64,000 bases of DNA from an uncultured Collinsella sp. (GCA_947642445.1 CANRSF010000013.1:1-64000), one strand, 5' to 3'; counted from the stretch's first letter, positions 1 to 64,000 are shown. Notes: generated by a model from the letters alone, not told the origin. A program made the numbers and translations.

Positions 1-35
1 GACGGTCCCGGGCTGACAATTTCGACTGTAATGGA

Positions 36-75
36 CGTTCTTAAACGACTAGTCAAACAAGAACGTCCCCAATGA
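36..75. repeat. Rearranged copy of the GACTAGTCGTTTAAG repeat
   Basis: The left part reads CGTTCTTAAACGACTAGTC (the reverse complement of the repeat found at 16776 and 42880), followed after a short gap by GAACGTCCCCAATGA in the opposite orientation. It lies 15 bases from the stop codon of the ROK kinase gene, matching the habit of this repeat family to sit at gene 3' ends. Confidence 0.7.
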
Positions 76-89
76 TTATGTCCAATGCG

Positions 90-1001
90 CTACACCAGGC
101 GCATGGCCTCCTGGACAGCACCGTAAAGGTTGGCGTCGTTGCCGAGCTCGGCCGCCTTTATCTGCGGCACAGGAATGCCGGCAAGGGTCCCTTCGTAACT
201 CGAGAGGGCCAGCGGCATCTGCGCACGCAGGGCATCGACGAGCTCGGGATGGCACGAGATGCCGCCTGCGATCACAAAGACCTCGGGGTCGAGCACGGCC
301 TGCAGGTTGATGAGCTGTCCGTCAAATGCGCGAGCGTAGCGGTCGAGCGCGCGCTGCCCCGCCATGTCGCCATCCGCGATCCACTCAAAGACGCGGCGGC
401 CGTCCACCGGAGAATCCGCAGGCAGGCCCTTCTCGGCAACGGCGGCATCGCGGAGCGCACGCCAACCGCCCGAACCCGCAAAGGAGTTTTCCATGCTCGC
501 AGCAGTCGTGACATCGTTGCGCAAGAAGCTAAACTCGCCTGCAAAGCAGTGCGCGCCGCGCAGGACCTTGCCGTCGATGACGATACCGCCGCCGATGCCC
601 GTGCCGATAGCGAGCACCACGCCAAAACGCGTCCCGCGCAGAGCGCCAGCCGCATACTCACCGAGTGCACAGCACCTACCGTCGTTATTGACGGCAATCG
701 GCACCCCCAGAGCCTCGCGCATGAGCTTTCCGAGCGGACAGCCATCCATAAACGTGAGCGCACCACCGCGATGGATCGTTCCTGTGACATCTCCCTCGTA
801 GATGCCGCCGGGCGCACTCACGCCCACGGCGCTCACGCGCTCGCGATACGGCTCGACGAGCGAGATCAGCGCCGCGACCGTCTCATCAGCCGTGGTAAAG
901 CCCGTCGGCAGGCTTCCGCGCTCGCGGATGGAAAAATCCTCGCCCAGCACAGCCCATTTAACGGCCGTACCGCCCACATCGATTCCAAAAAACTCCTGCA
1001 T
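90..1001 (-). CDS. ROK-family sugar kinase
   Basis: A 303-residue cytoplasmic kinase of the ROK (repressor, ORF, kinase) family, expected to phosphorylate a hexose or a glycoside at the expense of ATP. The N-terminal phosphate loop reads DVGGTAVKWAVL and the glycine-rich ATP segment reads AIGTGIGGGIVIDG. The chosen ATG is five bases after AAGGAG; an in-frame GTG two codons upstream overlaps that Shine-Dalgarno sequence and is less likely. Most ROK glucokinases carry a zinc site CxCGxxGC about 25 residues after the GTGxGGG motif. Here the corresponding stretch (GEFSFLRNDVTTAAS...) has no such cysteines, as in the beta-glucoside and related kinase subgroup. It is the last gene downstream of an apiosidase-like hydrolase and a PTS permease, so it probably handles a released sugar. 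The substrate cannot be told from sequence. Confidence 0.85.
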   Translation of the reverse strand: MQEFFGIDVGGTAVKWAVLGEDFSIRERGSLPTGFTTADETVAALISLVEPYRERVSAVGVSAPGGIYEGDVTGTIHRGGALTFMDGCPLGKLMREALGVPIAVNNDGRCCALGEYAAGALRGTRFGVVLAIGTGIGGGIVIDGKVLRGAHCFAGEFSFLRNDVTTAASMENSFAGSGGWRALRDAAVAEKGLPADSPVDGRRVFEWIADGDMAGQRALDRYARAFDGQLINLQAVLDPEVFVIAGGISCHPELVDALRAQMPLALSSYEGTLAGIPVPQIKAAELGNDANLYGAVQEAMRLV

Positions 1002-1041
1002 GTTCACTCCTTACAAGCGTAGCCCCGGACGCGCATCGCCG

Positions 1042-1078
1042 CGACCATCACAGGGGCCACCCCCCCCTGCGATGGTCG
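1042..1078. repeat. Short palindrome upstream of the ROK gene
   Basis: CGACCATC and GATGGTCG form the outer stem and CAGGGG/CCCCTG the inner one. It lies 41 bases 5' of the ROK start and 37 bases 3' of the glycosidase remnant, so it may act as an intercistronic terminator or processing hairpin. There is no clear U-tract. Confidence 0.5.
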
Positions 1079-1114
1079 TGCAGCAAGTCACACCCGGAGC
1101 CGATTATCTCTGTT

Positions 1115-1282
1115 TTACGCCTCTAATTTGGTCAGGCGAAGCATCATATACTGCTTACTTGGGAGATCGATGCGGAACTTGCCCTCAAAGGTTCCGGGAA
1201 GCTCCTCCTCCGTCATGCCTCATGTGTCCACGACACGCACCTTGTATCGAGCGCCCGCCTCGCCCACAAACTCACGAGACCA
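1115..1282 (-). pseudogene. Remnant of a DUF5605-like glycosidase gene (C-terminal 55 codons)
   Basis: Reading the minus strand from 1282 to the TAA at 1115-1117 gives an uninterrupted-looking protein tail except for one TGA at 1220-1222. The peptide contains GEAGARYKVRVVDT, then the stop, then GMTEEELPGTFEGKFRIDLP and a final LRLTKLEA. From memory this resembles the C-terminus of DUF5605 putative glycoside hydrolases, where the position of the stop is normally Trp in a VDTWxMT motif, so TGG to TGA is the simplest explanation. There is no start codon or catalytic domain: the reading frame is cut at 1282 exactly where a 27-bp palindromic repeat begins. It sits between the apiosidase-like gene and the ROK kinase, so the ancestral operon probably encoded two glycosidases. 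The family assignment is from recall of the motif and should be checked by profile search. Confidence 0.6.
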
Positions 1283-1308
1283 CTCATTTAAGTACGTCCC
1301 CAATGAGT
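1282..1308. repeat. 27-bp palindromic repeat, family A
   Basis: Arms ACTCATT and AATGAGT with TTAAGTACGTCCCC between them. Identical copies lie at 16741-16767 and 16921-16947; a close variant (CTG for ACG in the centre) occurs at 42803 and 46396. This copy abuts the truncated glycosidase reading frame, and is followed by a partial second CCAATGAGTA. Confidence 0.85.
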
Positions 1309-1329
1309 ACCCAATGAGTAAACAAAGAG

Positions 1330-1389
1330 TGCGACGGAATGGCTCCCCTTGGCAGCTTAAAGCCGTCATGCAGGAACCATTCCGTCGCA
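1330..1389. repeat. 60-bp hairpin with 13-bp perfect arms
   Basis: TGCGACGGAATGG is the exact reverse complement of CCATTCCGTCGCA at the other end; the 34-base loop contains CTCCCCTTGG. It lies 43 bases downstream of the stop codon of the apiosidase-like gene, so it could serve as its terminator as well as being a dispersed repeat. Confidence 0.7.
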
Positions 1390-1432
1390 GCCTAATGAAA
1401 GGGACTGGGTTGTAAATGTTGGAGAAGAGCCG

Positions 1433-2746
1433 TTAGCGCCCGGGGGCCAGAATCACCAGCGCGTCGTGCTCAAAGGGATGCTGAGCCACGCGCACGGTGC
1501 CGTCACCGTTGTCGCGAACGGGCAGCTTGGCAATGCGCCTGTCCTCCATGTCGAGAACCGTCGCCGTCCAGCCGCGCGCACCGTCGAGCTTAAACTTGAG
1601 CGCCGTGGTGCGCGGCAGGTACGTGACGACGCGATCGCCAACGCGCGCCACACGGATGGCCTCGCGCGCGTCATCGAGCAGCTCCTGCGCCGGAACCACG
1701 GCAAGCGCATCGTCACCGGCAGTAGCGCCTAGGCTGGCAAGCACATGCTCGATCGCGCCAAAGTCCCACACACCCGCAAACTGCAGGCACTCTTGCCAGC
1801 GGAAGGGCATGTCAAAGCCCTCGCCCAGGACCGAACCCTGGCTGCGCGATGTCTGCCAGTTCCACACGCCGTGCGCGCCGTAGGTCACGCCGGCACTGGC
1901 GCCGGCAAGAATCGACGACCATACGCTCGCGCGGCAATCCTGCGCGGTAAAACGCCAGTACACGTTGCGCGACGCGCCCATCTGCTCGTAGCAAGGCTCG
2001 GAGTTGACCATCGGCTTTTTGGGATAGTTGGCGATAAAGTCCTGCGGCAAGCGCCAAGCCTCGGGCTGACCCTCGTAGTTGTGGCCAGGCTGGAACATGT
2101 AAAAGTCCAGACGATCCAGATACTGCGCCGGAATGGTGCGATTGCCGCGGTTGATGTGCATGGTGCGCAGCGCCTCGGGCGCACGCTTGACGACCTCGTC
2201 GAGCGCGTCCTCGTAATAGGCAATCGCCTCGTCACCGGCAAAGTCGGTATCACCCGTCACCACGTAGACAGGGTCGAACTCGCCCAGGTTCTCGACAACG
2301 CGGGCAACGTGGGCGCGAACCTCCTCACGCGGCATAACCTCGGCGCCGCAACGCTCGGCGATCTTGGCGCCCCAGGTACCGGGCACGTAATTGCACCACA
2401 TGAGCACGAGCGCCGGACGAATGCCGTGCTCGACGGCAGCACGGCACATGGCGGCGGCACGATCCCAGTACGCCTGGTTGGGACGGGACCAATCAAAGTG
2501 CACGCCGTCCTCGCTGGCATAGGGCCAAATGCCCAGGTCGGGACAGCAGCGATCCCACTGCGGCAGCGTGTTGATCTGCAGTGCGTTCATGCCCTGCTCG
2601 GCACGGCGGGTCAGGTAGTAATCCCAGTCGTTCTCGGCGATGCTCGTAAATGCGCTCCAGCACGTATCGGCAAACCAGAAGAACGGTTTGCCCTCGCACA
2701 AAAAGCCATCCTGGCGACCGTTGACGGTCAGCTTTCCCAAACTCAT
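1433..2746 (-). CDS. Apiosidase-like glycoside hydrolase (DUF4038/GH140-type)
   Basis: A 437-residue protein without a signal peptide, so probably intracellular. The N-terminal strand KLTVNGRQDGFLCEGKPFF, then WFADTCW and a run of barrel motifs (VTGDTDFAG near residue 165, VNSEPCYEQMG near residue 250, GVWNWQ near 300) follow the DUF4038 apiosidase-like catalytic domain. A beta-rich C-terminal domain follows, as in GH140 enzymes. Glu in NSEPCYE and Asp in GDTDF are candidate catalytic acids. The start is the ATG seven bases after AAAGGA; a longer frame upstream has no ribosome site. GH140 members release D-apiose from plant polysaccharide side chains. This family is broad and the exact linkage is unknown. 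It lies downstream of a PTS permease and upstream of a sugar kinase. Confidence 0.75.
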   Translation of the reverse strand: MSLGKLTVNGRQDGFLCEGKPFFWFADTCWSAFTSIAENDWDYYLTRRAEQGMNALQINTLPQWDRCCPDLGIWPYASEDGVHFDWSRPNQAYWDRAAAMCRAAVEHGIRPALVLMWCNYVPGTWGAKIAERCGAEVMPREEVRAHVARVVENLGEFDPVYVVTGDTDFAGDEAIAYYEDALDEVVKRAPEALRTMHINRGNRTIPAQYLDRLDFYMFQPGHNYEGQPEAWRLPQDFIANYPKKPMVNSEPCYEQMGASRNVYWRFTAQDCRASVWSSILAGASAGVTYGAHGVWNWQTSRSQGSVLGEGFDMPFRWQECLQFAGVWDFGAIEHVLASLGATAGDDALAVVPAQELLDDAREAIRVARVGDRVVTYLPRTTALKFKLDGARGWTATVLDMEDRRIAKLPVRDNGDGTVRVAQHPFEHDALVILAPGR

Positions 2747-2788
2747 CTGCATGTCCTTTCGTTTGATAAAGGATTTGCGAACCGCCGA

Positions 2789-2818
2789 GGGCTTTCGCGG
2801 TAACCCCGCGCGAAAGCC
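2789..2818. terminator. Hairpin upstream of the apiosidase-like gene
   Basis: GGGCTTTCGCGG pairs with CCGCGCGAAAGCCC over a short loop. It lies between the PTS gene stop and the hydrolase start, together with the stronger hairpin at 2881. It could be part of a leader that limits read-through from the PTS gene. Confidence 0.5.
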
Positions 2819-2880
2819 CCCGCCGCTTGGCAAACCATCGCGGGCGAATACCGTCCGCCCCATCAGTCTACCTTGCAAGA

Positions 2881-2914
2881 AGGGCCCCGCCGGGCTTACG
2901 CCTGACGGGGCCCT
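2881..2914 (-). terminator. Strong hairpin after the PTS EIIBC gene
   Basis: AGGGCCCCG and CGGGGCCCT form a GC-rich stem about 40 bases after the PTS stop codon. On the minus strand the stem is followed by TCTTGCAAGG, so the U-tract is weak. Likely partial termination between permease and hydrolase genes. Confidence 0.6.
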
Positions 2915-2954
2915 GTCGTGTAGGTGAGGTCATATGTGACCGAACGGTTTGGCC

Positions 2955-4382
2955 TTAGGCCTCCATCTCGGCGAGTTCCTCCTTGGAGAAGCCGCAGGCA
3001 AAGACGACGGCAGCGGCGATGACAAAGGAGATTGTCATACCAACGATAGCCCAGACGGTGTTCATCTGGCCACCCTGCAGGTAGTTGGTGAAGACCAGGA
3101 AGTTGGAGGCACCACCTGCGAGGTAGTAGGTAACACCCATGAGGCCGGAGAACACAGCGCCGGTAGCACCGCCGATGAACATGCCAAACATGGTGCGACG
3201 GAAGCGCATGAGGATGCCGAAGAGCGCGGGCTCGGTGACGCCGCCGGCGATGGCGGAGATGACGTAACCGATGGCGAGAGACTTCTCGTCGGGGTTCTTC
3301 ATCTTGAGGAAGGCACCGAAGGCGCAGCCCCAGACAGCGGCCATAGCGCAGTTGGTGGAAACGAAGACGAAGGGATCGTAACCGGCAGCGATGATCTGAA
3401 CCTGGGCGAGCAGGATGACGGGCATGTGCATGCCGCAGACCACGAAGAGCTGCCAGAAGGCGCCGAGGATGGCCATGACGATCAGGATGCCGATGCCGCC
3501 AAGGTCAGCAAGGCCGAAGAGGGCGTTGGCGATCAGCGTACCGATCTCGTTGCCGATCGGAGCGAGGACGATGAAGGCAATGGGGATCGTGACGATCATG
3601 GTGCAGAACGGCGTGAAGACCGTGGAGAGCACGTCGGGCATGACCTTCTTAAAGAACTTCTCGACGAAGTAGAGGACAGGCACCGAAAGGATGATCGGCA
3701 GGACGGACTGCTGATAGTTGGCAGCAGCGATCTGGATGCCGTAGACGGAGATGATGCCGCCGCCCTCCTGGGTGGCGACGCTCACCACGGAAGGAGCCAT
3801 GAGGGCGCCACCGAGCAGCATGCCGAGCACCGGGCTGGCGCCGAGCTTCTTAGCCGCGGCATAACCCAGGTAGATGGGGATAAAGGTGAACGTGGCCTCG
3901 TACAGCGTGGTGTAGAGGAACGTATAGGTCGGGTCGTCGGCCGAGAGCACACCGAGCATGGTGGGGCCGAGGACGGCCGCGATGGTACGGAACAGACCGC
4001 CGGCCATGAGCAGCGGGATGAGCTGGGTCATGGAGCCCGACAGATAGTCGAGGATGATATTGGGCAGGTTCTTGAGCTCGAACTTCTCCTTGGGAGCATC
4101 GAGGTTCTCGTTGACGGCCTCACCCTGCTTGACACCGGAGATGGCGACGAACTCGGCGAGCACCTTGGGCACGTTCTGGCCGATGATGACCTGGAGCTGG
4201 CTGCCGGCAAACTGGCAACCCAGAACACCCTTGACCTTCTTGATCTTCTCCACGTCGGCCTTGCTGTTATCCTTGAGCGTCAGACGCAGGCGCGTCATGC
4301 AGTTGGTGGCAACGGAAACATTCTCCGCACCGCCCACGAGCTCGAGGACATCGGTGGCAATCTGCTTGTTATCTACTGCCAT
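2955..4382 (-). CDS. PTS sugar permease, EIIBC component (glucoside/sucrose family)
   Basis: A 475-residue fused IIB-IIC subunit of the phosphoenolpyruvate sugar phosphotransferase system. The N-terminal IIB domain carries the phosphocysteine in ATNCMTRLRLTLKD (about residue 29) and the conserved KGVLGCQFAGSQLQVIIG stretch. After a linker (about 95-115) there are around ten membrane segments of the IIC domain, beginning with SGSMTQLIPLLMAGGLFRT. No IIA domain is present, so it must borrow a IIA protein from elsewhere. The chosen ATG follows GGGAGGGG; the frame extends five codons further without a better site. The upstream region carries several TAAAC/GTTTA operator half-sites shared with the divergent esterase. 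Substrate probably a beta-glucoside or other disaccharide; the neighbouring apiosidase-like enzyme suggests a plant-derived glycoside. Confidence 0.85.
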   Translation of the reverse strand: MAVDNKQIATDVLELVGGAENVSVATNCMTRLRLTLKDNSKADVEKIKKVKGVLGCQFAGSQLQVIIGQNVPKVLAEFVAISGVKQGEAVNENLDAPKEKFELKNLPNIILDYLSGSMTQLIPLLMAGGLFRTIAAVLGPTMLGVLSADDPTYTFLYTTLYEATFTFIPIYLGYAAAKKLGASPVLGMLLGGALMAPSVVSVATQEGGGIISVYGIQIAAANYQQSVLPIILSVPVLYFVEKFFKKVMPDVLSTVFTPFCTMIVTIPIAFIVLAPIGNEIGTLIANALFGLADLGGIGILIVMAILGAFWQLFVVCGMHMPVILLAQVQIIAAGYDPFVFVSTNCAMAAVWGCAFGAFLKMKNPDEKSLAIGYVISAIAGGVTEPALFGILMRFRRTMFGMFIGGATGAVFSGLMGVTYYLAGGASNFLVFTNYLQGGQMNTVWAIVGMTISFVIAAAVVFACGFSKEELAEMEA

Positions 4383-4488
4383 GGGACCCCTCCCCATATC
4401 TTCGTGTGCCAGCCCCCTTGGGCTTAGGCACGCCTTTGGCCCGGCGACTATAACCCCTTACGGTTGCCGGACCCTTGGATACGCTTTT

Positions 4489-4505
4489 GTAAACAAGGTG
4501 TTTAC
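4489..4505. promoter_or_regulatory. Operator-like inverted repeat GTAAACA-N3-TGTTTAC
   Basis: A perfect 7-bp inverted repeat with a three-base spacer, 107 bases upstream of the PTS start codon. It resembles cre/LacI-type sites and the half-sites found upstream of the isomerase gene and of the lacI-family gene. Confidence 0.6.
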
Positions 4506-4722
4506 TGAACGTTTACGGACTTTAGTTTACACAGAGCGCCGAATTTATGGCAATTTTGCCGTCTACAGTCCGGTGAACGGTAGGAAATCGGGGGTGAACG
4601 TATTTGAATGGCGGGAGATGGTCTCTTTGACCCTCTATTGATATATAGCCATTTACGTGGGATTTTATTTTGATGAACACCTCACTGATCTGTTAACTCA
4701 TCAACAGAATCCCTGCTAGAAG

Positions 4723-4744
4723 CTAGTAAACATACGTTTAGTAG
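4723..4744. promoter_or_regulatory. Operator-like site TAAAC-N4-GTTTA
   Basis: CTA and TAG flank TAAAC and GTTTA half-sites in an imperfect inverted repeat, about 130 bases upstream of the esterase start. Probably bound by the same regulator as 4809-4824. Confidence 0.5.
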
Positions 4745-4808
4745 TTCACGACGTGTTCAATTTTGCCGTTTACCGAGTTCATCTGGTTATTCTTCAATTC
4801 TAGATTAC

Positions 4809-4824
4809 ACTAAACATGTTTAGT
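4809..4824. promoter_or_regulatory. Perfect 16-bp LacI-type operator ACTAAACATGTTTAGT
   Basis: The 16 bases equal their own reverse complement. The site overlaps the predicted esterase transcription start (see the promoter at 4778-4806). An ATG inside it could be mistaken for a start codon, but has no ribosome site. Related half-sites stand in front of the lacI-family gene at 26296 and the isomerase gene at 25028. Confidence 0.75.
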
Positions 4825-4872
4825 TTGTATTGCCGCAGATGCCAGGCATTCGCGGCGCAAGGGAGGCAGCTC

Positions 4873-6210
4873 ATGGAACTCAAATTGTGTACCTACGCAA
4901 CCGTCACCACCTTGGGCGACTTTGGCCCCTGGATCAGCAAGGTCGTACTCGACCTGCCCTGCACCGTGCGCGCCAACGACATCGACGCGAACACCTTCCA
5001 TATATATGTAGAGCGTCACGAGCGCTCGGGCGATGTTCTGATGCGCAAGGAACGCGGCGCCGACCATGCCGCGCCCTCCGTGGGTTACATCGACATTCTC
5101 GCCGCATATCCGTGCGACGAGAACGGACGTAAGCTCGCCGTGGGCACCCATGTGGCGCTCGAGGTCGCCGAGCAGCGCCTGACCAAAAAGATCGAAGGCG
5201 GCGTCATGGGCTCGCGCATGCTCGATGACCAGTTGCACATCACGCAGCTCGCGGCTCTTCCCGGCAACGACGGCGACGATCCCACCTGCGGCCTGGTCTT
5301 CGACACCTGCCGTGGCGATATCTGCCCTGCGCTCAAAGGCTGGAGCAACGACACGCAAAAGACCGCCGTCGACGGTATCGCGCTCGAATACGGCTTCTTT
5401 GAGCCCAGCTTTAAGGCCGAGGACTCGGCATGCTTCAACCCCTTTGCGCCCGAGGCCACGGCCGTGCCCCAAAAGGCACCGCTCGTGGTGTATCTGCACG
5501 GCGCCGGCGAGGGCAAGGGCGCCACGCAGGGCGAAGGCGCCACGCGCGCCTATATCGGCAACCGCGTGACGGCCATCAGCCAGGCGCAGATCCAGCGCTA
5601 CTTTGGCGGCTTTGCCTGGGTGCTCGTACCGCAGTCGCCCACGTTTTGGATGGACAACGGCGTCGAGCAGCTTGGTCACTCCAACCAGAGCATCTACTCC
5701 CCCGTGCTCAAGGCACTTATCGATGAGTTTGTCGCCGAGCATGCCGACCGCATCGACACCGACCGCATCGTGGTCGCCGGTCTTTCCAACGGCGGCTTTA
5801 TGACCCTGCGCCTGTGCGCCGACTACCCCGATTTCTTCGCCGCGGGCCTTCCCTGCTGCGCCCCGTGGTACAACGCCACGGACGAGGACGTGGCCGCGCT
5901 CGCCAAGACGCCGCTGTGGTTTACGCACTCCAAGGGCGACGAGCTCGTGTCACCGCAACAGACCGTACTGCCGCTCACGGCGCGCCTGCGCGATGCCGGC
6001 GCCAACGTGCACCTCACCTACTTTAGCCATGTCGAGGACCTGACCGGCGTGTATCGCGAGGCCGACGGCTCGGCCAAGAAGACGTTCAACCACGGCGTGT
6101 GGATCCACCAATTCAACGACCTGTGTTATCAAGACTTCGACGGGGGCAACGTACTCATCGACGGCGAGCCGGTGGGCTGCTGGGAGTGGTCGGCCAGGGT
6201 CGACCGCTAA
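4873..6210 (+). CDS. Alpha/beta-hydrolase esterase (prolyl-oligopeptidase-like)
   Basis: A 445-residue serine hydrolase without a signal peptide. Residues 1-130 form an immunoglobulin-like N-terminal domain. The catalytic domain has the oxyanion strand VVYLHGAGEG, the nucleophile elbow GLSNGG (Ser about residue 303), an acid in GDELVSP and a histidine in FNHGVWIH. This domain order is that of the phospholipase/carboxylesterase proteins often found in carbohydrate loci, where they are thought to remove acyl groups from sugars. The ATG at 4873 is used because GGGAGG lies six bases upstream; an in-frame ATG at 4816 is part of the operator. Controlled by the LacI-type operator just upstream and divergent from the PTS gene, so it is probably co-induced by the same sugar. 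The acyl substrate is unknown. Confidence 0.8.
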   Translation: MELKLCTYATVTTLGDFGPWISKVVLDLPCTVRANDIDANTFHIYVERHERSGDVLMRKERGADHAAPSVGYIDILAAYPCDENGRKLAVGTHVALEVAEQRLTKKIEGGVMGSRMLDDQLHITQLAALPGNDGDDPTCGLVFDTCRGDICPALKGWSNDTQKTAVDGIALEYGFFEPSFKAEDSACFNPFAPEATAVPQKAPLVVYLHGAGEGKGATQGEGATRAYIGNRVTAISQAQIQRYFGGFAWVLVPQSPTFWMDNGVEQLGHSNQSIYSPVLKALIDEFVAEHADRIDTDRIVVAGLSNGGFMTLRLCADYPDFFAAGLPCCAPWYNATDEDVAALAKTPLWFTHSKGDELVSPQQTVLPLTARLRDAGANVHLTYFSHVEDLTGVYREADGSAKKTFNHGVWIHQFNDLCYQDFDGGNVLIDGEPVGCWEWSARVDR

Positions 6211-6221
6211 GCCCTCCCATC

Positions 6222-6344
6222 GCGGGGACCGGGGTTTAGTCTTGCAAACGTCCTCGGGCATGCATGGGCTGGCGCTTTGCGCTTCGCGCTGCGCCTGCCC
6301 ATGCCCCCTGCGGAATGTTTGCAAGACTAAACCCCGGTCCCCGC
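6222..6344. repeat. 123-bp nested palindrome after the esterase gene
   Basis: The outer arms are about 28 bases, starting GCGGGGACCGGGG and ending CCCCGGTCCCCGC, with TTTAGTCTTGCAAAC inside on both sides. An inner stem pairs GGGCATGCATGGGC with GCCCATGCCCC around a GC-rich loop. It starts 12 bases after the esterase stop codon. It could terminate transcription, but is far longer than an ordinary terminator. Confidence 0.85.
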
Positions 6345-6472
6345 TGCGTTGACGTTGCCGTGACCCTGGCCGGCCGCTTCTAGCGGGCCGCCGGGTCGGT
6401 GGCGATGGGGGCATGGGTCCCGTCTTGCCTTGCGCGTAACTGGCTGAATTGATTTTGATTGGAGCTGTTCCT

Positions 6473-7984
6473 ATGTCCCAGAAGTTGACTCGGGTGATTG
6501 TTACTACCGATATGGAAGTCGACGATATGAACTCGCTTGTTCATTTGGCTCTGTATCTCAACTTGCTTGATGTTCAGGCTGTGGTGTATACGGCTTCGCA
6601 GTATCACTTTCTTGGGGATGGGGTTCATACGCTCGGCGAGGTGAATTCGCATTGGCGGACCAAAGGGCGGCGCTCTTATGAGTGGGCTGTTGTGCCTCAT
6701 GAGCCCGATCCGCTAGCCGGCGAGCTTCGTGAGTATCGGCCGTTTCCCGAGCATTGGATTGAGAGTCTCTGGAGTAATGAATATGCCCAGGCTTGGCCGC
6801 AGTTGCAAGCAAATGCGGACGCCGCCGGTGAACCGCCGTTTCCCACGCCTGCCCAGATGATCGAGCGTACGTTTGTGGGAAATGTTGCCTTTGAGGGTGA
6901 TGTGACTGAGGAAACTGAGGGGTCTCGCGTAATTGCGCAGGCGATTCTGGATGATGATCCGCGTACGTTATGGTTGCTCAGCTGGGGTGGTATGAATACG
7001 ATCGTTCGCGCCCTCATGAGTATTGCCGAGCGCTATCGCGCCACGCCCGAGTGGCCCGCCGTGCAGCAGCAGGTCTATCAGAAGGTGCGCGTGATGGGCG
7101 TTGCCGATGGCGTGGGACAGGACAACTCGTGGCTCGACCATGGGCGCGAGCTCTTTCCCGAGCTCATCTTTTGGCGTACGCCCTATATGTATGGCAACTA
7201 TTTCGACGCCAAAACAGCTCAGCCCGATACGCTGCCGCTGTTTAAGGCTCCCTGGCCCGAGCAGAATCTCACGCAGGGCAACGGCCCCCTCATGGCACGC
7301 TATATGCTCTATGGCGATGGTAAGGTCTACGAAAACGAACCCGAGCGCTTTCAGTTTGGCAAGCATGCCCGCCTGGATTGGGGCCTGGAAGGCATGCCCG
7401 CGGTGCAGTTTGAGCGCGGCGACTTTATGGCCGAAGGCGACAGCATGACCTATATTCCACTGCTGCCGTTTGGCCTGCGCGGCATCGACGACCGCGACTT
7501 CGATACGCTGCTGGGCCGCATGTTTCTTGATGGACACCCCGATGCGAGCGCGCCCGCCGGTTTTGCCTCCATCGGCACGCCCGCAGACGACAATCTCAAT
7601 CCCTATCTGCGTGCCTATCAGGAAAACTTTGCCGCCCGCGCGCAATGGTGCGCCCATGATCCGGCCATCTGCTCGCATCCGGCACATGTTGTCGAGGTCA
7701 CGGCCGACCGCAGCGCCGCAGCCGGCGAGCGCGTCGCCCTTGCGGCAACCATCGTCGACCCCGACGACAAGGGCTTCGATGCACATTGGGATGTGGCCGT
7801 AGACCCATCGAGCTATGCAGGCGTCCAGGATCTGTCGATGTGGCAAGAATGCACGGTGGACACCGCTTTCATCGTGCCCGCCGACGCGCAGCCCGGTGAC
7901 CGCTTCGTACTCACGCTTACCGTGCAGACGCGCGCCGAGCGCCCCTGCACCCGCTACGCCCAGATCGCCGTGACCGTGGCATAG
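6473..7984 (+). CDS. DUF1593 family nucleoside-hydrolase-like protein
   Basis: A 503-residue protein whose N-terminal 330 residues start with VIVTTDMEVDDMNSLVHL. This is the Asp-rich calcium-binding signature of the inosine-uridine nucleoside hydrolase fold as seen in DUF1593 proteins. It is followed by LWLLSWGGMNTIVRAL and the C-terminal Ig-like domain (about 415-503) typical of this family. No signal peptide. DUF1593 members are found with plant-polysaccharide enzymes and are annotated as cellulose-binding or sugar-binding hydrolases, but the reaction is unproven. The start is the ATG eight bases after GGAG. The first 500-550 bases use many T-ending and G-ending codons (GTT, CTT, GAT), unlike the strongly C-ending remainder and all neighbours, which suggests a recombinant gene. 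Confidence 0.75.
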   Translation: MSQKLTRVIVTTDMEVDDMNSLVHLALYLNLLDVQAVVYTASQYHFLGDGVHTLGEVNSHWRTKGRRSYEWAVVPHEPDPLAGELREYRPFPEHWIESLWSNEYAQAWPQLQANADAAGEPPFPTPAQMIERTFVGNVAFEGDVTEETEGSRVIAQAILDDDPRTLWLLSWGGMNTIVRALMSIAERYRATPEWPAVQQQVYQKVRVMGVADGVGQDNSWLDHGRELFPELIFWRTPYMYGNYFDAKTAQPDTLPLFKAPWPEQNLTQGNGPLMARYMLYGDGKVYENEPERFQFGKHARLDWGLEGMPAVQFERGDFMAEGDSMTYIPLLPFGLRGIDDRDFDTLLGRMFLDGHPDASAPAGFASIGTPADDNLNPYLRAYQENFAARAQWCAHDPAICSHPAHVVEVTADRSAAAGERVALAATIVDPDDKGFDAHWDVAVDPSSYAGVQDLSMWQECTVDTAFIVPADAQPGDRFVLTLTVQTRAERPCTRYAQIAVTVA

Positions 7985-8020
7985 CAAGAACGGCGCCCAC
8001 ATTCGGCAGCCGCCGCATTC

Positions 8021-8044
8021 GACAAAGAGTGTCCCCAATGAGTA
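8021..8044. repeat. Fragment of the GTCCCC repeat family
   Basis: GACAAAGAGTGTCCCCAATG followed by AGTA matches the right half of repeats at 16719, 42861 and 46508. It lies 37 bases after the DUF1593 stop codon. The rest of this short intergenic region holds nothing else I recognise. Confidence 0.6.
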
Positions 8045-8164
8045 GGAAAAATGGGCCATGTGTCCCAGTTGTGGAGACTCGTTGAGCCGTCTGGGTATCG
8101 TGAAAGGCTGCGCACTCCCCCATCATCAAAAGTGACACACGCTACCAGTTGATGGGAGGCAGCC

Positions 8165-8902
8165 ATGGGCTTCTTTGACAAGATGTTCGAGAAGAAAGAG
8201 TGCGCGATTTGCGGTACCGAGCTGGGACTTCTAGGTAAGACAAAAATCAATGAAGGCTACCTGTGCAAAGAGTGCGCCGGCAAGCTCTCCCCCTACTTTC
8301 ACGGCTATCGCTCCAGCACCGCGGACGATATCCGCGAGCAGATCGCCTACCGCGAGGCCAATGCCGAGCGCTTGGCGTCGTTCAACCCCACGCGCACGCT
8401 TTCTGCCGGGCGCACCAACATCATGCTCGATGAGGACGCGGGCCTGCTGATCATCACCTCGCAGAGCCGCTGGCGCGACGCCAATCCCGACATCATCGAG
8501 TTCTCGCAGGTACTCGGCTGCGATATGGATATCGACGAGCATCGCACCGAAATCTATCGCGAGACCAAGGACGGCGAGCGCGAGAGCTACAATCCGCCGC
8601 GCTACGACCTGGATTACGACTTTAATCTGACCATTCACGTCAACACGCCGTACTTTACCGAGATCAACCTGCGCGTGAACGACTCCACCATCGATCAGCG
8701 CGGCTCCATCGAATACCGCGAGGCCAAGCGCCAGGCAACCGAGGTCCGCGACGCGCTGGTGCAGCTGCGCCAGGAGACGCGCGACAGCGTCGTGGCCGCC
8801 AAGGCCCCCAAGACCGCGGTGACCTGCCCCTTCTGCGGAGCCACCACCATTCCCGATGCCAGTGGGCGCTGCGAATACTGCGGCGGCGCCATCGGCGCAT
8901 AG
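8165..8902 (+). CDS. DUF4428-type zinc-ribbon protein
   Basis: A 245-residue protein with a zinc ribbon at each end. The N-terminal ribbon is CAICGTELG...LCKEC (residues 13-38), characteristic of DUF4428; the C-terminal ribbon is CPFCGATT...CEYCGG (residues 220-241). The middle (about 75-180) is a beta-rich domain of unknown role. No membrane segment. The start follows GGGAGG. It is the first gene of a three- or four-gene operon with a membrane-anchored zinc-ribbon protein and an SPFH protein, separated by 24 and 48 bases. Such gene sets recall the B. subtilis ydjG-ydjI cluster, which is linked to envelope stress, but I cannot assign a specific function. Confidence 0.7.
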   Translation: MGFFDKMFEKKECAICGTELGLLGKTKINEGYLCKECAGKLSPYFHGYRSSTADDIREQIAYREANAERLASFNPTRTLSAGRTNIMLDEDAGLLIITSQSRWRDANPDIIEFSQVLGCDMDIDEHRTEIYRETKDGERESYNPPRYDLDYDFNLTIHVNTPYFTEINLRVNDSTIDQRGSIEYREAKRQATEVRDALVQLRQETRDSVVAAKAPKTAVTCPFCGATTIPDASGRCEYCGGAIGA

Positions 8903-8926
8903 CCTCCGGCACGGAAAGGACCGATC

Positions 8927-10249
8927 ATGGCCTTCGAGAGCGTCAACTATCAGTGCCCTGCCTGCGGTGGTCCCCTTCATTTTGCCAGCGCCGAGCAAAA
9001 GCTTGTCTGCGACTACTGTGACTCACGCTTTGAAGTCGAAGAAGTCGAGGCCCTCTATCGCGAGCGCCAGGACAAGGCAGATGCCAAAGCCGATGCCGCA
9101 GCCGCAGCTCCCAAACCTGCTGCCGACGATGCCGTGCAGGAGCTCGCCCAAAACGCCGGCTACATCTGCTCGTCGTGCGGCGCCGAGCTCGTGTCCGACG
9201 GCACCGTCGCCGTCACCACCTGCCCGTACTACGGCAACTCCGCCGTGGCGCCCGGCCAGCTCTCTGGCGACTTCTCGCCCGACCTGGTGATTCCGTTTAA
9301 GCTCGGGCGCGACGACGTCACGGCCGCACTCAAGGGACACTACAAGGGCAAGATCTTGCTGCCCAAGAGCTTTGTCACCGGCAACCACATCGACGAGGTC
9401 CAAGGTGTCTACGTGCCGTTTTGGCTCTACGGCGCCCGCGTGGACGGCGAAGTGTACTTTGACGCGACCAACGAGACCGTGACCGAGGAATCCGACCGCA
9501 CCGTCACGACCACCGACCACTACGATGCCTATCGCAAGGGCAATATCTCGTTTAAGCGCGTGCCCGTCGACGGATCGTCCAAGATGCCCGACGGCCACAT
9601 GGACGCCATCGAGCCGTTTGACTACGACGCGCTGCGTCCGTTCTCGGTCGCATATATGCCCGGCTACATCGCCAACCGTTACGACGAGGACTGCGAGACC
9701 TGCAAGGCGCGCGCCGAGCGCCGTATGGAAGAAAGCACGATCTCGGCCCTGCGCGAGACTGTCGTCGACGAATACGACGATGCCACGGTCGAAAGCAAGC
9801 AGCTCGACTACACCTGGGAAGACAGCGACTACGCCCTGTTCCCCGTCTGGATGCTCTCCACCTCGTGGAACGGCAAGAGCTACCTGTTTGCCATGAACGG
9901 CCAGACCGGCCGCTTGGTCGGCGAGCTCCCCTGCTCCAAGCCCAAGCTCGCTATTGCCTCGGTGCTGTTCTTTGTGATCGGATTTATCCTCTCCCAGATT
10001 CTCTTTATGGGTGAGAACGCCTTCGATCCGGATTACCTCGCCTTTGATATCGAGGGCATCCTCATCAACATCGTCGCGCCGCTGATCATCGTGATTATCG
10101 GAGACGTGCTACTGGTAGGCCAGCTCAAGACGGCCAACGAGGCCACCCACGCCAACGAGTACTGCGGCGAGCTCGACCTGACCGAGAAGCACGACACCTT
10201 CAACCACACCGAGACCACCGTTGTCATGAAAGACGACAAGGACGACTAA
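8927..10249 (+). CDS. YdjG-like zinc-ribbon membrane protein
   Basis: A 440-residue protein. Residues 10-32 are a TFIIB-type zinc ribbon (CPACGG...CDYCDS), followed by an Ala/Lys-rich linker. A second ribbon near residues 83-105 starts CSSCGAE but ends CPYYGNS, so the fourth ligand is Tyr instead of Cys. A large beta domain follows, with VYVPFWLYGARVDGEVYFDAT, and at about 345-362 and 375-400 there are two hydrophobic segments (IASVLFFVIGFILSQILF and ILINIVAPLIIVIIGDVLLV). The order matches YdjG-like proteins encoded beside SPFH proteins in Gram-positive bacteria. AAAGGA precedes the ATG. Likely a membrane-associated partner of the next gene product. Confidence 0.72.
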   Translation: MAFESVNYQCPACGGPLHFASAEQKLVCDYCDSRFEVEEVEALYRERQDKADAKADAAAAAPKPAADDAVQELAQNAGYICSSCGAELVSDGTVAVTTCPYYGNSAVAPGQLSGDFSPDLVIPFKLGRDDVTAALKGHYKGKILLPKSFVTGNHIDEVQGVYVPFWLYGARVDGEVYFDATNETVTEESDRTVTTTDHYDAYRKGNISFKRVPVDGSSKMPDGHMDAIEPFDYDALRPFSVAYMPGYIANRYDEDCETCKARAERRMEESTISALRETVVDEYDDATVESKQLDYTWEDSDYALFPVWMLSTSWNGKSYLFAMNGQTGRLVGELPCSKPKLAIASVLFFVIGFILSQILFMGENAFDPDYLAFDIEGILINIVAPLIIVIIGDVLLVGQLKTANEATHANEYCGELDLTEKHDTFNHTETTVVMKDDKDD

Positions 10250-10297
10250 GCAATCCGACCAATACCACCCGGCCTTTGACGAGAAAGGAAGATCACC

Positions 10298-11539
10298 ATG
10301 GGACTCTTGAAAGCTGGATTGGGTGCTGCCGGCGGCGTCATGGCCGACCAGTGGAAGGAATTTATCTATTGCGAATCGATGCCTGCTGACGTCTTGGCCT
10401 GCAAGGGCAGCAAACGCACCGGTGGCCGCAGCTCCAACACGCGCGGCGAGGACAACGTCATCTCCAACGGCTCGGTCATCGCCGTCAACGACGGCCAGGG
10501 CATGCTCGTGGTGCAAAACGGCAAGATCATCGAAGTCGCACTGGAGCCCGGTGAGTTCGTCTTCGATACCGGCAGCGAGCCGAGCGTCTTTAGCGGCAAC
10601 CTGGGCGATTTCATCAAGGAGACCTTCGCCAATATCGGCAGCCGCTTTACCTTTGGCGGCGACGCGGGCAAGGACCAGCGCGTCTACTTCATCAACACCA
10701 AGGAGATCATCGGCAACAAGTACGGCACCGCCTCGCCCGTGCCCTTCCGCGTGGTCGATAACAACATTGGCCTGGACGTTGACATCTCCGTGCGCTGCAA
10801 CGGCGAGTACTCGTACCGCATCACCAACCCGCTGCTGTTCTACACCAACGTGTGCGGCAACGTGACCGATAGCTACACGCGCGACAAGATCGACAGCCAG
10901 CTTAAGTCCGAGCTGCTCACCGCCCTGCAGCCCGCCTTTGCCAAGATCTCGGAAATGGGCATCCGCTACAGCGCCATCCCCGGCCACACCACCGAGCTCG
11001 CCCGCGCGCTCAACGAGGTCCTCTCTGCCGACTGGCGTGACCTGCGCGGCGTCGAGATCGTGAGCTTTGGCGTCAACTCCATCGCTGCCTCGCAAGAGGA
11101 CGAGCAGATGATCAAGGACCTGCAGAAAGCCGCCGTCATGCGCGATCCCACTATGGCGGCAGCCAACATTGCCAGCGCCCAGAGCGACGCAATGCGCGCG
11201 GCAGCCGCCAATCCCAACGGCGCGATGGCAGGCTTTATGGGCATGGGCATGGCAGGTGGCATGGGCGGCATGAACGCCAGCCAGCTGTTCGCCGCCGGCC
11301 AGGCACAGCAGCAGGCCGCCCCGCAGCCGGCTCCGGCACCCGCTCCCGCACCGGCTCCTGCCGCTGCCCCCGCGGCCGGCACATGGACCTGCAGCTGCGG
11401 CGCCACCAACACCGGCAAGTTCTGCTCCGAGTGCGGCAGTCCCGCACCCGCCCCGGCACCGGCCAAGTGGTTCTGCCCCAACTGCGGCAGCGAAAACGGC
11501 GGCAAGTTCTGCAGCAACTGCGGAACGCCCAGGCCCTAG
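10298..11539 (+). CDS. SPFH-domain protein with C-terminal zinc ribbons (YdjI-like)
   Basis: A 413-residue SPFH/band-7 protein of the virion-core/YdjI subgroup. The SPFH region spans about residues 20-260 (MADQWKEFIYCESMPADVL at the start, GVEIVSFGVNSIAASQEDE near the end). A Met/Gly-rich segment (GFMGMGMAGGMGGM) and an Ala-Pro linker follow, then two zinc ribbons, CSCGATNTGKFCSECG and CPNCGSENGGKFCSNCG. There is no transmembrane segment, so membrane attachment is presumably through the SPFH domain or the preceding gene product. GAAAGGAAG precedes the ATG. In B. subtilis the homologous protein collaborates with PspA-type proteins in membrane stress; no PspA gene is seen here. Confidence 0.8.
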   Translation: MGLLKAGLGAAGGVMADQWKEFIYCESMPADVLACKGSKRTGGRSSNTRGEDNVISNGSVIAVNDGQGMLVVQNGKIIEVALEPGEFVFDTGSEPSVFSGNLGDFIKETFANIGSRFTFGGDAGKDQRVYFINTKEIIGNKYGTASPVPFRVVDNNIGLDVDISVRCNGEYSYRITNPLLFYTNVCGNVTDSYTRDKIDSQLKSELLTALQPAFAKISEMGIRYSAIPGHTTELARALNEVLSADWRDLRGVEIVSFGVNSIAASQEDEQMIKDLQKAAVMRDPTMAAANIASAQSDAMRAAAANPNGAMAGFMGMGMAGGMGGMNASQLFAAGQAQQQAAPQPAPAPAPAPAPAAAPAAGTWTCSCGATNTGKFCSECGSPAPAPAPAKWFCPNCGSENGGKFCSNCGTPRP

Positions 11540-11619
11540 CCCCTCTATCTGGTAATTGGCGGGGGATCCGCCACCCCCGCATTTGCTTCTATGGGTTTCG
11601 TTCGATAAAGGAGGACACC

Positions 11620-12462
11620 ATGAAGACAACGTTCAAAAAGTCCGTACTCGCATTTCTGACATGCGTCCTTGCGCTCGCCTTTGCCCTGACGGGCTGCAGC
11701 GGCGGCGGCAAAGACCCCAAGGCCAACTTCGTCGGCAGCTGGGAACTCTCGGGTGGAACCCTGGAGGGCGAAGAACTGACCGATGAGTACATGAAGATGC
11801 TCGAGGATTGGGGTGTGCACTGCGTCCTGATTCTCGATGAGGACGGTACAGGTGCCCTCGACCTGTTCCTTGAAGTCGTCGACCTTAAATGGGAGGCAAA
11901 GGACGCCACCACCGTAACCATCACCGCCGAAGACGAGTCGCATGACATGAAGCTCAAGGACGGCAAGCTCATCCTCGAAGAGGATGACGGCAATCTTGTC
12001 TTTACCAAGTCCGACAAGGACCTGTCCGGCACGGTGAAGAAGGATCGCGAGGCGGCCGAGAAGGAAGAAGAGATCGACGAGGCCGTCGAAGACGACGACG
12101 TCCAGAAGATTGAAATCTCCCCCGCCGTCACCGTTGCCGATGACGACCTGTGCACCATCACCATCACCGAGAAGTTCAAGGACGAGTGGGACGACATCGG
12201 TTTTGTCGTCAACATCACCAACAAGAGCGACAAGGACCTGACCTTCTACGCCCCCAGCGGCAAGACCAACGTCAACGGCACCATGAAGGAACCCTGGTTC
12301 TCGGCTCACCTGATGCCCGGCACCAACGCCACCGAGGAATTCACGTTCTCGAGCGGCGAACTTGACAGCCTTGACGACCTGGTCAACACGACCATCGGCA
12401 TCGACGCCTACCTGACCGATTCCTACGAGGACGTCGCCTCCTACAGCGCAACCGTCGCGTAG
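11620..12462 (+). CDS. Secreted lipoprotein of unknown function
   Basis: A 280-residue protein with a lipoprotein signal: positive N-terminus MKTTFKKS, hydrophobic core, then the lipobox ALTGC (Cys about residue 24), so it should be anchored to the outer face of the membrane. The mature part starts with a lipocalin-like GSWELSGGTLEGEEL segment, and a charged Lys/Glu/Asp linker (about 135-165) leads into a C-terminal Ig-like domain (DDLCTITITEKF...NKSDKDLTFYAP). The ATG follows AAAGGAGGA. It sits 80 bases after the SPFH gene and before a strong bidirectional terminator, so it probably ends that operon. Function not recognised. Confidence 0.8.
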   Translation: MKTTFKKSVLAFLTCVLALAFALTGCSGGGKDPKANFVGSWELSGGTLEGEELTDEYMKMLEDWGVHCVLILDEDGTGALDLFLEVVDLKWEAKDATTVTITAEDESHDMKLKDGKLILEEDDGNLVFTKSDKDLSGTVKKDREAAEKEEEIDEAVEDDDVQKIEISPAVTVADDDLCTITITEKFKDEWDDIGFVVNITNKSDKDLTFYAPSGKTNVNGTMKEPWFSAHLMPGTNATEEFTFSSGELDSLDDLVNTTIGIDAYLTDSYEDVASYSATVA

Positions 12463-12510
12463 CGGCACGTAACATCAGCCGCGGATTGGCGGACACATCC
12501 GCGCACACCA

Positions 12511-12545
12511 GACGGGGCCGCAGGAGATGATCCTGCGGCCCCGTC
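12511..12545. terminator. Bidirectional terminator
   Basis: GACGGGGCCGCAGGA and TCCTGCGGCCCCGTC form a perfect 15-bp stem between the lipoprotein gene and the convergent response-regulator gene, followed on the plus strand by GCTTTATG. Confidence 0.85.
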
Positions 12546-12653
12546 GCTTTATGCCGACAGCACTGCCCATACAAGCAGGCCGCCCGCCGTTTTTAGATGC
12601 GAAACGGTGGGCGGCCTATCCTTGCGGTGCCGGAACACGGGTGAGCGCGTCGA

Positions 12654-13277
12654 TTACGGGCGCTCCATGTTGGGAACGATGCTACCCTCGGTCACCGCAT
12701 GCACGGCCAGGCGCATGATGTTGTCGTAGCCGGTCTTGCTCAGGATCTCCGAGATGCGGCGCTTGATGGTGCCCTCACTCATAAACAGCTCGGCCGCGAT
12801 CTCGCGACGACTTTTGCCCTCGCAGGCAAGGCGCAAAATCGATAGCTCGACATCGTCGAGGGCTGCTGTACCCGAAAAAATGCTCTCGGGCGGCTTGGGA
12901 AACGTGCAGTAGCCAGCCAACGTGGAGCGCATCACGGCGAACAGCTCGTCGATACCGACGTTCTTGTACACAAAGCTATCGACGCCCGCCTCGCGGGCCT
13001 GATCGACAAAGGTGATCTCGGGCATGCCTGTCATGATAATGATGCGACACTCGGGCAGCTGCTCCTTGATGCGTGCCGCCGCCACGATGCCGTTTGAATC
13101 GTGTTCGGTGCACACGTCCATCAGTATCATGTCCGGGCGCTCCTTGAGCGCGACACCCAAGGCCTCGGAGGCATCGGCGATCGCGGCAACGACGGTCATA
13201 TCGGGCTGGTCGCCAACGGAGCGCGCCAGGCTCTCGCGCAGGATGGCCTGATCTTCGACAATTAACACGCGGATCAT
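12654..13277 (-). CDS. NarL/LuxR-type response regulator
   Basis: A 207-residue two-domain regulator. The receiver has acidic residues VEDQ, the phosphoacceptor Asp in MILMDVC (about residue 54), Thr in IIIMTGMPE and Lys in FVYKNVG. The C-terminal LuxR-type helix-turn-helix is at about 143-195 (LSILRLACEGKSRREIAAEL, MSEGTIKRRISEILSKTGY). It overlaps the upstream kinase gene by four bases (ATGA), so both are translated together. The usual response-regulator DNA-binding output applies, and the target genes are not evident from context. Confidence 0.88.
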   Translation of the reverse strand: MIRVLIVEDQAILRESLARSVGDQPDMTVVAAIADASEALGVALKERPDMILMDVCTEHDSNGIVAAARIKEQLPECRIIIMTGMPEITFVDQAREAGVDSFVYKNVGIDELFAVMRSTLAGYCTFPKPPESIFSGTAALDDVELSILRLACEGKSRREIAAELFMSEGTIKRRISEILSKTGYDNIMRLAVHAVTEGSIVPNMERP

Positions 13278-14773
13278 GAGTTTCTCCTTTGGGACGTGTC
13301 GTTGGCGTTAAGCGGAATGGATACCGTAAGCGTAAAGGGCGGGGTGGCGTGGACCTCTAGGCTGCCACCCAGATCTTGCGCGACATGCCTCATACCTGGG
13401 ATTCCCGTTCCCTCGCGATACGATACGGGGGCCGGGGACCCGTCGTTAGAAATCGTCATGTGCGCGACGGCGTCAGCATCCGTCCTCTCCTGCCACAAGC
13501 GCACATGGACCCGATGCGCCTGCGCATGCTTGGTGGCGTTGGTCGAGGCCTCGCGGATAATCTGCAAAAAGGCAGCGGCGACACGCGCGTCCTCAGGCAG
13601 CGCACCCTCAACATCGATCTGCACGCTCACCAGGCCAAAAGCATGGACGATATCGCCCAGTTGCTCTGCCGGTTCGGTGTCGCCCCCGCTGCGCAGATCG
13701 GCAGCGATTGAGCGCAGCAGCGGGTCGATCTGCTCGAGCGACTCGTCGTCCAAGCGCCCCTCCTCCAAATAGCGATGAAGGATTGATAGGCGCTGGCCGA
13801 TCACATCGTGAACGCGGGCGCGCATGCGCAGATAGGCCGCATTGTCGGCAACTTTTTTGACTTCTTCGATCTGGGCCTGGAGCTCTTGGCCCGCAAGCTC
13901 AAGCAGGTGGTTGGCCTGCGCCAGGCGGTCATGCGCATGCGCATACTCTGTCACGTCCAGACCGATTATGCGCTCGAACGAACGGCCCGAGACCATAACG
14001 TCATCGCACACAAACAGGCGAATCTCGGCGGGAGAAACCTCGACCACCGCACGCGCCTCACCAAAGCGGTCCAGGTTGATCCGCACGCGGTTCTTACCGC
14101 CTTCGGGCATTTGCATGCTGAGCTTGCGCAGGTCGTTCCATGTACCGCTCATATCGCCTAGGTCGGTGGGCATATGAAGCTCCACCAGGTTTTTGCGCAT
14201 GCAGCGGTTCATGAGCAGTGGACGGCCCCTCGAGTCCAGATACAGGATGCCCACGGGAATCACGTTGATGGTTTCGATCGTCGAGAACGCGGTGATATCC
14301 TCCTGGCGGTTACGGACGTCCATCAAGAGCGCCGCGACGGAACGGAACAGGAAGAACGCTCCCTCTGCGATAAGGACAACGGCCCACACCGAGCCCATGG
14401 CAAAAACCACCGGCGGTGTCACGGCGCCAACAAGCAGCAGCTCGGCCAGCATGACAGGGCGACGATAGTGCACCATGAGGACCACGCCATAGGCAAAGAT
14501 CGCGGCATTGAGCCACAGCACTCCGCCCATTGCCCTGGCGCAAACGTCAAGCGGCGCCACCAGATACGAGCCAGACGACGCGAATAAGATGAGCGCCGAA
14601 ATCATCAGGTGAAGCACAAGGCTCGTCTCGTAGGCGCAAATCACCTTACGGTTATAGGACGAGCGGCGCGATGCGATGAGCGGGACGTGGATCATCTGCA
14701 GACACGCAGCCAGGGCAAAGATAACATCGAGCGCAACGATTTGGGGAAGGATGAACGAAATCTGCATCGTCAC
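13274..14773 (-). CDS. Membrane histidine kinase (HisKA_3 type)
   Basis: A 499-residue sensor kinase. About six hydrophobic segments fill residues 5-165, then a PAS-like sensory region (IETINVIPVGILYLDSRGRPLLMN, about 175-290). A coiled coil (LAQANHLLELAGQELQAQIE) leads to the phosphoacceptor helix RARVHDVIGQRLSIL, with His about residue 338. The ATPase part has an N box IIREASTNATKHAQ and a G box EGTGIPGMRHVAQDLGG. It starts with GTG overlapping the stop of the preceding gene (GTGA) and is followed by its response regulator. The signal is unknown. Confidence 0.85.
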   Translation of the reverse strand: MTMQISFILPQIVALDVIFALAACLQMIHVPLIASRRSSYNRKVICAYETSLVLHLMISALILFASSGSYLVAPLDVCARAMGGVLWLNAAIFAYGVVLMVHYRRPVMLAELLLVGAVTPPVVFAMGSVWAVVLIAEGAFFLFRSVAALLMDVRNRQEDITAFSTIETINVIPVGILYLDSRGRPLLMNRCMRKNLVELHMPTDLGDMSGTWNDLRKLSMQMPEGGKNRVRINLDRFGEARAVVEVSPAEIRLFVCDDVMVSGRSFERIIGLDVTEYAHAHDRLAQANHLLELAGQELQAQIEEVKKVADNAAYLRMRARVHDVIGQRLSILHRYLEEGRLDDESLEQIDPLLRSIAADLRSGGDTEPAEQLGDIVHAFGLVSVQIDVEGALPEDARVAAAFLQIIREASTNATKHAQAHRVHVRLWQERTDADAVAHMTISNDGSPAPVSYREGTGIPGMRHVAQDLGGSLEVHATPPFTLTVSIPLNANDTSQRRNS

Positions 14774-16653
14774 TCACCCGCCCTCGGCATCAAGACGATC
14801 ATGCGCAGCTGGCCGGGCTCGCCCTCAAGGCGGTATGCCACGTTGCGCCCTTGCAGAGCGCTTTCGAGCTCTTGCGCAGCGGGCGTCTGCGAAAGATCTT
14901 CATCATCGTTGGAAAAAAGCGTGGCGCGCAGCTCGACACTGCACCGGTCATGGTCACCCAAGTGATACATGAGCGCCGGATGGTCGGTGGTGTAGGCAAA
15001 AAACGCAAAGTCATACACGCAGTCGTACAGGGCGCTTACCGTACTGGCGTGCATCGGGCGCCGTATGGCGATAATCGAAGCGCAATCGACATCGATGGTG
15101 CGCAGGTCGCTTGCGAGCTCATTGGCAATGAGTTGAATGCGGTCGCGATCAAAACCGCTCTCCCCGTGCTGCGCCAACGTGAGCGACCCTTTGCGCTTGC
15201 AATAGGCGACGAGCATCTTGGCGCGCTGCAGCATGCGGTAACGCTCGTGTGAAGACGCCTCGTCGGTCAACGGTGGCAGCGAGCTCAGCAGGTCGTACAT
15301 CTCTTCGAACGCGCGGGCAAGCGCCTGGTCCACGTCTTGGACTAGCAAGGTCTCGGCCTCTTGATCTGCCAGATGCGTCTTAAGATCGTAGTCGGCCGTG
15401 AGCAGCTCATTTTGGCGCTGCAGCTCCATGCGACGATGTGCCAGTTCACGGTTAAGCTCGTTGAGCTCCGACACGTCTTGGGCAAGCAGGGCCGATCCGC
15501 CCAGCAGTGGAAAGGCTCGGTACATCACATCGGGATCGGACGCCACGGCAAAGGCATGGGCATGCCCGTGTTCCTGGGCCCGCAGCTCTTCGCACACGCC
15601 CGCCGGCATTGGCTTTGACACCGGTGTGGCATAGACTTCCTGCAGGTCGCGCGTTAGAACTTTGAGGTCGAGCGGCAAGGTATCGAAGATGCCAGCAATG
15701 TCGTGATATGACGGAATGACACCGCAATCGAGACAGATTTCCATCGCCACCACGCACAGGACGCAATAGACGAGCGAAAAGTTGAGCCTCCATGCCCAGG
15801 GCACGCGCAACGCATACGAGACGGCAAAGAATGCGCCACCCAGCAGTACGAGCGCCGCCGTGCCCGAGAAACGCTGGATGCGAAAGGACGAGGACCGGCC
15901 CACCAGGATAAAAAAGGCCACAAAGTTAAAGGCCGTCCACACTAAGACAGCGAAATAACCCCAGCCGTACGTGTAATCGTTGCTCCAGGTGTCGCTTGTA
16001 CGGTCAAAGTGGAAGACCTGCTGGTGAAAATCGTTGGTGAGCACAAATCCGATAAGCAGGATAGCCACAATCCAAAGCGCAGCGCAGTAGCGGCGACCCA
16101 GGCGGTGTTGCTCCAGACCCGCAAGGCGCAGACCACACAACTGGTAGAGCAGCGGAATGAGCGTCATGGGCACGTAGTACAGGTACCACAGCACGGTGGC
16201 ATAGAACGGCGTGAACGACTTGTACTTGAGAATGACTTCGATCATCCACAGGGCGCAGATGGTAGCGACGGCAACAAGACGGCGGCGCAACACATAGTCC
16301 AAACAGCGCAGATAGACCGATACGCCCCAGATCGAAAATATAATTGCGGCGACAAGCAGCGGGAGAGAGCTCGAGTGGACGAGCGCATCCACGACCTCTT
16401 TGGACACCTCGCTATAGGCGGGCACGGCGTTAGAAAGTTTGGGGTCGAAGGCGAACAGCGCCGGCAAGACTGCCAAAACCATGAGGAACAGCGCGGTGAT
16501 GGCGCCGGCGATAGCAAAGACGCGGTGACGGTACACCCGATGTGTTATGCCAACAAGGAATCGCGGCATGGCGAAGAGCCTGCCGCCCCTGGGATCCGCC
16601 ACGGGTGCGGATCGGGCGGCCGCGTGGCCGATATGTCGCTCGCAGGTACCCAT
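14770..16653 (-). CDS. Multi-pass membrane sensor protein, degenerate kinase-like
   Basis: A 627-residue protein in the choice made here. About eight membrane segments in the first 320 residues resemble the 7TM sensor modules of histidine kinases. A cytoplasmic coiled coil (ELNELNRELAHRRMELQRQNELL) follows, then a C-terminal region shaped like a kinase catalytic part. I see no phosphoacceptor His in a HisKA context and no N box: the expected position reads YDCVYDFAFFAYTTDHPAL. It therefore looks like a pseudokinase co-sensor for the next two genes, with which it overlaps. The start is uncertain. ATG at 16653 has no Shine-Dalgarno sequence but a TACACT box ends nine bases upstream, fitting near-leaderless translation; ATG at 16569 is the alternative. 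Confidence 0.65.
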   Translation of the reverse strand: MGTCERHIGHAAARSAPVADPRGGRLFAMPRFLVGITHRVYRHRVFAIAGAITALFLMVLAVLPALFAFDPKLSNAVPAYSEVSKEVVDALVHSSSLPLLVAAIIFSIWGVSVYLRCLDYVLRRRLVAVATICALWMIEVILKYKSFTPFYATVLWYLYYVPMTLIPLLYQLCGLRLAGLEQHRLGRRYCAALWIVAILLIGFVLTNDFHQQVFHFDRTSDTWSNDYTYGWGYFAVLVWTAFNFVAFFILVGRSSSFRIQRFSGTAALVLLGGAFFAVSYALRVPWAWRLNFSLVYCVLCVVAMEICLDCGVIPSYHDIAGIFDTLPLDLKVLTRDLQEVYATPVSKPMPAGVCEELRAQEHGHAHAFAVASDPDVMYRAFPLLGGSALLAQDVSELNELNRELAHRRMELQRQNELLTADYDLKTHLADQEAETLLVQDVDQALARAFEEMYDLLSSLPPLTDEASSHERYRMLQRAKMLVAYCKRKGSLTLAQHGESGFDRDRIQLIANELASDLRTIDVDCASIIAIRRPMHASTVSALYDCVYDFAFFAYTTDHPALMYHLGDHDRCSVELRATLFSNDDEDLSQTPAAQELESALQGRNVAYRLEGEPGQLRMIVLMPRAGE

Positions 16654-16662
16654 AGTGCTTTT

Positions 16663-16668
16663 AGTGTA
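16663..16668 (-). promoter_or_regulatory. Minus-10 box TACACT close to a start codon
   Basis: TACACT on the minus strand lies nine bases before the ATG at 16653, which leaves room for a leader of only a few bases. This is used to choose the start of the sensor gene; no convincing minus-35 box is visible. Confidence 0.35.
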
Positions 16669-16740
16669 CCGACAGGCGGGCCCAAAAAGCGGGCCACATG
16701 TCCCAAAATCCGCCGACGGCAAAGGGTGTCCCCAGGGGCC

Positions 16741-16806
16741 ACTCATTTAAGTACGTCCCCAATGAGTGGACCAGCGACTAGTCGTTTAAGAACGTCCCCA
16801 ATGACT
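16741..16806. repeat. Family A and family B repeats side by side
   Basis: 16741-16767 is an exact copy of the 27-bp repeat at 1282 (arms ACTCATT/AATGAGT). 16776-16806 starts GACTAGTCGTTTAAGAACG and ends GTCCCCAATGACT, and recurs at 42880-42910. Just before them, GGCAAAGGGTGTCCCC (16719-16734) belongs to the same set. Confidence 0.85.
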
Positions 16807-16845
16807 AAGACAAAACGAGCGAGGATTTTTGGACGCCCAAATGGC

Positions 16846-16909
16846 GAGAGTGGATAATCTCCCACTTTGAGCCCACAAACAAGCCAAAAACGGGAGATTA
16901 TCCACTCTC
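16846..16909. repeat. 64-bp hairpin with perfect 18-bp arms
   Basis: GAGAGTGGATAATCTCCC and GGGAGATTATCCACTCTC are exact reverse complements around a 28-base loop. It lies between two family A repeats in the 380-base region between the sensor operon and the GH1 gene; this region holds no gene that I can support. Confidence 0.85.
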
Positions 16910-16920
16910 ATTCTGCGGGC

Positions 16921-16947
16921 ACTCATTTAAGTACGTCCCCAATGAGT
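16921..16947. repeat. 27-bp palindromic repeat, family A
   Basis: Identical to the copies at 1282-1308 and 16741-16767. Confidence 0.85.
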
Positions 16948-16965
16948 GCTTTCGCTTCTTTTAAC

Positions 16966-17004
16966 AAAACGCCCGGCGGGCATTAACTGCTCGCCGGGCG
17001 TTTT
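16966..17004. terminator. Bidirectional terminator after the GH1 gene
   Basis: AAAACGCCCGGCG and CGCCGGGCGTTTT flank a 13-base loop, giving a GC stem with A and T tracts on both sides. It lies 30 bases after the stop of the minus-strand GH1 gene. Confidence 0.9.
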
Positions 17005-17034
17005 GGTTAGGAGGCTGTGGTTGTTGGGAAAGCC

Positions 17035-18468
<1,434 letters not shown>

Positions 18469-18616
18469 TCAATCCTTTCACACGCTGTTTGTCGTGGTTT
18501 CAGTATCCCCGTAAGCAGCGCGCTACTCAACGGCAACGACGCAGGCCGACACTTCTTTTCGCACACGGCGGCCCGGCAGCCGCCCCTGCCTGACACTTTC
18601 TGATACCGCCGCCCCA

Positions 18617-18653
18617 AACCACCACAAAGGGGACAGGCACCTTTGTGGTGGTT
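18617..18653. repeat. Palindrome with GGGGACAGG centre
   Basis: AACCACCACAAAGG and CCTTTGTGGTGGTT are exact 14-bp arms; the loop GGACAGGCA makes GGGGACAGG with the left arm. It belongs to the variable-arm, constant-centre repeat family. Confidence 0.85.
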
Positions 18654-18665
18654 GGGGACGGTTTG

Positions 18666-18720
18666 TCTCGATCTGTAACAGGTAGGCAGCCAAAACCGGG
18701 CTTGGTGTTACAGATCGAGA
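18666..18720. repeat. 55-bp hairpin, copy 1
   Basis: TCTCGATCTGTAACA and TGTTACAGATCGAGA are exact 15-bp arms around 25 bases. A related 55-bp copy follows 24 bases later. The GH1/DUF4867 intergenic region (343 bases) consists mostly of these three palindromes. Confidence 0.85.
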
Positions 18721-18744
18721 TTTTCGGGCAGCCCCCGCAGTTTG

Positions 18745-18799
18745 TCTAAATCTGTAACAGGTAGAGACGATTTAGCCCGCTAGATGTTACAAATCGAGA
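18745..18799. repeat. 55-bp hairpin, copy 2
   Basis: Left arm TCTAAATCTGTAACA, right arm TGTTACAAATCGAGA. The length is the same as copy 1 and the loop begins GGTAG in both, but the arms differ in three positions. It ends nine bases from the DUF4867 stop codon. Confidence 0.8.
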
Positions 18800-18808
18800 C
18801 GGAAGGTG

Positions 18809-19453
18809 CTAGTCACAGGTGATGTCGAGGTTCTTGCCGACGAGGCCCACGTAGCCGCCCTCGGCAGCCTTGGGACTATCTGCGTGGCAGAGAACCCACT
18901 TGTCGGCCTTCCAGTAGCAGTAGCTGTCACCGGCGGCAGGCATGTCGGCTGCGGCCTCGGGGCGCGGGCCATTGGTGCCCGCCGGCAGCGCCACCATCAC
19001 CTGGAAGCCGCCGTCGTCGACCATGCAGGGCGTGTAGTGGAGCGTGGTGTTGAAGACTTCGACGACCGTACCCGCCGGCACGCGGAACGCCTTGACGCAC
19101 GCGGTGTCGAGCTTGCCGCCCTCAATCTCCCAGCGATGCGCCACGAGCAGGATAAAGTCGCGGGCGCCCAGGTTAAACTCGCTGGCGCGGTGATACTCCA
19201 GGCAGTTGAGCTGCGTGTTGTGGCCGTTGCACCAGCCGAGCTGGAAGGGGCGGCCGCCAAACATGAGAAAGCCCAGTTTATCGGCACCCTTGACGCTCTC
19301 GAGCTCCGGCGCGCTTGCTACGTACCTGCTACCCTCGGGAATGGGCGTGGCAGAGAGCGCCTCGAGCACGGGCGACGTGAGCTCGGACGGAACGTCATCC
19401 CAAACGTTGCCATAGGATTTGAACTCGGGATCGTTGACAGAATAGATGTGCAT
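18809..19453 (-). CDS. DUF4867 family protein
   Basis: A 214-residue soluble protein beginning MHIYSVNDPEFKSYG, the recognisable start of DUF4867, with a cupin-like all-beta pattern (FRVPAGTVVEVFNTTLHYTPC near residues 125-145). Family members are usually encoded in sugar catabolic operons of gut bacteria. They are probably metal-dependent isomerases or sugar-binding proteins, but no reaction is established that I know of. GGAG lies five bases before the ATG. The promoter carries a perfect inverted repeat TGTTCGTA-N10-TACGAACA, so the gene is under specific regulation. No sugar genes are directly linked, luxS being upstream on the same strand. Confidence 0.75.
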   Translation of the reverse strand: MHIYSVNDPEFKSYGNVWDDVPSELTSPVLEALSATPIPEGSRYVASAPELESVKGADKLGFLMFGGRPFQLGWCNGHNTQLNCLEYHRASEFNLGARDFILLVAHRWEIEGGKLDTACVKAFRVPAGTVVEVFNTTLHYTPCMVDDGGFQVMVALPAGTNGPRPEAAADMPAAGDSYCYWKADKWVLCHADSPKAAEGGYVGLVGKNLDITCD

Positions 19454-19462
19454 GTTCGCTCC

Positions 19463-19488
19463 TGTTCGTAAATGTGACTATACGAACA
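19463..19488. promoter_or_regulatory. Operator TGTTCGTA-N10-TACGAACA before DUF4867
   Basis: A perfect 8-bp inverted repeat with a ten-base spacer, 10 bases upstream of the DUF4867 start. A minus-10-like TATAGT lies inside the site on the minus strand, so a bound protein would block transcription. The regulator is not identifiable in the window. Confidence 0.6.
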
Positions 19489-19537
19489 TTCTAAAACAAA
19501 CATGAGCGATTTTGAACGCTCGTCCCGACCACTCAAC

Positions 19538-19569
19538 AAAAAGGCGCCCCCGCATAAGCGAAGGCGCCC
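19538..19569 (-). terminator. Terminator after luxS
   Basis: On the minus strand GGCGCCTTCGC pairs with GCGGGGGCGCC and is followed by TTTTTG, about 30-60 bases after the luxS stop. Confidence 0.85.
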
Positions 19570-19597
19570 AATGCGCGCGCTTTGGGCGATAAAGCCC

Positions 19598-20086
19598 TTA
19601 CGCCTGCTGGTAGTGCAGGTGCTTCTCGTCGATATTGGCCAGGTCGCGGTCGAGATAACGGCGCGCGAGCCAGTTTGCCATGGGGAGGTTCTGGTCCAGA
19701 TAGTTACCGCACTCCTCGGGAGCGGCGCCGGGGATATCGCCCTCAAAGCCCGCGACAAACTCGAACAGCTCGCGCACGAGCGGCAAGATCTCCTCGCTCG
19801 TCAGCTCACCAAAGACAACCAGGTAAAAGCCCGTGCGGCAGCCCATGGGGCCAAAGTAGACAATGCGGCTCGACCACTCGGCATGATTGCGGAGGAACGT
19901 GGCACCCAGATGCTCGATGGTGTGGCACTCCGCCGTGTTCATAACCGGCTCCTTGTTGGGCGTGGTCAGGCGCAGGTCAAAGGTGGTGACGGCGGCGCCG
20001 GTCGCCGGATCGTGGTCGATGCGGCTCACATACACGCCGGGCTCGAGCAGCAGATGGTCAACGGAAAAACTCGCGATGCGCTCCAT
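19598..20086 (-). CDS. luxS: S-ribosylhomocysteine lyase LuxS
   Basis: A 162-residue cytoplasmic metalloenzyme that cleaves S-ribosylhomocysteine to homocysteine and the autoinducer-2 precursor in the activated methyl cycle. It shows FSVDHLLLEPGVY at the start, the metal-binding HTIEH motif (about residues 55-59), MGCRTGFY with the catalytic cysteine (about residue 81) and ECGNYLDQNL with the third metal ligand. Length is typical. GAGAGGAT precedes the ATG. Monocistronic with its own terminator; the leader region carries a 75-bp palindrome shared with the end of the upstream kinase gene. Confidence 0.95.
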   Translation of the reverse strand: MERIASFSVDHLLLEPGVYVSRIDHDPATGAAVTTFDLRLTTPNKEPVMNTAECHTIEHLGATFLRNHAEWSSRIVYFGPMGCRTGFYLVVFGELTSEEILPLVRELFEFVAGFEGDIPGAAPEECGNYLDQNLPMANWLARRYLDRDLANIDEKHLHYQQA

Positions 20087-20107
20087 GGCAGATCCTCTCG
20101 GTAGTCA

Positions 20108-20182
20108 ATTTGGGACGGGGCTCTTTTAGCTGGTTCGAATGATCGCACCAATCATACCAGTCAAAAAAGCCCCATCCCAAAT
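20108..20182. repeat. 75-bp nested palindrome between FGGY kinase and luxS
   Basis: Outer arms ATTTGGGACGGGGCT and AGCCCCATCCCAAAT (one mismatch), then TTTT/AAAA, CTGGT/ACCAG and an inner ATGAT/ATCAT. It can terminate the kinase transcript and forms a structured leader 20 bases ahead of luxS. Confidence 0.8.
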
Positions 20183-20221
20183 GAGCTGCCCGGGAATAGC
20201 CTGCGGGCGCCGCGCAGCCGC

Positions 20222-21712
20222 CTAGGCAGTGTAGGCAATGGTCGCGTCGACGGCGTGACGCCAGCCGGCGATCTTTTTGGCTCGTTCGTCGGCGGACATG
20301 GCAGGCTCCACGATGCCGCGAGCGCCGTAGACGTCAACGACGTCGCGCGTGTACATGCCCAGCGCAATGCCGCAGGCCCAGGCCGCACCCAGACCGCTCA
20401 TCTCGTCGTTGCTCGCGATGCGGATGGGCGAGCCAACCAAGTCGCTCTCAAACTGCATCAGGTACGCGTCGCGCGTGGGGCCGCCGTCAACACGAAGCTC
20501 GGCCAGTGCCGCGCCCGAATCCTCGACCATCGCATCAATCACGTCAAAGATTTGATAGGCGATCGACTCGTCGGCGGCCTTTACGAACTCCGCACGGCCC
20601 GTGGTGCGCGTCATGCCAAAGACGCAGGCCTCGGCGTCACTCGCCCAGTGCGGCGCGCCCAAACCGGTAAACGCCGGCACAAAGTAGACGCGACTCGCCG
20701 GATTGGCGGCGTAGCACAGGTCGGTAACTTCCTCGGGGTTATTGATGAGCTCAAGATCGTCGCGCAGCCACGTCTTGACGGCGCCGGCGTAGCTCACGTT
20801 GCCCTCGAGAACATACTCGGTCACACCGTCCATACGCCATGCGAGCGAGCTCGAAAGCCCATGCGAGCTGGCGACGAACTCGTCGCCGACGTTCATCATG
20901 ACCGAGCTTCCGGTGCCATAGGTCGCCTTGGCCATGCCGCGGCTATGGCAGCCCTGGGCAAACAAGGCGGCATGGCTGTCGCCGAGCACGCCGTGAATGG
21001 GCACGGGCGCCGGCAAAAAGCCGCCCAGGTCCGTTGTACCGAACAGGCCATCGGAATCGGTCACCTGCGGCAGGCACGCCGGATTGACACCAAAGGCCTC
21101 GCACACAGGCTCGCTCCAGCAGCCACGGCGCAGGTCAAAAAGCTGCGTGCGGCTGGCATTGGACCAGTCGCAGCGGAACTCCACGCCGCCCGTGAGCGTC
21201 CAGACCACCCAGGCATCGATGGTGCCCAGGCACAGTTCGCCTGCCGCCGCGGCCTCGGCAGCCGCGGGAACGTTCGCGAGGATCCAAGTCATCTTGCCCG
21301 CCGGGTAGTAGGGCGAGAGCACCAGACCCGTCGTGTCACGCACCAGCTCGGCCACGCCTTCGCGCGCAGCCAGCTCGTCGCACAGCTCGCGGGCGCGGGC
21401 GCACTGCCACACCACGGCATCGCACAGCGGCTCGCCCGTCGTGCGGCTCCAGGCAACGGTGGTCTCGCGCTGGTTGGAAATGCCAACGCCGGCGACGTCG
21501 GCCGGATCGACCCCGGTCTCCTCCACCACGGTGCGTGCCACAGCCAGCACGTTGGCGGCGATCTCGGCCGGGTCATGGCTCACCCAGCCGGCCTCGTTGA
21601 CAATCTGGCGATGCGAGCGATCGGCGCGATGGATCAGATGGCCGCCCTCGTCCACCAGCAGCGCCTTAGTACCCTGTGTGGACTGATCGATTCCGATGAT
21701 GTATTTGCTCAT
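20222..21712 (-). CDS. FGGY-family kinase, glycerol-kinase-like
   Basis: A 496-residue kinase closest in layout to glycerol kinase. The phosphate 1 motif is IGIDQSTQGTKALLVDE and the FGGY C-terminal signature is VDGGPTRDAYLMQFESDLVG. Comparing with the E. coli GlpK pocket: Arg-Glu (SNQRETT), Trp (VVWQ), Tyr (SPYY) and Asp (LGDSHAA) are kept. The Gln after that Asp is Ser, and the GTGCFM Phe position reads GTGSSV. Thus the glycerol pocket is opened on one side. It follows a split transketolase and a sugar isomerase on the same strand after 142 bases. A ketose kinase feeding the transketolase is therefore as plausible as glycerol phosphorylation. GGAGAG precedes the ATG. An annotation pipeline would probably call it glpK. 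Confidence 0.8.
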   Translation of the reverse strand: MSKYIIGIDQSTQGTKALLVDEGGHLIHRADRSHRQIVNEAGWVSHDPAEIAANVLAVARTVVEETGVDPADVAGVGISNQRETTVAWSRTTGEPLCDAVVWQCARARELCDELAAREGVAELVRDTTGLVLSPYYPAGKMTWILANVPAAAEAAAAGELCLGTIDAWVVWTLTGGVEFRCDWSNASRTQLFDLRRGCWSEPVCEAFGVNPACLPQVTDSDGLFGTTDLGGFLPAPVPIHGVLGDSHAALFAQGCHSRGMAKATYGTGSSVMMNVGDEFVASSHGLSSSLAWRMDGVTEYVLEGNVSYAGAVKTWLRDDLELINNPEEVTDLCYAANPASRVYFVPAFTGLGAPHWASDAEACVFGMTRTTGRAEFVKAADESIAYQIFDVIDAMVEDSGAALAELRVDGGPTRDAYLMQFESDLVGSPIRIASNDEMSGLGAAWACGIALGMYTRDVVDVYGARGIVEPAMSADERAKKIAGWRHAVDATIAYTA

Positions 21713-21824
21713 GTACTCTCCTGTCTCCCCCGTCGATTCAAAACTAAAACCCGACGGACAAGGAGCGAGTGGCCGACCGGCTCATGAGAGCGCAGCCGGC
21801 CTGCTCAGAATTCAACCTAAAAGG

Positions 21825-21855
21825 ATTGGTGCAAACCTGTCCCCGATGCACCAAT
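21825..21855. repeat. 31-bp palindrome touching a stop codon
   Basis: ATTGGTGCA and TGCACCAAT flank AACCTGTCCCCGA. The last base belongs to the TAA stop codon of the transketolase C-terminal subunit. It has the CTGTCCCC centre of the variable-arm repeat family. Confidence 0.8.
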
Positions 21856-22796
21856 TACTCTGCGGGAAGGAACTCGGCGACCGTCTTTGCGATTCCCTCG
21901 CCCGTCAGGCCGTAGTGCGCAAAGACCTCGGGGCTCGTGCCGGTGATGACCGGCGCATCGGGCAGGCTCAGGCACTTGACCGGACGCGGGCAATGCTCGC
22001 CCACGACCTGCGCGACCATGGAACCCAGGCCACCGAAGGGGCTGTGCTCCTCGACGGTCACGACGGCGCGCGTGGCACCGGCGGCCTCGATCACGGCCTC
22101 GGCATCGAGCGGCTTGACGCAGTACATATCGAGCACCGTTGCCGAGATGCCCTGCTCGGCCAGCAGATCGGCGGCGTCCACGGCATGGCGGACCATCTCA
22201 CCGGTGGCGACAATCGTCACATCGGTGCCGCGGCGCACCCAGGTGGCGCGATCCATCTGGAACGGGCACTCGTCCTCAGTGTACACGTCCTCCACCGGGT
22301 TGCGGCCCACGCGGATGTAGGCCGGCTTGTTGTCGGCGACCAGGGCACGCACGAGCTCGGCGGTCTGGAAGCGATCGCTCGGCAGATACACGCGCATGTT
22401 GGGAATCGCGCTCATGGCGGCGATATCCTGCGCGGAGTGATGGCTCATGCCTAAGGCGCCGTAGGACACGCCGCCCGAGATGCCGATGAGCTTGACGTTG
22501 GTGTTGGAGTACGAAACGTCGACCTTGCACTGCTCATACGAGCGCGTGGTCACAAAGGACGCCGGCGAGGCGGCCCAGGCCTTCTTGCCGCACGAGGCCA
22601 TGCCGGCGGCGATGCTCACCAGGTCCTGCTCGGCAATGCCGACCTCAACGGACTGCTGGGGATACTGGTCAAAGAACGGCGTGAGCGATGCAGAGCCGCG
22701 GGAGTCGGAGCACAGGACGACGATGTCTTTATCGGTTGCGGCGGCCTCGAGCAGCGTGTCGCAGATAGCCTTTCGGTTGGCGATCTTGTTAGCCAT
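21855..22796 (-). CDS. Transketolase-like enzyme, C-terminal subunit
   Basis: A 313-residue protein holding the pyrimidine-binding and C-terminal domains of transketolase. The catalytic Glu is in VEVGIAEQDLVSIAAGMA (about residue 55); ISGGVSYGALGMSHHSAQDI and the C-terminal domain TIVATGEMV...VTVEEHSPFGGLGSMVA are typical. It cannot work without the thiamine-diphosphate-binding half encoded just upstream, whose stop codon overlaps this start by eight bases. AAGGAGG precedes the ATG. Split transketolases occur in general pentose metabolism and in specialised routes such as apulose 4-phosphate or sulfosugar cleavage. The neighbouring isomerase and kinase make a specialised sugar likely here. 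Confidence 0.88.
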   Translation of the reverse strand: MANKIANRKAICDTLLEAAATDKDIVVLCSDSRGSASLTPFFDQYPQQSVEVGIAEQDLVSIAAGMASCGKKAWAASPASFVTTRSYEQCKVDVSYSNTNVKLIGISGGVSYGALGMSHHSAQDIAAMSAIPNMRVYLPSDRFQTAELVRALVADNKPAYIRVGRNPVEDVYTEDECPFQMDRATWVRRGTDVTIVATGEMVRHAVDAADLLAEQGISATVLDMYCVKPLDAEAVIEAAGATRAVVTVEEHSPFGGLGSMVAQVVGEHCPRPVKCLSLPDAPVITGTSPEVFAHYGLTGEGIAKTVAEFLPAE

Positions 22797-23625
22797 TGAT
22801 GGCCTCCTTATGGGCAGCGAAATCGGCGATGATCTGGGCATATTCCTCATCGTTGGGCAGGTGATGATGCCAGGCGGCCTTGTCCTCCATAACCGGCGAG
22901 CCGTAGCCCTTCACTGTGTTGAGGATGATGACCGTGGGCTTACCCTTGGTCTCGGCGGCCAGCGTCAGCGCGGCATCGATGGCCTGGACGTCGTTGCCCG
23001 GAATGGACAGCACGTTCCAACCGAAGGCGGCCCAGCGCTCCTCCTGCGAATCCTGCTTCATGACGTCCTCGGTGCTGCCGCTGATCTGCAGGCGGTTGCG
23101 GTCCACGAGCGCGCACAGGTTATCGAGCTGGTAATTGCCGCCGCTCATGGCGCCCTCCCAGACCGAGCCCTCGGCAAGCTCGCCGTCGCCCATGATGGTG
23201 TAGACGCGGTAGCCGCGGCCATCCATCTTGCCGGCAAGTGCCATGCCCACAGCCACGGGCAGACCGTGACCCAACGAGCCCGAGTTCATCTCGATGCCCT
23301 TGAGCTTGTTGTTGGGGTGGCCGATGTAGGGGCTGCCGAACTTGGAGAAGCGGGCCTTGACGTCATCAAGGTCAAGATAGCCCTCGTGGCAGAGCACCGC
23401 GTAGTAGGCCTCCATGGCGTGGCCCTTGGAGAGCACGAAGCGGTCGCGACCGGGATCGTCGACGGTCTCGGGCGAAATGTTGAGGTGGTTGGCGTAGAGG
23501 GTCATCAGCGCATCGATGACCGACATGTCGCCGCCGATGTGCCCGCCGGCGCCAGCCATGATGATATCGACGCAATCGCGTCGAAGGTCCCAACGCAGGG
23601 ACTCAAGCTCTTCGATAGTTGCCAT
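22789..23625 (-). CDS. Transketolase-like enzyme, N-terminal (thiamine-binding) subunit
   Basis: A 278-residue subunit with the thiamine diphosphate motif GDGELAEGSVWEGAM...LCALVDRN (about 140-170). It also has the substrate-phosphate and cofactor histidines in GGHIGGDMS, SKGHAMEAYY and GSLGHGLPVAVGMAL. Together with the following subunit it would transfer a two-carbon ketol unit between sugar phosphates. Its ATG lies two bases after the isomerase stop codon (GGAGAG upstream), so the three genes are translationally linked. The short length, about 280 residues, is normal for the N-terminal half in split enzymes. Confidence 0.88.
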   Translation of the reverse strand: MATIEELESLRWDLRRDCVDIIMAGAGGHIGGDMSVIDALMTLYANHLNISPETVDDPGRDRFVLSKGHAMEAYYAVLCHEGYLDLDDVKARFSKFGSPYIGHPNNKLKGIEMNSGSLGHGLPVAVGMALAGKMDGRGYRVYTIMGDGELAEGSVWEGAMSGGNYQLDNLCALVDRNRLQISGSTEDVMKQDSQEERWAAFGWNVLSIPGNDVQAIDAALTLAAETKGKPTVIILNTVKGYGSPVMEDKAAWHHHLPNDEEYAQIIADFAAHKEAING

Positions 23626-23627
23626 TT

Positions 23628-25028
23628 CTACTCTCCTCGCAGGTAAGCTTTGACGTCTTCTTCGATGGGGTCGTACAGGTCGGGGACAATGCCGATGTAC
23701 TTGCACGCCTCGTAGAGCACCGGCACCACGTTGGCGTGAATGGCGACGCAATGGTGGATGTAGGGACCCTCGACGATCTTGGCCTCGAGGCGCTTGAGGT
23801 TGTCGACCTCGACCCACAGGTAGGTGCCCATGCCGGCCGGGCCGTCGATGCCGCGGGCGTTGCCCAGCAGCAGCGAGTACTCGCCGTTGTCGCCGTCAAA
23901 GCGGGCAAGGGTGAGGTCGCCGTGCTTGGCCTCGGCCGTCAGCGCGCCGGGGTGATCGAAGGCCAGCGGATAGGTGAGCTTGGGCTTGACGGCCGCGCAG
24001 CTGCAGGGCCAGGGGCCGCAGTGCTGCAGCAGCTCGCCGTTCTCGTTATCGGGATGACGCACGGTCCAGTCGGCGAACATGCCGCGGTGACGGCCCAGGT
24101 CGGCGGCCTCGACCATCAGCGCGGTGATAGCGCCATGGATGTCGGTCTCGCAGACGATGGGGATGCCCATCTCGTTGAGGATTGCGTTGGCGGCGCAGGG
24201 CATAATGCCCAACTCGTCCTGCAGGGCGTTCCAGCACTGGATGGCGCCGGCGTTGCAGCCGTACTTCTCGACCAGGCGCTTCATGGCAATGGCGAGTCCT
24301 GCGACCGCAGGAACCTTGTCCTCGGGGATGCAGATCTCAAAGCTGTCACCAATGTGGGCGAGCATGGTTGCCATGGCCTGCTCGTCAGCCTGGGCGTCGC
24401 GCACGGCCTGGACAAGCTCGGTCATGGGGATGGGCGAAAGCTGGATGTTGAACTTCTCGAGCAGCTCGCCCTCGTTGCACATGGTCGACCAGAAATCGAA
24501 CGGACGGGTGGCCATCTGCAGGATGCGGGTGTGCTTGAAGGTCTTGACCACGTTGCACACGGCCAAAAAGTCCCAGACGCCGCGCTCGAACTCGGGATCG
24601 GTCAGACGGCAGTTGGTCATGTAGGTGAAGGGAACCTGGAAGCGGCGCAGGACCTTGCCGGTGGCGAACAGACCGCACTGGCTATCACGCAGACGGGTGC
24701 CGTCGGGCTCGGGGCGCTCGTCGCGCGGCCCCCACAGCAGCACGGGCAAACCGAGCTCGCGGGCAAGGCGGGCGCAGACATACTCGGTACCAAAGTTGGC
24801 GTGGCAGAGCATGATGCCGTCGACGCCCTCGGCGCGGAACTTCTCGACGATAGGCGCGATATGGCTGTCGTCGAACAGCAGGCCCTCGTCGTTGATGTCG
24901 TCGATATCCACAATCTCGACGCCGATCTCGCGCAGGCGATCAGCCGTCAGACCGCGATACTTGATCGCGTCCGGCGCGCTAAAGATACTGCGGCGCGTGG
25001 GCACAAAGCCGAGCTTGATCTTGTCCAT
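23628..25028 (-). CDS. L-fucose/L-arabinose isomerase superfamily protein
   Basis: A 466-residue cytoplasmic protein of the FucI/AraA-like fold (COG2407 type). The N-terminal Rossmann-like part starts IKLGFVPTRRSIF and includes HANFGTEYVCARLA. The central part has GCNAGAIQCWNALQDELGIMPC and the metal-ligand region GIPIVCETDIHGAITALM, and the C-terminal part has GPYIHHCVAIHAN with the conserved histidines. Such enzymes interconvert aldoses and ketoses with a divalent metal. The gene heads an operon with the two transketolase subunits, and its promoter is dotted with GTTTAC/TAAAC half-sites matching those around the PTS and lacI-family genes. The sugar is unknown: pentose, apiose or sulfoquinovose are conceivable. 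Confidence 0.8.
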   Translation of the reverse strand: MDKIKLGFVPTRRSIFSAPDAIKYRGLTADRLREIGVEIVDIDDINDEGLLFDDSHIAPIVEKFRAEGVDGIMLCHANFGTEYVCARLARELGLPVLLWGPRDERPEPDGTRLRDSQCGLFATGKVLRRFQVPFTYMTNCRLTDPEFERGVWDFLAVCNVVKTFKHTRILQMATRPFDFWSTMCNEGELLEKFNIQLSPIPMTELVQAVRDAQADEQAMATMLAHIGDSFEICIPEDKVPAVAGLAIAMKRLVEKYGCNAGAIQCWNALQDELGIMPCAANAILNEMGIPIVCETDIHGAITALMVEAADLGRHRGMFADWTVRHPDNENGELLQHCGPWPCSCAAVKPKLTYPLAFDHPGALTAEAKHGDLTLARFDGDNGEYSLLLGNARGIDGPAGMGTYLWVEVDNLKRLEAKIVEGPYIHHCVAIHANVVPVLYEACKYIGIVPDLYDPIEEDVKAYLRGE

Positions 25029-25048
25029 GTACGTCCTCCCCTAGTCAC

Positions 25049-25105
25049 ATGTTCAGTAAACAGACGCATGTTTCGTTTTGTTATGTTTACTAAATGTTTT
25101 ACTCT
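25049..25105. promoter_or_regulatory. Operator-like half-site cluster before the isomerase operon
   Basis: AGTAAACAGACGCATGTTTCG and, 20 bases further, ATGTTTACTAAATGTTTTAC contain the same GTAAACA/TGTTTAC half-sites as at 4489-4824. They lie 20-80 bases upstream of the isomerase start codon. Further upstream, CTAAACGG and GTAAACAATC continue the pattern. Confidence 0.55.
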
Positions 25106-25194
25106 TTTGTTTAAAAGTTTAGCGCGAAAGTCTCGTAAACGGTAGAGAAATCAGCCTAAACGGTATGTAAACAATCTGAACATACAAGGGCAAC

Positions 25195-25223
25195 AAAAAG
25201 AGGGCCCCGAAGGACCCTCTTTT
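25195..25223 (-). terminator. Terminator after the lacI-family gene
   Basis: AAAAAGAGGG and CCCTCTTTT flank CCCCGAAGGA. On the minus strand it follows the regulator stop by about 60 bases and ends in TTTTTG. It separates the regulator from the isomerase operon. Confidence 0.85.
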
Positions 25224-25285
25224 GAATAGCGCTATGTTTACTGCCCTAGCGAGCTTTGGCACGCTGCAGGCGATGCCGTCTCCGC

Positions 25286-26296
25286 CTAGATCTCGCGCAC
25301 GCTCTGGCGCTCGACAAAATAGGTCGACACAGCCGTTTTGCAGGTGTAGCTCTTGGGATTGCGGATGTTGCCCACCAGGCGGCGCACCGCGATCTCACCC
25401 ACCTCGTGCTTGGGAACATGCACCGTGGTGAGCGGCGGGTTGGAAAAAGCGCCCAGAGATAGGTCGTCAAAGCCGATGATCGAGACATCCTCGGGCACGC
25501 GAATGCCGTGCTCGTTGAACGCGCGCATGGCACCCACGGCGAGCACGTCGTTCTCGGCAAAGAAAGCCGTCGGCAGGTCGTCGTGCGAGGCATTGTCGAG
25601 CCACGCGCCCATGTCGCGATAAGCGCCCTCGAGCGTGGTGCCCAGCGTGACGCGCCATGCCGGATTGGCCTCGAGGTCCGCATCCTCAAGCGCTTGGCGA
25701 TAGCCGCGCTCGCGGTCCTTAAAGTTGCGGATACGAAGGTCGCCCGCCAGATAGCCGATTTGCTTGTGACCTTTCTCGATAAGGTAGTCCACGGCACGCA
25801 GCACCGAATCGGTATTGGCAATGACCACGGCATCGAAGTACTGGCGGTCGCTCCAGCCATCGAGCACGATCAGGTGGGCGGCGGCGTTAGCGAACAGGGC
25901 GTAGTCCTCCTCGCCCAACTCGGTGCCCATCAGCACGATGGCGGCAGACGGGTCGGCGATCAGGCCCTCGACCTGCGGACGCACGGCGTCTAGGTCGCTA
26001 AAGTCGAGCGAGACAAAGCTCGTGCTCATGCCGTGGCGACGCGCCTGGCGCTCCACGCCCTCGATGACCGCGGGGTGGAAGGTGCTCTCGTCCAGGATGG
26101 CGCCCGTCTTGCGCGCGAGCACAAACTGGATGCTCTCGAGCTGCGTCGACTGCTGATAGCCGAGCGACTGCGCGCACTCCAGGATGACTTTGGCGGTCTC
26201 CTCGCTCACGCTGCGCTTGCGGTTGAGCGCGTTGGACACGGTCGCAGGCGAAAAACCGGTGATGCGGCTGATCTCGCGAACACTTGCTTTGGCCAT
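25286..26296 (-). CDS. LacI-family transcriptional regulator
   Basis: A 336-residue repressor. The N-terminal helix-turn-helix and hinge read VREISRITGFSPATVSNALN and the periplasmic-binding-protein-like sensor domain runs from about residue 60 to the end (GIRVPEDVSIIGFDDLSLGAF is the typical late motif). The ATG at 26296 follows AGGGGG; the frame runs 27 codons further upstream without a ribosome site. Its own promoter and the following isomerase promoter carry TAAAC/GTTTA half-sites, so it is likely autoregulated. It probably controls the isomerase-transketolase operon and, judged by the same sites, the PTS/esterase region at 4.4-4.8 kb. The inducer is unknown. Confidence 0.9.
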   Translation of the reverse strand: MAKASVREISRITGFSPATVSNALNRKRSVSEETAKVILECAQSLGYQQSTQLESIQFVLARKTGAILDESTFHPAVIEGVERQARRHGMSTSFVSLDFSDLDAVRPQVEGLIADPSAAIVLMGTELGEEDYALFANAAAHLIVLDGWSDRQYFDAVVIANTDSVLRAVDYLIEKGHKQIGYLAGDLRIRNFKDRERGYRQALEDADLEANPAWRVTLGTTLEGAYRDMGAWLDNASHDDLPTAFFAENDVLAVGAMRAFNEHGIRVPEDVSIIGFDDLSLGAFSNPPLTTVHVPKHEVGEIAVRRLVGNIRNPKSYTCKTAVSTYFVERQSVREI

Positions 26297-26375
26297 TGTT
26301 CCCCCTAGTAACGGTCGCGGTCGAGCATCGTGGCCTGACCGCCCCGTGACTCGACAACTAAACGACCGCAAATTC

Positions 26376-26416
26376 AATCTAAACAGAATAGTAAATGTTT
26401 AATAGCTAGTTTAGCC
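26376..26416. promoter_or_regulatory. Putative autoregulatory operators of the lacI-family gene
   Basis: ATCTAAACAGAATAGTAAA followed by TGTTTAATAGCTAGTTTAG gives four TAAAC/TTTA-type half-sites 80-120 bases upstream of the regulator start. The rest of the 200-base gap to the nucleoside hydrolase gene shows nothing else. Confidence 0.5.
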
Positions 26417-26499
26417 TGTTGTCAAGCGAAGCGACGCGACTATTCCCCCAACGGGCGTATTTACTCGGTAGCTAATCTGGAACGGGGCACAGAAACCGT

Positions 26500-27474
26500 T
26501 TAGCCAAGGATGCGAGCCATGCGTGCCTTAAACTCCGCGAGGAAACGTGGGGCGTCCACGGTGAGCGCCACGAGCGCGCTCTTATCTGGATCGGACAGAC
26601 GGTGCTCGTCGCAGATGGTGCGGCCGCGATACTCGCCCAGCAGGTCGACACGCAGGTTACAGCCGAGCGCACCCACGAGCGTGGGATCAATCGCCACGGC
26701 AACCGCCAGCGGATCGTGCAGCGCGCAGCCGCCCAGGTAGGGCGCGTTCATTTCGTACGAACCGATATAGTGCTCGACCATGCTCGCAAACGCGCAGCCA
26801 GCCATAGTGCCCGAGCCCGTCCAGCCGGCAACGTCGCGGCGCGTGAGCACCACGCGGTGCGTCACATCCAAGCCCACCATGGTGAGCTTGCGGCCCGAGC
26901 GCAACACGGCGTCGGCAGCCTCGGGGTCGCCCGCCATGTTGGCCTCGGCGCCCGCGCTCACGTTGCCGGGCACGGTAAGCGCACCGCCCATCACGACCAC
27001 GCGGCCGATGGACATCATCGCCGCCGCATCGCGCTCCAGGGCAAGCGCCAGATTGGTGAGCGGGCCGGTCGCAACGTAGGCCAGATCGGGACCATAGGTA
27101 CGCGCGGCATCAATCAGGTAATCGACCGCCGCATTGCCATCGGCCGACGTCGCGCCCACCGGCTCGTACGGCGAGGCGGGCACGCTTGCGCCGCCAATGC
27201 CGTTCTTGCCGTGGATAAGCGTGGTGGACGCCGGCGGCGTGTAGGGTTCGGTCGCTTTCACGGGACGATCGGCGCCCAGGTACACCGGCACCTCGGGACG
27301 ACCCAACAGGTCGAGCACCGCCAAGCAGTTGTGCGCCGACTGCTCGACGCGCACGTTGCCAAAGCACGTGGTGATGCCGACGAGCTCCACCTCGGGGCTC
27401 GCGATGGCATAGGCGAGCGCCATCGCATCATCCACACCCATATCCAGATCAAGGATCAGCTTCTTGGTTGCCAT
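26500..27474 (-). CDS. Ribonucleoside hydrolase (IUNH family)
   Basis: A 324-residue enzyme that hydrolyses the N-glycosidic bond of nucleosides to ribose and base. The calcium-binding Asp cluster is DLDMGVDDAMAL at residues 9-20, PLTNLALAL lies near residue 140, and GGCALHDPLAVAVAIDP carries the late active-site His-Asp. Length is typical. The ATG is four bases after the ribokinase stop, with the ribosome site GGAG inside the ribokinase end. Together with the ribokinase it forms a two-gene salvage operon that turns nucleosides into ribose 5-phosphate, which could feed the transketolase downstream. Confidence 0.9.
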   Translation of the reverse strand: MATKKLILDLDMGVDDAMALAYAIASPEVELVGITTCFGNVRVEQSAHNCLAVLDLLGRPEVPVYLGADRPVKATEPYTPPASTTLIHGKNGIGGASVPASPYEPVGATSADGNAAVDYLIDAARTYGPDLAYVATGPLTNLALALERDAAAMMSIGRVVVMGGALTVPGNVSAGAEANMAGDPEAADAVLRSGRKLTMVGLDVTHRVVLTRRDVAGWTGSGTMAGCAFASMVEHYIGSYEMNAPYLGGCALHDPLAVAVAIDPTLVGALGCNLRVDLLGEYRGRTICDEHRLSDPDKSALVALTVDAPRFLAEFKARMARILG

Positions 27475-27478
27475 TGTT

Positions 27479-28474
27479 CTACTCCGCTTCTCCGTCTACA
27501 TCCAAACCGTCTAAACCAAACTTGTGCTCGACTTCCGCACGCGTGGGAATTGATTGCTGAGCGCCCAGGCGCGATACCGTCACCGCCGAGGCGCGAGCAC
27601 CCGCGGCCATGCACTCAAAGAGCGGCAGACCCTCCAGACGAGCTGCAGCAAGCGCACCAATAAACGTATCGCCCGCGGCCGTCGTATCGACCACCGCGCT
27701 CGAAAGCGCCGGCATGCGCAGCGGCTCACCGCCATCGCCGAGCGTAACCGAGCCGGCGCCGCCCAGCGTGATGACCGCGGCGCCGGCGCCCTTGTCGAGC
27801 AGCGCATTGAGCGCGGCGACGCAACTCGCATCATCTGTGGGCAGAATGCCCGTCAGCATCTGGCACTCGGTCTCGTTGGGGCAGACCAAGTCGACCGCAG
27901 GCCACGCTCCTGCCGGCAAATCGCAGGCGGGCGCAGGGTTAAAGACCGTATAGAACCCCAGCTCGTGAGCGCAAGCAAGCGCCTCGGCCGTCGCTGCAAG
28001 GTCACATTCGCCCTGGGCGATAAAGACGCTTCCGGCAGCCGGGGCAAACTCGCTGGCATCGCCGTCGAGCTCGTCGGCCACCAAGCGCCTCAGTGCGCGG
28101 GCAACGTCCTCGCCCGCAAGCGCATGGTTGGCGCCCGGCGACAGCACGATGCGGTTGTCGCTCTCGCAGCGAATGATAGTCGCGGTACCGGTCTCCACGT
28201 CATCGCGACGCGCCACAAACTCAACGCCCACGCCGGCATCCTGGAGCCCTGCCACAAGCGCATCGCCAAAGGTATCGCGCCCAACAGCGCCAATCATGCA
28301 CGTGCGCGCACCCATGCGCGCAGCGGCAACGGCCTGATTGGCTCCCTTACCGCCGGCGTTGGTGATAAAACCGCTGCCACCGACGGTCTCGCCCGCGCGC
28401 GGCATGCGCTCGCACGCCACCGAAAGGTCCATGTTCATGCTGCCGAACACCGCAACGATGCTGTGATCCGCCAT
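27479..28474 (-). CDS. rbsK: Ribokinase
   Basis: A 331-residue PfkB-family kinase. It has the N-terminal signature [34 protein letters not shown] for substrate binding, and the catalytic [16 protein letters not shown] near the C-terminus with the Asp base. The ATG at 28474 follows GAGGAGG by five bases; a longer frame to 28603 lacks a ribosome site. It is expected to phosphorylate ribose (or deoxyribose) released by the adjacent nucleoside hydrolase. The palindrome GTCCAC-N6-GTGGAC (28551-28568) lies in the divergent promoter region shared with the acyltransferase gene. Confidence 0.88.
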
Positions 28475-28550
28475 GGAAACCTCCTCGTCTTCAGGCTTTG
28501 CGCCCACCGTCGACCAACGATTGTGCACTCTCGCACCCCCTATAACTTTA

Positions 28551-28568
28551 GTCCACTTTGATGTGGAC
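28551..28568. promoter_or_regulatory. Inverted repeat GTCCACTTTGATGTGGAC in a divergent promoter region
   Basis: Perfect 6-bp arms, 77 bases upstream of the ribokinase start. A minus-10-like TTATAG for the ribokinase transcript and a TACAAT (28617-28622) for the divergent acyltransferase lie on either side. Possible operator. Confidence 0.4.
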
Positions 28569-28661
28569 GCGCGCTTGAGCTTGCGCCAGCAGCAAGCATT
28601 CACAGGGGCAGGCAGCTACAATGAATACGTGCTGATTATTCTCGTCATTGGATGATGTTTT

Positions 28662-30878
28662 ATGGAACAATTCTCGCAATCGGGCTCGCGCGGTCGACGC
28701 CGCACGGGCAACGAGCCGGCGCCGCACGAACGCGTGAAGGGCGAACGCCGTGCCAACGAGCCGCGACGCACCGCGAGCCCCCATCGCGCTTCTGCCAACA
28801 ACGCGGGCCGCGCCAACACTCCCGCCGCGGAGCAGACGCCTGCTCGCCCCAAGTCCCGCTACATCCCTGCACTCGACGGTCTGCGTACGCTCGCCGTCGT
28901 CGCGGTGGTGCTCTATCACCTTAACCTCACGTGGGCTCAGGGCGGCCTGCTTGGCGTCACGATCTTCTTTGTGCTTTCGGGCTATCTGATCACGCGCTTG
29001 CTGCTCAACGAAGTCGCTAAGACCGGCCGCATCGACCTCAAGAGCTTCTGGATCCGCCGCATCCGTCGCCTGGTCCCCGCCGTGGTGACCGTCGTGGTGG
29101 TGACCTGTGCGCTGTGCACCGTCTTCAACCACGTGATGCTCACCAAGATGCGCCCCGACATTCTGCCGTCGCTGTTGTTCTTCAACAACTGGTGGCAGAT
29201 TGCCCAAAACGTCTCGTACTTCAATGCTCTGGGCGACCCCTCGCCGCTTACGCACTTTTGGTCGCTCGCCATCGAGGAACAGTTCTACCTGGTTTGGCCC
29301 CCGCTGCTGCTCGCTATGGTATCCATGCACATGAGCAAGCCCAACACGCGCCGCGTGGTTCTGGGCCTGGCTGCTGTCTCCGCCATCGCCATGATGGTGC
29401 TCTATAACCCCGCCGCCGACCCCAGCCGCGTGTACTACGGCACCGACACCCGCGTGTTCTCGCTGCTGCTGGGCGCCTGGATGGCCTTTATCCCCGATCG
29501 CGACCTGGCGCCGGTGCGTCTCGCTCATCGTTTGGGGCTCAATCGCCTGGCTGGCGCCGCCAAGCACGGCAAGAACGCCGAGGGCAAGCCTGGCGAGAAG
29601 GCCGACAACGCAGCCGAGACCGTCCCGGCACAGCCGAGCGCCCTCGTGCGCTTTTGGTCCTCGCCCGCATCCATCGATGTGTTGGGCGTCGTGGGTCTGG
29701 TTGGCCTTGCCGCCATGGTCGCGCTCACCAACGGCTACACCGCGTTCCAGTATCGCGGCGGCACGCTGCTATGCTCCATCCTCACGCTCATGGTCATCGC
29801 GGCCTGCGTGCAGCCCCAGGGAATGGTTGCCCGCGCACTGTCCGCCGAGCCGCTCGTGTGGGTTGGCAAGCGCTCGTACAGCATCTACCTGTGGCACTAT
29901 CCGCTACTGTTGCTCATGAACCCGGTCGCCAACATCAACGATACGCCGTGGTGGCAGTACATTTTGCAGGTGTTGTTGGTGGTCGCCGTAGCCGAATGTT
30001 CATATCGCTTTATCGAGACGCCGTTTAGAAAGGGCGCCTTTGGGCGCACCGTATCCGAGTTCCGCGACGGCACCGCCACGCCCGCCAACTGGGTGCGCGC
30101 GCATATTCCCGTGTGCGCCACTTGCGGGATCGTGCTTGTTATCGCGCTGGGCGGCCTGATCTTTGTGCCGGAGACCTCCGCACTGAGCGGTGAGGGCGCC
30201 GAAGTCCTCAACAAGGAAGCCAAGAACACCGCGCCAACGGACCAACAGGCAGCCGACGACACCGACAAGGACAACGACGGCTTCCCCGATGGCTCCTACG
30301 ACCTGCTGATGATCGGTGACTCCGTGTCGCTGCGCGCCGGCGATTCCTTTGACGGCGTATTCCCCCACAGTCACATCGATGCCGAAAAGGGCCGCCAGTT
30401 TGATGCGGGCCGCGCGACATTTGAGGGCTATCTCCAACAGAACCTTGCCGGCAAGATCGTGGTCTTTGCGCTGGGCACCAACGGCTTGGTAACCGACGAC
30501 CAGATCGACGCCATCATGGCCGATGCAGGAGATAAGCGTATTGTGGTGTTTGTGAACACGCGCAGCCCGCAGCCATGGGTTGGTTCTACCAACCAGGCCA
30601 TCGCCAACGCCGCTACGCGCTACAAAAACGTGCGCGTTATCGACTGGTACGGATACAGTGCCAATCGCAACGACCTGTTCGATGGCGATGGCACGCACCT
30701 ATCGACCACTGGCGTGACTGAGTACCTCAACTTGATCCACGATGCAGTCAAGAAGGACCTGCCCGTGCATCCCGAGGATCACGTCAACGATCCGCAGCCG
30801 GCAGCCGTCAAGTCTGCCACCGACGCACTCGTTAACGCCCTCGCCTTCAAACCGCACAAGCTAGGCACCGACAAGTAA
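28662..30878 (+). CDS. OatA-like peptidoglycan O-acetyltransferase
   Basis: A 738-residue membrane enzyme. After a basic, Arg/Pro-rich cytoplasmic start (about 1-65) comes the acyltransferase-3 domain with about eleven membrane helices (YIPALDGLRTLAVVAVVLYH, then FWIRRIRRLVPAV and THFWSLAIEEQFYLVWP). From about residue 540 an extracellular SGNH domain follows: IGDSVSLRAG carries Ser, FALGTNG the block III Asn, and DGTHLS the Asp-His pair. This two-part layout is that of OatA, which moves acetyl groups across the membrane to muramic acid and confers lysozyme resistance. An Ala/Lys insertion (GKNAEGKPGEKADNAAE) lies in one loop. Weak ribosome site. OatA is the best match, but other surface glycans are possible acceptors. 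Confidence 0.85.
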   Translation: MEQFSQSGSRGRRRTGNEPAPHERVKGERRANEPRRTASPHRASANNAGRANTPAAEQTPARPKSRYIPALDGLRTLAVVAVVLYHLNLTWAQGGLLGVTIFFVLSGYLITRLLLNEVAKTGRIDLKSFWIRRIRRLVPAVVTVVVVTCALCTVFNHVMLTKMRPDILPSLLFFNNWWQIAQNVSYFNALGDPSPLTHFWSLAIEEQFYLVWPPLLLAMVSMHMSKPNTRRVVLGLAAVSAIAMMVLYNPAADPSRVYYGTDTRVFSLLLGAWMAFIPDRDLAPVRLAHRLGLNRLAGAAKHGKNAEGKPGEKADNAAETVPAQPSALVRFWSSPASIDVLGVVGLVGLAAMVALTNGYTAFQYRGGTLLCSILTLMVIAACVQPQGMVARALSAEPLVWVGKRSYSIYLWHYPLLLLMNPVANINDTPWWQYILQVLLVVAVAECSYRFIETPFRKGAFGRTVSEFRDGTATPANWVRAHIPVCATCGIVLVIALGGLIFVPETSALSGEGAEVLNKEAKNTAPTDQQAADDTDKDNDGFPDGSYDLLMIGDSVSLRAGDSFDGVFPHSHIDAEKGRQFDAGRATFEGYLQQNLAGKIVVFALGTNGLVTDDQIDAIMADAGDKRIVVFVNTRSPQPWVGSTNQAIANAATRYKNVRVIDWYGYSANRNDLFDGDGTHLSTTGVTEYLNLIHDAVKKDLPVHPEDHVNDPQPAAVKSATDALVNALAFKPHKLGTDK

Positions 30879-30938
30879 CCCGCAGCAAACAACCCAAAAT
30901 CACTCTTTTAGAGTCGGCCCCAAGAGGTCGCGGGCAAA

Positions 30939-30971
30939 AAACAGGCCGCAGTCCATCGCTGCGGCCTGTTT
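30939..30971. terminator. Bidirectional terminator
   Basis: AAACAGGCCGCAG and CTGCGGCCTGTTT form a perfect 13-bp stem between the convergent acyltransferase and NRAMP genes. Confidence 0.9.
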
Positions 30972-30988
30972 GGTGTCCAAAAGAGGCG

Positions 30989-32251
30989 CTAAGCGCTGTA
31001 ACCCATCGCCTGCAGAACAAACATGACGACCGTCAGCACCGTAATCACACCGATAGTCGCCCAAGTGAGCACATTCCACACGCGGCCGTTGCGGTTAGTG
31101 CCCATAATGTGACGGTCAGCGGCAATAACCACCTGGAACACCAGAACCACGGGCAGCAGCACGCCATTGATGACCTGCGAGGTCATCATAATCTGGAACA
31201 GATCGACGCCGGGCATAAGCACCAGCACGGCAGAGATACCGATGATGGCCGTAATGATGCCGCGATAGACCGGGGCCTCGTCCCAGCTGCGGTCGGCACC
31301 GCGCTCCCAACCAAATGCCTCGCAGATAGCGCTCGACGTAACGCCCGGCAGCACGCAGGCGGCCAAGAAGCTCGCCGCGACCAAGCCCGAGGCAAACAGT
31401 ACCGTGGACCACTGACCCGCAATAGGCTCCAGCGCGCGGGCAGCATCGGCGGCATCGCTAATCTGAATACCCGCCGGGAACAACACCGTACCGGTCGTGA
31501 TGATAATAAAGCCGGCAATAACATCGGCGGCAAGCGAGCCGCTCACGGTATCAATACGCTGCAGCACGATGTCGTCCTCGCCCGCGTTCTTATCGACCAC
31601 GTTGTTCTGCGCCAAGAAAATCATCCACGGCGCGATGGTGGTACCGATCGTTGCGACCACGAGCGACACGTAGCTGGGGTCATTTTGAATGTTAGGCACG
31701 ACCAGGTCGACCGCGACCTCACCCCAGTTGGGGCCAGCCATAAACGCGGCGACGATGTAGGTCACGAACACGCAGCTCACCAGCAGCAGAATCTTCTCGA
31801 TGCGCTGGAAACTCCCCGACATGGTAAGCATCCACACCAGCAGCGCCACCAACGGCACCGAGATGCTCGCCGGCACGCCAAAGAGGGCAAGGCCGCTCGC
31901 AATACCCGCAAACTCCGAAATGGTCACAGCCGTGTTGGCGATCAACAGCGCCGCCATAGCAAGTACACTCTTGCGCACGCCAAAGCGCTCGCGAATGAGC
32001 GATGCCAGGCCCTTGCCCGTGACGCAGCCGCAGCGCGCCGCGGTCTCCTGCGTCACGATGAGCAGTACAGTCATGACAGGAAGCATCCACAGCATCTTGT
32101 AGCCATAGCTGGCGCCCGCGCTGGAATACGTTGCAATGCCGCCGGCGTCATTGCCCGAAAGCGCCGCCAGCAGACCGGGACCCATAGCGCCAAAGATGGC
32201 CGCGATGGTCAACTTTTGCTTGGTGCCCGACTTTTGCTTGGTATTTTGCAC
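30989..32251 (-). CDS. NRAMP-family divalent metal transporter, NRMT-like
   Basis: A 420-residue, eleven-helix transporter of the NRAMP/SLC11 family. In canonical manganese/iron transporters helix 1 has DPGN and helix 6 has MPH. Here helix 1 reads GNDAGG (Asp about residue 35) and helix 6 reads TTIAPWM, so Asn, Met and His are replaced. Loss of the methionine removes the known discrimination against alkaline-earth ions, and NRAMP-related magnesium transporters have been described from the coriobacterium Eggerthella lenta. Magnesium is therefore the likely substrate. The start is taken as GTG at 32251, five bases after TTAGGTGG and eight bases after the stop of the MgtE-N/CBS gene. The tight coupling supports a joint role in magnesium handling. 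Confidence 0.82.
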   Translation of the reverse strand: MQNTKQKSGTKQKLTIAAIFGAMGPGLLAALSGNDAGGIATYSSAGASYGYKMLWMLPVMTVLLIVTQETAARCGCVTGKGLASLIRERFGVRKSVLAMAALLIANTAVTISEFAGIASGLALFGVPASISVPLVALLVWMLTMSGSFQRIEKILLLVSCVFVTYIVAAFMAGPNWGEVAVDLVVPNIQNDPSYVSLVVATIGTTIAPWMIFLAQNNVVDKNAGEDDIVLQRIDTVSGSLAADVIAGFIIITTGTVLFPAGIQISDAADAARALEPIAGQWSTVLFASGLVAASFLAACVLPGVTSSAICEAFGWERGADRSWDEAPVYRGIITAIIGISAVLVLMPGVDLFQIMMTSQVINGVLLPVVLVFQVVIAADRHIMGTNRNGRVWNVLTWATIGVITVLTVVMFVLQAMGYSA

Positions 32252-32259
32252 GCGACCAC

Positions 32260-34104
32260 CTAACCCATGACTGATATGGCGAGCAGCACCGCGGCGATGC
32301 AATACGCCACACACGAAATCATGACGGCAATGACGTTCATGGCGGTGCCCGACGTGTTGAGGTCATGCTCGTCACGCCAGAACAGCACCATCAGGTAAAT
32401 CACGGCGCTCATGTTGCCAACCAGGCAAATAATGGCAGCGATATTAAAGCACCCGGTAAAGAGCTGCTCCTCAAACATGGGCGCATCGAGGAACGCAGCG
32501 GTGCGCACCAGCTGGGCGCACAGGTAGGTCACGAGCGACAGAATCAGGCCCATGCCCGTGCTCTGGAAGAAGAACCCCAGATACGGCTTGGGCTCGTCGT
32601 CGTGACCGTCATACTCCAGGAAGTAGTTCTTGACGAACGACACCATGCGCGAGGCCGCCAGCAGCACGAGCGGCATGGCGCACATGGGGAACACCACCAG
32701 ATGCGCGGAGCCGAGCGCCGTTCCCAGCACGGTCGCCATGATGCACGACGCGATGCCCCATACAACAACCCAGTACTGGCGATGCACGAACCAGCTGAGC
32801 ACGTTCGTCGAGTCGTCCGACGCGCTGTCGCCCGAGCCGACACCGGCGATCTGCAGGTCCTCCTGATGCTCCTCGGCGATAACGTCCATGGCGTCGTCGA
32901 AGGTTACGATACCCAGGATATGACGGTTCTCGTCGCAGACGGGGATAGCGACCAGGTCGTACTTGGTCATCTCGTCCGTCACGTCTTCCTGGTCCTCGTC
33001 GGGCGACACGTAGACCAGGTCGCGATAGGCCAGCTGACCCAGCGTGGCGTCGCGGTCGGCTACGATCAGCGTGCGCAGCGAAAGCACACCGGTCAGCATG
33101 CCGCTCGGATCCTCGGTATAGACGTAGTAGACGCTCTCGAAGTCCTCGTCGAGCTCGCGAATCGCCTCGATGGCGTCACCGACCGTTGCCGTGGCGGGCA
33201 GGGAGACAAACTCCGAGGTCATGATGCGGCCGGCGGTGTTGTCCTCATACCCCAGCAGGTTACGAATCGCCTTCTCCTCCTTGACGCCCATCAGGCGCAG
33301 GAGCTTCTCGGCCTTCTCGTAATCAAGCTCGTCGATCAGGTCGGCAGCGTCGTCCGGGTCCATCATGGCCAGCATCGACGATGCGTCCGTGTCGGACAGG
33401 CCTTCGAGCATCTCGGTCATAAGCTCGTCGTCATCGAACTCCGAGATAGCTTCGGCTGCCTGGGCGGTATCGAGCTGCGCAAACACCTGCGCACGTAGGC
33501 GCGGGTCGAGCTGCTCGATAATGTCGGCGATGTCGGCAGGGTGCAGCTCGCCGAGCGTCTTGTGCGACACCGAGAGTTGGATGTTTTTAGTCGAGCGGTC
33601 GAGCAGGTCCATGTAGGACCAAGCGATGATGTCCTCGCTGAGCGGCTTGCCCAGGTGCTTCATAAAGCCCTCGACGACGTGCTCGAGTGCGGGGCTGATC
33701 GCGCGCAGCAGACCGCGGGCACCGACCTCGGCACCCAACAGGCGCAGCTGGTTTTCGCCCGACATGGAAAACTTGATGTCGTTGACGCGCACGACCTTCA
33801 TGCCCTGCGTGTCGACGATCTGCTTATTGAGCACGTCGCGCGCCAGCAGGAGCTCGGTCGGCTGCAGGTACGAGAAGCGAATATTGGTGGCAGACGTGTT
33901 GAGATACACGCCCGTCTCGTCGATACGGTCGACCCATTTGCGCCAGCTGATCATAAACGGCGTCTTGCCGGGGCCGCGGAACGCGAGCGACGTCACGTGC
34001 GGAAAAACTTCGCCGGTAGCAATGCCAAAATCGTTGACCACGCCGAGCTTTTCGCCGTCGACGTCCAAGACCGGCAATTTGAGCATCTCACTCAGATAAT
34101 TCAA
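32260..34104 (-). CDS. MgtE N-domain/CBS protein with unusual membrane domain
   Basis: A 614-residue protein. Residues 1-140 form a PRC-barrel-like pair of beta segments (LDVDGEKLGVVNDFGIATG). About 160-290 is the MgtE N-terminal superhelix (LHPADIADIIEQLDP, MDPDDAADLIDELDYEKAE), and about 300-425 a CBS pair (IMTSEFVSLPATATVGDA, VTFDDAMDVIAEEH). The remaining part has five hydrophobic segments, but none of the MgtE pore signatures such as the GGNAGTQ loop. It therefore has the magnesium-sensing cytoplasmic part of MgtE on a different membrane domain. Start TTG with GGGGAG upstream. It is followed after eight bases by the NRAMP-like transporter and probably senses magnesium for it. Confidence 0.75.
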   Translation of the reverse strand: MNYLSEMLKLPVLDVDGEKLGVVNDFGIATGEVFPHVTSLAFRGPGKTPFMISWRKWVDRIDETGVYLNTSATNIRFSYLQPTELLLARDVLNKQIVDTQGMKVVRVNDIKFSMSGENQLRLLGAEVGARGLLRAISPALEHVVEGFMKHLGKPLSEDIIAWSYMDLLDRSTKNIQLSVSHKTLGELHPADIADIIEQLDPRLRAQVFAQLDTAQAAEAISEFDDDELMTEMLEGLSDTDASSMLAMMDPDDAADLIDELDYEKAEKLLRLMGVKEEKAIRNLLGYEDNTAGRIMTSEFVSLPATATVGDAIEAIRELDEDFESVYYVYTEDPSGMLTGVLSLRTLIVADRDATLGQLAYRDLVYVSPDEDQEDVTDEMTKYDLVAIPVCDENRHILGIVTFDDAMDVIAEEHQEDLQIAGVGSGDSASDDSTNVLSWFVHRQYWVVVWGIASCIMATVLGTALGSAHLVVFPMCAMPLVLLAASRMVSFVKNYFLEYDGHDDEPKPYLGFFFQSTGMGLILSLVTYLCAQLVRTAAFLDAPMFEEQLFTGCFNIAAIICLVGNMSAVIYLMVLFWRDEHDLNTSGTAMNVIAVMISCVAYCIAAVLLAISVMG

Positions 34105-34401
34105 TGGTGCTCCCCATCATTATTCCTCCGGACGCGGCCGCGCGTGCGGCGTCCGGGGGCTTCTGGATATGTATACGCATGCGCGGGCGGCACGCCGCTC
34201 GACGCTTACACCCCGTGCATGCGCAAAAAGCACCTGCATGGGGTCATCGACTGTATGGTCGAGGTTTGGATTTCACCTGTAACCTTTCTCTTGACCCTCA
34301 TTAACCGCAGTAACTATAGCATCAGCATCGCCCTGCGGCATCGAATTTATGCGCTGCACATTGCAGGCATACCAAACGCTGACGTATCCGTGACATAGCC
34401 C
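34105..34401 (-). promoter_or_regulatory. Long structured leader of the MgtE-N/NRAMP operon
   Basis: About 300 bases with no gene. On the minus strand a minus-10-like TATAGT lies near 34315-34320, leaving a leader of roughly 200 bases. It has several potential stems, including GGTT...AACC, CATGCAGG/CGCATGC-type pairing and a strong CCGGACGC/GCGTCCGG-type hairpin directly before the ribosome site. This is suggestive of a metal-responsive leader, but it does not match the M-box consensus I know. Confidence 0.35.
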
Positions 34402-34435
34402 TTGGGGACGTTCTTAAACGACTACCCAATGACTA
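34402..34435. repeat. Family B repeat supplying a stop codon
   Basis: TTGGGGACGTTCTTAAACGA followed by CTACCCAATGACTA. The final CTA is the reverse complement of the TAG stop of the NodB-like gene. The same arrangement is seen at 42909. Confidence 0.8.
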
Positions 34436-35839
34436 CTCTGTGGTGTCATCGTCCTCGGCAAGTTGGGGGAACACGGCGTCCTTGGGCATGGTGACCTTCG
34501 TCAGCGAGGTGAGCTTTTTGCTGAGCGATGTGTCCGTCTTGACCAGGTCGCTGAGCGTCACGATCTTGTATCCGTCGGCGACAAGACCGTCGATAATCTG
34601 CGGCAGCGCCTCGAGCGTCTGCTCGGCGCATTCGTCTCTATCGGTGAGCAGCACGATATTGCCCGGCGTCACCGAATCGAGCACCGTTGAGACCTGCTCG
34701 TCGGCACCGTTGAGCAGCCAGTCGCCCGAGTCAATATTCCACGAGACCACGGCGGAGACCAGGTCCATCGCATCAATCCAGTTTTGCTCGTCAAAGGCAG
34801 CGTAGGGAGCACGCAGCAGCATCGTCTTCACGCCGGTCGCCGACTTAATCGCATCGGTGCCTTTCGTGATCTGTTCGCGTACCGTCTCACGGTCCTGACC
34901 CTTGAGCGAATCGTCGCTGTAGCTGTTGGATCCGATCTCGCACCCGGCATCGACAATCGCCTTGGCCGTGGCAGGCGAGGCCTCGGCCGCATCGCCCGAA
35001 AGGAAGAACGTCGCGGTAACGCCCTTTTCCTTGAGCACCTGCAAGATCTGTTTGGTGGCGCCGCTCGGACCCTCGTCAAACGTCAGCGCCACGTACTTTT
35101 TGTTGCCCTTGGGCGCCACGCTGGCGCACGCAACGACGCAATCGGTGGCGGGCACAACCTCGCCGCGGTCCTGCGTCTTGCCCGACTGCTCACCAACCCA
35201 CACCTCGGAGCGGCCCTGGACACCCCATGTCTGCACATACTCGATAGCGCCCGTGCCCTCGACCTTGAGCTTGGGCTCGATAACCGTAGCCTGAACCTCG
35301 TGCTTCTCGTAGGTGTTACGGCCATCCTTGACCGTCACCTTCTCGCCGCCCTCAAGTTCGCGGCTATCCCATTTGCCCTGCTTCACGCGCTTGCCGTCGA
35401 CCTTCACCGACAGCTTTTCGCCCCCATGGCGCTTGAGCACGCTGTCATCGACGGCCAGCAGGTCGCCTGCGTCGTAGGTGTCAGTCAACTCCTGGTCGTC
35501 GATGAGATTCTGCAGCGTAGAGCCCACACGCACCGCTGTCTTCTGGCCGTTGAGCTCCACGTCCACACTGCGGTTGACGTAGCCCACGACGGCAGCGATA
35601 AACAGCACGAGCGCGCAACCCACGGCGATGAGCGCGTAGGGCAGGCGAGACGAACGACGGGGTGTGCGGCTGTTGCCGATGCGCGCGCTGCGATCGCTAA
35701 AGCCGCGGCTATGGTTGAGATACATCGCGCCGGGCTTACGGTGACGGCGGCGCTGACCGCTGGGCAGCTGCCCCAGGTCGCGGCGCGCCGTCGGACGCGC
35801 ACCCGAACGCCCGTTTAAGTTGGATCCGTTTTGGCGCAT
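34433..35839 (-). CDS. Membrane-anchored NodB-like protein lacking metal ligands
   Basis: A 468-residue protein. Residues 1-66 are basic and cytoplasmic and one membrane helix follows (about 67-88, YALIAVGCALVLFIAAVVGY). A beta-rich extracellular region with KTAVRVGSTLQNLIDD (G5/DUF348-like) comes next, then a NodB polysaccharide deacetylase fold from about residue 243. In active enzymes motif 1 is TFDDGP, motif 2 HxxxH and motif 5 LxHD. Here they read TFDEGP, GSNSYSD and LLTDRDE. The metal-binding Asp and both His are thus replaced, while LRAPY and SWNIDSGDW are kept. It probably binds rather than deacetylates a cell-wall glycan, or uses other chemistry. A terminator and the PRC/YtxH genes are upstream. 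Confidence 0.8.
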   Translation of the reverse strand: MRQNGSNLNGRSGARPTARRDLGQLPSGQRRRHRKPGAMYLNHSRGFSDRSARIGNSRTPRRSSRLPYALIAVGCALVLFIAAVVGYVNRSVDVELNGQKTAVRVGSTLQNLIDDQELTDTYDAGDLLAVDDSVLKRHGGEKLSVKVDGKRVKQGKWDSRELEGGEKVTVKDGRNTYEKHEVQATVIEPKLKVEGTGAIEYVQTWGVQGRSEVWVGEQSGKTQDRGEVVPATDCVVACASVAPKGNKKYVALTFDEGPSGATKQILQVLKEKGVTATFFLSGDAAEASPATAKAIVDAGCEIGSNSYSDDSLKGQDRETVREQITKGTDAIKSATGVKTMLLRAPYAAFDEQNWIDAMDLVSAVVSWNIDSGDWLLNGADEQVSTVLDSVTPGNIVLLTDRDECAEQTLEALPQIIDGLVADGYKIVTLSDLVKTDTSLSKKLTSLTKVTMPKDAVFPQLAEDDDTTE

Positions 35840-35860
35840 GTGCCCTCCCCCATAAACACA

Positions 35861-35890
35861 GCAAGCCGGAGCAACAGGTCTCCGGCTTGC
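35861..35890 (-). terminator. Terminator after the PRC-barrel gene
   Basis: GCAAGCCGGAG and CTCCGGCTTGC form a perfect stem 22 bases after the PRC-barrel gene stop and 22 bases before the NodB-like start. Confidence 0.75.
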
Positions 35891-35911
35891 CTCCCATCAT
35901 TTGGTACGTCG

Positions 35912-36667
35912 CTATTTTGTAGCTTTTGACGAGCCTCCGCTCGCCTTTTGGTATTCGTCCTTAAAGGCCTTGAACATACCGCGCGTCTTGCCGAGCTGCT
36001 TGCCCAGTGCGCGGCTGCCCTTGTCCACGGCGACCGATCCCTTGTCATCGAGCACCTTGGCGCCCTTTTTGACCTTGTCGCCCACCACGACGCTGGCCTC
36101 GGCGGCCTTGGCAGCCGCACCGCCCGAATACCCGAGCGACTTGACCTCGTCCGAGACGACCATCGCGCCGTTCTCGTAGCCGCGCAGCATCGTCGGCGGC
36201 ACCTGCGTGTCACCAACCAAAACACTCGAAGCAGCGCCGGCGGTCACATAGAATGCCTGCACGATGCCCGAGCGCGGCTTGAACTCAACGTCCGAGCAAT
36301 AGCCCACGACGTCGCCCGATTCCGTGCGCACGTCCATACCGACCCAGATGATGCAATCGTCCAGGTTGATGTCGAGGCGCTTGGCGGCGGCGGCATCGTA
36401 CGTGTCCTTGACGTCATCGACCGCAATGGCGCCCTCGTAGACACCAATGGCGTCGAGCGCTACGAATCGATCGGGACGCTCGATCATGCCCGCGATATCG
36501 GACTGGCGGACCATAAAGCCGACCACGCGCGTACCGCCCGGGGTAAAGACCGGAAAGTGAATCTTTCCGAGCTTTTTAGGGCTGCGCGGCGTGCCGTCCT
36601 TTTTGGTGCGCTTGTCCTCGGTAGGCTTGCGATAGATCTTGGCGCCGACAAAATCCCCGGCGCGCAT
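35912..36667 (-). CDS. PRC-barrel domain protein
   Basis: A 251-residue cytoplasmic protein with two PRC-barrel-like beta modules: GDFVGAKIYRK...FMVRQSD near the start, and WVGMDVRTESGDVVGYCSDVEF at about 110-135. The C-terminal part is Ala/Lys/Gly-rich (about 195-251) and may be disordered. PRC barrels act in RNA-processing and photosynthetic-complex proteins and as small adaptor domains; the role here is unknown. Its ATG overlaps the stop of the YtxH gene (TAATG), so the two form one unit. Confidence 0.7.
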   Translation of the reverse strand: MRAGDFVGAKIYRKPTEDKRTKKDGTPRSPKKLGKIHFPVFTPGGTRVVGFMVRQSDIAGMIERPDRFVALDAIGVYEGAIAVDDVKDTYDAAAAKRLDINLDDCIIWVGMDVRTESGDVVGYCSDVEFKPRSGIVQAFYVTAGAASSVLVGDTQVPPTMLRGYENGAMVVSDEVKSLGYSGGAAAKAAEASVVVGDKVKKGAKVLDDKGSVAVDKGSRALGKQLGKTRGMFKAFKDEYQKASGGSSKATK

Positions 36668-37056
36668 TATGCCTCGGTCGAGGGCTCCGCAGCCTCGGTA
36701 TCAGCCTCGACGGCGTTCTCGACCACGACGTCGGCGGCAGGCGTCACGTTGCCGCCCGAAATGGCGTCGTTGAGCTGCTCGCGCAGCTGGTCCATGCGCT
36801 CGCGGGCCAGGTCGACCTTGGCGCGCAGGTCGTCGGTCTTGGCGTCGACCATCGGGCCAAAGTCATTCACCGCAGCACGGGCCTCCTCGGCGCTGTGCTC
36901 GTAGGTGTCGCGCATATTGTCCCAGGCGTCGTTGGCGATATCGGCAGCCATGGCGCGGGTCTCGGCGCCCGAGCGCGGGGCCAGAGCAACACCGATAATA
37001 GCGCCGGCAGCGGCACCAAAAAGTGCGCCGGAGACAAAGCTGAAAGTCTTACCCAT
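36667..37056 (-). CDS. YtxH-domain protein
   Basis: A 129-residue protein. The N-terminal FSFVSGALFGAAAGAIIGVALAP is a glycine-rich membrane helix followed by RSGAETR, the typical YtxH signature, and then a charged coiled coil (DDLRAKVDLARERMDQLREQL) and an acidic tail. YtxH proteins are small membrane-linked general-stress proteins without a known activity. The ATG at 37056 is six bases after GAGAGGA; a start six bases upstream overlaps that site. Operon partner of the PRC-barrel gene. Confidence 0.8.
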   Translation of the reverse strand: MGKTFSFVSGALFGAAAGAIIGVALAPRSGAETRAMAADIANDAWDNMRDTYEHSAEEARAAVNDFGPMVDAKTDDLRAKVDLARERMDQLREQLNDAISGGNVTPAADVVVENAVEADTEAAEPSTEA

Positions 37057-37192
37057 GATCATTCCTCTCCTGCGGGCACGTCGGTGCCCACCGTTTGAAT
37101 GCTGTCCATTATACCCGCAGCGCATCACTTGCCGCTCCGCTCATCTGCGTACGGCAAAGGCGCAGGTACGTGATGGTGATAAACGCGTAGGC

Positions 37193-38026
37193 CTACTCCT
37201 GAGGCATAGCCGGCATGGCCACCGTGGCACCCGGGTCCTCGCCGGCGCCGTCCACGAGTGGCAGGCCGCCCTCATGCGCAGGTCCCGCCGGAACCGTCGC
37301 CGCACCGCCAAAGACGGCAGCGGAGGCCTCGTGGTTCTCGGCAACCGCGCCCTCGGTATCAATCGCCACCTGGGGCTCGTCGTCAAAGTTGGGGACGCCC
37401 TGGGGCTCGGTGGGAACGGGCTCGGCGGTCGCATCGGCAACGGGCTCGGCGTCGACCGGCACATCGCCCTCGTCAGCGCCCTCGTCCTCGGCAGCATCTT
37501 CGCCGTTCGCAGCAGCGACGGCCTCGTGAGGATCCTTGCCCTCGGCCTCGGCGCGCATGCCCAGCACCAGGTTGCGCAGGCCCGCGACCGTGCCTTCCAC
37601 GTCGGGGGCAGGCTGGTCGGCGTGCAGGTACGCCCAGTCCATCATAAAGGTGGCCGACGACAGCGCACCGATGGCCAGTGCGTCGTCGGGACACGAAAGC
37701 TCGACCTCAAAGACACGCTCGTCATGCTCGCTTACGCGCGTGCGGCCGCACGAGATGCTACCGGCAAGACCGGTCTCGTTCATGAGCTCGACCGTCACGT
37801 GCTCCAGCAGGTGGCAGAGCTCGGTCTGACCCATGCAGTCCTGGAACTCGCGGCCGGAATCGCCCAGGCACAGGTGCTTGGCAATCGCCGGTACCAGGTA
37901 GTACACGCGCGCCGTGGCCTCGATGTCCTCCGAGGTCATGAGCGGCATGCCGGGGTTCACCAGCACATGCGCACAGATCTTGTCCTCGCTGACGGTGACC
38001 TTAAGGATGTTGAACAGGCCTGCCAT
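37193..38026 (-). CDS. Stand-alone cyanophycin-synthetase N-domain-like protein
   Basis: A 277-residue protein. Residues 1-140 resemble the N-terminal domain of cyanophycin synthetase: an LPG-like helical part, then ELCHLLEHVTVELMNETGLAG and ISCGRTR...VFEVELSCPDD. These correspond to the CphA GHVVEHVALELQ and GFGRTR...VVFEYED stretches. The ATP-grasp and Mur-ligase domains of CphA are absent. The C-terminal half (about 160-277) is a long Glu/Ala/Pro-rich, probably disordered tail. The CphA N-domain holds the growing polymer, so this protein may bind an acidic or branched peptide, but that is only inference. It lies 24 bases downstream of the CorC-like gene. Confidence 0.65.
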   Translation of the reverse strand: MAGLFNILKVTVSEDKICAHVLVNPGMPLMTSEDIEATARVYYLVPAIAKHLCLGDSGREFQDCMGQTELCHLLEHVTVELMNETGLAGSISCGRTRVSEHDERVFEVELSCPDDALAIGALSSATFMMDWAYLHADQPAPDVEGTVAGLRNLVLGMRAEAEGKDPHEAVAAANGEDAAEDEGADEGDVPVDAEPVADATAEPVPTEPQGVPNFDDEPQVAIDTEGAVAENHEASAAVFGGAATVPAGPAHEGGLPLVDGAGEDPGATVAMPAMPQE

Positions 38027-38050
38027 AACTCTCCCCTACTCTTCCTTGTC

Positions 38051-39424
38051 CTACTCGTCGCCATCGTGCGGATCCACAGAGCCCGCACCCGACGCCGCCG
38101 GCTTCTCTGCCGAAGACTCGGAATCCTTCTTATCGGTTTCGGCCGGAGCGATCACGCGAATGAGCGAGATGCGCTGGCCACGCATCGACTGCACTTTAAA
38201 CTTGTACCCCGCGACCTCAAACACCTCTCCGATGTCGGGCACCGAGTCGCAAAGCTCCAAAATCCAGCCGGCGATGGTCTCATAATCATCGCTTTCCTCG
38301 AGCGGCCAACCAAGCTCAATCGCGTCATCGCACGAAAAACGCCCATCGACGAGCCACTCGCGGCGCGAAAGGCGCGTGAGGTACTTGTTGTCGGGGTCGA
38401 ACTCGTCCTCGATCTCGCCCACGATCTCCTCGACGATGTCCTCGATGGTGATGATGCCGGCCGTGCCGCCGTACTCGTCCACGACCACCACGATCTGGTC
38501 GTGCGAGGTCTGCATCTCGGACAGCAGCGGCAGGATGTCCTTGGTGTCGGGCACAAAGGTGGCGTCGCGCAAAAAACCGGCGATGGGCTGGTCGCCCTTG
38601 CCGTCAAGCGCAGGCTGAATCAGGTCCTTGATGTGCGCAATGCCGGCGACGTTGTCGGGATCCTCGTGATAGACGGGGATGCGGCTAAAGCCGGTCTGGC
38701 GCATGGTGGACAGCACGTCGGCGACCGTCTCATCGTCCTCGCACATGGTGGTGTCCACGCGCGGCACCATGACCTCGCGGGCAACGGTGTCGCCCAGGTC
38801 AAAGATCTCGTGGATCATGCGCTTTTCCTCGTCGAGCAGGTCGTCCTGCTCCGAGACCATGTACTTGATCTCTTCCTCCGAGACGTTTTGGCGGTCGTCG
38901 GCGCTCTTGATGCGCAGGATGCGGGCCAGGCCATCGGAGCAAGCGCCGGTCAACCACACGAGCGGACGGGCAATCTTTTGGAAAAACGACAACGGTCCCA
39001 CGACCTGCTTGGACACGCCCTCGGCGTTGGCCAGGCCGATGCGCTTGGGGACGAGCTCGCCGATCACGATGGACACGAAGGCGACCGCGACGGTGATGAT
39101 GACCGGCGCCAGGCCACGCGCGATGGCGGAGAGCGGCGCGATGCCAAAGCTCATGAGCCACGTGGCAAGCGGGTCGGACAGGCTCGTCGAGGCGACGGCG
39201 GACGAGGCGAAGCCCACGAGCGTGATGGCGACCTGGATGGTGGCGAGCAGCTGGTCGGAGTCGGCAGCCAGCTTAATGGCACGCTCGGCGCGCTTGTCGC
39301 CTTCCTCGGCCTCATGCTCCAGCACGGCGCGCTTGGCCGTGGTGAGCGCCATCTCGGACATAGAGAAGTAGCCGTTGATGAGGGTCAAAACGAGGGTAGT
39401 GATAAGGGAGATGGTTATGTCCAT
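38051..39424 (-). CDS. CorC/HlyC family CNNM-type membrane protein
   Basis: A 457-residue protein with the three-part CorC layout. The DUF21/CNNM transmembrane domain covers about 1-190 (NGYFSMSEMALTTAKRAVLE marks its first cytoplasmic loop). A CBS pair lies at about 205-330 (VMVPRVDTTMCEDDETVADV and the VDEYGGTAGIITIEDIVEEI end), and the CorC_HlyC transporter-associated domain at about 350-430. Family members export magnesium or other divalent ions. No good ribosome site is seen before the ATG. It may cooperate with the magnesium genes at 31-34 kb, but is not in the same operon. Confidence 0.85.
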   Translation of the reverse strand: MDITISLITTLVLTLINGYFSMSEMALTTAKRAVLEHEAEEGDKRAERAIKLAADSDQLLATIQVAITLVGFASSAVASTSLSDPLATWLMSFGIAPLSAIARGLAPVIITVAVAFVSIVIGELVPKRIGLANAEGVSKQVVGPLSFFQKIARPLVWLTGACSDGLARILRIKSADDRQNVSEEEIKYMVSEQDDLLDEEKRMIHEIFDLGDTVAREVMVPRVDTTMCEDDETVADVLSTMRQTGFSRIPVYHEDPDNVAGIAHIKDLIQPALDGKGDQPIAGFLRDATFVPDTKDILPLLSEMQTSHDQIVVVVDEYGGTAGIITIEDIVEEIVGEIEDEFDPDNKYLTRLSRREWLVDGRFSCDDAIELGWPLEESDDYETIAGWILELCDSVPDIGEVFEVAGYKFKVQSMRGQRISLIRVIAPAETDKKDSESSAEKPAASGAGSVDPHDGDE

Positions 39425-39534
39425 CGGGAGTTTCTCGAACCTCCAAGATTCGGGACGTCAGGTCAAAACGTTGATGACGGATACGGCAATTGCACCGGCG
39501 CCCAAACGAGGACGCGGGCGCGCAGGCGTGGTCG

Positions 39535-40218
39535 CTAAATTACGAAGAGAATCACCGCCATGAACTGGAAGATGCTGCCGGCGAGCACCCACAGGTGAAA
39601 CACACTATGCAGATAGCGCACGTTTTTGGCGATGTAGAACGGCACGCCCACGGTATAGCACACGCCGCCGACAGCGAGCAGGGCAAGTGCCACGGGGTTG
39701 AGCAGCGACACGAGCTCGGGCAGTTTAAAGACAACGAGCCAGCCCATCAGCAGGTAGACCAGGCCGCTTACCCAGTGCGGCTGGCGCTCGCGCATAAAGC
39801 ACTCGAGGGCGATGCCGATAATGGCGATGGCCCATACGGCGAAGAACAGCGCAGCGCCGCCGTCGTTTGCGAGCGTGATGAGGCAAAACGGCGTATAGCT
39901 GCCGGCTATGAGCAGGTAGATGCAGCTGTGGTCGATGATGCGAAACACGCGCTTGGCGCGCGCGGGTTGAATCGCATGGTAGAGCGTGGAGGCTAGGTAT
40001 TCGAGGATGATGCTGACGCCATAGACAATTGCCGCGGCCATGTGGGCCGGGCCACCGCCGCGCAGTGCAGCGAATACGATCAGGAGCACCAGACCCGCAA
40101 TACCCAGCAAGCAGCCGACACCATGGGTGACGGAGTTCATAATCTCCTCGCCCACCGTGTAGTGCGGAACGGCCGCGGCCTTGGGTCGCGGCTTGGAACT
40201 GTCGCTCGAATCGGACAT
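39535..40218 (-). CDS. Hemolysin III family (PAQR-like) membrane protein
   Basis: A 227-residue, seven-helix membrane protein. It contains EEIMNSVTHGVGCLLGIAG with the first conserved Glu and His, STLYHAIQPARAKRVFRIIDHSCIYLLIAGSYTPF with the SxxxH and D-H ligands, and a final LHSVFHLWVLAG with two His. These residues make the zinc site of the HlyIII/PAQR/CREST superfamily, possibly a ceramidase-like lipid hydrolase. The ATG at 40218 is used with GGAGG about ten bases upstream; the longer frame would start with TTG overlapping it. Function in bacteria is poorly known. Confidence 0.85.
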   Translation of the reverse strand: MSDSSDSSKPRPKAAAVPHYTVGEEIMNSVTHGVGCLLGIAGLVLLIVFAALRGGGPAHMAAAIVYGVSIILEYLASTLYHAIQPARAKRVFRIIDHSCIYLLIAGSYTPFCLITLANDGGAALFFAVWAIAIIGIALECFMRERQPHWVSGLVYLLMGWLVVFKLPELVSLLNPVALALLAVGGVCYTVGVPFYIAKNVRYLHSVFHLWVLAGSIFQFMAVILFVI

Positions 40219-40326
40219 GCCGGTTACATCCTCCAACGTAAAGAGTTCTCAACACTATATCAAAGCGTCTGGGTGCGTGCGAAATTTGCACCATACGTGA
40301 CCCTTTGTTTACCCATTCTTTGCCTG

Positions 40327-40386
40327 TTGACGCATCAACGGTGAACGTCCATAATGCGCTTGCATTAAATGTTGATGTATTAACAT
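40327..40386 (+). promoter_or_regulatory. Promoter and operator of the alpha/beta-hydrolase gene
   Basis: TTGACG (40327-40332), 17 bases, CATAAT (40350-40355) is a good sigma-70-type promoter. TTGACGCATCAA over the minus-35 and ATGTTGATGTATTAACAT (40369-40386) are imperfect palindromes that could bind a TetR- or MarR-like repressor. Confidence 0.55.
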
Positions 40387-40404
40387 CTTATAGGAAAGCT
40401 TCTT

Positions 40405-41370
40405 ATGTCTCAAAACGCACGTTCCCATCGAAAGCTCAAGATAGCCGGCGTCGTTGCGCTGGTGGTTGTCATTGCGCTGCTCGGATTTGCCGGCAACTTT
40501 CTGTTTGACTTCGCGCTGAATCCCCGCGCGCCATACACCATGAAGATGATGCAGGACGGCAAGGACGGCAAAGAAAGTGAGCAGCCGGATGCCGAGGGAA
40601 CCGAGGCGCGGGCGTGGTTTAAAGAGAATCGCGAGAGCAGCAGCCTCACCGCAGATGACGGGACCGAGCTTGCCGCCTGGTATTTTGCTGCGTCGGAGAG
40701 CACGCACGACTACGCCGTCTGCCTGCATGGATATACCAACGAGCCCATCGGTATGGCCCGATACGTCAAGCGATTCCACGACCGCGGCATGAACGTACTC
40801 GCACCCGCCGCCCGCGCCCACGAGCGTTCCGGCGGTGACTACATCGGCATGGGCTGGCCCGAGCGACTCGATGTCGTCGCGTGGATCGGGCGGATTGTTG
40901 CGGCCGATCCCAAGGCGCGCATCCTGGTCTTTGGCGAGTCGATGGGCGCGGCGACTGCCATGAACGTAGCGGGGGAATCTCTGCCCGCAAATGTGAAATG
41001 CATTATCGAGGACTGCGGCTATACAAGCGTTTGGGACGAGTTTTCCCTGCAGCTCAAGGATGTATTTGGCCTGCCCAGTTTTCCCTTGCTCGATGTAGCA
41101 AACTTGGTGTGCAACGTGCGCGCGGGCTACGACTTTCATAAGGCGAGCAGTGTGGAGCAACTCAAACACGCGACGGTTCCCATGTTGTTCATCCACGGCG
41201 ACCAGGACACCTTTGTGCCGTACGACATGCTCGACCAAAACTACGACGTGTGCGCCAGCAAGGTCAAGCAAAAGCTCACCATCCATGGCGCCACCCACGC
41301 CAAGAGCGCGCAAGTTGACCCCGAGCTCTACTGGAATACGGTCGACGAGTTCCTCGACAAGAATTTTTAA
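40405..41370 (+). CDS. Membrane-anchored alpha/beta hydrolase
   Basis: A 321-residue protein. A single N-terminal membrane helix (about 12-35, IAGVVALVVVIALLGFAGNF) anchors it with the catalytic domain outside. The hydrolase has AVCLHGYTNEP, the nucleophile motif FGESMGAAT (Ser about residue 178), the acid in HGDQDTFVPYD and the histidine in HGATHAKS. The order matches the YqkD/BEM46 esterase group. GAAAGC precedes the ATG weakly. Single gene with its own promoter and terminator. Substrate unknown, probably a lipid or acyl ester. Confidence 0.82.
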   Translation: MSQNARSHRKLKIAGVVALVVVIALLGFAGNFLFDFALNPRAPYTMKMMQDGKDGKESEQPDAEGTEARAWFKENRESSSLTADDGTELAAWYFAASESTHDYAVCLHGYTNEPIGMARYVKRFHDRGMNVLAPAARAHERSGGDYIGMGWPERLDVVAWIGRIVAADPKARILVFGESMGAATAMNVAGESLPANVKCIIEDCGYTSVWDEFSLQLKDVFGLPSFPLLDVANLVCNVRAGYDFHKASSVEQLKHATVPMLFIHGDQDTFVPYDMLDQNYDVCASKVKQKLTIHGATHAKSAQVDPELYWNTVDEFLDKNF

Positions 41371-41415
41371 GCAAATAGTACGGTTTACTGGTCTATCTGG
41401 CCCCTAGCACTTCCA

Positions 41416-41455
41416 AAAAGCCGCCCGTGGGCGCTGTGCTCACGGGCGGTTTTTA
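41416..41455 (+). terminator. Rho-independent terminator
   Basis: CCGCCCGTG and CACGGGCGG with AAAAAG before and TTTTTA after, 45 bases after the hydrolase stop. Also usable on the other strand. Confidence 0.9.
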
Positions 41456-41501
41456 CTAACGTTGCGCTACAAAAGCGCTTGATATGTCCAATAGCTAGGC
41501 G

Positions 41502-42707
41502 CTATTTGACCTCGATGAGCTCGTACTCGCTCGTGCCCAGGCCGATCTTCTCGGCATGCGCGATGCACGCGCGCCAGTCGGTGTCGGGATGCGTGATGCA
41601 GAAGGGATCCTTGGCCTGCTCGCCCTCCAGATGCTCGTGATTATGCTCCATCTTGGCCGCGCTGTCGGTAAGCTCGGTGTTAGGCAGCGGCTCGGACGCC
41701 AGGACGGCGTCGGCGCAGGCCTGGTCGATGGCGACCGGGTCGAAGCTCGCGAACATGCCGATGTCGTTGACGATGGGCGTGTCATTCTCGGGATGGCAGT
41801 CGCAGTTGGGGCTGATGTCCATGGCGAGCGAGATGTGGAAGCTCGGGCGGCCGTCGACGATGGCCTTGGTGTACTCAGCGATCTTGTAGTTGAGTACGTC
41901 GGCCGCGGCATCATAGTCGGGCTTGATGCAGTCCTGGTTGCACGCCGCAATGCAGCGTCCGCAGCCCACGCAGCGATCGTGGTCGATGGCAGCCACATGA
42001 ACCGTGCGAGTGCTGCCGTTGGCAAGCTCGCGCTCACGCGTACCGTCAAACGTGATGGCGCTGTGCGCGCATATCTTCTCGCAGGCACGGCAGCCAACGC
42101 AGTTGGTGGTATCGACGCTCGGCTTACCAGCGGCGTGCTGCTCCATCTTGCCGGCACGGCTACCGCCGCCCATACCCAGGTTCTTCATGGCGCCGCCAAA
42201 GCCGGCCTGCTCATGGCCCTTAAAGTGGGTGAGGCTAATCACGATGTCGGCGTCCATGAGTGCCTGGCCGATCTTTGCCTCGCGCACGTACTCGCCGCCC
42301 TCGACCGGAACGAGCGCCTCGTCGGTGCCCTTGAGGCCGTCGGCGATGATGATCTGGCAACCCGTGGCATACGGGGTAAAGCCGTTCTGGTAGGCGGTGT
42401 CGATGTGCTCGAGCGCGTTTTTGCGGCTGCCCACATAGAGCGTGTTGCAGTCGGTGAGGAAGGGTTTGCCGCCCAGCTCCTTCACGACGTCTGCGACGGC
42501 GCGGGCGTAGTTTGGGCGCAGAAAGCTCAGGTTACCCAGCTCGCCAAAGTGAATCTTGATAGCGACGAACTTGTTCTCGAAGTCGATCTGCTCAATGCCG
42601 GCGCGGCGAATGAGGCGTTTGAGTTTGTCGAGCTGGCTCTCGCGAGCATGCGTGCGCAGGTTGGTGAAGTACACCTTTGCCGGTGCTGCGGGTGCGGTTG
42701 CGGTCAT
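41502..42707 (-). CDS. DUF362 protein with two 4Fe-4S clusters
   Basis: A 401-residue cytoplasmic iron-sulfur protein. The N-terminal DUF362 domain spans about 10-185 (VAIKIHFGELGNLSFLRPNY, then VISLTHFKGHEQAGFGGAMKN). Two ferredoxin-type motifs follow, CVGCRACEKICAHSAI (about 203-218) and CVGCGRCIAACNQDCIKP (about 243-260), and the DUF362 fold resumes with NDIGMFASFDPVAIDQACAD. The protein ends in a His-containing tail. Such proteins are common in anaerobes and presumably transfer electrons, but no reaction is known. Monocistronic. Confidence 0.85.
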   Translation of the reverse strand: MTATAPAAPAKVYFTNLRTHARESQLDKLKRLIRRAGIEQIDFENKFVAIKIHFGELGNLSFLRPNYARAVADVVKELGGKPFLTDCNTLYVGSRKNALEHIDTAYQNGFTPYATGCQIIIADGLKGTDEALVPVEGGEYVREAKIGQALMDADIVISLTHFKGHEQAGFGGAMKNLGMGGGSRAGKMEQHAAGKPSVDTTNCVGCRACEKICAHSAITFDGTRERELANGSTRTVHVAAIDHDRCVGCGRCIAACNQDCIKPDYDAAADVLNYKIAEYTKAIVDGRPSFHISLAMDISPNCDCHPENDTPIVNDIGMFASFDPVAIDQACADAVLASEPLPNTELTDSAAKMEHNHEHLEGEQAKDPFCITHPDTDWRACIAHAEKIGLGTSEYELIEVK

Positions 42708-42802
42708 AGATCTATCCCCTCGGTCTATATGGCGTTACAGACATAGAGGATGGTACCCGTTGAAGTGGGGTTGAAGTCAAGCGCAACGCCGAGTCGCTAG
42801 GC

Positions 42803-42829
42803 ACTCATTGGGGACAGACTTAAATGAGT
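42803..42829. repeat. 27-bp palindromic repeat, family A variant
   Basis: ACTCATT...AATGAGT arms, minus-strand orientation relative to 1282, with CTGTCCCC instead of ACGTCCCC in the centre. Followed by a palindromic GCCGGCGATCCGGC region. Confidence 0.85.
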
Positions 42830-42860
42830 GCTTGCCGCCCGGCCAGCGAGCCGGCGATCC

Positions 42861-42911
42861 GGCAAAGACTGTCCCCAACGACTAGTCGTTTAAGAACGTC
42901 CCCAATGACTA
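42861..42911. repeat. Family C plus family B repeats supplying a stop codon
   Basis: GGCAAAGACTGTCCCCAACG is joined to GACTAGTCGTTTAAGAACG and GTCCCCAATGACTA. The last CTA is the reverse complement of the TAG stop of the FtsX-like permease gene. Confidence 0.85.
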
Positions 42912-45575
42912 CTCCTGCACCTTGAGGGCTTCGGCCAGACCGACGCGCTTGATAGAGCGCGTGTGTAGCAGCGCCACGACCAGGTAGGTCGCAAAGCCAA
43001 TGCCGACGCATGCAGCCATGGACCAAGCGGGCACGTAGATCTCGATATTGCCGTTGTAGGCGAGCAGCATCGAGCGGAAGATGGCCGTGAGCGAGCCAAT
43101 AATGACCGGCAGGCTCAGCACGAGCGACGCCGCCACGCACAGCGTGATCGAGCGGATGTACAGATGCGAGATCTCGCTATCTCGATAGCCAAAGACTTTC
43201 ATATAGCTAATCGAACGGGCGCTGTGGTCGATCACCGCCTTGGTCAGCAGGTACATAAACAGCAGGAAGATAAACACCGCGAGCCCGACCATCATGCCGA
43301 TCATTTTGCTCATCATGCCGATGAACTGGTCGCCCACAGCGCGCATGTCGTCGGGCGTGGTGTCGCCGGCAAAGTAGCGCGCGTCGAGGTCGAGCTTCTC
43401 GTCGCTCACATAGCCGTTAAAGTAGGCGGCATCGTTGTCGAGCAGCTCGTTAAAGTCATCGATACTCATATAGATATTCATGTCCGACTTGGAGCCCCAG
43501 GCACAGTCCTTGCCCGCGTACTTAAGAGAATAATCCCGAGCCTCGTACTTGTCGCGAAGCTCGACCTTCTGGCCCTCGCTCCAGCCAAACTTATCGAGCA
43601 GACCGCCGCCAAAGACGACGCGCCCGTCGCCGACGTTGAGGTCTTTCCAATAGCGCGAATGAGATGAAATGCCGTAGACGGAAATCGTCTCCTCGCCATT
43701 ACCATCGCCGCGGTCGTATTGCAGCTGGTAAACGGCATATTTCTCGGCCTGCGCGATTGCGCCCGCGCCGTTGTCGGTCGTATTGACCGGGTGGATATCG
43801 TCGTTGTCAGTGTCGATCTTAGAGGCCTTGTCGATCAGATCGATGGCCTCATCGCGGTTGCAGCCGAGGGCGTCGGCAAGATCGTCAAGGCGCGCGTAGA
43901 GCGCATCCTTCTTGTCCTGGACCTTGGCAAGCGCATCCTGCGCTGCGGTCAGGCTCTCGGCAGACGGAGATGCGGTCGCGGCATCGGCTGCCGTCTGCGC
44001 CGCATCGGCCGCGCCGTCAAGCTCGTCATCGGCATCCTGGGCGGCAGAAAGCAGCGCGCCGTCAACCGACTGCAAGCGCTCGAGTGCCGACCACTGCTCG
44101 CGCTCCTCGGCAGTGCCCTCGAGCTCCAGCGGCGCCTTGAGTGTGTACTGATGCTCGGCGACCAGGCTCGTCTCGAGGTTGTCCGCATAGTGCGTCATCG
44201 TGGGCAGGATCGCCAGACCAAAGAGCAAAAGCAGCGACCCAAACGCGATGCCCACGAAGAGCGTGGCGAAGTTGCCCAGGTTGCGCAGGAAGACGCGCAG
44301 GCGGAAGCGGGAGACAAAGCCCATGCGCTCCGGCAGCTGCAGACCGCGCTTGGTGCCCGATTTGCCGCTCGCCTCGTGGCGAAGGAACTGCAGCGGCGTC
44401 TTGCCCATTTTGCGGAGCAGACCCACCAGCGTGATAAGGATGAGCGCGGCGGCGGGGACCACGGCGCACTTCACAAAGATCTCCCAGCTCCAGTACACCT
44501 GGAAGGGAGGCAGGCTATACGAACCGTAATAGAGGCCGCGCATGGGCTCGGTAAAGAACGCGACGCCGAGCGCGGTGCCCAAAAGCGCCGCAAGCACGCC
44601 CACGATGGCGGGAAGCGCGAGGTAGTGCAGCACGATCTCGCGGCGGCGATAGCCGCTGGCGAGCAGCGTGCCGATGATGGCGCTCTCCTCCTCGATGGTG
44701 GCGTCGGTGAGCACCACAAAGACAAATGCCATGATCACGATGATGATGTCGAGCAACGTCATCCACATCATGGCGTCGCCGTCCACGTCGTCGCGCGCAT
44801 AGCCAATGCCCTGATTGGAATCGGCATCGATCAGATCGTCCACGCGCGCATCGGCATCGGTCAGCGCCTCGACCATATCCTGCTCCGCATCGATGCGATC
44901 CGCGGTGGGGAGATCGCGGTCGTTAAAGGTAAAGGAGTACGTATAGGCGGGTGCGCCGCCGGCATCCTCGAGCGCAACAAAACCGGCGTCGGTGACCTCG
45001 GCTACGCCATACGTGATGGTGTTCACCGTAAAGTCCGAATTGTCGAGGAACAACGCCTGGCTATCGGGCTGCGTCATGATCCCGCAGATGGTATAGGTGC
45101 GCCCCTCGAGCTCGACCTTATCGCCCACGGCGAGGTCGTTGTTGGTGGCGAAGACACGGTCGATTGCCACCTCATCGTCCGTCTTGGGCTGCCTGCCTTC
45201 GCAGTAGGACGCAATGTCAACCTTGGTGCGATGCGCGTAGGTGCGCAGGGTGCGCTTGGTGCCGTCGTCGCCAGCCGCCTTTTTGATGATGGCGTCGATA
45301 GAGAAGTTCTTGTAGAACGTAACGCCGCCGACGTCCTCAGCCGCGTCTTCGGCAGCCTTGAGCTGATCTTTGGTGGCCTCGAAGGAGGTAGTCACGCGGC
45401 CGTCCTCGATCGTGTACGCATCGCGCATGTCGTCAATGAGGCAGCCGATGGAATGCGCCGCGAGCAAAAAGCCCGACGTGAGGGCGATGCTTCCGCACAT
45501 AAGCAAAAAGATGCCCAGGTACTTGCCGATATTGCGGCGCAGCTCGCGCGGGAGTCGTTTTGCGAGAGGTGTCAT
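42909..45575 (-). CDS. FtsX-like ABC transporter permease
   Basis: An 888-residue MacB/FtsX-type permease. The first helix is at about 20-42 (YLGIFLLMCGSIALTSGFLL), followed by a large extracellular domain. A first FtsX block lies near 275-420 (MMWMTLLDIIIVIMAFVFVVL), and a second extracellular part contains a long coiled coil (about 520-600, Ala/Asp-rich). The C-terminal FtsX block is near 770-880 (VGLAVFIFLLFMYLLTKAVI). The ATG at 45575 starts right at the first basic segment; the frame continues upstream only through the ATPase gene in another frame. Together with the ATPase eight bases upstream it would act as a mechanotransmission or export system for a peptide or lipid. Confidence 0.85.
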   Translation of the reverse strand: MTPLAKRLPRELRRNIGKYLGIFLLMCGSIALTSGFLLAAHSIGCLIDDMRDAYTIEDGRVTTSFEATKDQLKAAEDAAEDVGGVTFYKNFSIDAIIKKAAGDDGTKRTLRTYAHRTKVDIASYCEGRQPKTDDEVAIDRVFATNNDLAVGDKVELEGRTYTICGIMTQPDSQALFLDNSDFTVNTITYGVAEVTDAGFVALEDAGGAPAYTYSFTFNDRDLPTADRIDAEQDMVEALTDADARVDDLIDADSNQGIGYARDDVDGDAMMWMTLLDIIIVIMAFVFVVLTDATIEEESAIIGTLLASGYRRREIVLHYLALPAIVGVLAALLGTALGVAFFTEPMRGLYYGSYSLPPFQVYWSWEIFVKCAVVPAAALILITLVGLLRKMGKTPLQFLRHEASGKSGTKRGLQLPERMGFVSRFRLRVFLRNLGNFATLFVGIAFGSLLLLFGLAILPTMTHYADNLETSLVAEHQYTLKAPLELEGTAEEREQWSALERLQSVDGALLSAAQDADDELDGAADAAQTAADAATASPSAESLTAAQDALAKVQDKKDALYARLDDLADALGCNRDEAIDLIDKASKIDTDNDDIHPVNTTDNGAGAIAQAEKYAVYQLQYDRGDGNGEETISVYGISSHSRYWKDLNVGDGRVVFGGGLLDKFGWSEGQKVELRDKYEARDYSLKYAGKDCAWGSKSDMNIYMSIDDFNELLDNDAAYFNGYVSDEKLDLDARYFAGDTTPDDMRAVGDQFIGMMSKMIGMMVGLAVFIFLLFMYLLTKAVIDHSARSISYMKVFGYRDSEISHLYIRSITLCVAASLVLSLPVIIGSLTAIFRSMLLAYNGNIEIYVPAWSMAACVGIGFATYLVVALLHTRSIKRVGLAEALKVQE

Positions 45576-45583
45576 GGCGCCGC

Positions 45584-46297
<714 letters not shown>

Positions 46298-46395
46298 GCT
46301 ATCCCCCGTTGTTAGCCTTCTGCCACTTTTCCAGGCTAATAGTAAACCCAGGTGAACTATTTTTAAGCGACGTGCGCGAACTATTTTCCAACCTA

Positions 46396-46455
46396 CTCAT
46401 TGGGGACAGACTTAAATGAGTGAAATCGCTCATTTAAGTCTGTCCCCAATGAGTG
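46396..46455. repeat. Two family A variants in inverted tandem
   Basis: 46396-46422 and 46429-46455 are near-identical 27-bp palindromes facing each other across GAAATC, so the whole 60 bases form one large palindrome. Confidence 0.85.
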
Positions 46456-46474
46456 GTCCCCAAGTGCCGACATA

Positions 46475-46528
46475 TTGGGACAGTCCTTGCCGGCACGACC
46501 GGCGAATCGGCAAAGACTGTCCCCAATG
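46475..46528. repeat. Palindrome ending in GACTGTCCCCAAT
   Basis: ATTGGGACAGTC...TTGCCG pairs with CGGCAA...GACTGTCCCCAAT, with an inner GCCGG/CCGGC stem. It ends ten bases from the stop codon of the ABC-2 permease at 46538. With the preceding pair it fills the 240-base gap between two transporter operons. Confidence 0.8.
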
Positions 46529-46537
46529 GCTAGGTGG

Positions 46538-47743
46538 CTAGGCGCGGGATTTGGCGTGTGCGAGAGCCAGGCCTACGGCGGCGATGGCGGCGGCAAAGAG
46601 CACCGTGACGCCCAGGTCGCAGGCGATGTCGCCCAGCACGGTAGACGTCAAATCAGAGGCAAGCGCCTTGCCGATCGCGTCGTTCACCCAAAACGTCGGC
46701 ACAAAGTGCGCCACCGTCTGCACGGCCGAGCCCATCATCGAAAGCGGCATCCAGGCGCCGCCCAAAAACGTCATGAGCAAGCCAAGCAGGTTGCCCACAC
46801 CGTTGAGCAGCTCTTCGCGCGCGCCCAGGCTCGAAAGGGCAAAGCCAACGGCCAGCGGCGTGCACGCCAGGGCAAACGTTGCCGCCAGCGCCAGGCACAC
46901 ACGGCCCACGCCGACCTCGGCGACCGCGCCGGCAAAGCCCACGACGCCCATCATGCTCGACACAAACCAGATACAGACAGTGAGCACGGCGGCGGCCGCG
47001 AACACGGCAAGCGAACGCTGGCGCTCGGAGAGCGGACCGGCCTCCATGCGGCGCACGCGCTCGGGCTCGTTCATGCCCGAGAACACCAGCCCCACCGACA
47101 CGATGACCGACGAGATGATCGCATACGCGCCAAAGTTGAAGTACGACTCGAGTGTAGCGGCGGCAGTCGAGTCAACCTTGACCTGCTCGATCTGGACCTC
47201 CGCACGCTTTGCGGCAGCATGCTCGGCGGCCTTGGCGACATCGCCGTCGGAAGCAGCTGGCTCAAGTGCCGCCGCAGTACCCGCGAGCGAGACCCACCGC
47301 GAGGCCTCGGCAGACGAAAGCGCTGCCGCCATGGTGCCGGAGCCGTACGTCACATCGAGCTTGGGCAGGTCTTCCCCCGCACGCGCGGCTGCAACAAGAT
47401 CGTCCTCAAACCCCTCCGGGATAAAGAACACGCAATCGGCGCTGCCCTTGGCGCTGTTACTCTTGGCGAGCGCATCCGCAAGGTCGTACATGTCGTCACC
47501 AACGCCCGTGACCAGGTCAAAGCGTGAGCCTAGGTGCTTGGTAAGCGCCCGCGAAAGGTCGCTATTGTCGCGGTCGACCACGATCACATTGGTGTCGTAG
47601 GGCTTGTACTCGGTAAGCTGCGACGAGTTCCAGCTCACCGAGGCCGCGATGAATACGCCCATGAGCGAGATGAACACCGTATAGATGAGCAGGTATAACG
47701 GGTGCGCGAGCGCCATGCGAAGCGCGGTCTTAAAGGTGCTCAT
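46538..47743 (-). CDS. ABC-2 type permease (YhgE/Pip-like), second subunit
   Basis: A 401-residue permease. One N-terminal helix (about 16-38, LYLLIYTVFISLMGVFIAASV), an extracellular domain of about 170 residues (YDTNVIVVDRDNSDLSRAL), then five helices from about 205. These include SSVIVSVGLVFSGMNEPERV and the ABC-2 motif LLMTFLGGAWMPLS. AAGGAG precedes the ATG at 47743, which overlaps the 3' end of the partner permease gene by 14 bases. With the next two genes it forms an exporter related to LinE/NatB-type systems. Confidence 0.85.
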   Translation of the reverse strand: MSTFKTALRMALAHPLYLLIYTVFISLMGVFIAASVSWNSSQLTEYKPYDTNVIVVDRDNSDLSRALTKHLGSRFDLVTGVGDDMYDLADALAKSNSAKGSADCVFFIPEGFEDDLVAAARAGEDLPKLDVTYGSGTMAAALSSAEASRWVSLAGTAAALEPAASDGDVAKAAEHAAAKRAEVQIEQVKVDSTAAATLESYFNFGAYAIISSVIVSVGLVFSGMNEPERVRRMEAGPLSERQRSLAVFAAAAVLTVCIWFVSSMMGVVGFAGAVAEVGVGRVCLALAATFALACTPLAVGFALSSLGAREELLNGVGNLLGLLMTFLGGAWMPLSMMGSAVQTVAHFVPTFWVNDAIGKALASDLTSTVLGDIACDLGVTVLFAAAIAAVGLALAHAKSRA

Positions 47744-48917
47744 AGCGGCTCCTTCCAAAGATCAGCGTAGCGGCGACGACAAACACCAGGGTCATCAGGA
47801 CGAGCGCGCCGGCGCGGACGGCGAAGGGCCCCAGATCCTCAAAGAAATACAGGCGGTTGAACATGTCGCAGATGAGCTTGACGGGGTTGAGCCAGCACTC
47901 GGCCGGGCAGGCGCGGGCGACATCGTCGGCAAGCGCCATCGCCGGCTCGCCGTAGAGTCCGGCGAACAGGGCGCACGTGGTAGCGAAGCCCGTGAGGATA
48001 CCGGACTTGGACGCCTTGCCGCCCTTAACGGGAAGCGTGCCCACAAAGAGCCCCAGGCCCGTGGCGGCAAGCGCGGATGCAGCACCGCCCACCAGACACA
48101 GCCCCTCGCGCCCGCCAAAGTCGACGCCAACGACTAGGCGCACGTAGCCAATCGCGACCGCCATCGAGGCAAATGAGACCAGCCACGAGCCGACAAAGAT
48201 GCCGGCCAGCGACGCTGTCTTGGAAAGGCCGCCCACGCAGCGGCGCGCACCAAGGCCCGACAGATTGGGCTGCAAATCGACGACGCTCAAAGCGGCAAAC
48301 TCGGCAGACATCATCGCGACCAGACCAAAGAGCGCGTAGTAGTAAATGGTCGTGCCGTCGGGCGTGGTGCGCGTCAGGCTCACGCGGCGGGTTCCGCCCT
48401 CGAGCGACAGGGCGCGCGCAACCGCCTCCGGGTCGGCGAGCGCCGCCGGGTTGTCTTGGGCAATCTGGCGCATGAGCTCGGCATTTTGCGTATACGAGCT
48501 CGCCACCGTCTCCAGGATGCTGCGGTCGGTGAGCGCCGTACTGGCGCGCGAGCTATCGTAGCTCGAAAGCAACGTAAGCTTGGGCGCGCCCGCGGCATCG
48601 ACCGTGTAGACGCCCGCGACTTCGCCGGCCTTGAGCGCACGGTTCGCGGCAGCCAAGTCTTCGTACTCGCTCACATCGAGCAGCTGGTCGTCGCCTGCCT
48701 TGGCAAGCGAAGCCGCCACATCCTTAAAGGTCGAGGCATCCCAGGCCTCGTCCGCCACGACGGCAACCGGCACCGGGTCGACCGTGCCGTCGGAGCTGAG
48801 GTTCGCAAACATAAACATGAACATCGTGGAAAGCGCGATAGGAAAGAGAGCGCCCCAGACCCACGTGCTCGGCCGGCGCAGCAGCGTCTTGACCGTGGTG
48901 ATGATGGTGTTGAACAT
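47730..48917 (-). CDS. ABC-2 type permease, first subunit
   Basis: A 395-residue permease with the same plan as its neighbour. There is an N-terminal helix (about 18-38), an extracellular region with VPVAVVADEAWDASTFKDV, and five or six helices from about 188 (YYYALFGLVAMMSAEFAALSV). The two permeases probably form a heterodimer energised by the ATPase encoded nine bases upstream. Substrate unknown; related systems expel antimicrobial peptides or sodium. Confidence 0.85.
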   Translation of the reverse strand: MFNTIITTVKTLLRRPSTWVWGALFPIALSTMFMFMFANLSSDGTVDPVPVAVVADEAWDASTFKDVAASLAKAGDDQLLDVSEYEDLAAANRALKAGEVAGVYTVDAAGAPKLTLLSSYDSSRASTALTDRSILETVASSYTQNAELMRQIAQDNPAALADPEAVARALSLEGGTRRVSLTRTTPDGTTIYYYALFGLVAMMSAEFAALSVVDLQPNLSGLGARRCVGGLSKTASLAGIFVGSWLVSFASMAVAIGYVRLVVGVDFGGREGLCLVGGAASALAATGLGLFVGTLPVKGGKASKSGILTGFATTCALFAGLYGEPAMALADDVARACPAECWLNPVKLICDMFNRLYFFEDLGPFAVRAGALVLMTLVFVVAATLIFGRSRYEHL

Positions 48918-48926
48918 GGCCGCCCC

Positions 48927-49865
48927 CTAGTCGCGCAGCTCGCGGCCGGTGATCTCGAGGAACACGTCGTTGAGGGTCGGCGGTTCGGAATAGATGCGGC
49001 CGAGCGGCACGTCATGCGAGCGCAGCGCATCGAGAATGTCCGTCAGGTTGTGCGGGCTCGCTTCGCACGAAAACGTGAGCTGTCCCGCCGTTGCCGAAAG
49101 GTCCAGAACGTGCGGCAGGCTTGCGACGGCACCGAGCGCCGCACTCGGAACCTCGCCGACCTCGATTACAATCTTCTCACCCATCTGAATCATGCGCTTG
49201 AGCTCGTCGTTGGTGCCCTGCGCCAGCACGCGGCCGCCGTCCATGATCATAATGCGGCTGCAGATCTGCTCGACTTCCTCCATGTAATGGCTGGTATACA
49301 CCACCGTGGCGCCCTCGTCGCGCAGGCGGCAGATGCCCTCCAGGATGGCGTTGCGGCTTTGCGGGTCGACCGCCACCGTGGGTTCGTCAAAAAAGATGAG
49401 CTCGGGCTTGTGCGCGATGCCGCAGGCAATGTTGAGACGACGCGTCAGGCCGCCCGAGAGCTTGCCGGGGCGGAACTTGGTAAAGTCGCCCAGGCCGACA
49501 AAGTCGATCGCCTCGTCCACCAGCGCGCGGCGGCGCTTGCGGTCGTTGACGTAGAGACTGCAGAAATAGTCGATGTTCTCGCGCACGGTGAGCTCGTCGA
49601 ACACCGCCACCTGCTGCGGCACCACACCGATGCGGCGCTTGAGGTCGTAGCGGGCGGGCGTCATGCGCTCGCCGAACAGCTCGATGGTGCCCTTGTCGTA
49701 GGCGAGCAGCTGCAGGATGCAGTTGATGGACGTGGTCTTGCCCGAGCCGTTGGGGCCCAGCAGGCCAAAAATCTCGCCGGGGGCGATGTTCAGGTTAAAG
49801 TGGTCGAGCGCAATAAGATCGTCGTAGCGCTTGACGAGGTTTTCGACGTGGACGATGTCTGTCAT
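48927..49865 (-). CDS. ABC transporter ATP-binding protein (drug/sodium exporter type)
   Basis: A 312-residue ATPase. Walker A LLGPNGSGKTTSINC, Q-loop VVPQQVAVFDELTV, signature SGGLTRRLNIACGIAH, Walker B ELIFFDEPTVAVDPQ and a switch His in YTSHYMEEVEQI. The C-terminal 80 residues form the extra domain of CcmA/NatA-like ATPases. The ATG at 49865 is the first in the conserved N-terminus. First gene of a three-gene exporter operon, divergent from a two-component system that probably controls it. Confidence 0.9.
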   Translation of the reverse strand: MTDIVHVENLVKRYDDLIALDHFNLNIAPGEIFGLLGPNGSGKTTSINCILQLLAYDKGTIELFGERMTPARYDLKRRIGVVPQQVAVFDELTVRENIDYFCSLYVNDRKRRRALVDEAIDFVGLGDFTKFRPGKLSGGLTRRLNIACGIAHKPELIFFDEPTVAVDPQSRNAILEGICRLRDEGATVVYTSHYMEEVEQICSRIMIMDGGRVLAQGTNDELKRMIQMGEKIVIEVGEVPSAALGAVASLPHVLDLSATAGQLTFSCEASPHNLTDILDALRSHDVPLGRIYSEPPTLNDVFLEITGRELRD

Positions 49866-50052
49866 GAGGCGGCCCTTCTGTTGGTCGTGGCCCGGTACGA
49901 TTGCATCATCGCAGGAGCGGGCGGCGCGCACCAGTGAGCTTTGTCACGAGTGCGGAGGTCTTGGTCGTACGGCCTGCCGACGCCCCCGCTTTGCCGCGCG
50001 GGAGAAATGTCACGGTTGCGCAGGCGGCCCCTCCACCACGCGCGGCATCGCG

Positions 50053-50058
50053 TACAAT
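50053..50058 (+). promoter_or_regulatory. Minus-10 box TACAAT for a leaderless kinase mRNA
   Basis: TACAAT ends six bases before the ATG at 50065 and no Shine-Dalgarno sequence is present. Transcription would start at or next to the start codon. The minus-35 region is not convincing. Confidence 0.5.
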
Positions 50059-50064
50059 ACCCGT

Positions 50065-51210
50065 ATGAACAGGCTTTTCGACAAATCGATTGTGCTGGCG
50101 TGCTGCATCGCAGCCGCCACAGGCCTTGCTGTGGACGCTCGCTTAGTCGCGGCGTTTTGCCTGGGCGTTATTGCCACCTCACTGGCCGAGGTCGCACAGG
50201 GAAATCGCGCCCGCCGTGCGAGCGAGGCCGTGAGCTACGCTTACATCATCGCGGCTGTCTTCGTGCCGCCGTTTATGCCGTTTGCGCCTCTCGCCCTCTA
50301 TGACATCGCGCGGCGCGTGCGCCGTGAGCACGCCTGGATCGCGTTGGGTGTCGGTGCTGTCTTTGCCTGTGCGCTCGTCGCGGACCTTCGCGGCGGCGCG
50401 CTCACCACCCGAACGCTGCTGCTAACCGCCATTCTTTCGGTCGCCGCCACGTTGCTGTCACTGCGCACCGCGCAGCTGGAGCGCGAACAGGAACGCATGC
50501 GCCGTACCCGCGACGAGCTGCAGGAACGAGCCCTCGCGCTCGAAGCGCGCAACCGCGATCTTGCCGACCGCCAGGACTACGAAGTCGAGCTCGCGACGCT
50601 CGCCGAACGCGCCCGCATCGCGCGCGAGATCCACGATAACGTCGGACACCAGCTCACGCGTGCCTCGCTACAAGCCGAAGCCCTGCGCGTGATCCACGCC
50701 GACGAGCCCGGCGTCGCCGCCGATTTCGCCGACGTCAAACGCACGGTTGACGAGGCGCTCCAACTTGTGCGTACTAGCGTCCATGCGCTCAACGACAACG
50801 CTGTCGACCTTTCCGTGCAGCTCGAACGCATTGTTGAAGGCGCGCGCTCGGACGGCGGCCCGCAGATTGAGCTTGAAGTTATGACCGAACATGCGCCCGC
50901 AAATGTCGCCAACTGCTTTGCGGCGGTCCTTCGCGAGGCGCTTTCCAACGCCATGCGCCACGCCCATGCCAATGCCGTTACCGTGCGGTGCATGGAGCAT
51001 CCGTCGTTTTACCAGCTCATCGTTACCGATAATGGCGCGGACGCGACCCCGGCGAGCAGCAGCAACGTCGCAGAAGGCATGGGGCTCGGCTCCATGCGCG
51101 AGCGCGTCGAGGCGCTTGGCGGCACCTTCACCGCCGGTCCGCGCGCCGGTGCCGGCGGCTGGCGTGTGTTCGCCACCGTTCCCAAACAGCAAGGAGATGA
51201 GGGCCGATGA
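50065..51210 (+). CDS. Histidine kinase (HisKA_3, DesK/LiaS-like)
   Basis: A 381-residue kinase. Four or five hydrophobic segments fill residues 8-130, then a coiled coil (LEREQERMRRTRDELQERAL). The phosphoacceptor helix is ARIAREIHDNVGHQLTRASL (His about residue 192), and the ATPase domain has LREALSNAMRHAHANAV and GMGLGSMRERVEALGG. The start is the ATG at 50065 with a TACAAT box directly upstream, so the mRNA may be leaderless. It overlaps the response-regulator gene by four bases. The divergent ABC exporter is the probable target. Confidence 0.88.
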   Translation: MNRLFDKSIVLACCIAAATGLAVDARLVAAFCLGVIATSLAEVAQGNRARRASEAVSYAYIIAAVFVPPFMPFAPLALYDIARRVRREHAWIALGVGAVFACALVADLRGGALTTRTLLLTAILSVAATLLSLRTAQLEREQERMRRTRDELQERALALEARNRDLADRQDYEVELATLAERARIAREIHDNVGHQLTRASLQAEALRVIHADEPGVAADFADVKRTVDEALQLVRTSVHALNDNAVDLSVQLERIVEGARSDGGPQIELEVMTEHAPANVANCFAAVLREALSNAMRHAHANAVTVRCMEHPSFYQLIVTDNGADATPASSSNVAEGMGLGSMRERVEALGGTFTAGPRAGAGGWRVFATVPKQQGDEGR

Positions 51211-51836
51211 GGCTCATCGTTGTCGACGACGACCGCCTAGTGGTCGATTCGCTCAAGATTATCCTGGGCGCCCAGCCGCAGATCGAGGTGGTGGGCACCG
51301 GCGCCAATGGCGACGACGCGGTCGCGCTCTACGCCGAGCACACGCCTGACATCGCGCTGCTCGACATTCAGATGCCGGGACGCGACGGGCTTTCGGCGGC
51401 ACGCGAGGTCCTTGAGCGCGACCCTTCGGCGCGTGTGGTGTTCCTGACGACATTCTCGGATGACGAGTACATTGTGTCGGCACTCAAACTGGGCGCCCGC
51501 GGCTATCTGATCAAGACCGATGTCGCCGCCATTCCACCGGCGTTGGCGCAGGTCATGGACGGCAAACGCGTGCTCGAGGGAAAGGCGATCGAGGATATCG
51601 ACTTTAACGGAACGGGCGTTGAGGCGGGCACGCTCCGCCGGCCTGCGGCCTTTGCCGACCTGACCGACCGCGAGTTCGAAGTCGCCGAGCTCATCGCCCG
51701 CGGTCTCGACAACAAGGAGATCGCCGCCACCGCCTATATGGGCGAAGGCACCGTACGAAACCACATCAGCTCAATCCTGGCAAAGATGAGCCTGCGCAAC
51801 CGCACGCAGATCGCCATCGCCTACCTGCGAGGGTAA
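51207..51836 (+). CDS. NarL-type response regulator
   Basis: A 209-residue regulator. Receiver: VDDDR, phosphoacceptor in IALLDIQMPGRDG (Asp about residue 52), Thr in VVFLTTFSDDEY and Lys in YLIKTD. The LuxR helix-turn-helix is at the C-terminus (LTDREFEVAELIARGLDNKE and GEGTVRNHISSILAKM). ATGA overlap with the kinase gene. Likely controls the divergent exporter operon. Confidence 0.92.
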   Translation: MRLIVVDDDRLVVDSLKIILGAQPQIEVVGTGANGDDAVALYAEHTPDIALLDIQMPGRDGLSAAREVLERDPSARVVFLTTFSDDEYIVSALKLGARGYLIKTDVAAIPPALAQVMDGKRVLEGKAIEDIDFNGTGVEAGTLRRPAAFADLTDREFEVAELIARGLDNKEIAATAYMGEGTVRNHISSILAKMSLRNRTQIAIAYLRG

Positions 51837-51871
51837 TTACCCAATGGCCGACCGCCCCGGCATAGCAAAAT

Positions 51872-52050
51872 GGCTGCTACCGATTTAATGACATTTCAAA
51901 ACTAAGCCGGTTTACGGGGCTAAACTCAGGACCCCCATCCATACCCGCGTTTTCTGCAAAATGACGGCTCGTCTACCTGCAGTTTTATTTTCACGAATAT
52001 CGGCATGGTTGGGGACTCGTGACTCAGCCCCGTAAACCGGCATAGTTTTG
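51872..52050. repeat. Type 1 nested palindrome, left copy (154-bp core)
   Basis: The core 51897-52050 starts CAAAACTAAGCCGGTTTACG and ends CGTAAACCGGCATAGTTTTG, 25-bp arms with one mismatch. Inside are CATACC/CATGGT and a degenerate version of the AAAACCGCAGG/CCTGCGGTTTT hairpin. A further 25 bases to the left (GGCTGCTACCGATTTAATGA) are shared with the copy at 59447. It lies 35 bases after the response-regulator stop. Confidence 0.9.
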
Positions 52051-52090
52051 TTTGAACGGTCCTGCGCGAACGCACCCACCAGCCGCGTGG

Positions 52091-52137
52091 GGCCAAAAAT
52101 GATCCGTTTTCCTCCGTCCCCGGGGGATCATTTGGCG
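52091..52137. repeat. Type 3 palindrome with GTCCCC centre
   Basis: GGCCAAAAATGATCC and GGATCATTTGGC arms around GTTTTCCTCCGTCCCCGG. A decayed version lies at 59406-59445 and a trace of the centre at 59180. Confidence 0.8.
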
Positions 52138-52144
52138 GCGCCAA

Positions 52145-52302
52145 CCACGAAATCGGCCCATCTACTACGTTTGACTCGATACCCCTGACCATGCCTTCGT
52201 TTTGAACAAAACCGCAGGCGTTCTACCTGCGGTTTTGTTTTCGCGTTTTTTGGCATGGTTGGGGGTAAGGGGATAAACGTAGTAGATGGGCCGATTTCGT
52301 GG
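52145..52302. repeat. Type 2 nested palindrome, left copy (158 bp)
   Basis: The 28-bp arms are perfect: the left starts CCACGAAATCGGCCC and ends TACTACGTTT. Further in, CCATGCC/GGCATGG pair, and the centre is the hairpin AAAACCGCAGG-N7-CCTGCGGTTTT. Nearly the whole element can fold into one long stem. Same length as the copy at 59220. Confidence 0.92.
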
Positions 52303-52330
52303 CGGCCCTTCCTCCCCTGCGCACAAAAGT

Positions 52331-52365
52331 GCCGCCACGGAGAAGGGAGACGTCTCCGTGGCGGC
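52331..52365 (-). terminator. Terminator of the giant surface-protein gene
   Basis: GCCGCCACGGAG and CTCCGTGGCGGC form a perfect 12-bp stem 80-115 bases after the stop codon, followed on the minus strand by ACTTTTGTG. Next to it lies a run of three GGGGG blocks (52366-52383). Confidence 0.7.
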
Positions 52366-52444
52366 TGGGGGTGGGGGTGGGGGCTATGTTCTGGCTTCCC
52401 GCCGGCCGCCCAGGGCCTTTTGGCCCCGGGCGCTGCCAGCGTGC

Positions 52445-55400
52445 CTAGCGCTTACGGATACCCCAGACCAGGGCTCCGACGCCGGCCATGGCGATGACAA
52501 ATGCCATGAGCAGTGCGGCGGCCTGCTGGTCACCCGTAGTGGGCAGGAAGCCCTTAACCGTCTTGACGATGTTCGTCACGGTCTTGGACGTACCGGGGTC
52601 GGGCGTCGGCACGGGCGTCTCGGGCTTCTTGTACATGTTGTTGAACACGATACCCTCGACACTCTTGTCGCCCTTGGTAAAGGTGACGTTCGCCTTGAGG
52701 CTGCCCTCGCCGTCGTCGACCACGTTGACGGTCGCGGTAAAGACGGACTTGTCATAGGTCATACTGGCCTCGTCGCCCTTGACCTCGCTGATGGTGTAGA
52801 CGTACGTACCGGGCTCGTCGTACTCGAACTTGTCGAAGTTGATCTTGCCGTCGGCATCGTTGGTGACGGTGGACTCGATGTCCTCGCCAACGAGCTTAAA
52901 GCTAAACTCGTCCTTCTTGAGCTCGCGTCCCTCGAGCACCTTGATGGCGCCGATGGAAACCTGCGTGGGCATGGCGTGATACTTGTTAGTAAAGCCAGCC
53001 GACTCGGTGGCTCCCTCGAGCTTGTGCGTCGCGGTCAGCGTGCCGTCGCCGTTGTCGGAGACGGTGGTCACGACGGTATAGGTCGCGCCGTCATAGGTGA
53101 CGCCCTTGTACAGGCCGAGCGCGTTGGGGCAAGCCTCGCGCAGCGTGTACGTGTGCGTGCCGGGCGCCTCATAGTGGATCGGGCTCAGCGTAACGGTGCC
53201 GTTGGCGTCGTTGGTGCCGCTAGCGACAACCACGCCGTCCTCGAGCAGATCAAACGTGAACTCGCCGGCTGCAAGGTCGCGTCCGGTCAGACGCTTGACC
53301 GTCTTGACCTGATCGGTCACGGAAGAATCGGTGGGTGCCACGCTGTACGTGTTGGTGAACGTAAAGTCCGCACCGTCGCCGCCGTCGCGCTTGACGCTCA
53401 GATGTCCAGCGCCGTCATCGGTCACGGTGTAGGAGACCTTGCGCGTTACGTTAGCGTCGTTGGTCACGCCAGGGGCGCTACCGGACTCGGTCACCGTATA
53501 GGTAAAGGTGTGCGAGCGCGGGGCGGTGGGGGCTGCGGGCTCGGACTCGTCCTTGGTCTCGTCACCGCTGGCGTCAGCGTCAACCTCGGCCTCGTCGGCG
53601 TTGGCTTCAGCGTTGTTCGATGCATCGCCAGAAGCGTTGTCCGTCACGCCCAGGGCGCGGTTGAGGTCATCGAGCGTAAAGTGGATCTTGCCAAAGTCCA
53701 CGTTGCCGGCCGCGTCGTTGGTTGCGGTCGTGCGCTCGGGCATCGGGGCACCCGCCTCATCGGCGGCCACGGTAAAGATGAACTTACCCGTGATGTCTGC
53801 CGGGGTCAGGCCCTCGGCAGCCTGGAGCTTCTTGGTGCCGGCGAGCGCGGCGTCAACGGCATCGGCGCCGTAGACGTTCTCGAACAAGGGCTCGATGCCA
53901 CCGTAGTCGACCGTTGCCGTCAGGGTACCGTCACCGTTATCGACGACGATAACCTTAAAGCCAAAGTACCACGTTGTAGCAGAAACGCCGTTCGGCAGCC
54001 CGTGTATAGCTTCGTAGGCCGTGTAGTTAATGGTCCAAGCGAGCTTACCGTCCTTGTCGGTACGATGGGCAAGCCCAGCAGACTCAAGATCGGCAAGCAT
54101 CTTGGTGTCGTAGTGCAGCGCATCAAAGCTCACGTGCCCGCCGATATTGGGCTTGAGATTTTCATAACCCACAAGCTCACCCTGATAGGCAATGCCGAAC
54201 CAGAACTCGCCGTCGGCCATCGGGCGACCGGTCAGGGTCTTGGCGGCAACGACCTGAGCAACGGTGCCACCAGGTGCATCGGTCGTAGCGCTATAGCTGT
54301 TGACGAACGGGACCACGGCGCTCTCGACCGCAGCCGCGCCGGTCTTGTACTCGGTCACCAGCGTGCCCTCGGGACCGCCGGAGACGGTCGTCGTGGCGGT
54401 GAGCGTACCGGCGGTGTCGTCGGCGATAGCGATCGTCACGGTGCGCTCGGCATCGTCGTAGGTGTAACCGGGCTGGCCGTCATTCTTCTCGGCAACGGTG
54501 TATGTAAAGGTCTTACCCGCGTCAGCCTGCGTAAACTTGACCTCATGGCCCGCCAGAATGTCAATCCGACCGACCGTTGCCTCTGCCGTCGCAGGGGACT
54601 TGTACACGTTGGCGCCCTCGTGCAGGCCGAGCGCGGTGGCAGAAGCCGCATCGGCGGGCGTCACGGTAAAGGTGAACTGGCCCTCGGTCATGGGGCGTCC
54701 GTAGAGGGTCTTGCTGAGCTTGAGACCGCCGGCCGCGGCGTAATCGAGCTCAGTGCGGTACGTGTTGGTAAAGCGTCCGTTTTCCTTCTTAGTGACGTTG
54801 GCGGTCAGGGTGCCATCGCTGTCCTCGGTCACGGTCACTTCGGCGGTTGCGACATGCGGGTCATACGTCATGCCGACCGTGCTGCCCGCGTTCTCGCGAA
54901 TCTCGTACTTATAGGTTCCGGCGGCAGCGTAGTGGATCTTGCCGAACTTGATGGCGGCGATGCCGTCCTTCGCGTCCCTCTTGTTCACGGTTACGGTTGC
55001 GGGATCGGGCAGCGGGGCGCCCTCGGGAGCGGTGATGGTAAAGCTAAACTCGTCCCCATCCGTCCAGTCGCGACCGTCGATAGCCTTGCTCAGACCAAAG
55101 TCGAGCTCGGTCTCGAGCGGGGTCACGTTGTAGGTGTTCTTGAAGATCGCGGCCTCGGCATTCTTCAGAACATGCTGGGCACTGAGCGTGCCGTCGCCGT
55201 TATCGGTGATGGTCGTCACGATGGTGAACTTGGCATCGCTGTAGGTGACGCCCTTGCTGGTGGTTCCGCCGTTGACCTCGCGCAGTGTGTAGGTGTGCTT
55301 GCCGGGTTTGTCGTACTTGACGGCGCCCATCGTGATCGTGCCGTCGGCAGCGTTGGTGCCGGTGACGACGACCTCGCCGTCCTCGACGAGCTCGAAGGAG

Positions 55401-58400
55401 AACTCGCCTTCCTTGAGGTCGCGCCCGGTCAGGACCTTCTTCGCGGTGATCTGGTCGGTGACGCTGGACTCGTCAGGATTCGGCTTGTAGCTGTTGTTGA
55501 ACTTCGCCTCGTTGGCGCCCTGCAGCTCGTGCTTGACCGTGAGCTTACCATTGCCGTCATCGGTAACGGTAGTCACGATGGTGTAGGTCGTGCTGTCGTA
55601 GGTAATGCCGTTGCCTTCGGCGCCCTTGGCTTCGCGCAGGATATAGGTGTGCTTGCCGGCGGCGGTGTAGGTGATCTTGCCCATCGTAATCTTGCCATCG
55701 GCGTCGTTAGCGCCGGTGGCGACGACCTCGCCGTCCTCGACGAGCTCGAAGGAGAACTCGTCGGCCTTGAGGTTGCGTCCGTCCAGAACCTTGGTCGCGG
55801 TGATCTGGTCGGTGACGCTGGAGTTATTCGGAGTAACGCTGTAAGCATTCTCGAAGATAGCCTTCTCGACGTCCTGCAGCTCATGCTTAACCGTGAGCTT
55901 GCCATTGCCATCATCGGTGACGGTGGTCACGATGGTGTAGGCCGCGGTGCTGTAGGTGATACCGTTGTCGGCGTCGACCTTGGTCTCGCGCAGCATGTAG
56001 GTGTGCTCGCCAGCCGCAGTGTAGGTGATCTTGTCCATCGTGATCTTGCCGTCGGCCGCATTGGTGCCCCTGGCGACGACATCGTTACCCTCGACGAGCT
56101 CGAAGGAGAACTCGCCTTCCTTGAGGTCGCGGCCTGTCAGGGTCTTGGTCGCGGTGATCTGGTCGGTGACGCTGGACTTATTCGGGGCAGTGTTGTACTT
56201 GTTCTCAAAGCGTGCCGTCTCGGGACCCTCGAGCGTATGGGTCACCTTAAGCGTGCCGTCGCCGTTGTCGATGACGCTCGTCTTGACGGTGTAGTTCGTC
56301 TTATCGTACGTAATCCCGTTGCTCAGCCCCGCCTCGTTGGGGAGCTTCTCGCGCAGCGTGTAGGTGTGATTGCCAGGCTTGTCGTAAGTGATCTTGTCCA
56401 TGGCAATCGTGCCGCCGGCAGCGTTAGTGCCCTTGGCGACGACCTTGTTACCCTCGACGAGCTCGAAGGAGAACTCGCCCTCCTTGAGGTCGCGCCCGGT
56501 CAGGACCTTGGTCGCGGTGATCTGGTCCTCGACAGGCTTCACGCTATAGGTGTTCTTGAACTCGGTCTCGCCCGAGGTCTTTTCAACGTCGGCCTTAAGC
56601 TCGCCCTTGGCGTTAACCGTCACAGTCACCTTGAACGTGGCAACGTTCTTGCTGTAGGTAATGCCACCGGCGTCGCCCTTGACCTCGCGGACCTCATAGG
56701 TGTACTCGCCCGGCTCGGCATAAGTAATCTTGCCAAAGTTAATGGCTGCCTTGCCCTTGTCGAGATCGGCATTGGTCACAGTTACGGTCGCGGGGTCGGG
56801 CATCGGGGCATTGTTGTCGGACGTCGCGGAGAGCTCAAACTCAAACGCATCCGTATCCGCCCACTTGCGGCCCTCGAGCACCTTGGTCAGGCCAAAGCTC
56901 GCCTTGGTATCCACCGTTGCCGGCGTCATATCGTACTTATAGCTGATCTTACCGTTGTTGCCCAAGTAGGAATTGACATGCGTAGCACCCGCCTTGGCGG
57001 ACACGTTGTTCCACCTGGGGTTAAGCACGTCGGTCGCGGTGCTGGTCTTGTTGCCACCAACGCTGTCCTTGGTGGTGTGGAGCTCATCGATAAAGGCCAG
57101 GCGTGCGGTTCCCACGCTAAACACTAAGTTGCCGTTCTCATCAGAAACTATGGCCCCGTCAAACTTCGCAGTGTCGCCGCCGATAAACTCGATGACGGCG
57201 GTGGCGGGCTTGGCCTCGCCGTTCTCGCCCTGCTCCTCAAACTCATCCTTGTAGTAATAGGTACCTTTCTCTGCCAGTGAATTCTTTGCAGGCTGTGTGC
57301 AGTCCTTGTCCGTGTAAATGGGAGTCTGCTTCTGGAAGTAGTAGTAGCGGTTGGTATCGGCCGGCTCAAAGTTCGCAACCGTATCACCCAACACACCAGC
57401 CTTCCACTTGTTCGCGTAGAAGCTCACGGTCTTGCTGCCATCGTCGGCAACGGTCGTATTCTTTTCGATGTAAGCCTTGAGCCCCGTGACCTCCTCAGGC
57501 GTAAATAGGTTGTCGAGCGCAACACTCTTCACGCTCGAGGCATACTTCACCTGAATGGGCTTAACGTTGTCGACCGAAAGCTTGCCGTCTACGGTCTTAA
57601 AGTGGCTCAGCGGAATCAACGACGCAGGAATGTTAACCGTTACGATATCGCCCTTCTGGGGATTGTCAGCGCCAGCACGCTGCACGGTAATGAGCAGGTC
57701 TTTCGCCTTGTCGGTGAACTCGTAGGTGTCGGTATTGGTTTCTTTATTGACCGTTTTGTCCGTCTTGGTAAACGGCGTGCCGTTGATAACGACTTCGGTA
57801 AATCCGTCAACCTGCATAAAGTCGCCCAGCTCATCGGTAAACGTGATGTAGCCAGACTTGGTCTCGTCATATCCCTTATGGATTTCGGTCGGATAAGGTT
57901 TCTCCGACGTAATGGCCTGCGAGATGTCGTCGAAGACCTTCTTGAGCTCTTCGGCATTGGTCGCCGACTTATAGTAGTCGGAGTTTTCCGCGCGCGTACC
58001 GTGAGTATCCCATGCCGTGGCATTGGGGTAGTTGCTCGAAACGGCCTGCATGAACTTGTTCTCTTTTTGGCTTTTTCCCGAATCCTGGATACCAGCGCTG
58101 GGGTTCGCGCCATCAAAGATGCCGACAGTATAAACGGTAGCCTTGCTGTCCTTCATGTTCTTGGCAGCCGTCACAGCATCGTTAGCAACCTTAGGATCAA
58201 ACTCTTTGTAGCTCGTTGGCGTGCCGTCGGTAAAGAACACAACAATCTTCTTGGCGCCCGCGCGACCAGAAGTGATGCCCTCTGCCAGCTGCAGGCCATT
58301 GTCGGCGCGCGTTGCACCAGCGGGTGTAATCTGGGCAATCCTATGCTTAAGAGCTTTCACGTTGCCGCCGGAGCAATCGGTCAGGTTTTTCATAACCTGT

Positions 58401-58993
58401 GTGTAATTGTAGGTGTATCCTCCGTCACGATACGTCTCGTTGCCGATATTGTTGGACGTCTTGCCCGCAAACTTAACGATAGCAACCTTATGCTGCCTAT
58501 CCACGCCCTCGATGCCCTCGTTTTGTTTGGCAATGGCGTCGATGAAGCTGCTGGCAGCGCCCTCCAGCGCATCGATGCGCCTGGTGGGATCTCCACCGCC
58601 CATCTCATCATCCATCGAGCCAGAGGCATCCAGCACCATCACGATGTCGAGCGGCGTGGTAACCGTCACGGTTGAATTAGACGTCGAGGACATGGCCGAA
58701 AGCGTAGTCAGGAAATCCGACTTTTCGTTTTCCTCGGTTGCCTTGACCGTCTTGTCGGTCCAGATTCGGTCGACGTGTTGGGTCGTTACTTTATTGCCGC
58801 CATGGCCAGCCGCCCAGATTTCCCAGCGACCGCTCGTATCGGGGTCGACGACCGTTTTTCCGGTCATGGTCGGTCCATCCATTCCGGTGCTGGACCTGGC
58901 GTTGGCCTCGGGCAGCATGGCAAATGCTGCAGCCGGCAACACCAGCACTACGGCCAGTATCACCGCCAAGAGACCCCTCGTGTGCTTGCTCAT
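52445..58993 (-). CDS. Giant VWA and multi-pilin-domain LPxTG surface protein
   Basis: A 2182-residue cell-wall adhesin. Signal peptide at 1-35 (RGLLAVILAVVLVLPAAAFA). A von Willebrand A domain at about 95-330 has the MIDAS motif LDASGSMDDE, followed by a linker domain to about 680. Then come eleven tandem FctA/Spy0128-type pilin isopeptide or Cna-B-like domains, each opening with a version of TDQITATKVLTGRDLKEGEF and closing with a FENxY motif. The sorting signal is FLPTTGDQQA, a hydrophobic helix and RKR. Sortase would attach it to peptidoglycan, and intramolecular isopeptide bonds should stiffen the stalk, placing the VWA tip far outside. The ATG at 58993 has GAAGGGAGA upstream. No sortase gene is nearby. 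The gene is flanked by mirrored nested palindromes. Confidence 0.92.
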   Translation of the reverse strand: MSKHTRGLLAVILAVVLVLPAAAFAMLPEANARSSTGMDGPTMTGKTVVDPDTSGRWEIWAAGHGGNKVTTQHVDRIWTDKTVKATEENEKSDFLTTLSAMSSTSNSTVTVTTPLDIVMVLDASGSMDDEMGGGDPTRRIDALEGAASSFIDAIAKQNEGIEGVDRQHKVAIVKFAGKTSNNIGNETYRDGGYTYNYTQVMKNLTDCSGGNVKALKHRIAQITPAGATRADNGLQLAEGITSGRAGAKKIVVFFTDGTPTSYKEFDPKVANDAVTAAKNMKDSKATVYTVGIFDGANPSAGIQDSGKSQKENKFMQAVSSNYPNATAWDTHGTRAENSDYYKSATNAEELKKVFDDISQAITSEKPYPTEIHKGYDETKSGYITFTDELGDFMQVDGFTEVVINGTPFTKTDKTVNKETNTDTYEFTDKAKDLLITVQRAGADNPQKGDIVTVNIPASLIPLSHFKTVDGKLSVDNVKPIQVKYASSVKSVALDNLFTPEEVTGLKAYIEKNTTVADDGSKTVSFYANKWKAGVLGDTVANFEPADTNRYYYFQKQTPIYTDKDCTQPAKNSLAEKGTYYYKDEFEEQGENGEAKPATAVIEFIGGDTAKFDGAIVSDENGNLVFSVGTARLAFIDELHTTKDSVGGNKTSTATDVLNPRWNNVSAKAGATHVNSYLGNNGKISYKYDMTPATVDTKASFGLTKVLEGRKWADTDAFEFELSATSDNNAPMPDPATVTVTNADLDKGKAAINFGKITYAEPGEYTYEVREVKGDAGGITYSKNVATFKVTVTVNAKGELKADVEKTSGETEFKNTYSVKPVEDQITATKVLTGRDLKEGEFSFELVEGNKVVAKGTNAAGGTIAMDKITYDKPGNHTYTLREKLPNEAGLSNGITYDKTNYTVKTSVIDNGDGTLKVTHTLEGPETARFENKYNTAPNKSSVTDQITATKTLTGRDLKEGEFSFELVEGNDVVARGTNAADGKITMDKITYTAAGEHTYMLRETKVDADNGITYSTAAYTIVTTVTDDGNGKLTVKHELQDVEKAIFENAYSVTPNNSSVTDQITATKVLDGRNLKADEFSFELVEDGEVVATGANDADGKITMGKITYTAAGKHTYILREAKGAEGNGITYDSTTYTIVTTVTDDGNGKLTVKHELQGANEAKFNNSYKPNPDESSVTDQITAKKVLTGRDLKEGEFSFELVEDGEVVVTGTNAADGTITMGAVKYDKPGKHTYTLREVNGGTTSKGVTYSDAKFTIVTTITDNGDGTLSAQHVLKNAEAAIFKNTYNVTPLETELDFGLSKAIDGRDWTDGDEFSFTITAPEGAPLPDPATVTVNKRDAKDGIAAIKFGKIHYAAAGTYKYEIRENAGSTVGMTYDPHVATAEVTVTEDSDGTLTANVTKKENGRFTNTYRTELDYAAAGGLKLSKTLYGRPMTEGQFTFTVTPADAASATALGLHEGANVYKSPATAEATVGRIDILAGHEVKFTQADAGKTFTYTVAEKNDGQPGYTYDDAERTVTIAIADDTAGTLTATTTVSGGPEGTLVTEYKTGAAAVESAVVPFVNSYSATTDAPGGTVAQVVAAKTLTGRPMADGEFWFGIAYQGELVGYENLKPNIGGHVSFDALHYDTKMLADLESAGLAHRTDKDGKLAWTINYTAYEAIHGLPNGVSATTWYFGFKVIVVDNGDGTLTATVDYGGIEPLFENVYGADAVDAALAGTKKLQAAEGLTPADITGKFIFTVAADEAGAPMPERTTATNDAAGNVDFGKIHFTLDDLNRALGVTDNASGDASNNAEANADEAEVDADASGDETKDESEPAAPTAPRSHTFTYTVTESGSAPGVTNDANVTRKVSYTVTDDGAGHLSVKRDGGDGADFTFTNTYSVAPTDSSVTDQVKTVKRLTGRDLAAGEFTFDLLEDGVVVASGTNDANGTVTLSPIHYEAPGTHTYTLREACPNALGLYKGVTYDGATYTVVTTVSDNGDGTLTATHKLEGATESAGFTNKYHAMPTQVSIGAIKVLEGRELKKDEFSFKLVGEDIESTVTNDADGKINFDKFEYDEPGTYVYTISEVKGDEASMTYDKSVFTATVNVVDDGEGSLKANVTFTKGDKSVEGIVFNNMYKKPETPVPTPDPGTSKTVTNIVKTVKGFLPTTGDQQAAALLMAFVIAMAGVGALVWGIRKR
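55140..56560 (-). repeat. Near-identical tandem domain repeats within the giant gene
   Basis: Four consecutive domain-coding units of about 355-360 bp share long nearly identical stretches; for example the block containing CTCGAAGGAGAACTCG recurs near 55389, 55745, 56098 and 56459. The other domains are far more divergent. This points to recent duplication and makes copy-number change by recombination likely. Confidence 0.85.
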
Positions 58994-59044
58994 CGCGTCT
59001 CCCTTCTCGCGGGCTTGACCTTGCATCAGCCTAAAGTTACGGAA

Positions 59045-59124
59045 TGAGACACAATTTGGGCAGGTGACACACGTTCCAGATTCGATTTTGAGCGTGAGAC
59101 AAATGTCTCACCAAAATTGAGACA
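59045..59124. promoter_or_regulatory. Cluster of TGAGACA boxes upstream of the giant gene
   Basis: TGAGACA occurs at 59045-59051, 59095-59101 and 59118-59124, and its reverse complement at 59104-59110. Two of them form the perfect palindrome GTGAGACAAATGTCTCAC (59094-59111). Located 50-130 bases upstream of the start codon, these look like regulator-binding sites. Confidence 0.6.
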
Positions 59125-59219
59125 CGGGATTTTTGCAGGAAAACGAGTGCGACTCAAGATGGGCTGGGGCAAAAGGGCGCGTTTTCCTCCATCCCCGAGG
59201 GAGCAGTCGATGGTGCTCG

Positions 59220-59377
59220 CCACGAAACCGGCCCATCTACTACGTTTAACCCGATACCACTGACCATACCCGCATTTCATGAAAAACCGCAGGCGTTCTA
59301 CCTGCGGTTTTGTTTTTGCGTTTTTCGCTGTGGTTGAGGACAGCGGCCTAAACGTAGTAGATAGACCCATTTCGTGG
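59220..59377. repeat. Type 2 nested palindrome, right copy (158 bp)
   Basis: Same outer sequence (CCACGAAACCGGCCC...TACTACGTTT), same central hairpin AAAACCGCAGGCGTTCTACC and same length as 52145-52302. The right arm has several changes, so the outer stem is weaker. Confidence 0.92.
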
Positions 59378-59405
59378 CAGACGGGTCACGCGGCGGCCCT
59401 CGCGA

Positions 59406-59445
59406 GGCCAAAATGATCCGTTTTCCTCCGTCCATGGGAGATCAA
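59406..59445. repeat. Decayed type 3 palindrome
   Basis: GGCCAAAATGATCCGTTTTC and CTCCGTCC are kept, but the right arm is reduced to GAGATCA. Same orientation as 52091-52137. Confidence 0.65.
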
Positions 59446-59446
59446 A

Positions 59447-59625
59447 GGCTGTTATCGACATGGTGACATTTCAAAACTATGCCGGATTACGGGGCTAAAG
59501 TCGGGGTCCTCATTCATACCTCCATTTTTTGAAAAACGGCAGGCCATCTACCTGCGGTTTTGTTTTTTCGATTTTCTGTATGGTCGGAGGTTCGCTATCC
59601 AGCCCCGTAATCCGGCATAGTTTTG
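59447..59625. repeat. Type 1 nested palindrome, right copy (154-bp core)
   Basis: Core 59472-59625. Arms CAAAACTATGCCGGATTACG and CGTAATCCGGCATAGTTTTG pair perfectly over 25 bp. Compared with the left copy, GGTTTAC/GTAAACC has become GGATTAC/GTAATCC, a paired change in both arms. The centre has AAAACGGCAGG/CCTGCGGTTTT. Confidence 0.92.
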
Positions 59626-59656
59626 TTCGCGGCGGCTCGCTCGCGCGTTTAAGCTC

Positions 59657-59690
59657 GGGGCCGGTGGGGCATTTATGCCCCACCGGCCCC
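59657..59690 (-). terminator. Terminator of the hydrogenase operon
   Basis: GGGGCCGGTGGGGCAT and ATGCCCCACCGGCCCC form a perfect 16-bp stem with a two-base loop, ten bases after the stop codon of the last hydrogenase gene. Confidence 0.85.
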
Positions 59691-59699
59691 GTCTTCGCG

Positions 59700-60041
59700 C
59701 TATTCCGGCTTGGTTTCTACCGTGGGAGTCTTATCCGCTGCGACTGGGGTACGGGCGGTATCCATAGTCAGGCAGTGTTTGGGGCAGCTTTCGATGCACT
59801 CGCCGCACACCACGCAGGCGTACGGGTCAATCGACCAGGTGCCGCCTTTGCGATCGACCGCGAGTGCGCCCGCCGGACAACGCCGAGCGCACATGCCGCA
59901 GCAGATGCACACGTCCATGTCATTGACAATATGCCCGCGCAGGCGCTCGGGCGCCGTCAGTTTCTCCTGCGGATAGCACACCGTGACCGGCTGCTTGACC
60001 ATAGAACCCAAGGCCGTCTTGGCAAATGTCAGCAAACTCAT
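59700..60041 (-). CDS. Ech hydrogenase ferredoxin subunit (EchF-like)
   Basis: A 113-residue iron-sulfur protein with two 4Fe-4S motifs: CICCGMCARRCPAGAL (about 45-60) and CVVCGECIESCPKHCL (about 76-91). This matches EchF/HycF/NuoI-like subunits, which pass electrons between soluble ferredoxin and the NiFe module. The tail after residue 95 is short and Thr/Pro-rich. It is the last gene of the operon, eight bases after the large subunit. Confidence 0.85.
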   Translation of the reverse strand: MSLLTFAKTALGSMVKQPVTVCYPQEKLTAPERLRGHIVNDMDVCICCGMCARRCPAGALAVDRKGGTWSIDPYACVVCGECIESCPKHCLTMDTARTPVAADKTPTVETKPE

Positions 60042-60048
60042 GCCGCGC

Positions 60049-61137
60049 CTACCTTTCCGTGCAGCTAATGCAGGGGTCGATGGTCAGGATAATCATGGGC
60101 ACGTTGGCAAGGAGCACGCCCTGCAGCGCATGTGTCAGACCCGCCAGGTTTTGCGACGTCGGCGTTCGCACGCGAAAACGGTCCAGGTTCTTGGTGCCGT
60201 TGCCGCGTACATAGTAGTACGCCTCGCCGCGCGGCTGCTCAATCACAACTTCGCCGCGCGCGCCGTCGGCCGGCGTAAGCTTGGTGCGCCCGCCGATGCC
60301 GTCGTGTGGAATCTTACCGACAAGCTCCTTGATGATATCCATGGCCTGCGTGACCTCGGCGCAACGCACCTGGCAGCGGGCATAGCAGTCGCCGTCGGTT
60401 GCCACGATGGGCTCAAACGCGGCCAAATCCGCATAGGCACCGTCGCCAAACATGCGCACGTCGTAGTTCACGCCCGAGGCGCGACCGAACGGGCCGACCA
60501 TCGAAAGCTCCAGTGCGTCCTTCTTGCTGATCACGCCCACGCCATGCAGGCGCTCGCCGCAGCTGTCGTCGTCCAAAAACGTATGCACCAGGGCATCGTA
60601 GTCAGGACGCATGGCATCGAGCGTCTGGACAATGCCCGCCAGCTCGGAATCCTCGATATCGTGCTTAAGGCCGCCGATCTCGTTAATCGACAGGATCACG
60701 CGACCGCCGCACGTGCTCTCAAAGATCTTGAGAATCTGCTCGCGCAGCGTCCACGAACGATAGAACAGCGCCTCAAAGCCAAAGGCATCGGCGAGCAGGC
60801 CCAGCCACAGCAAATGCGAGTGAATACGCGAGAGCTCGTGCAGAATGGTGCGGATATACTGCACGCGGCCGGGCACCTCGATGTCAAGCATGCGTTCGCA
60901 GGCGCTGGCATAGCCGCAGCTGTGGCCCACGGCGCAAATGCCGCAGATGCGCTCGGCGATGTAGCCAAACTGATGCATGTCGCGCTTTTCGGTGAGCTTC
61001 TCGAGTCCGCGGTGCACAAAGCCGATCTGCGGAATTGCCTCGATGACGCGGTCGTCCTCGATTACCAGGTCCAGATGAAGCGGCTCGGGCAGCACCGGGT
61101 GCTGCGGGCCAAACGGAATTACGGAGCGATGAGCCAT
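60049..61137 (-). CDS. Ech-type NiFe hydrogenase large subunit (EchE-like)
   Basis: A 362-residue catalytic subunit. The N-terminal nickel ligands are in ERICGICAVGHSCGYA (about 62-77) and the C-terminal pair is in DPCISCTER. The short length matches group 4 Ech enzymes rather than HycE, in which a 30-kDa domain is fused. The protein ends directly at DPCISCTER, so there is no C-terminal peptide to be removed during maturation. With the small subunit it evolves or oxidises H2 at the inner membrane face. The neighbouring gene order (membrane, small, 30-kDa-like, large, ferredoxin) is that of echABCDEF. Confidence 0.9.
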   Translation of the reverse strand: MAHRSVIPFGPQHPVLPEPLHLDLVIEDDRVIEAIPQIGFVHRGLEKLTEKRDMHQFGYIAERICGICAVGHSCGYASACERMLDIEVPGRVQYIRTILHELSRIHSHLLWLGLLADAFGFEALFYRSWTLREQILKIFESTCGGRVILSINEIGGLKHDIEDSELAGIVQTLDAMRPDYDALVHTFLDDDSCGERLHGVGVISKKDALELSMVGPFGRASGVNYDVRMFGDGAYADLAAFEPIVATDGDCYARCQVRCAEVTQAMDIIKELVGKIPHDGIGGRTKLTPADGARGEVVIEQPRGEAYYYVRGNGTKNLDRFRVRTPTSQNLAGLTHALQGVLLANVPMIILTIDPCISCTER

Positions 61138-61142
61138 GGACC

Positions 61143-61844
61143 TTACGCCTCCTTTTTCTGCTTGTCGCGGACGGCCTTGGCGGCAAGCGCCGCGCGGACC
61201 TTGGCCGCTTTCTCGGGATCCATGGCGGCGAGCTTTGCCTCCATCTCGGCAGCCTTGAGCGCGGCCTTGGCGGCAGCCTCGTCATGCTGAGCATCGGAGC
61301 CGGCAGCCGCTGCGGGCTGGGCGGCAGCAGCGCTCGCAGCACCCTCCCCTGCAGCAGCCGCAGCAGCGGCGGCCTTTTCGGCCGCGGCCTTGCGCGCCTT
61401 GGCCTCGGCGGCCGCGCGGACCTTCATGGCCTTCTCGCGCGCGGCCTTCACCTCGGGCGTGATAACGCTCATGGGTTCAGCGGTCGAGACCTGGTAGAAA
61501 AAGCCCTTAAAGTCGATCTGTATATCGGTGATGGCAAGACCGAATAGGTCGTGGACCTCATTTTCAAACGGGAATACCGCCGGATAATACGAGCTGATGG
61601 ACGGAATCTCCTGGTACCGGTCGATTCCCTCGACTACCAGGTTCTCAATCGCATAGCTGCCGTCCTGCGCAATATGCTCCTGAGCAGCATGAACGTTGAT
61701 AAACGTATAGACCAGACGATACGTGCCGTCGTCGACGTTGCGCTCGGCGTGCATCTGCACAAAGCGCGCGCCGACGCCCTTGAGCGCCTGGACATGCGAC
61801 AGGAGCTCGTCGATCCCGACGGTGGTATAGATAGCCTTTTGCAT
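61143..61844 (-). CDS. Ech hydrogenase 30-kDa-like subunit (EchD-like) with Lys/Ala-rich tail
   Basis: A 233-residue protein. Residues 1-130 correspond to the NuoC/EchD 30-kDa subunit, with YPAVFPFENEVHDLFGLAI as the signature. From about 135 on it is an Ala/Lys/Glu-rich helical tail of about 100 residues (KAREKAMKVRAAAEAKARKA-type sequence, broken by a Pro/Gly segment). EchD proteins usually lack such a tail. The ATG overlaps the stop of the small-subunit gene (TAATG); no separate ribosome site is needed. Confidence 0.85.
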   Translation of the reverse strand: MQKAIYTTVGIDELLSHVQALKGVGARFVQMHAERNVDDGTYRLVYTFINVHAAQEHIAQDGSYAIENLVVEGIDRYQEIPSISSYYPAVFPFENEVHDLFGLAITDIQIDFKGFFYQVSTAEPMSVITPEVKAAREKAMKVRAAAEAKARKAAAEKAAAAAAAAGEGAASAAAAQPAAAAGSDAQHDEAAAKAALKAAEMEAKLAAMDPEKAAKVRAALAAKAVRDKQKKEA

Positions 61845-62416
61845 TACTCGCCCTCCTTTGCAGCGGCAGGCGCGGCAGGCGTCCCAGCGGCCGTGTCGCC
61901 GGCCCACGCAGCCACAAACCCGTCCTCGCCCAGCTCAACGCCACCGTCCCAGGTAGCGGCACCGCCCACGGTGAGCGGATCGCCGCCGGCGCGCATCACG
62001 GCCTCCTTCTGGTCCAGGATGCCGCACGCCTCCACGATGGCATCGATCACGGTCTCGGGGCGAATGGCGCACCCGGGCGCGTACACGTCCACGGGAATCG
62101 CGCGGTCCACGCCGCCAATCACGTTATAGGCATCGCGGAACACGCCACCCGAACACGCGCAGATACCGCACGCCACCACGCACTTGGGCTCGAGCATCTG
62201 GTTGTAGATCTGACGCACGACGGGCAGGTTCTGGGCATTGACCGACCCCGTCACCAAAAAGATATCCGCATGCTTGGGGTTGCCGGTGTTGACCACGCCA
62301 AAGCGCTCCGCATCGAACAGCGGCGTGAGCGAGGCCAGCACCTCGATATCGCATCCGTTGCAGCTCGAGCCGTCGTAATGAATAACCCACGGCGAGCGCG
62401 ACATTTTATGATCCAT
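61844..62416 (-). CDS. Ech hydrogenase small subunit (EchC-like)
   Basis: A 190-residue NuoB/EchC-like protein. Cluster ligands are CNGCDIEVL (about 19-27), CGICACSGGVF (about 83-93) and YAPGCAIRPE (about 112-121), which bind the proximal 4Fe-4S cluster. AGGAGG precedes the ATG at 62416. An Ala/Gly-rich tail extends beyond the conserved core. It passes electrons between the large subunit and the ferredoxin subunit. Confidence 0.9.
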   Translation of the reverse strand: MDHKMSRSPWVIHYDGSSCNGCDIEVLASLTPLFDAERFGVVNTGNPKHADIFLVTGSVNAQNLPVVRQIYNQMLEPKCVVACGICACSGGVFRDAYNVIGGVDRAIPVDVYAPGCAIRPETVIDAIVEACGILDQKEAVMRAGGDPLTVGGAATWDGGVELGEDGFVAAWAGDTAAGTPAAPAAAKEGE

Positions 62417-62428
62417 GGATGCCGCCTC

Positions 62429-64000
62429 CTAAATAAACACGTCGACGAGGATGGGCATAAGGTTGAGCAGGCCAAACACCAGCGCCACGCCCCAGCCGAG
62501 CTTAAAGCAGCTGCGCCAGGTGCTGCGCGCGAAGGTGTTGTCGATCAGCACCTCGACAAAGTACGTCGCGGCCATCACGACCAGGGCTACGACCCAGCTC
62601 ACCGGGTTGTCCCAGACAAAGAACATGCCCACCCACATCAAAAACAGCACGGTCTCGCACCAGTGCATAAGGGTCATCTTGGCCAGCGTGCCGCCGCTCA
62701 TCTCGGTGGCGACGCCCTGGACAATCTCCTGATGCGCGTGATGCGAGTACGAAAGGTCGAACGGCGACTTGCGTAGCTTGATGGTGAGCACCGCAAGCAG
62801 CGCCAAGAAAATGGGCGCGCTGTACACGATGATGGGCGCCGACTGCCCGGTCACGGCGATGGAATCGAAGCTATCGGTGGCAAGATACAGGCCCACGCTC
62901 ATCAGCAGAACGGCGGGCTCGTAGCTCATAACCTGCAGCAGCTCGCGATCGGCGCCGACCTGCGCAAACGGGCTTTGCGTCGAGGCGGACGCCAGCACCA
63001 CAAAGATCGCGGCGAGCGTCACCATAAAAGCGCACAGCAGCGTGTTGGAGCCCGACACAAAGATGCCGCCGCCCACGACGGTAAAGATGAGCGCGCACGC
63101 CATATAGGTATCGTCCATGGTGTTTACGCTGGCAGGGGCCTTGCGCAGCAGCTTGGCAACGTCGTAGAAGGGCTGCAGCAGGCGCGGGCCCACGCGGCCC
63201 TGCATGCGAGCCGAAAGTTTGCGGTCGATGCCGTCGATCAAGCCGCCCGCAAGCGGCGCCAGCAAGGCAAACGCCACGGTGCCAATAAAGATGCCCACGA
63301 CGCCCGAACCTTCGAAATACTTGCCGCGCAGCACCGAGGGCGCGCTCATGGCAAGCCGCTCGGGCCCAATCCATGCGCAACACAGCAGCGCAAACAAGAT
63401 AATGCTGCAGCATACGACGCTACCCGCGGGGCCAATACGCTTCTCGCCAAGGGCGTCCTCCGAGTACCAATTGCGCTTTTCGGCCTTCACCTCGTGTCCC
63501 ATCGAGCCGCGGAAATGGCGGTAATTGTCGGTTCCCACACCCGAAAGATATACGTTTACGTGCGGTTTGTTGCTCACGCGGAATGACGTCAGCAGCACCA
63601 CGGCGATAAAAGCCACGATAACCACCATCAGATACATGGCGTCCTTGCCAATAACGTACGGCACGCGGCCAAACACCATGGCCAAGTAAGGCGACACCAG
63701 GCCGCTCGAGATGAGCGGGAACGCCACGCAGCAAAGAATCAGCAGCGCGGCGATGGTGTTGAGGGCCATCCATTCGGTCTTATGGACATTGACCTCAACG
63801 TTTTGAGCCGTGGGGTCGACGCCCGAAAGCTTGGCAAGCCACTTGCCCCAGAAGAAGAACGTCGCGGCCGAGCCAAAGGCAAGCACCATGATCATGAGCA
63901 CGTTGCCGGTCTGCGCGAACGCCACCAGGGCGCCCCACTTGGACACGAGCATGCCAAACGGTGCCACGAACATGCCCATGATGCCCAGCATCATCAGACG
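62429..64000 (-). CDS. Fused EchA-EchB-type membrane subunit (partial, 5' end beyond window)
   Basis: At least 523 codons, open to the right edge. The first 190 or so residues seen carry four hydrophobic segments and a soluble loop with VYLSGVGTDNYRHFRG, as at the C-terminal end of antiporter-like EchA/HyfB/NuoL proteins. Without a stop it continues into a complete EchB/HycD/NuoH-like domain: LAGGLIDGIDRKLSARMQGR, GPRLLQPFYDVAKLL and DLSYSHHAHQEIVQG. Normally two separate genes encode these parts. The subunit couples electron transfer to ion translocation. An ATG at 63994 exists, but the conserved sequence suggests the gene begins outside the window. Confidence 0.85.
   Translation of the reverse strand, partial: RLMMLGIMGMFVAPFGMLVSKWGALVAFAQTGNVLMIMVLAFGSAATFFFWGKWLAKLSGVDPTAQNVEVNVHKTEWMALNTIAALLILCCVAFPLISSGLVSPYLAMVFGRVPYVIGKDAMYLMVVIVAFIAVVLLTSFRVSNKPHVNVYLSGVGTDNYRHFRGSMGHEVKAEKRNWYSEDALGEKRIGPAGSVVCCSIILFALLCCAWIGPERLAMSAPSVLRGKYFEGSGVVGIFIGTVAFALLAPLAGGLIDGIDRKLSARMQGRVGPRLLQPFYDVAKLLRKAPASVNTMDDTYMACALIFTVVGGGIFVSGSNTLLCAFMVTLAAIFVVLASASTQSPFAQVGADRELLQVMSYEPAVLLMSVGLYLATDSFDSIAVTGQSAPIIVYSAPIFLALLAVLTIKLRKSPFDLSYSHHAHQEIVQGVATEMSGGTLAKMTLMHWCETVLFLMWVGMFFVWDNPVSWVVALVVMAATYFVEVLIDNTFARSTWRSCFKLGWGVALVFGLLNLMPILVDVFI

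Follow-up and report, generated by a model that had tools for sequence, protein, structure and literature searches.

Elements bordering the adhesin gene

The window analysed here is a 64,000-nucleotide stretch from an uncultured Collinsella sp. (GCA_947642445.1 CANRSF010000013.1:1-64000). Toward its right end, the gene for a giant surface protein is bordered by three types of palindromic repeat, which we call T1, T2 and T3. The features are given below, with the strand of each T1 or T2 being that on which its core is read and E values taken from a covariance model (CM) of the repeat.

51207-51836, + strand: LuxR-type response regulator gene, the conserved left neighbour (Pfam Response_reg and GerE)
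51897-52050, - strand: T1, left slot, a 154 bp palindrome (CM E 4.5e-35)
51972-51986, - strand: core of the left T1, with one substitution (AAAACTGCAGGTAGA)
52095-52134, no strand: T3 hairpin AAAATGATCCGTTTTCCTCCGTCCCCGGGGGATCATTT, a dispersed repeat matched at about 20 genomic places
52145-52302, - strand: left T2, 158 bp, a direct repeat of the right T2 (CM E 6.5e-39)
52222-52236, - strand: core of the left T2, AAAACCGCAGGTAGA-type; the equivalent site is the IS110 entry point in other copies
52445-59026, - strand: giant surface protein (adhesin) gene, 2,193 aa, with a signal-like N terminus, VWA, 11 Spy0128/FctA isopeptide domains and an LPTTG sortase anchor
59165-59205, no strand: decayed T3 between the adhesin start and the right T2
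59220-59377, - strand: right T2, 158 bp
59297-59311, - strand: core of the right T2
59398-59444, no strand: decayed T3 between the right T2 and the right T1
59472-59625, - strand: T1, right slot, 154 bp
59547-59561, - strand: core of the right T1
59700-60041, - strand: 4Fe-4S ferredoxin-type gene, the conserved right neighbour

An earlier sequence-only reading of this DNA had described a mirrored order of T1, T3, T2, adhesin, T2, T3 and T1, which direct reading and repeat finding both recover, with an additional decayed T3 that brings the T3 copies in the window to three rather than two. Copies of one type are equal in length, as it had stated: the two T1 elements (154 bp each) are 76.6% identical and the two T2 elements (158 bp each) 82.3% identical, both without gaps. 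The outer arms of T1 and T2 are complementary at 83-100% over 25-51 nt, far above chance, and the reported change from GGTTTAC/GTAAACC to GGATTAC/GTAATCC in both T1 arms is real and preserves pairing. In all four T1 and T2 copies the core reads TCTACCTGC[A/G]GTTTT on the + strand and AAAACCGCAGGTAGA on the - strand, so the central modules do share one direction. Conserved tails extend outside the palindromes, about 10 bp at one side of T2 and about 20 bp at one side of T1.

A dispersed family of long palindromes

The elements at the locus belong to a larger population of repeats. T2 has full-length matches at nine places in its own genome, where dispersed copies match the locus elements at E values down to 1e-34, and T2 matches are found in 28 of 45 genomes of the genus, nearly always at exactly 158 bp though identity is often just 71-85%. 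A CM built on 36 copies gives about 14-20 strong copies per genome (G000, G002, G026 and G008), and searching GTDB r220 for exact occurrences of the T2 arm returned 99 stretches, all from Collinsella among the matches listed. T1 and T2 align ungapped in a single 158-column frame, which argues that they are subfamilies of one repeat. This repeat is dispersed and non-coding, a long palindrome with conserved, inverted outer half-sites at fixed spacing and a conserved one-sided core. Its perfect inner hairpin is found chiefly in T2 copies like those of the window, and most family members keep the left half of the core and not its pairing partner.

The search beyond Collinsella that the sequence-only reading had proposed recovered weaker relatives in other genera of the Coriobacteriaceae. 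These are 147-160 bp long and carry a near-central AAAACCGCAGGTAGA-like core and an inner inverted pair, CGAGTAGAC/GTCTACTCG, whose Collinsella counterpart is ACCATGCC/GGTATGGT. Their outer arms are wholly different in sequence in each genome. In one such genome (G089), all 30 arm matches fall into 15 pairs spaced 113-114 nt apart, several with an identical change in both arms. Phage records held no match to the elements, and plasmid records a single one, in an 899,693-bp C. aerofaciens record. Sixteen core matches in IMG/VR, none with arms, were set aside as chance. The open-access literature searched yielded no description of these Coriobacteriaceae repeats.

The pairing of the arms raises the question of whether T1 and T2 are structured RNA elements or terminators selected for their stem. 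In the outer stem of the 36 copies, two-sided changes number 206, against 85 in shuffles, and none of 500 shuffles scored as high; the match between the arms is therefore clearly maintained. Such a role would also accord with the likeness of the T2 inner hairpin to a bidirectional terminator and with the genomic settings of 102 elements, 45 between convergent genes, 48 between tandem genes and 9 between divergent genes. The excess at convergent sites (45 of 102 elements versus 5 of 33 background gaps, Fisher p 0.003) is suggestive, given a crude gene caller and a small background drawn from the window. However, the outer-stem mispairs reveal no preference for wobble pairs (G:T 16, A:C 16), and the two-sided changes separate subfamilies, whereas changes in the arms of orthologous copies are one-sided, with almost no compensation. 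The covariation sought by the sequence-only reading is thus present between subfamilies but is not accompanied by a G:U excess or by compensation among orthologues. In addition, one side of the core is conserved and its partner side is degenerate, strand counts in tandem-gene settings (28 versus 20) show no preference, and Rfam at gathering and relaxed thresholds has no match to the elements. A structured RNA, as that reading had suggested, is unsupported because the two kinds of mispair are equally rare and the partner side of the core is unconserved, and we regard it as highly improbable; its further suggestion of copying as a hairpin is possible. Change rates in orthologous slots across species rise from the arms (0.015-0.066) to the core (0.054-0.097), the linkers (0.11-0.15) and the flanks (0.15-0.29). 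This pattern fits arms that would be conserved DNA half-sites, or that are corrected from one copy to another, rather than a stem preserved by compensatory changes.

The core is also the point at which other elements enter the repeat. Lone T2 arms are mostly elements split at the core by an insert of about 1.56 kb, whose protein carries the DEDD_Tnp_IS110 and Transposase_20 domains and which has the fixed target of an IS110-family element. Across several strains, all 16 IS110 junctions, whether in T1 or in T2, read AAAACCG^CAGGTAGA, indicating at least eight separate insertions at one fixed core position. A bridge-RNA guide match of the IS110 to the core (ACCTGC and AAATCCG in a predicted loop) was discarded, as 369 of 3000 shuffles (12%) were as good. 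An IS256-like element, assigned to its family by eye, lies near the core of one T1 in G008 with an apparent 8-bp duplication.

Presence and absence of the adhesin across species

We compared the locus in 20 other species and the window, with one genome per species. Wherever the contig permits a check, it is bordered by the response regulator and ferredoxin genes known from the window; the response regulator is the left neighbour in 18 of the 20 loci, and the remaining two contigs are cut before reaching it. The adhesin is present in 15 of the 20 other species, 16 with the window, in the order response regulator, T1, T2, adhesin, (T2), T1, ferredoxin. Adhesin loci of other species are thus bounded by the same elements, as had been anticipated from the window. 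Identity to the window protein is 56-90% in the N-terminal third and about 78-84% in the C-terminal part. Depending on the species, the left and right T1 slots hold T1b or T1c between near-identical flanks. Several adhesin-bearing species lack the right T2 and keep the right T1, with a lone T3 where others have T3-T2-T3.

Four species (G036, G006, G007 and G008) have no adhesin at the locus, and T1-T3-T2-T3-T1 stands between the response regulator and ferredoxin genes. Their left spacer is of the type found in the left pair and their right spacer of the type found in the right pair, and their single T2 is a hybrid, left-type and then right-type. The log-likelihood of the hybrid exceeds that of an all right-type copy by 36 to 52 and that of an all left-type copy by 149 to 178. 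In element positions, the breakpoints fall at 33-59 in G006 and G008, 105-109 in G007 and 110-118 in G036, and these three classes argue for several events. The sequences thus show hybrid T2 scars with differing breakpoints and more than one event. On a tree of the linked flanking genes, which is weakly supported overall, four changes of the adhesin-less state are needed, at least three of them forced by well-supported branches; between-species transfer of adhesin-less alleles could lower the number of events. In G020, which also has no adhesin at the locus, an IS110 joins half of a T2 to half of a T1.

Our comparison points to a probable role for the T1 and T2 palindromes as portable homology, in which homologous-type recombination between T2 copies removes or inserts the adhesin, and recombination between T3 copies and IS110 add deletions. 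Recombination between the two T2 copies, direct repeats separated by about 7 kb, would remove the adhesin, or in reverse insert it, leaving one hybrid T2. The T3 direct repeats could remove the right T2 in like manner, and IS110 homing to the core would produce further deletions. This reading is favoured because presence and absence are bounded by the repeats, the remaining T2 is a hybrid, the breakpoints are several and T3 behaves alike. A point to the contrary is that, with one genome per species, switching within a species is not seen. The cassette exchange proposed by the sequence-only reading is borne out in part, in that the presence of the adhesin appears to change by recombination inside T2. 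We infer that the agent is RecA-type recombination, with no dedicated recombinase, and that loss of the adhesin has been commoner than gain, Campbell-type gain being the alternative direction. The T2 copies are 82-85% identical and their longest shared tracts are 20-34 bp, short for efficient RecA recombination, and slippage helped by the palindrome may be an alternative to a RecA-dependent process.

A dedicated site-specific system, with a recombinase acting at T2 or its core to cut out and insert adhesin cassettes, would account for the near invariance of the core, for presence and absence bounded exactly by two T2 copies and for the cutting of the same core by the IS110 recombinase. The crossovers, however, lie in three different intervals with none forced to the core, no recombinase gene is found between the flanking genes, and T3 and the 67-bp AGTTGCGGTGAAATA repeats described below appear to act alike without a core site. 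We therefore consider such a system very unlikely.

Recombination between homologous repeats also bears on the mirrored order, which is better explained by one T1-T3-T2-T3-T1 block opened at T2. Opening would give T1-T3-T2-adhesin-(T3)-T2-T3-T1 with all cores in one direction. An inverted duplication was rejected as the source because it would have reversed the cores, which are unidirectional, and the unopened block is present in the adhesin-less species.

A second locus (C6:93614 in the window's own genome), where T2 occurs in about 15 species, looks like the same process using another repeat. Here, G001, G020 and G007 carry an additional 6-8 kb of DNA next to T2, and G034 carries such DNA without a T2. 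G010 has neither T2 nor the cargo and keeps one 67-bp AGTTGCGGTGAAATA-type palindrome, similar to the copy that other species have on the right. No clean empty site was found at two dispersed T2 loci, and the alternatives hold other palindromic repeats. A near-identical T2 pair in G002 was ruled out as a clean insertion, as the homology runs well past T2.

Origin of the repeat and its relation to known systems

The original spread of the repeat was presumably that of a mobile, non-autonomous element of the REPIN or MITE type. The mobile palindromic element suggested by the sequence-only reading is plausible on account of its family-wide dispersal but unproven, as no autonomous partner, target duplication or link to a RAYT was found. 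REPINs are doublets of REP sequences that a RAYT (Y1 HUH) transposase spreads, with highly conserved inverted ends, fixed spacing and a less conserved spacer (PMC3116915), and such an origin would be compatible with the recombination model. T1 and T2 match this plan, with inverted ends at fixed spacing that form one hairpin, paired arms and invariant lengths of 154 and 158 bp; like REPINs they are hairpin-forming, intergenic and non-autonomous, and RAYT-like Y1_Tnp genes of 250-350 aa are present in most of the genus. The ends of REP sequences bear a GTAG or CGTC tag next to a short palindrome of their own, and in the present repeat GTAG occurs in the core and in the arms of T2 and T1c. However, it is absent from the arms of T1b, of the G089 type and of some others outside Collinsella, so that an obligatory tag is not apparent, and single arms form no clear hairpin of their own by eye. 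The core is never within 1.5 kb of a RAYT (20 RAYT loci), and several RAYTs are flanked by other, GGGACGGGG-type hairpins. T1 and T2 further differ from REPINs in their greater length (150-160), lower copy number (about 15-20) and additional conserved core. A REPIN origin is possible, but we would not expect it.

An extant DDE insertion sequence with the same inverted repeats, of which T1 and T2 would be MITEs, offers another origin, in keeping with non-coding, dispersed, intergenic elements bearing inverted arms of 25-28 bp, although the conserved tails outside the arms complicate their description as terminal. Against this, no autonomous or gene-bearing relative with the same ends was found among the T2, T1 and G089-type arms, which are paired at short fixed spacing or split by an IS110 or IS256-like element. 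There is no excess of 2-9 bp direct repeats at the palindrome ends as target duplications, though the tails may place the true ends elsewhere, and the arms vary by subfamily while the core is common. A MITE origin accordingly seems distinctly improbable. It is also conceivable, if unlikely, that T1, T2 and their Coriobacteriaceae relatives are non-autonomous elements of a new class, for which recognition depends on the shape of the hairpin together with the constant core and the arms are free to change if matched. If true, such recognition would explain why the core is constant across the family while each lineage has well-paired arms of an entirely different sequence.

In behaviour, the closest known system is the neisserial NIME/dRS3 arrays, in which short palindromic repeats lie in intergenic regions next to genes for surface proteins and are targeted by a mobile element. 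At the adhesin gene pilC1 of N. meningitidis, identical repeats that are a phage target have been proposed as the site where this gene was integrated or deleted, and dRS3 itself is 20 bp long with nearly 700 copies and a filamentous phage as its known invader (PMC3898611). T1 and T2 are likewise dispersed intergenic repeats that flank surface-protein genes, with deletion and insertion between copies, but they differ in sequence, host phylum, length (154-158 bp), copies (about 15-20) and invader (IS110), and we claim no homology to NIMEs. The Correia elements, or MITEs, of Neisseria are 100-155 bp long with inverted repeats of about 26 bp, no transposase and a TA target duplication (PMC3898611). 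T1 and T2 resemble them in size, inverted repeats and the absence of a transposase, but show no TA duplication and have variable arms around a constant core. Insertion of IS110-family elements at a fixed position within dispersed palindromic repeats is established for REP sequences (IS621, ISPa11 and ISPpu9; PMC1525189, PMC11208160), and the Coriobacteriaceae case adds a new target repeat and a new IS, with a guide-target match that is not significant. The repeat family is thus new and its kind is known, being NIME/dRS3-, REPIN- and Correia-like.

Collinsella is a common commensal of the human gut, and its surface proteins vary between species. Our analysis offers a concrete mechanism, together with a readable scar, by which a pilin-like surface protein of 2,193 residues may be gained or lost. 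The repeat involved is family-wide, is found in neither Rfam nor the open-access papers searched, and also serves as a landing site for IS110. Its constant core and changeable arms raise the question of what recognises it.

Insertion sequences at the repeats

In genome G008, an element judged by eye to be IS256-like lies near the core of a T1 repeat, and an apparent 8-bp duplication, GCCGTCTA, is present at the insertion.

L357:376-2040 (G008), T1 copy carrying the IS256-like insertion close to its core

In five DNA stretches (L009, L081, L090:3923, L105 and L123), GGCTCTT(A/G)GCTG is adjoined by GCACTGACATTTGTC, another end resembling that of an insertion sequence, which possibly belongs to a related element with a different target.

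Other hairpin and palindromic families

The Y1_Tnp genes in stretches L229-L248 are RAYT-like and of several types. Several of them carry their own flanking hairpins (GGTAGCTAATTTGGGACGGGG, ATGATTTTTCTGGGACGGGG, CTCATTGGGGACAGAC and CCTGCCAAAAAGGGACAGG), which have a GGGACGG-like motif in common with the short hairpin repeat T3. Within the window, the array-like repeats GTCTCGATCTGTAACAGGTAG... / TCTCGATCTGTAACATCTAG at 18665-18800, which are also present in L107, L118, L187 and L092, are a palindromic family other than T1/T2.

Occupation of T2 sites

The 899,693-bp C. aerofaciens record NZ_OY725717.1, held in a plasmid collection, looks chromosomal; its length and T2 coordinates are identical to those of contig C6 of G008. 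At the second T2 locus, 6-8 kb of species-specific DNA shares the intergenic region with T2 in G001, G020 and G007, and lies there without a T2 in G034 (L332-L335). In other species, T2 sites are taken up by a 67-bp palindrome, AGTTGCGGTGAAATA...TATTTCACCGCAACT (L195, L214 and L304-L336), the centre of which is sometimes GCAGGTAGAAGC, and this palindrome appears to have mediated a deletion at the second T2 locus in genome G010.
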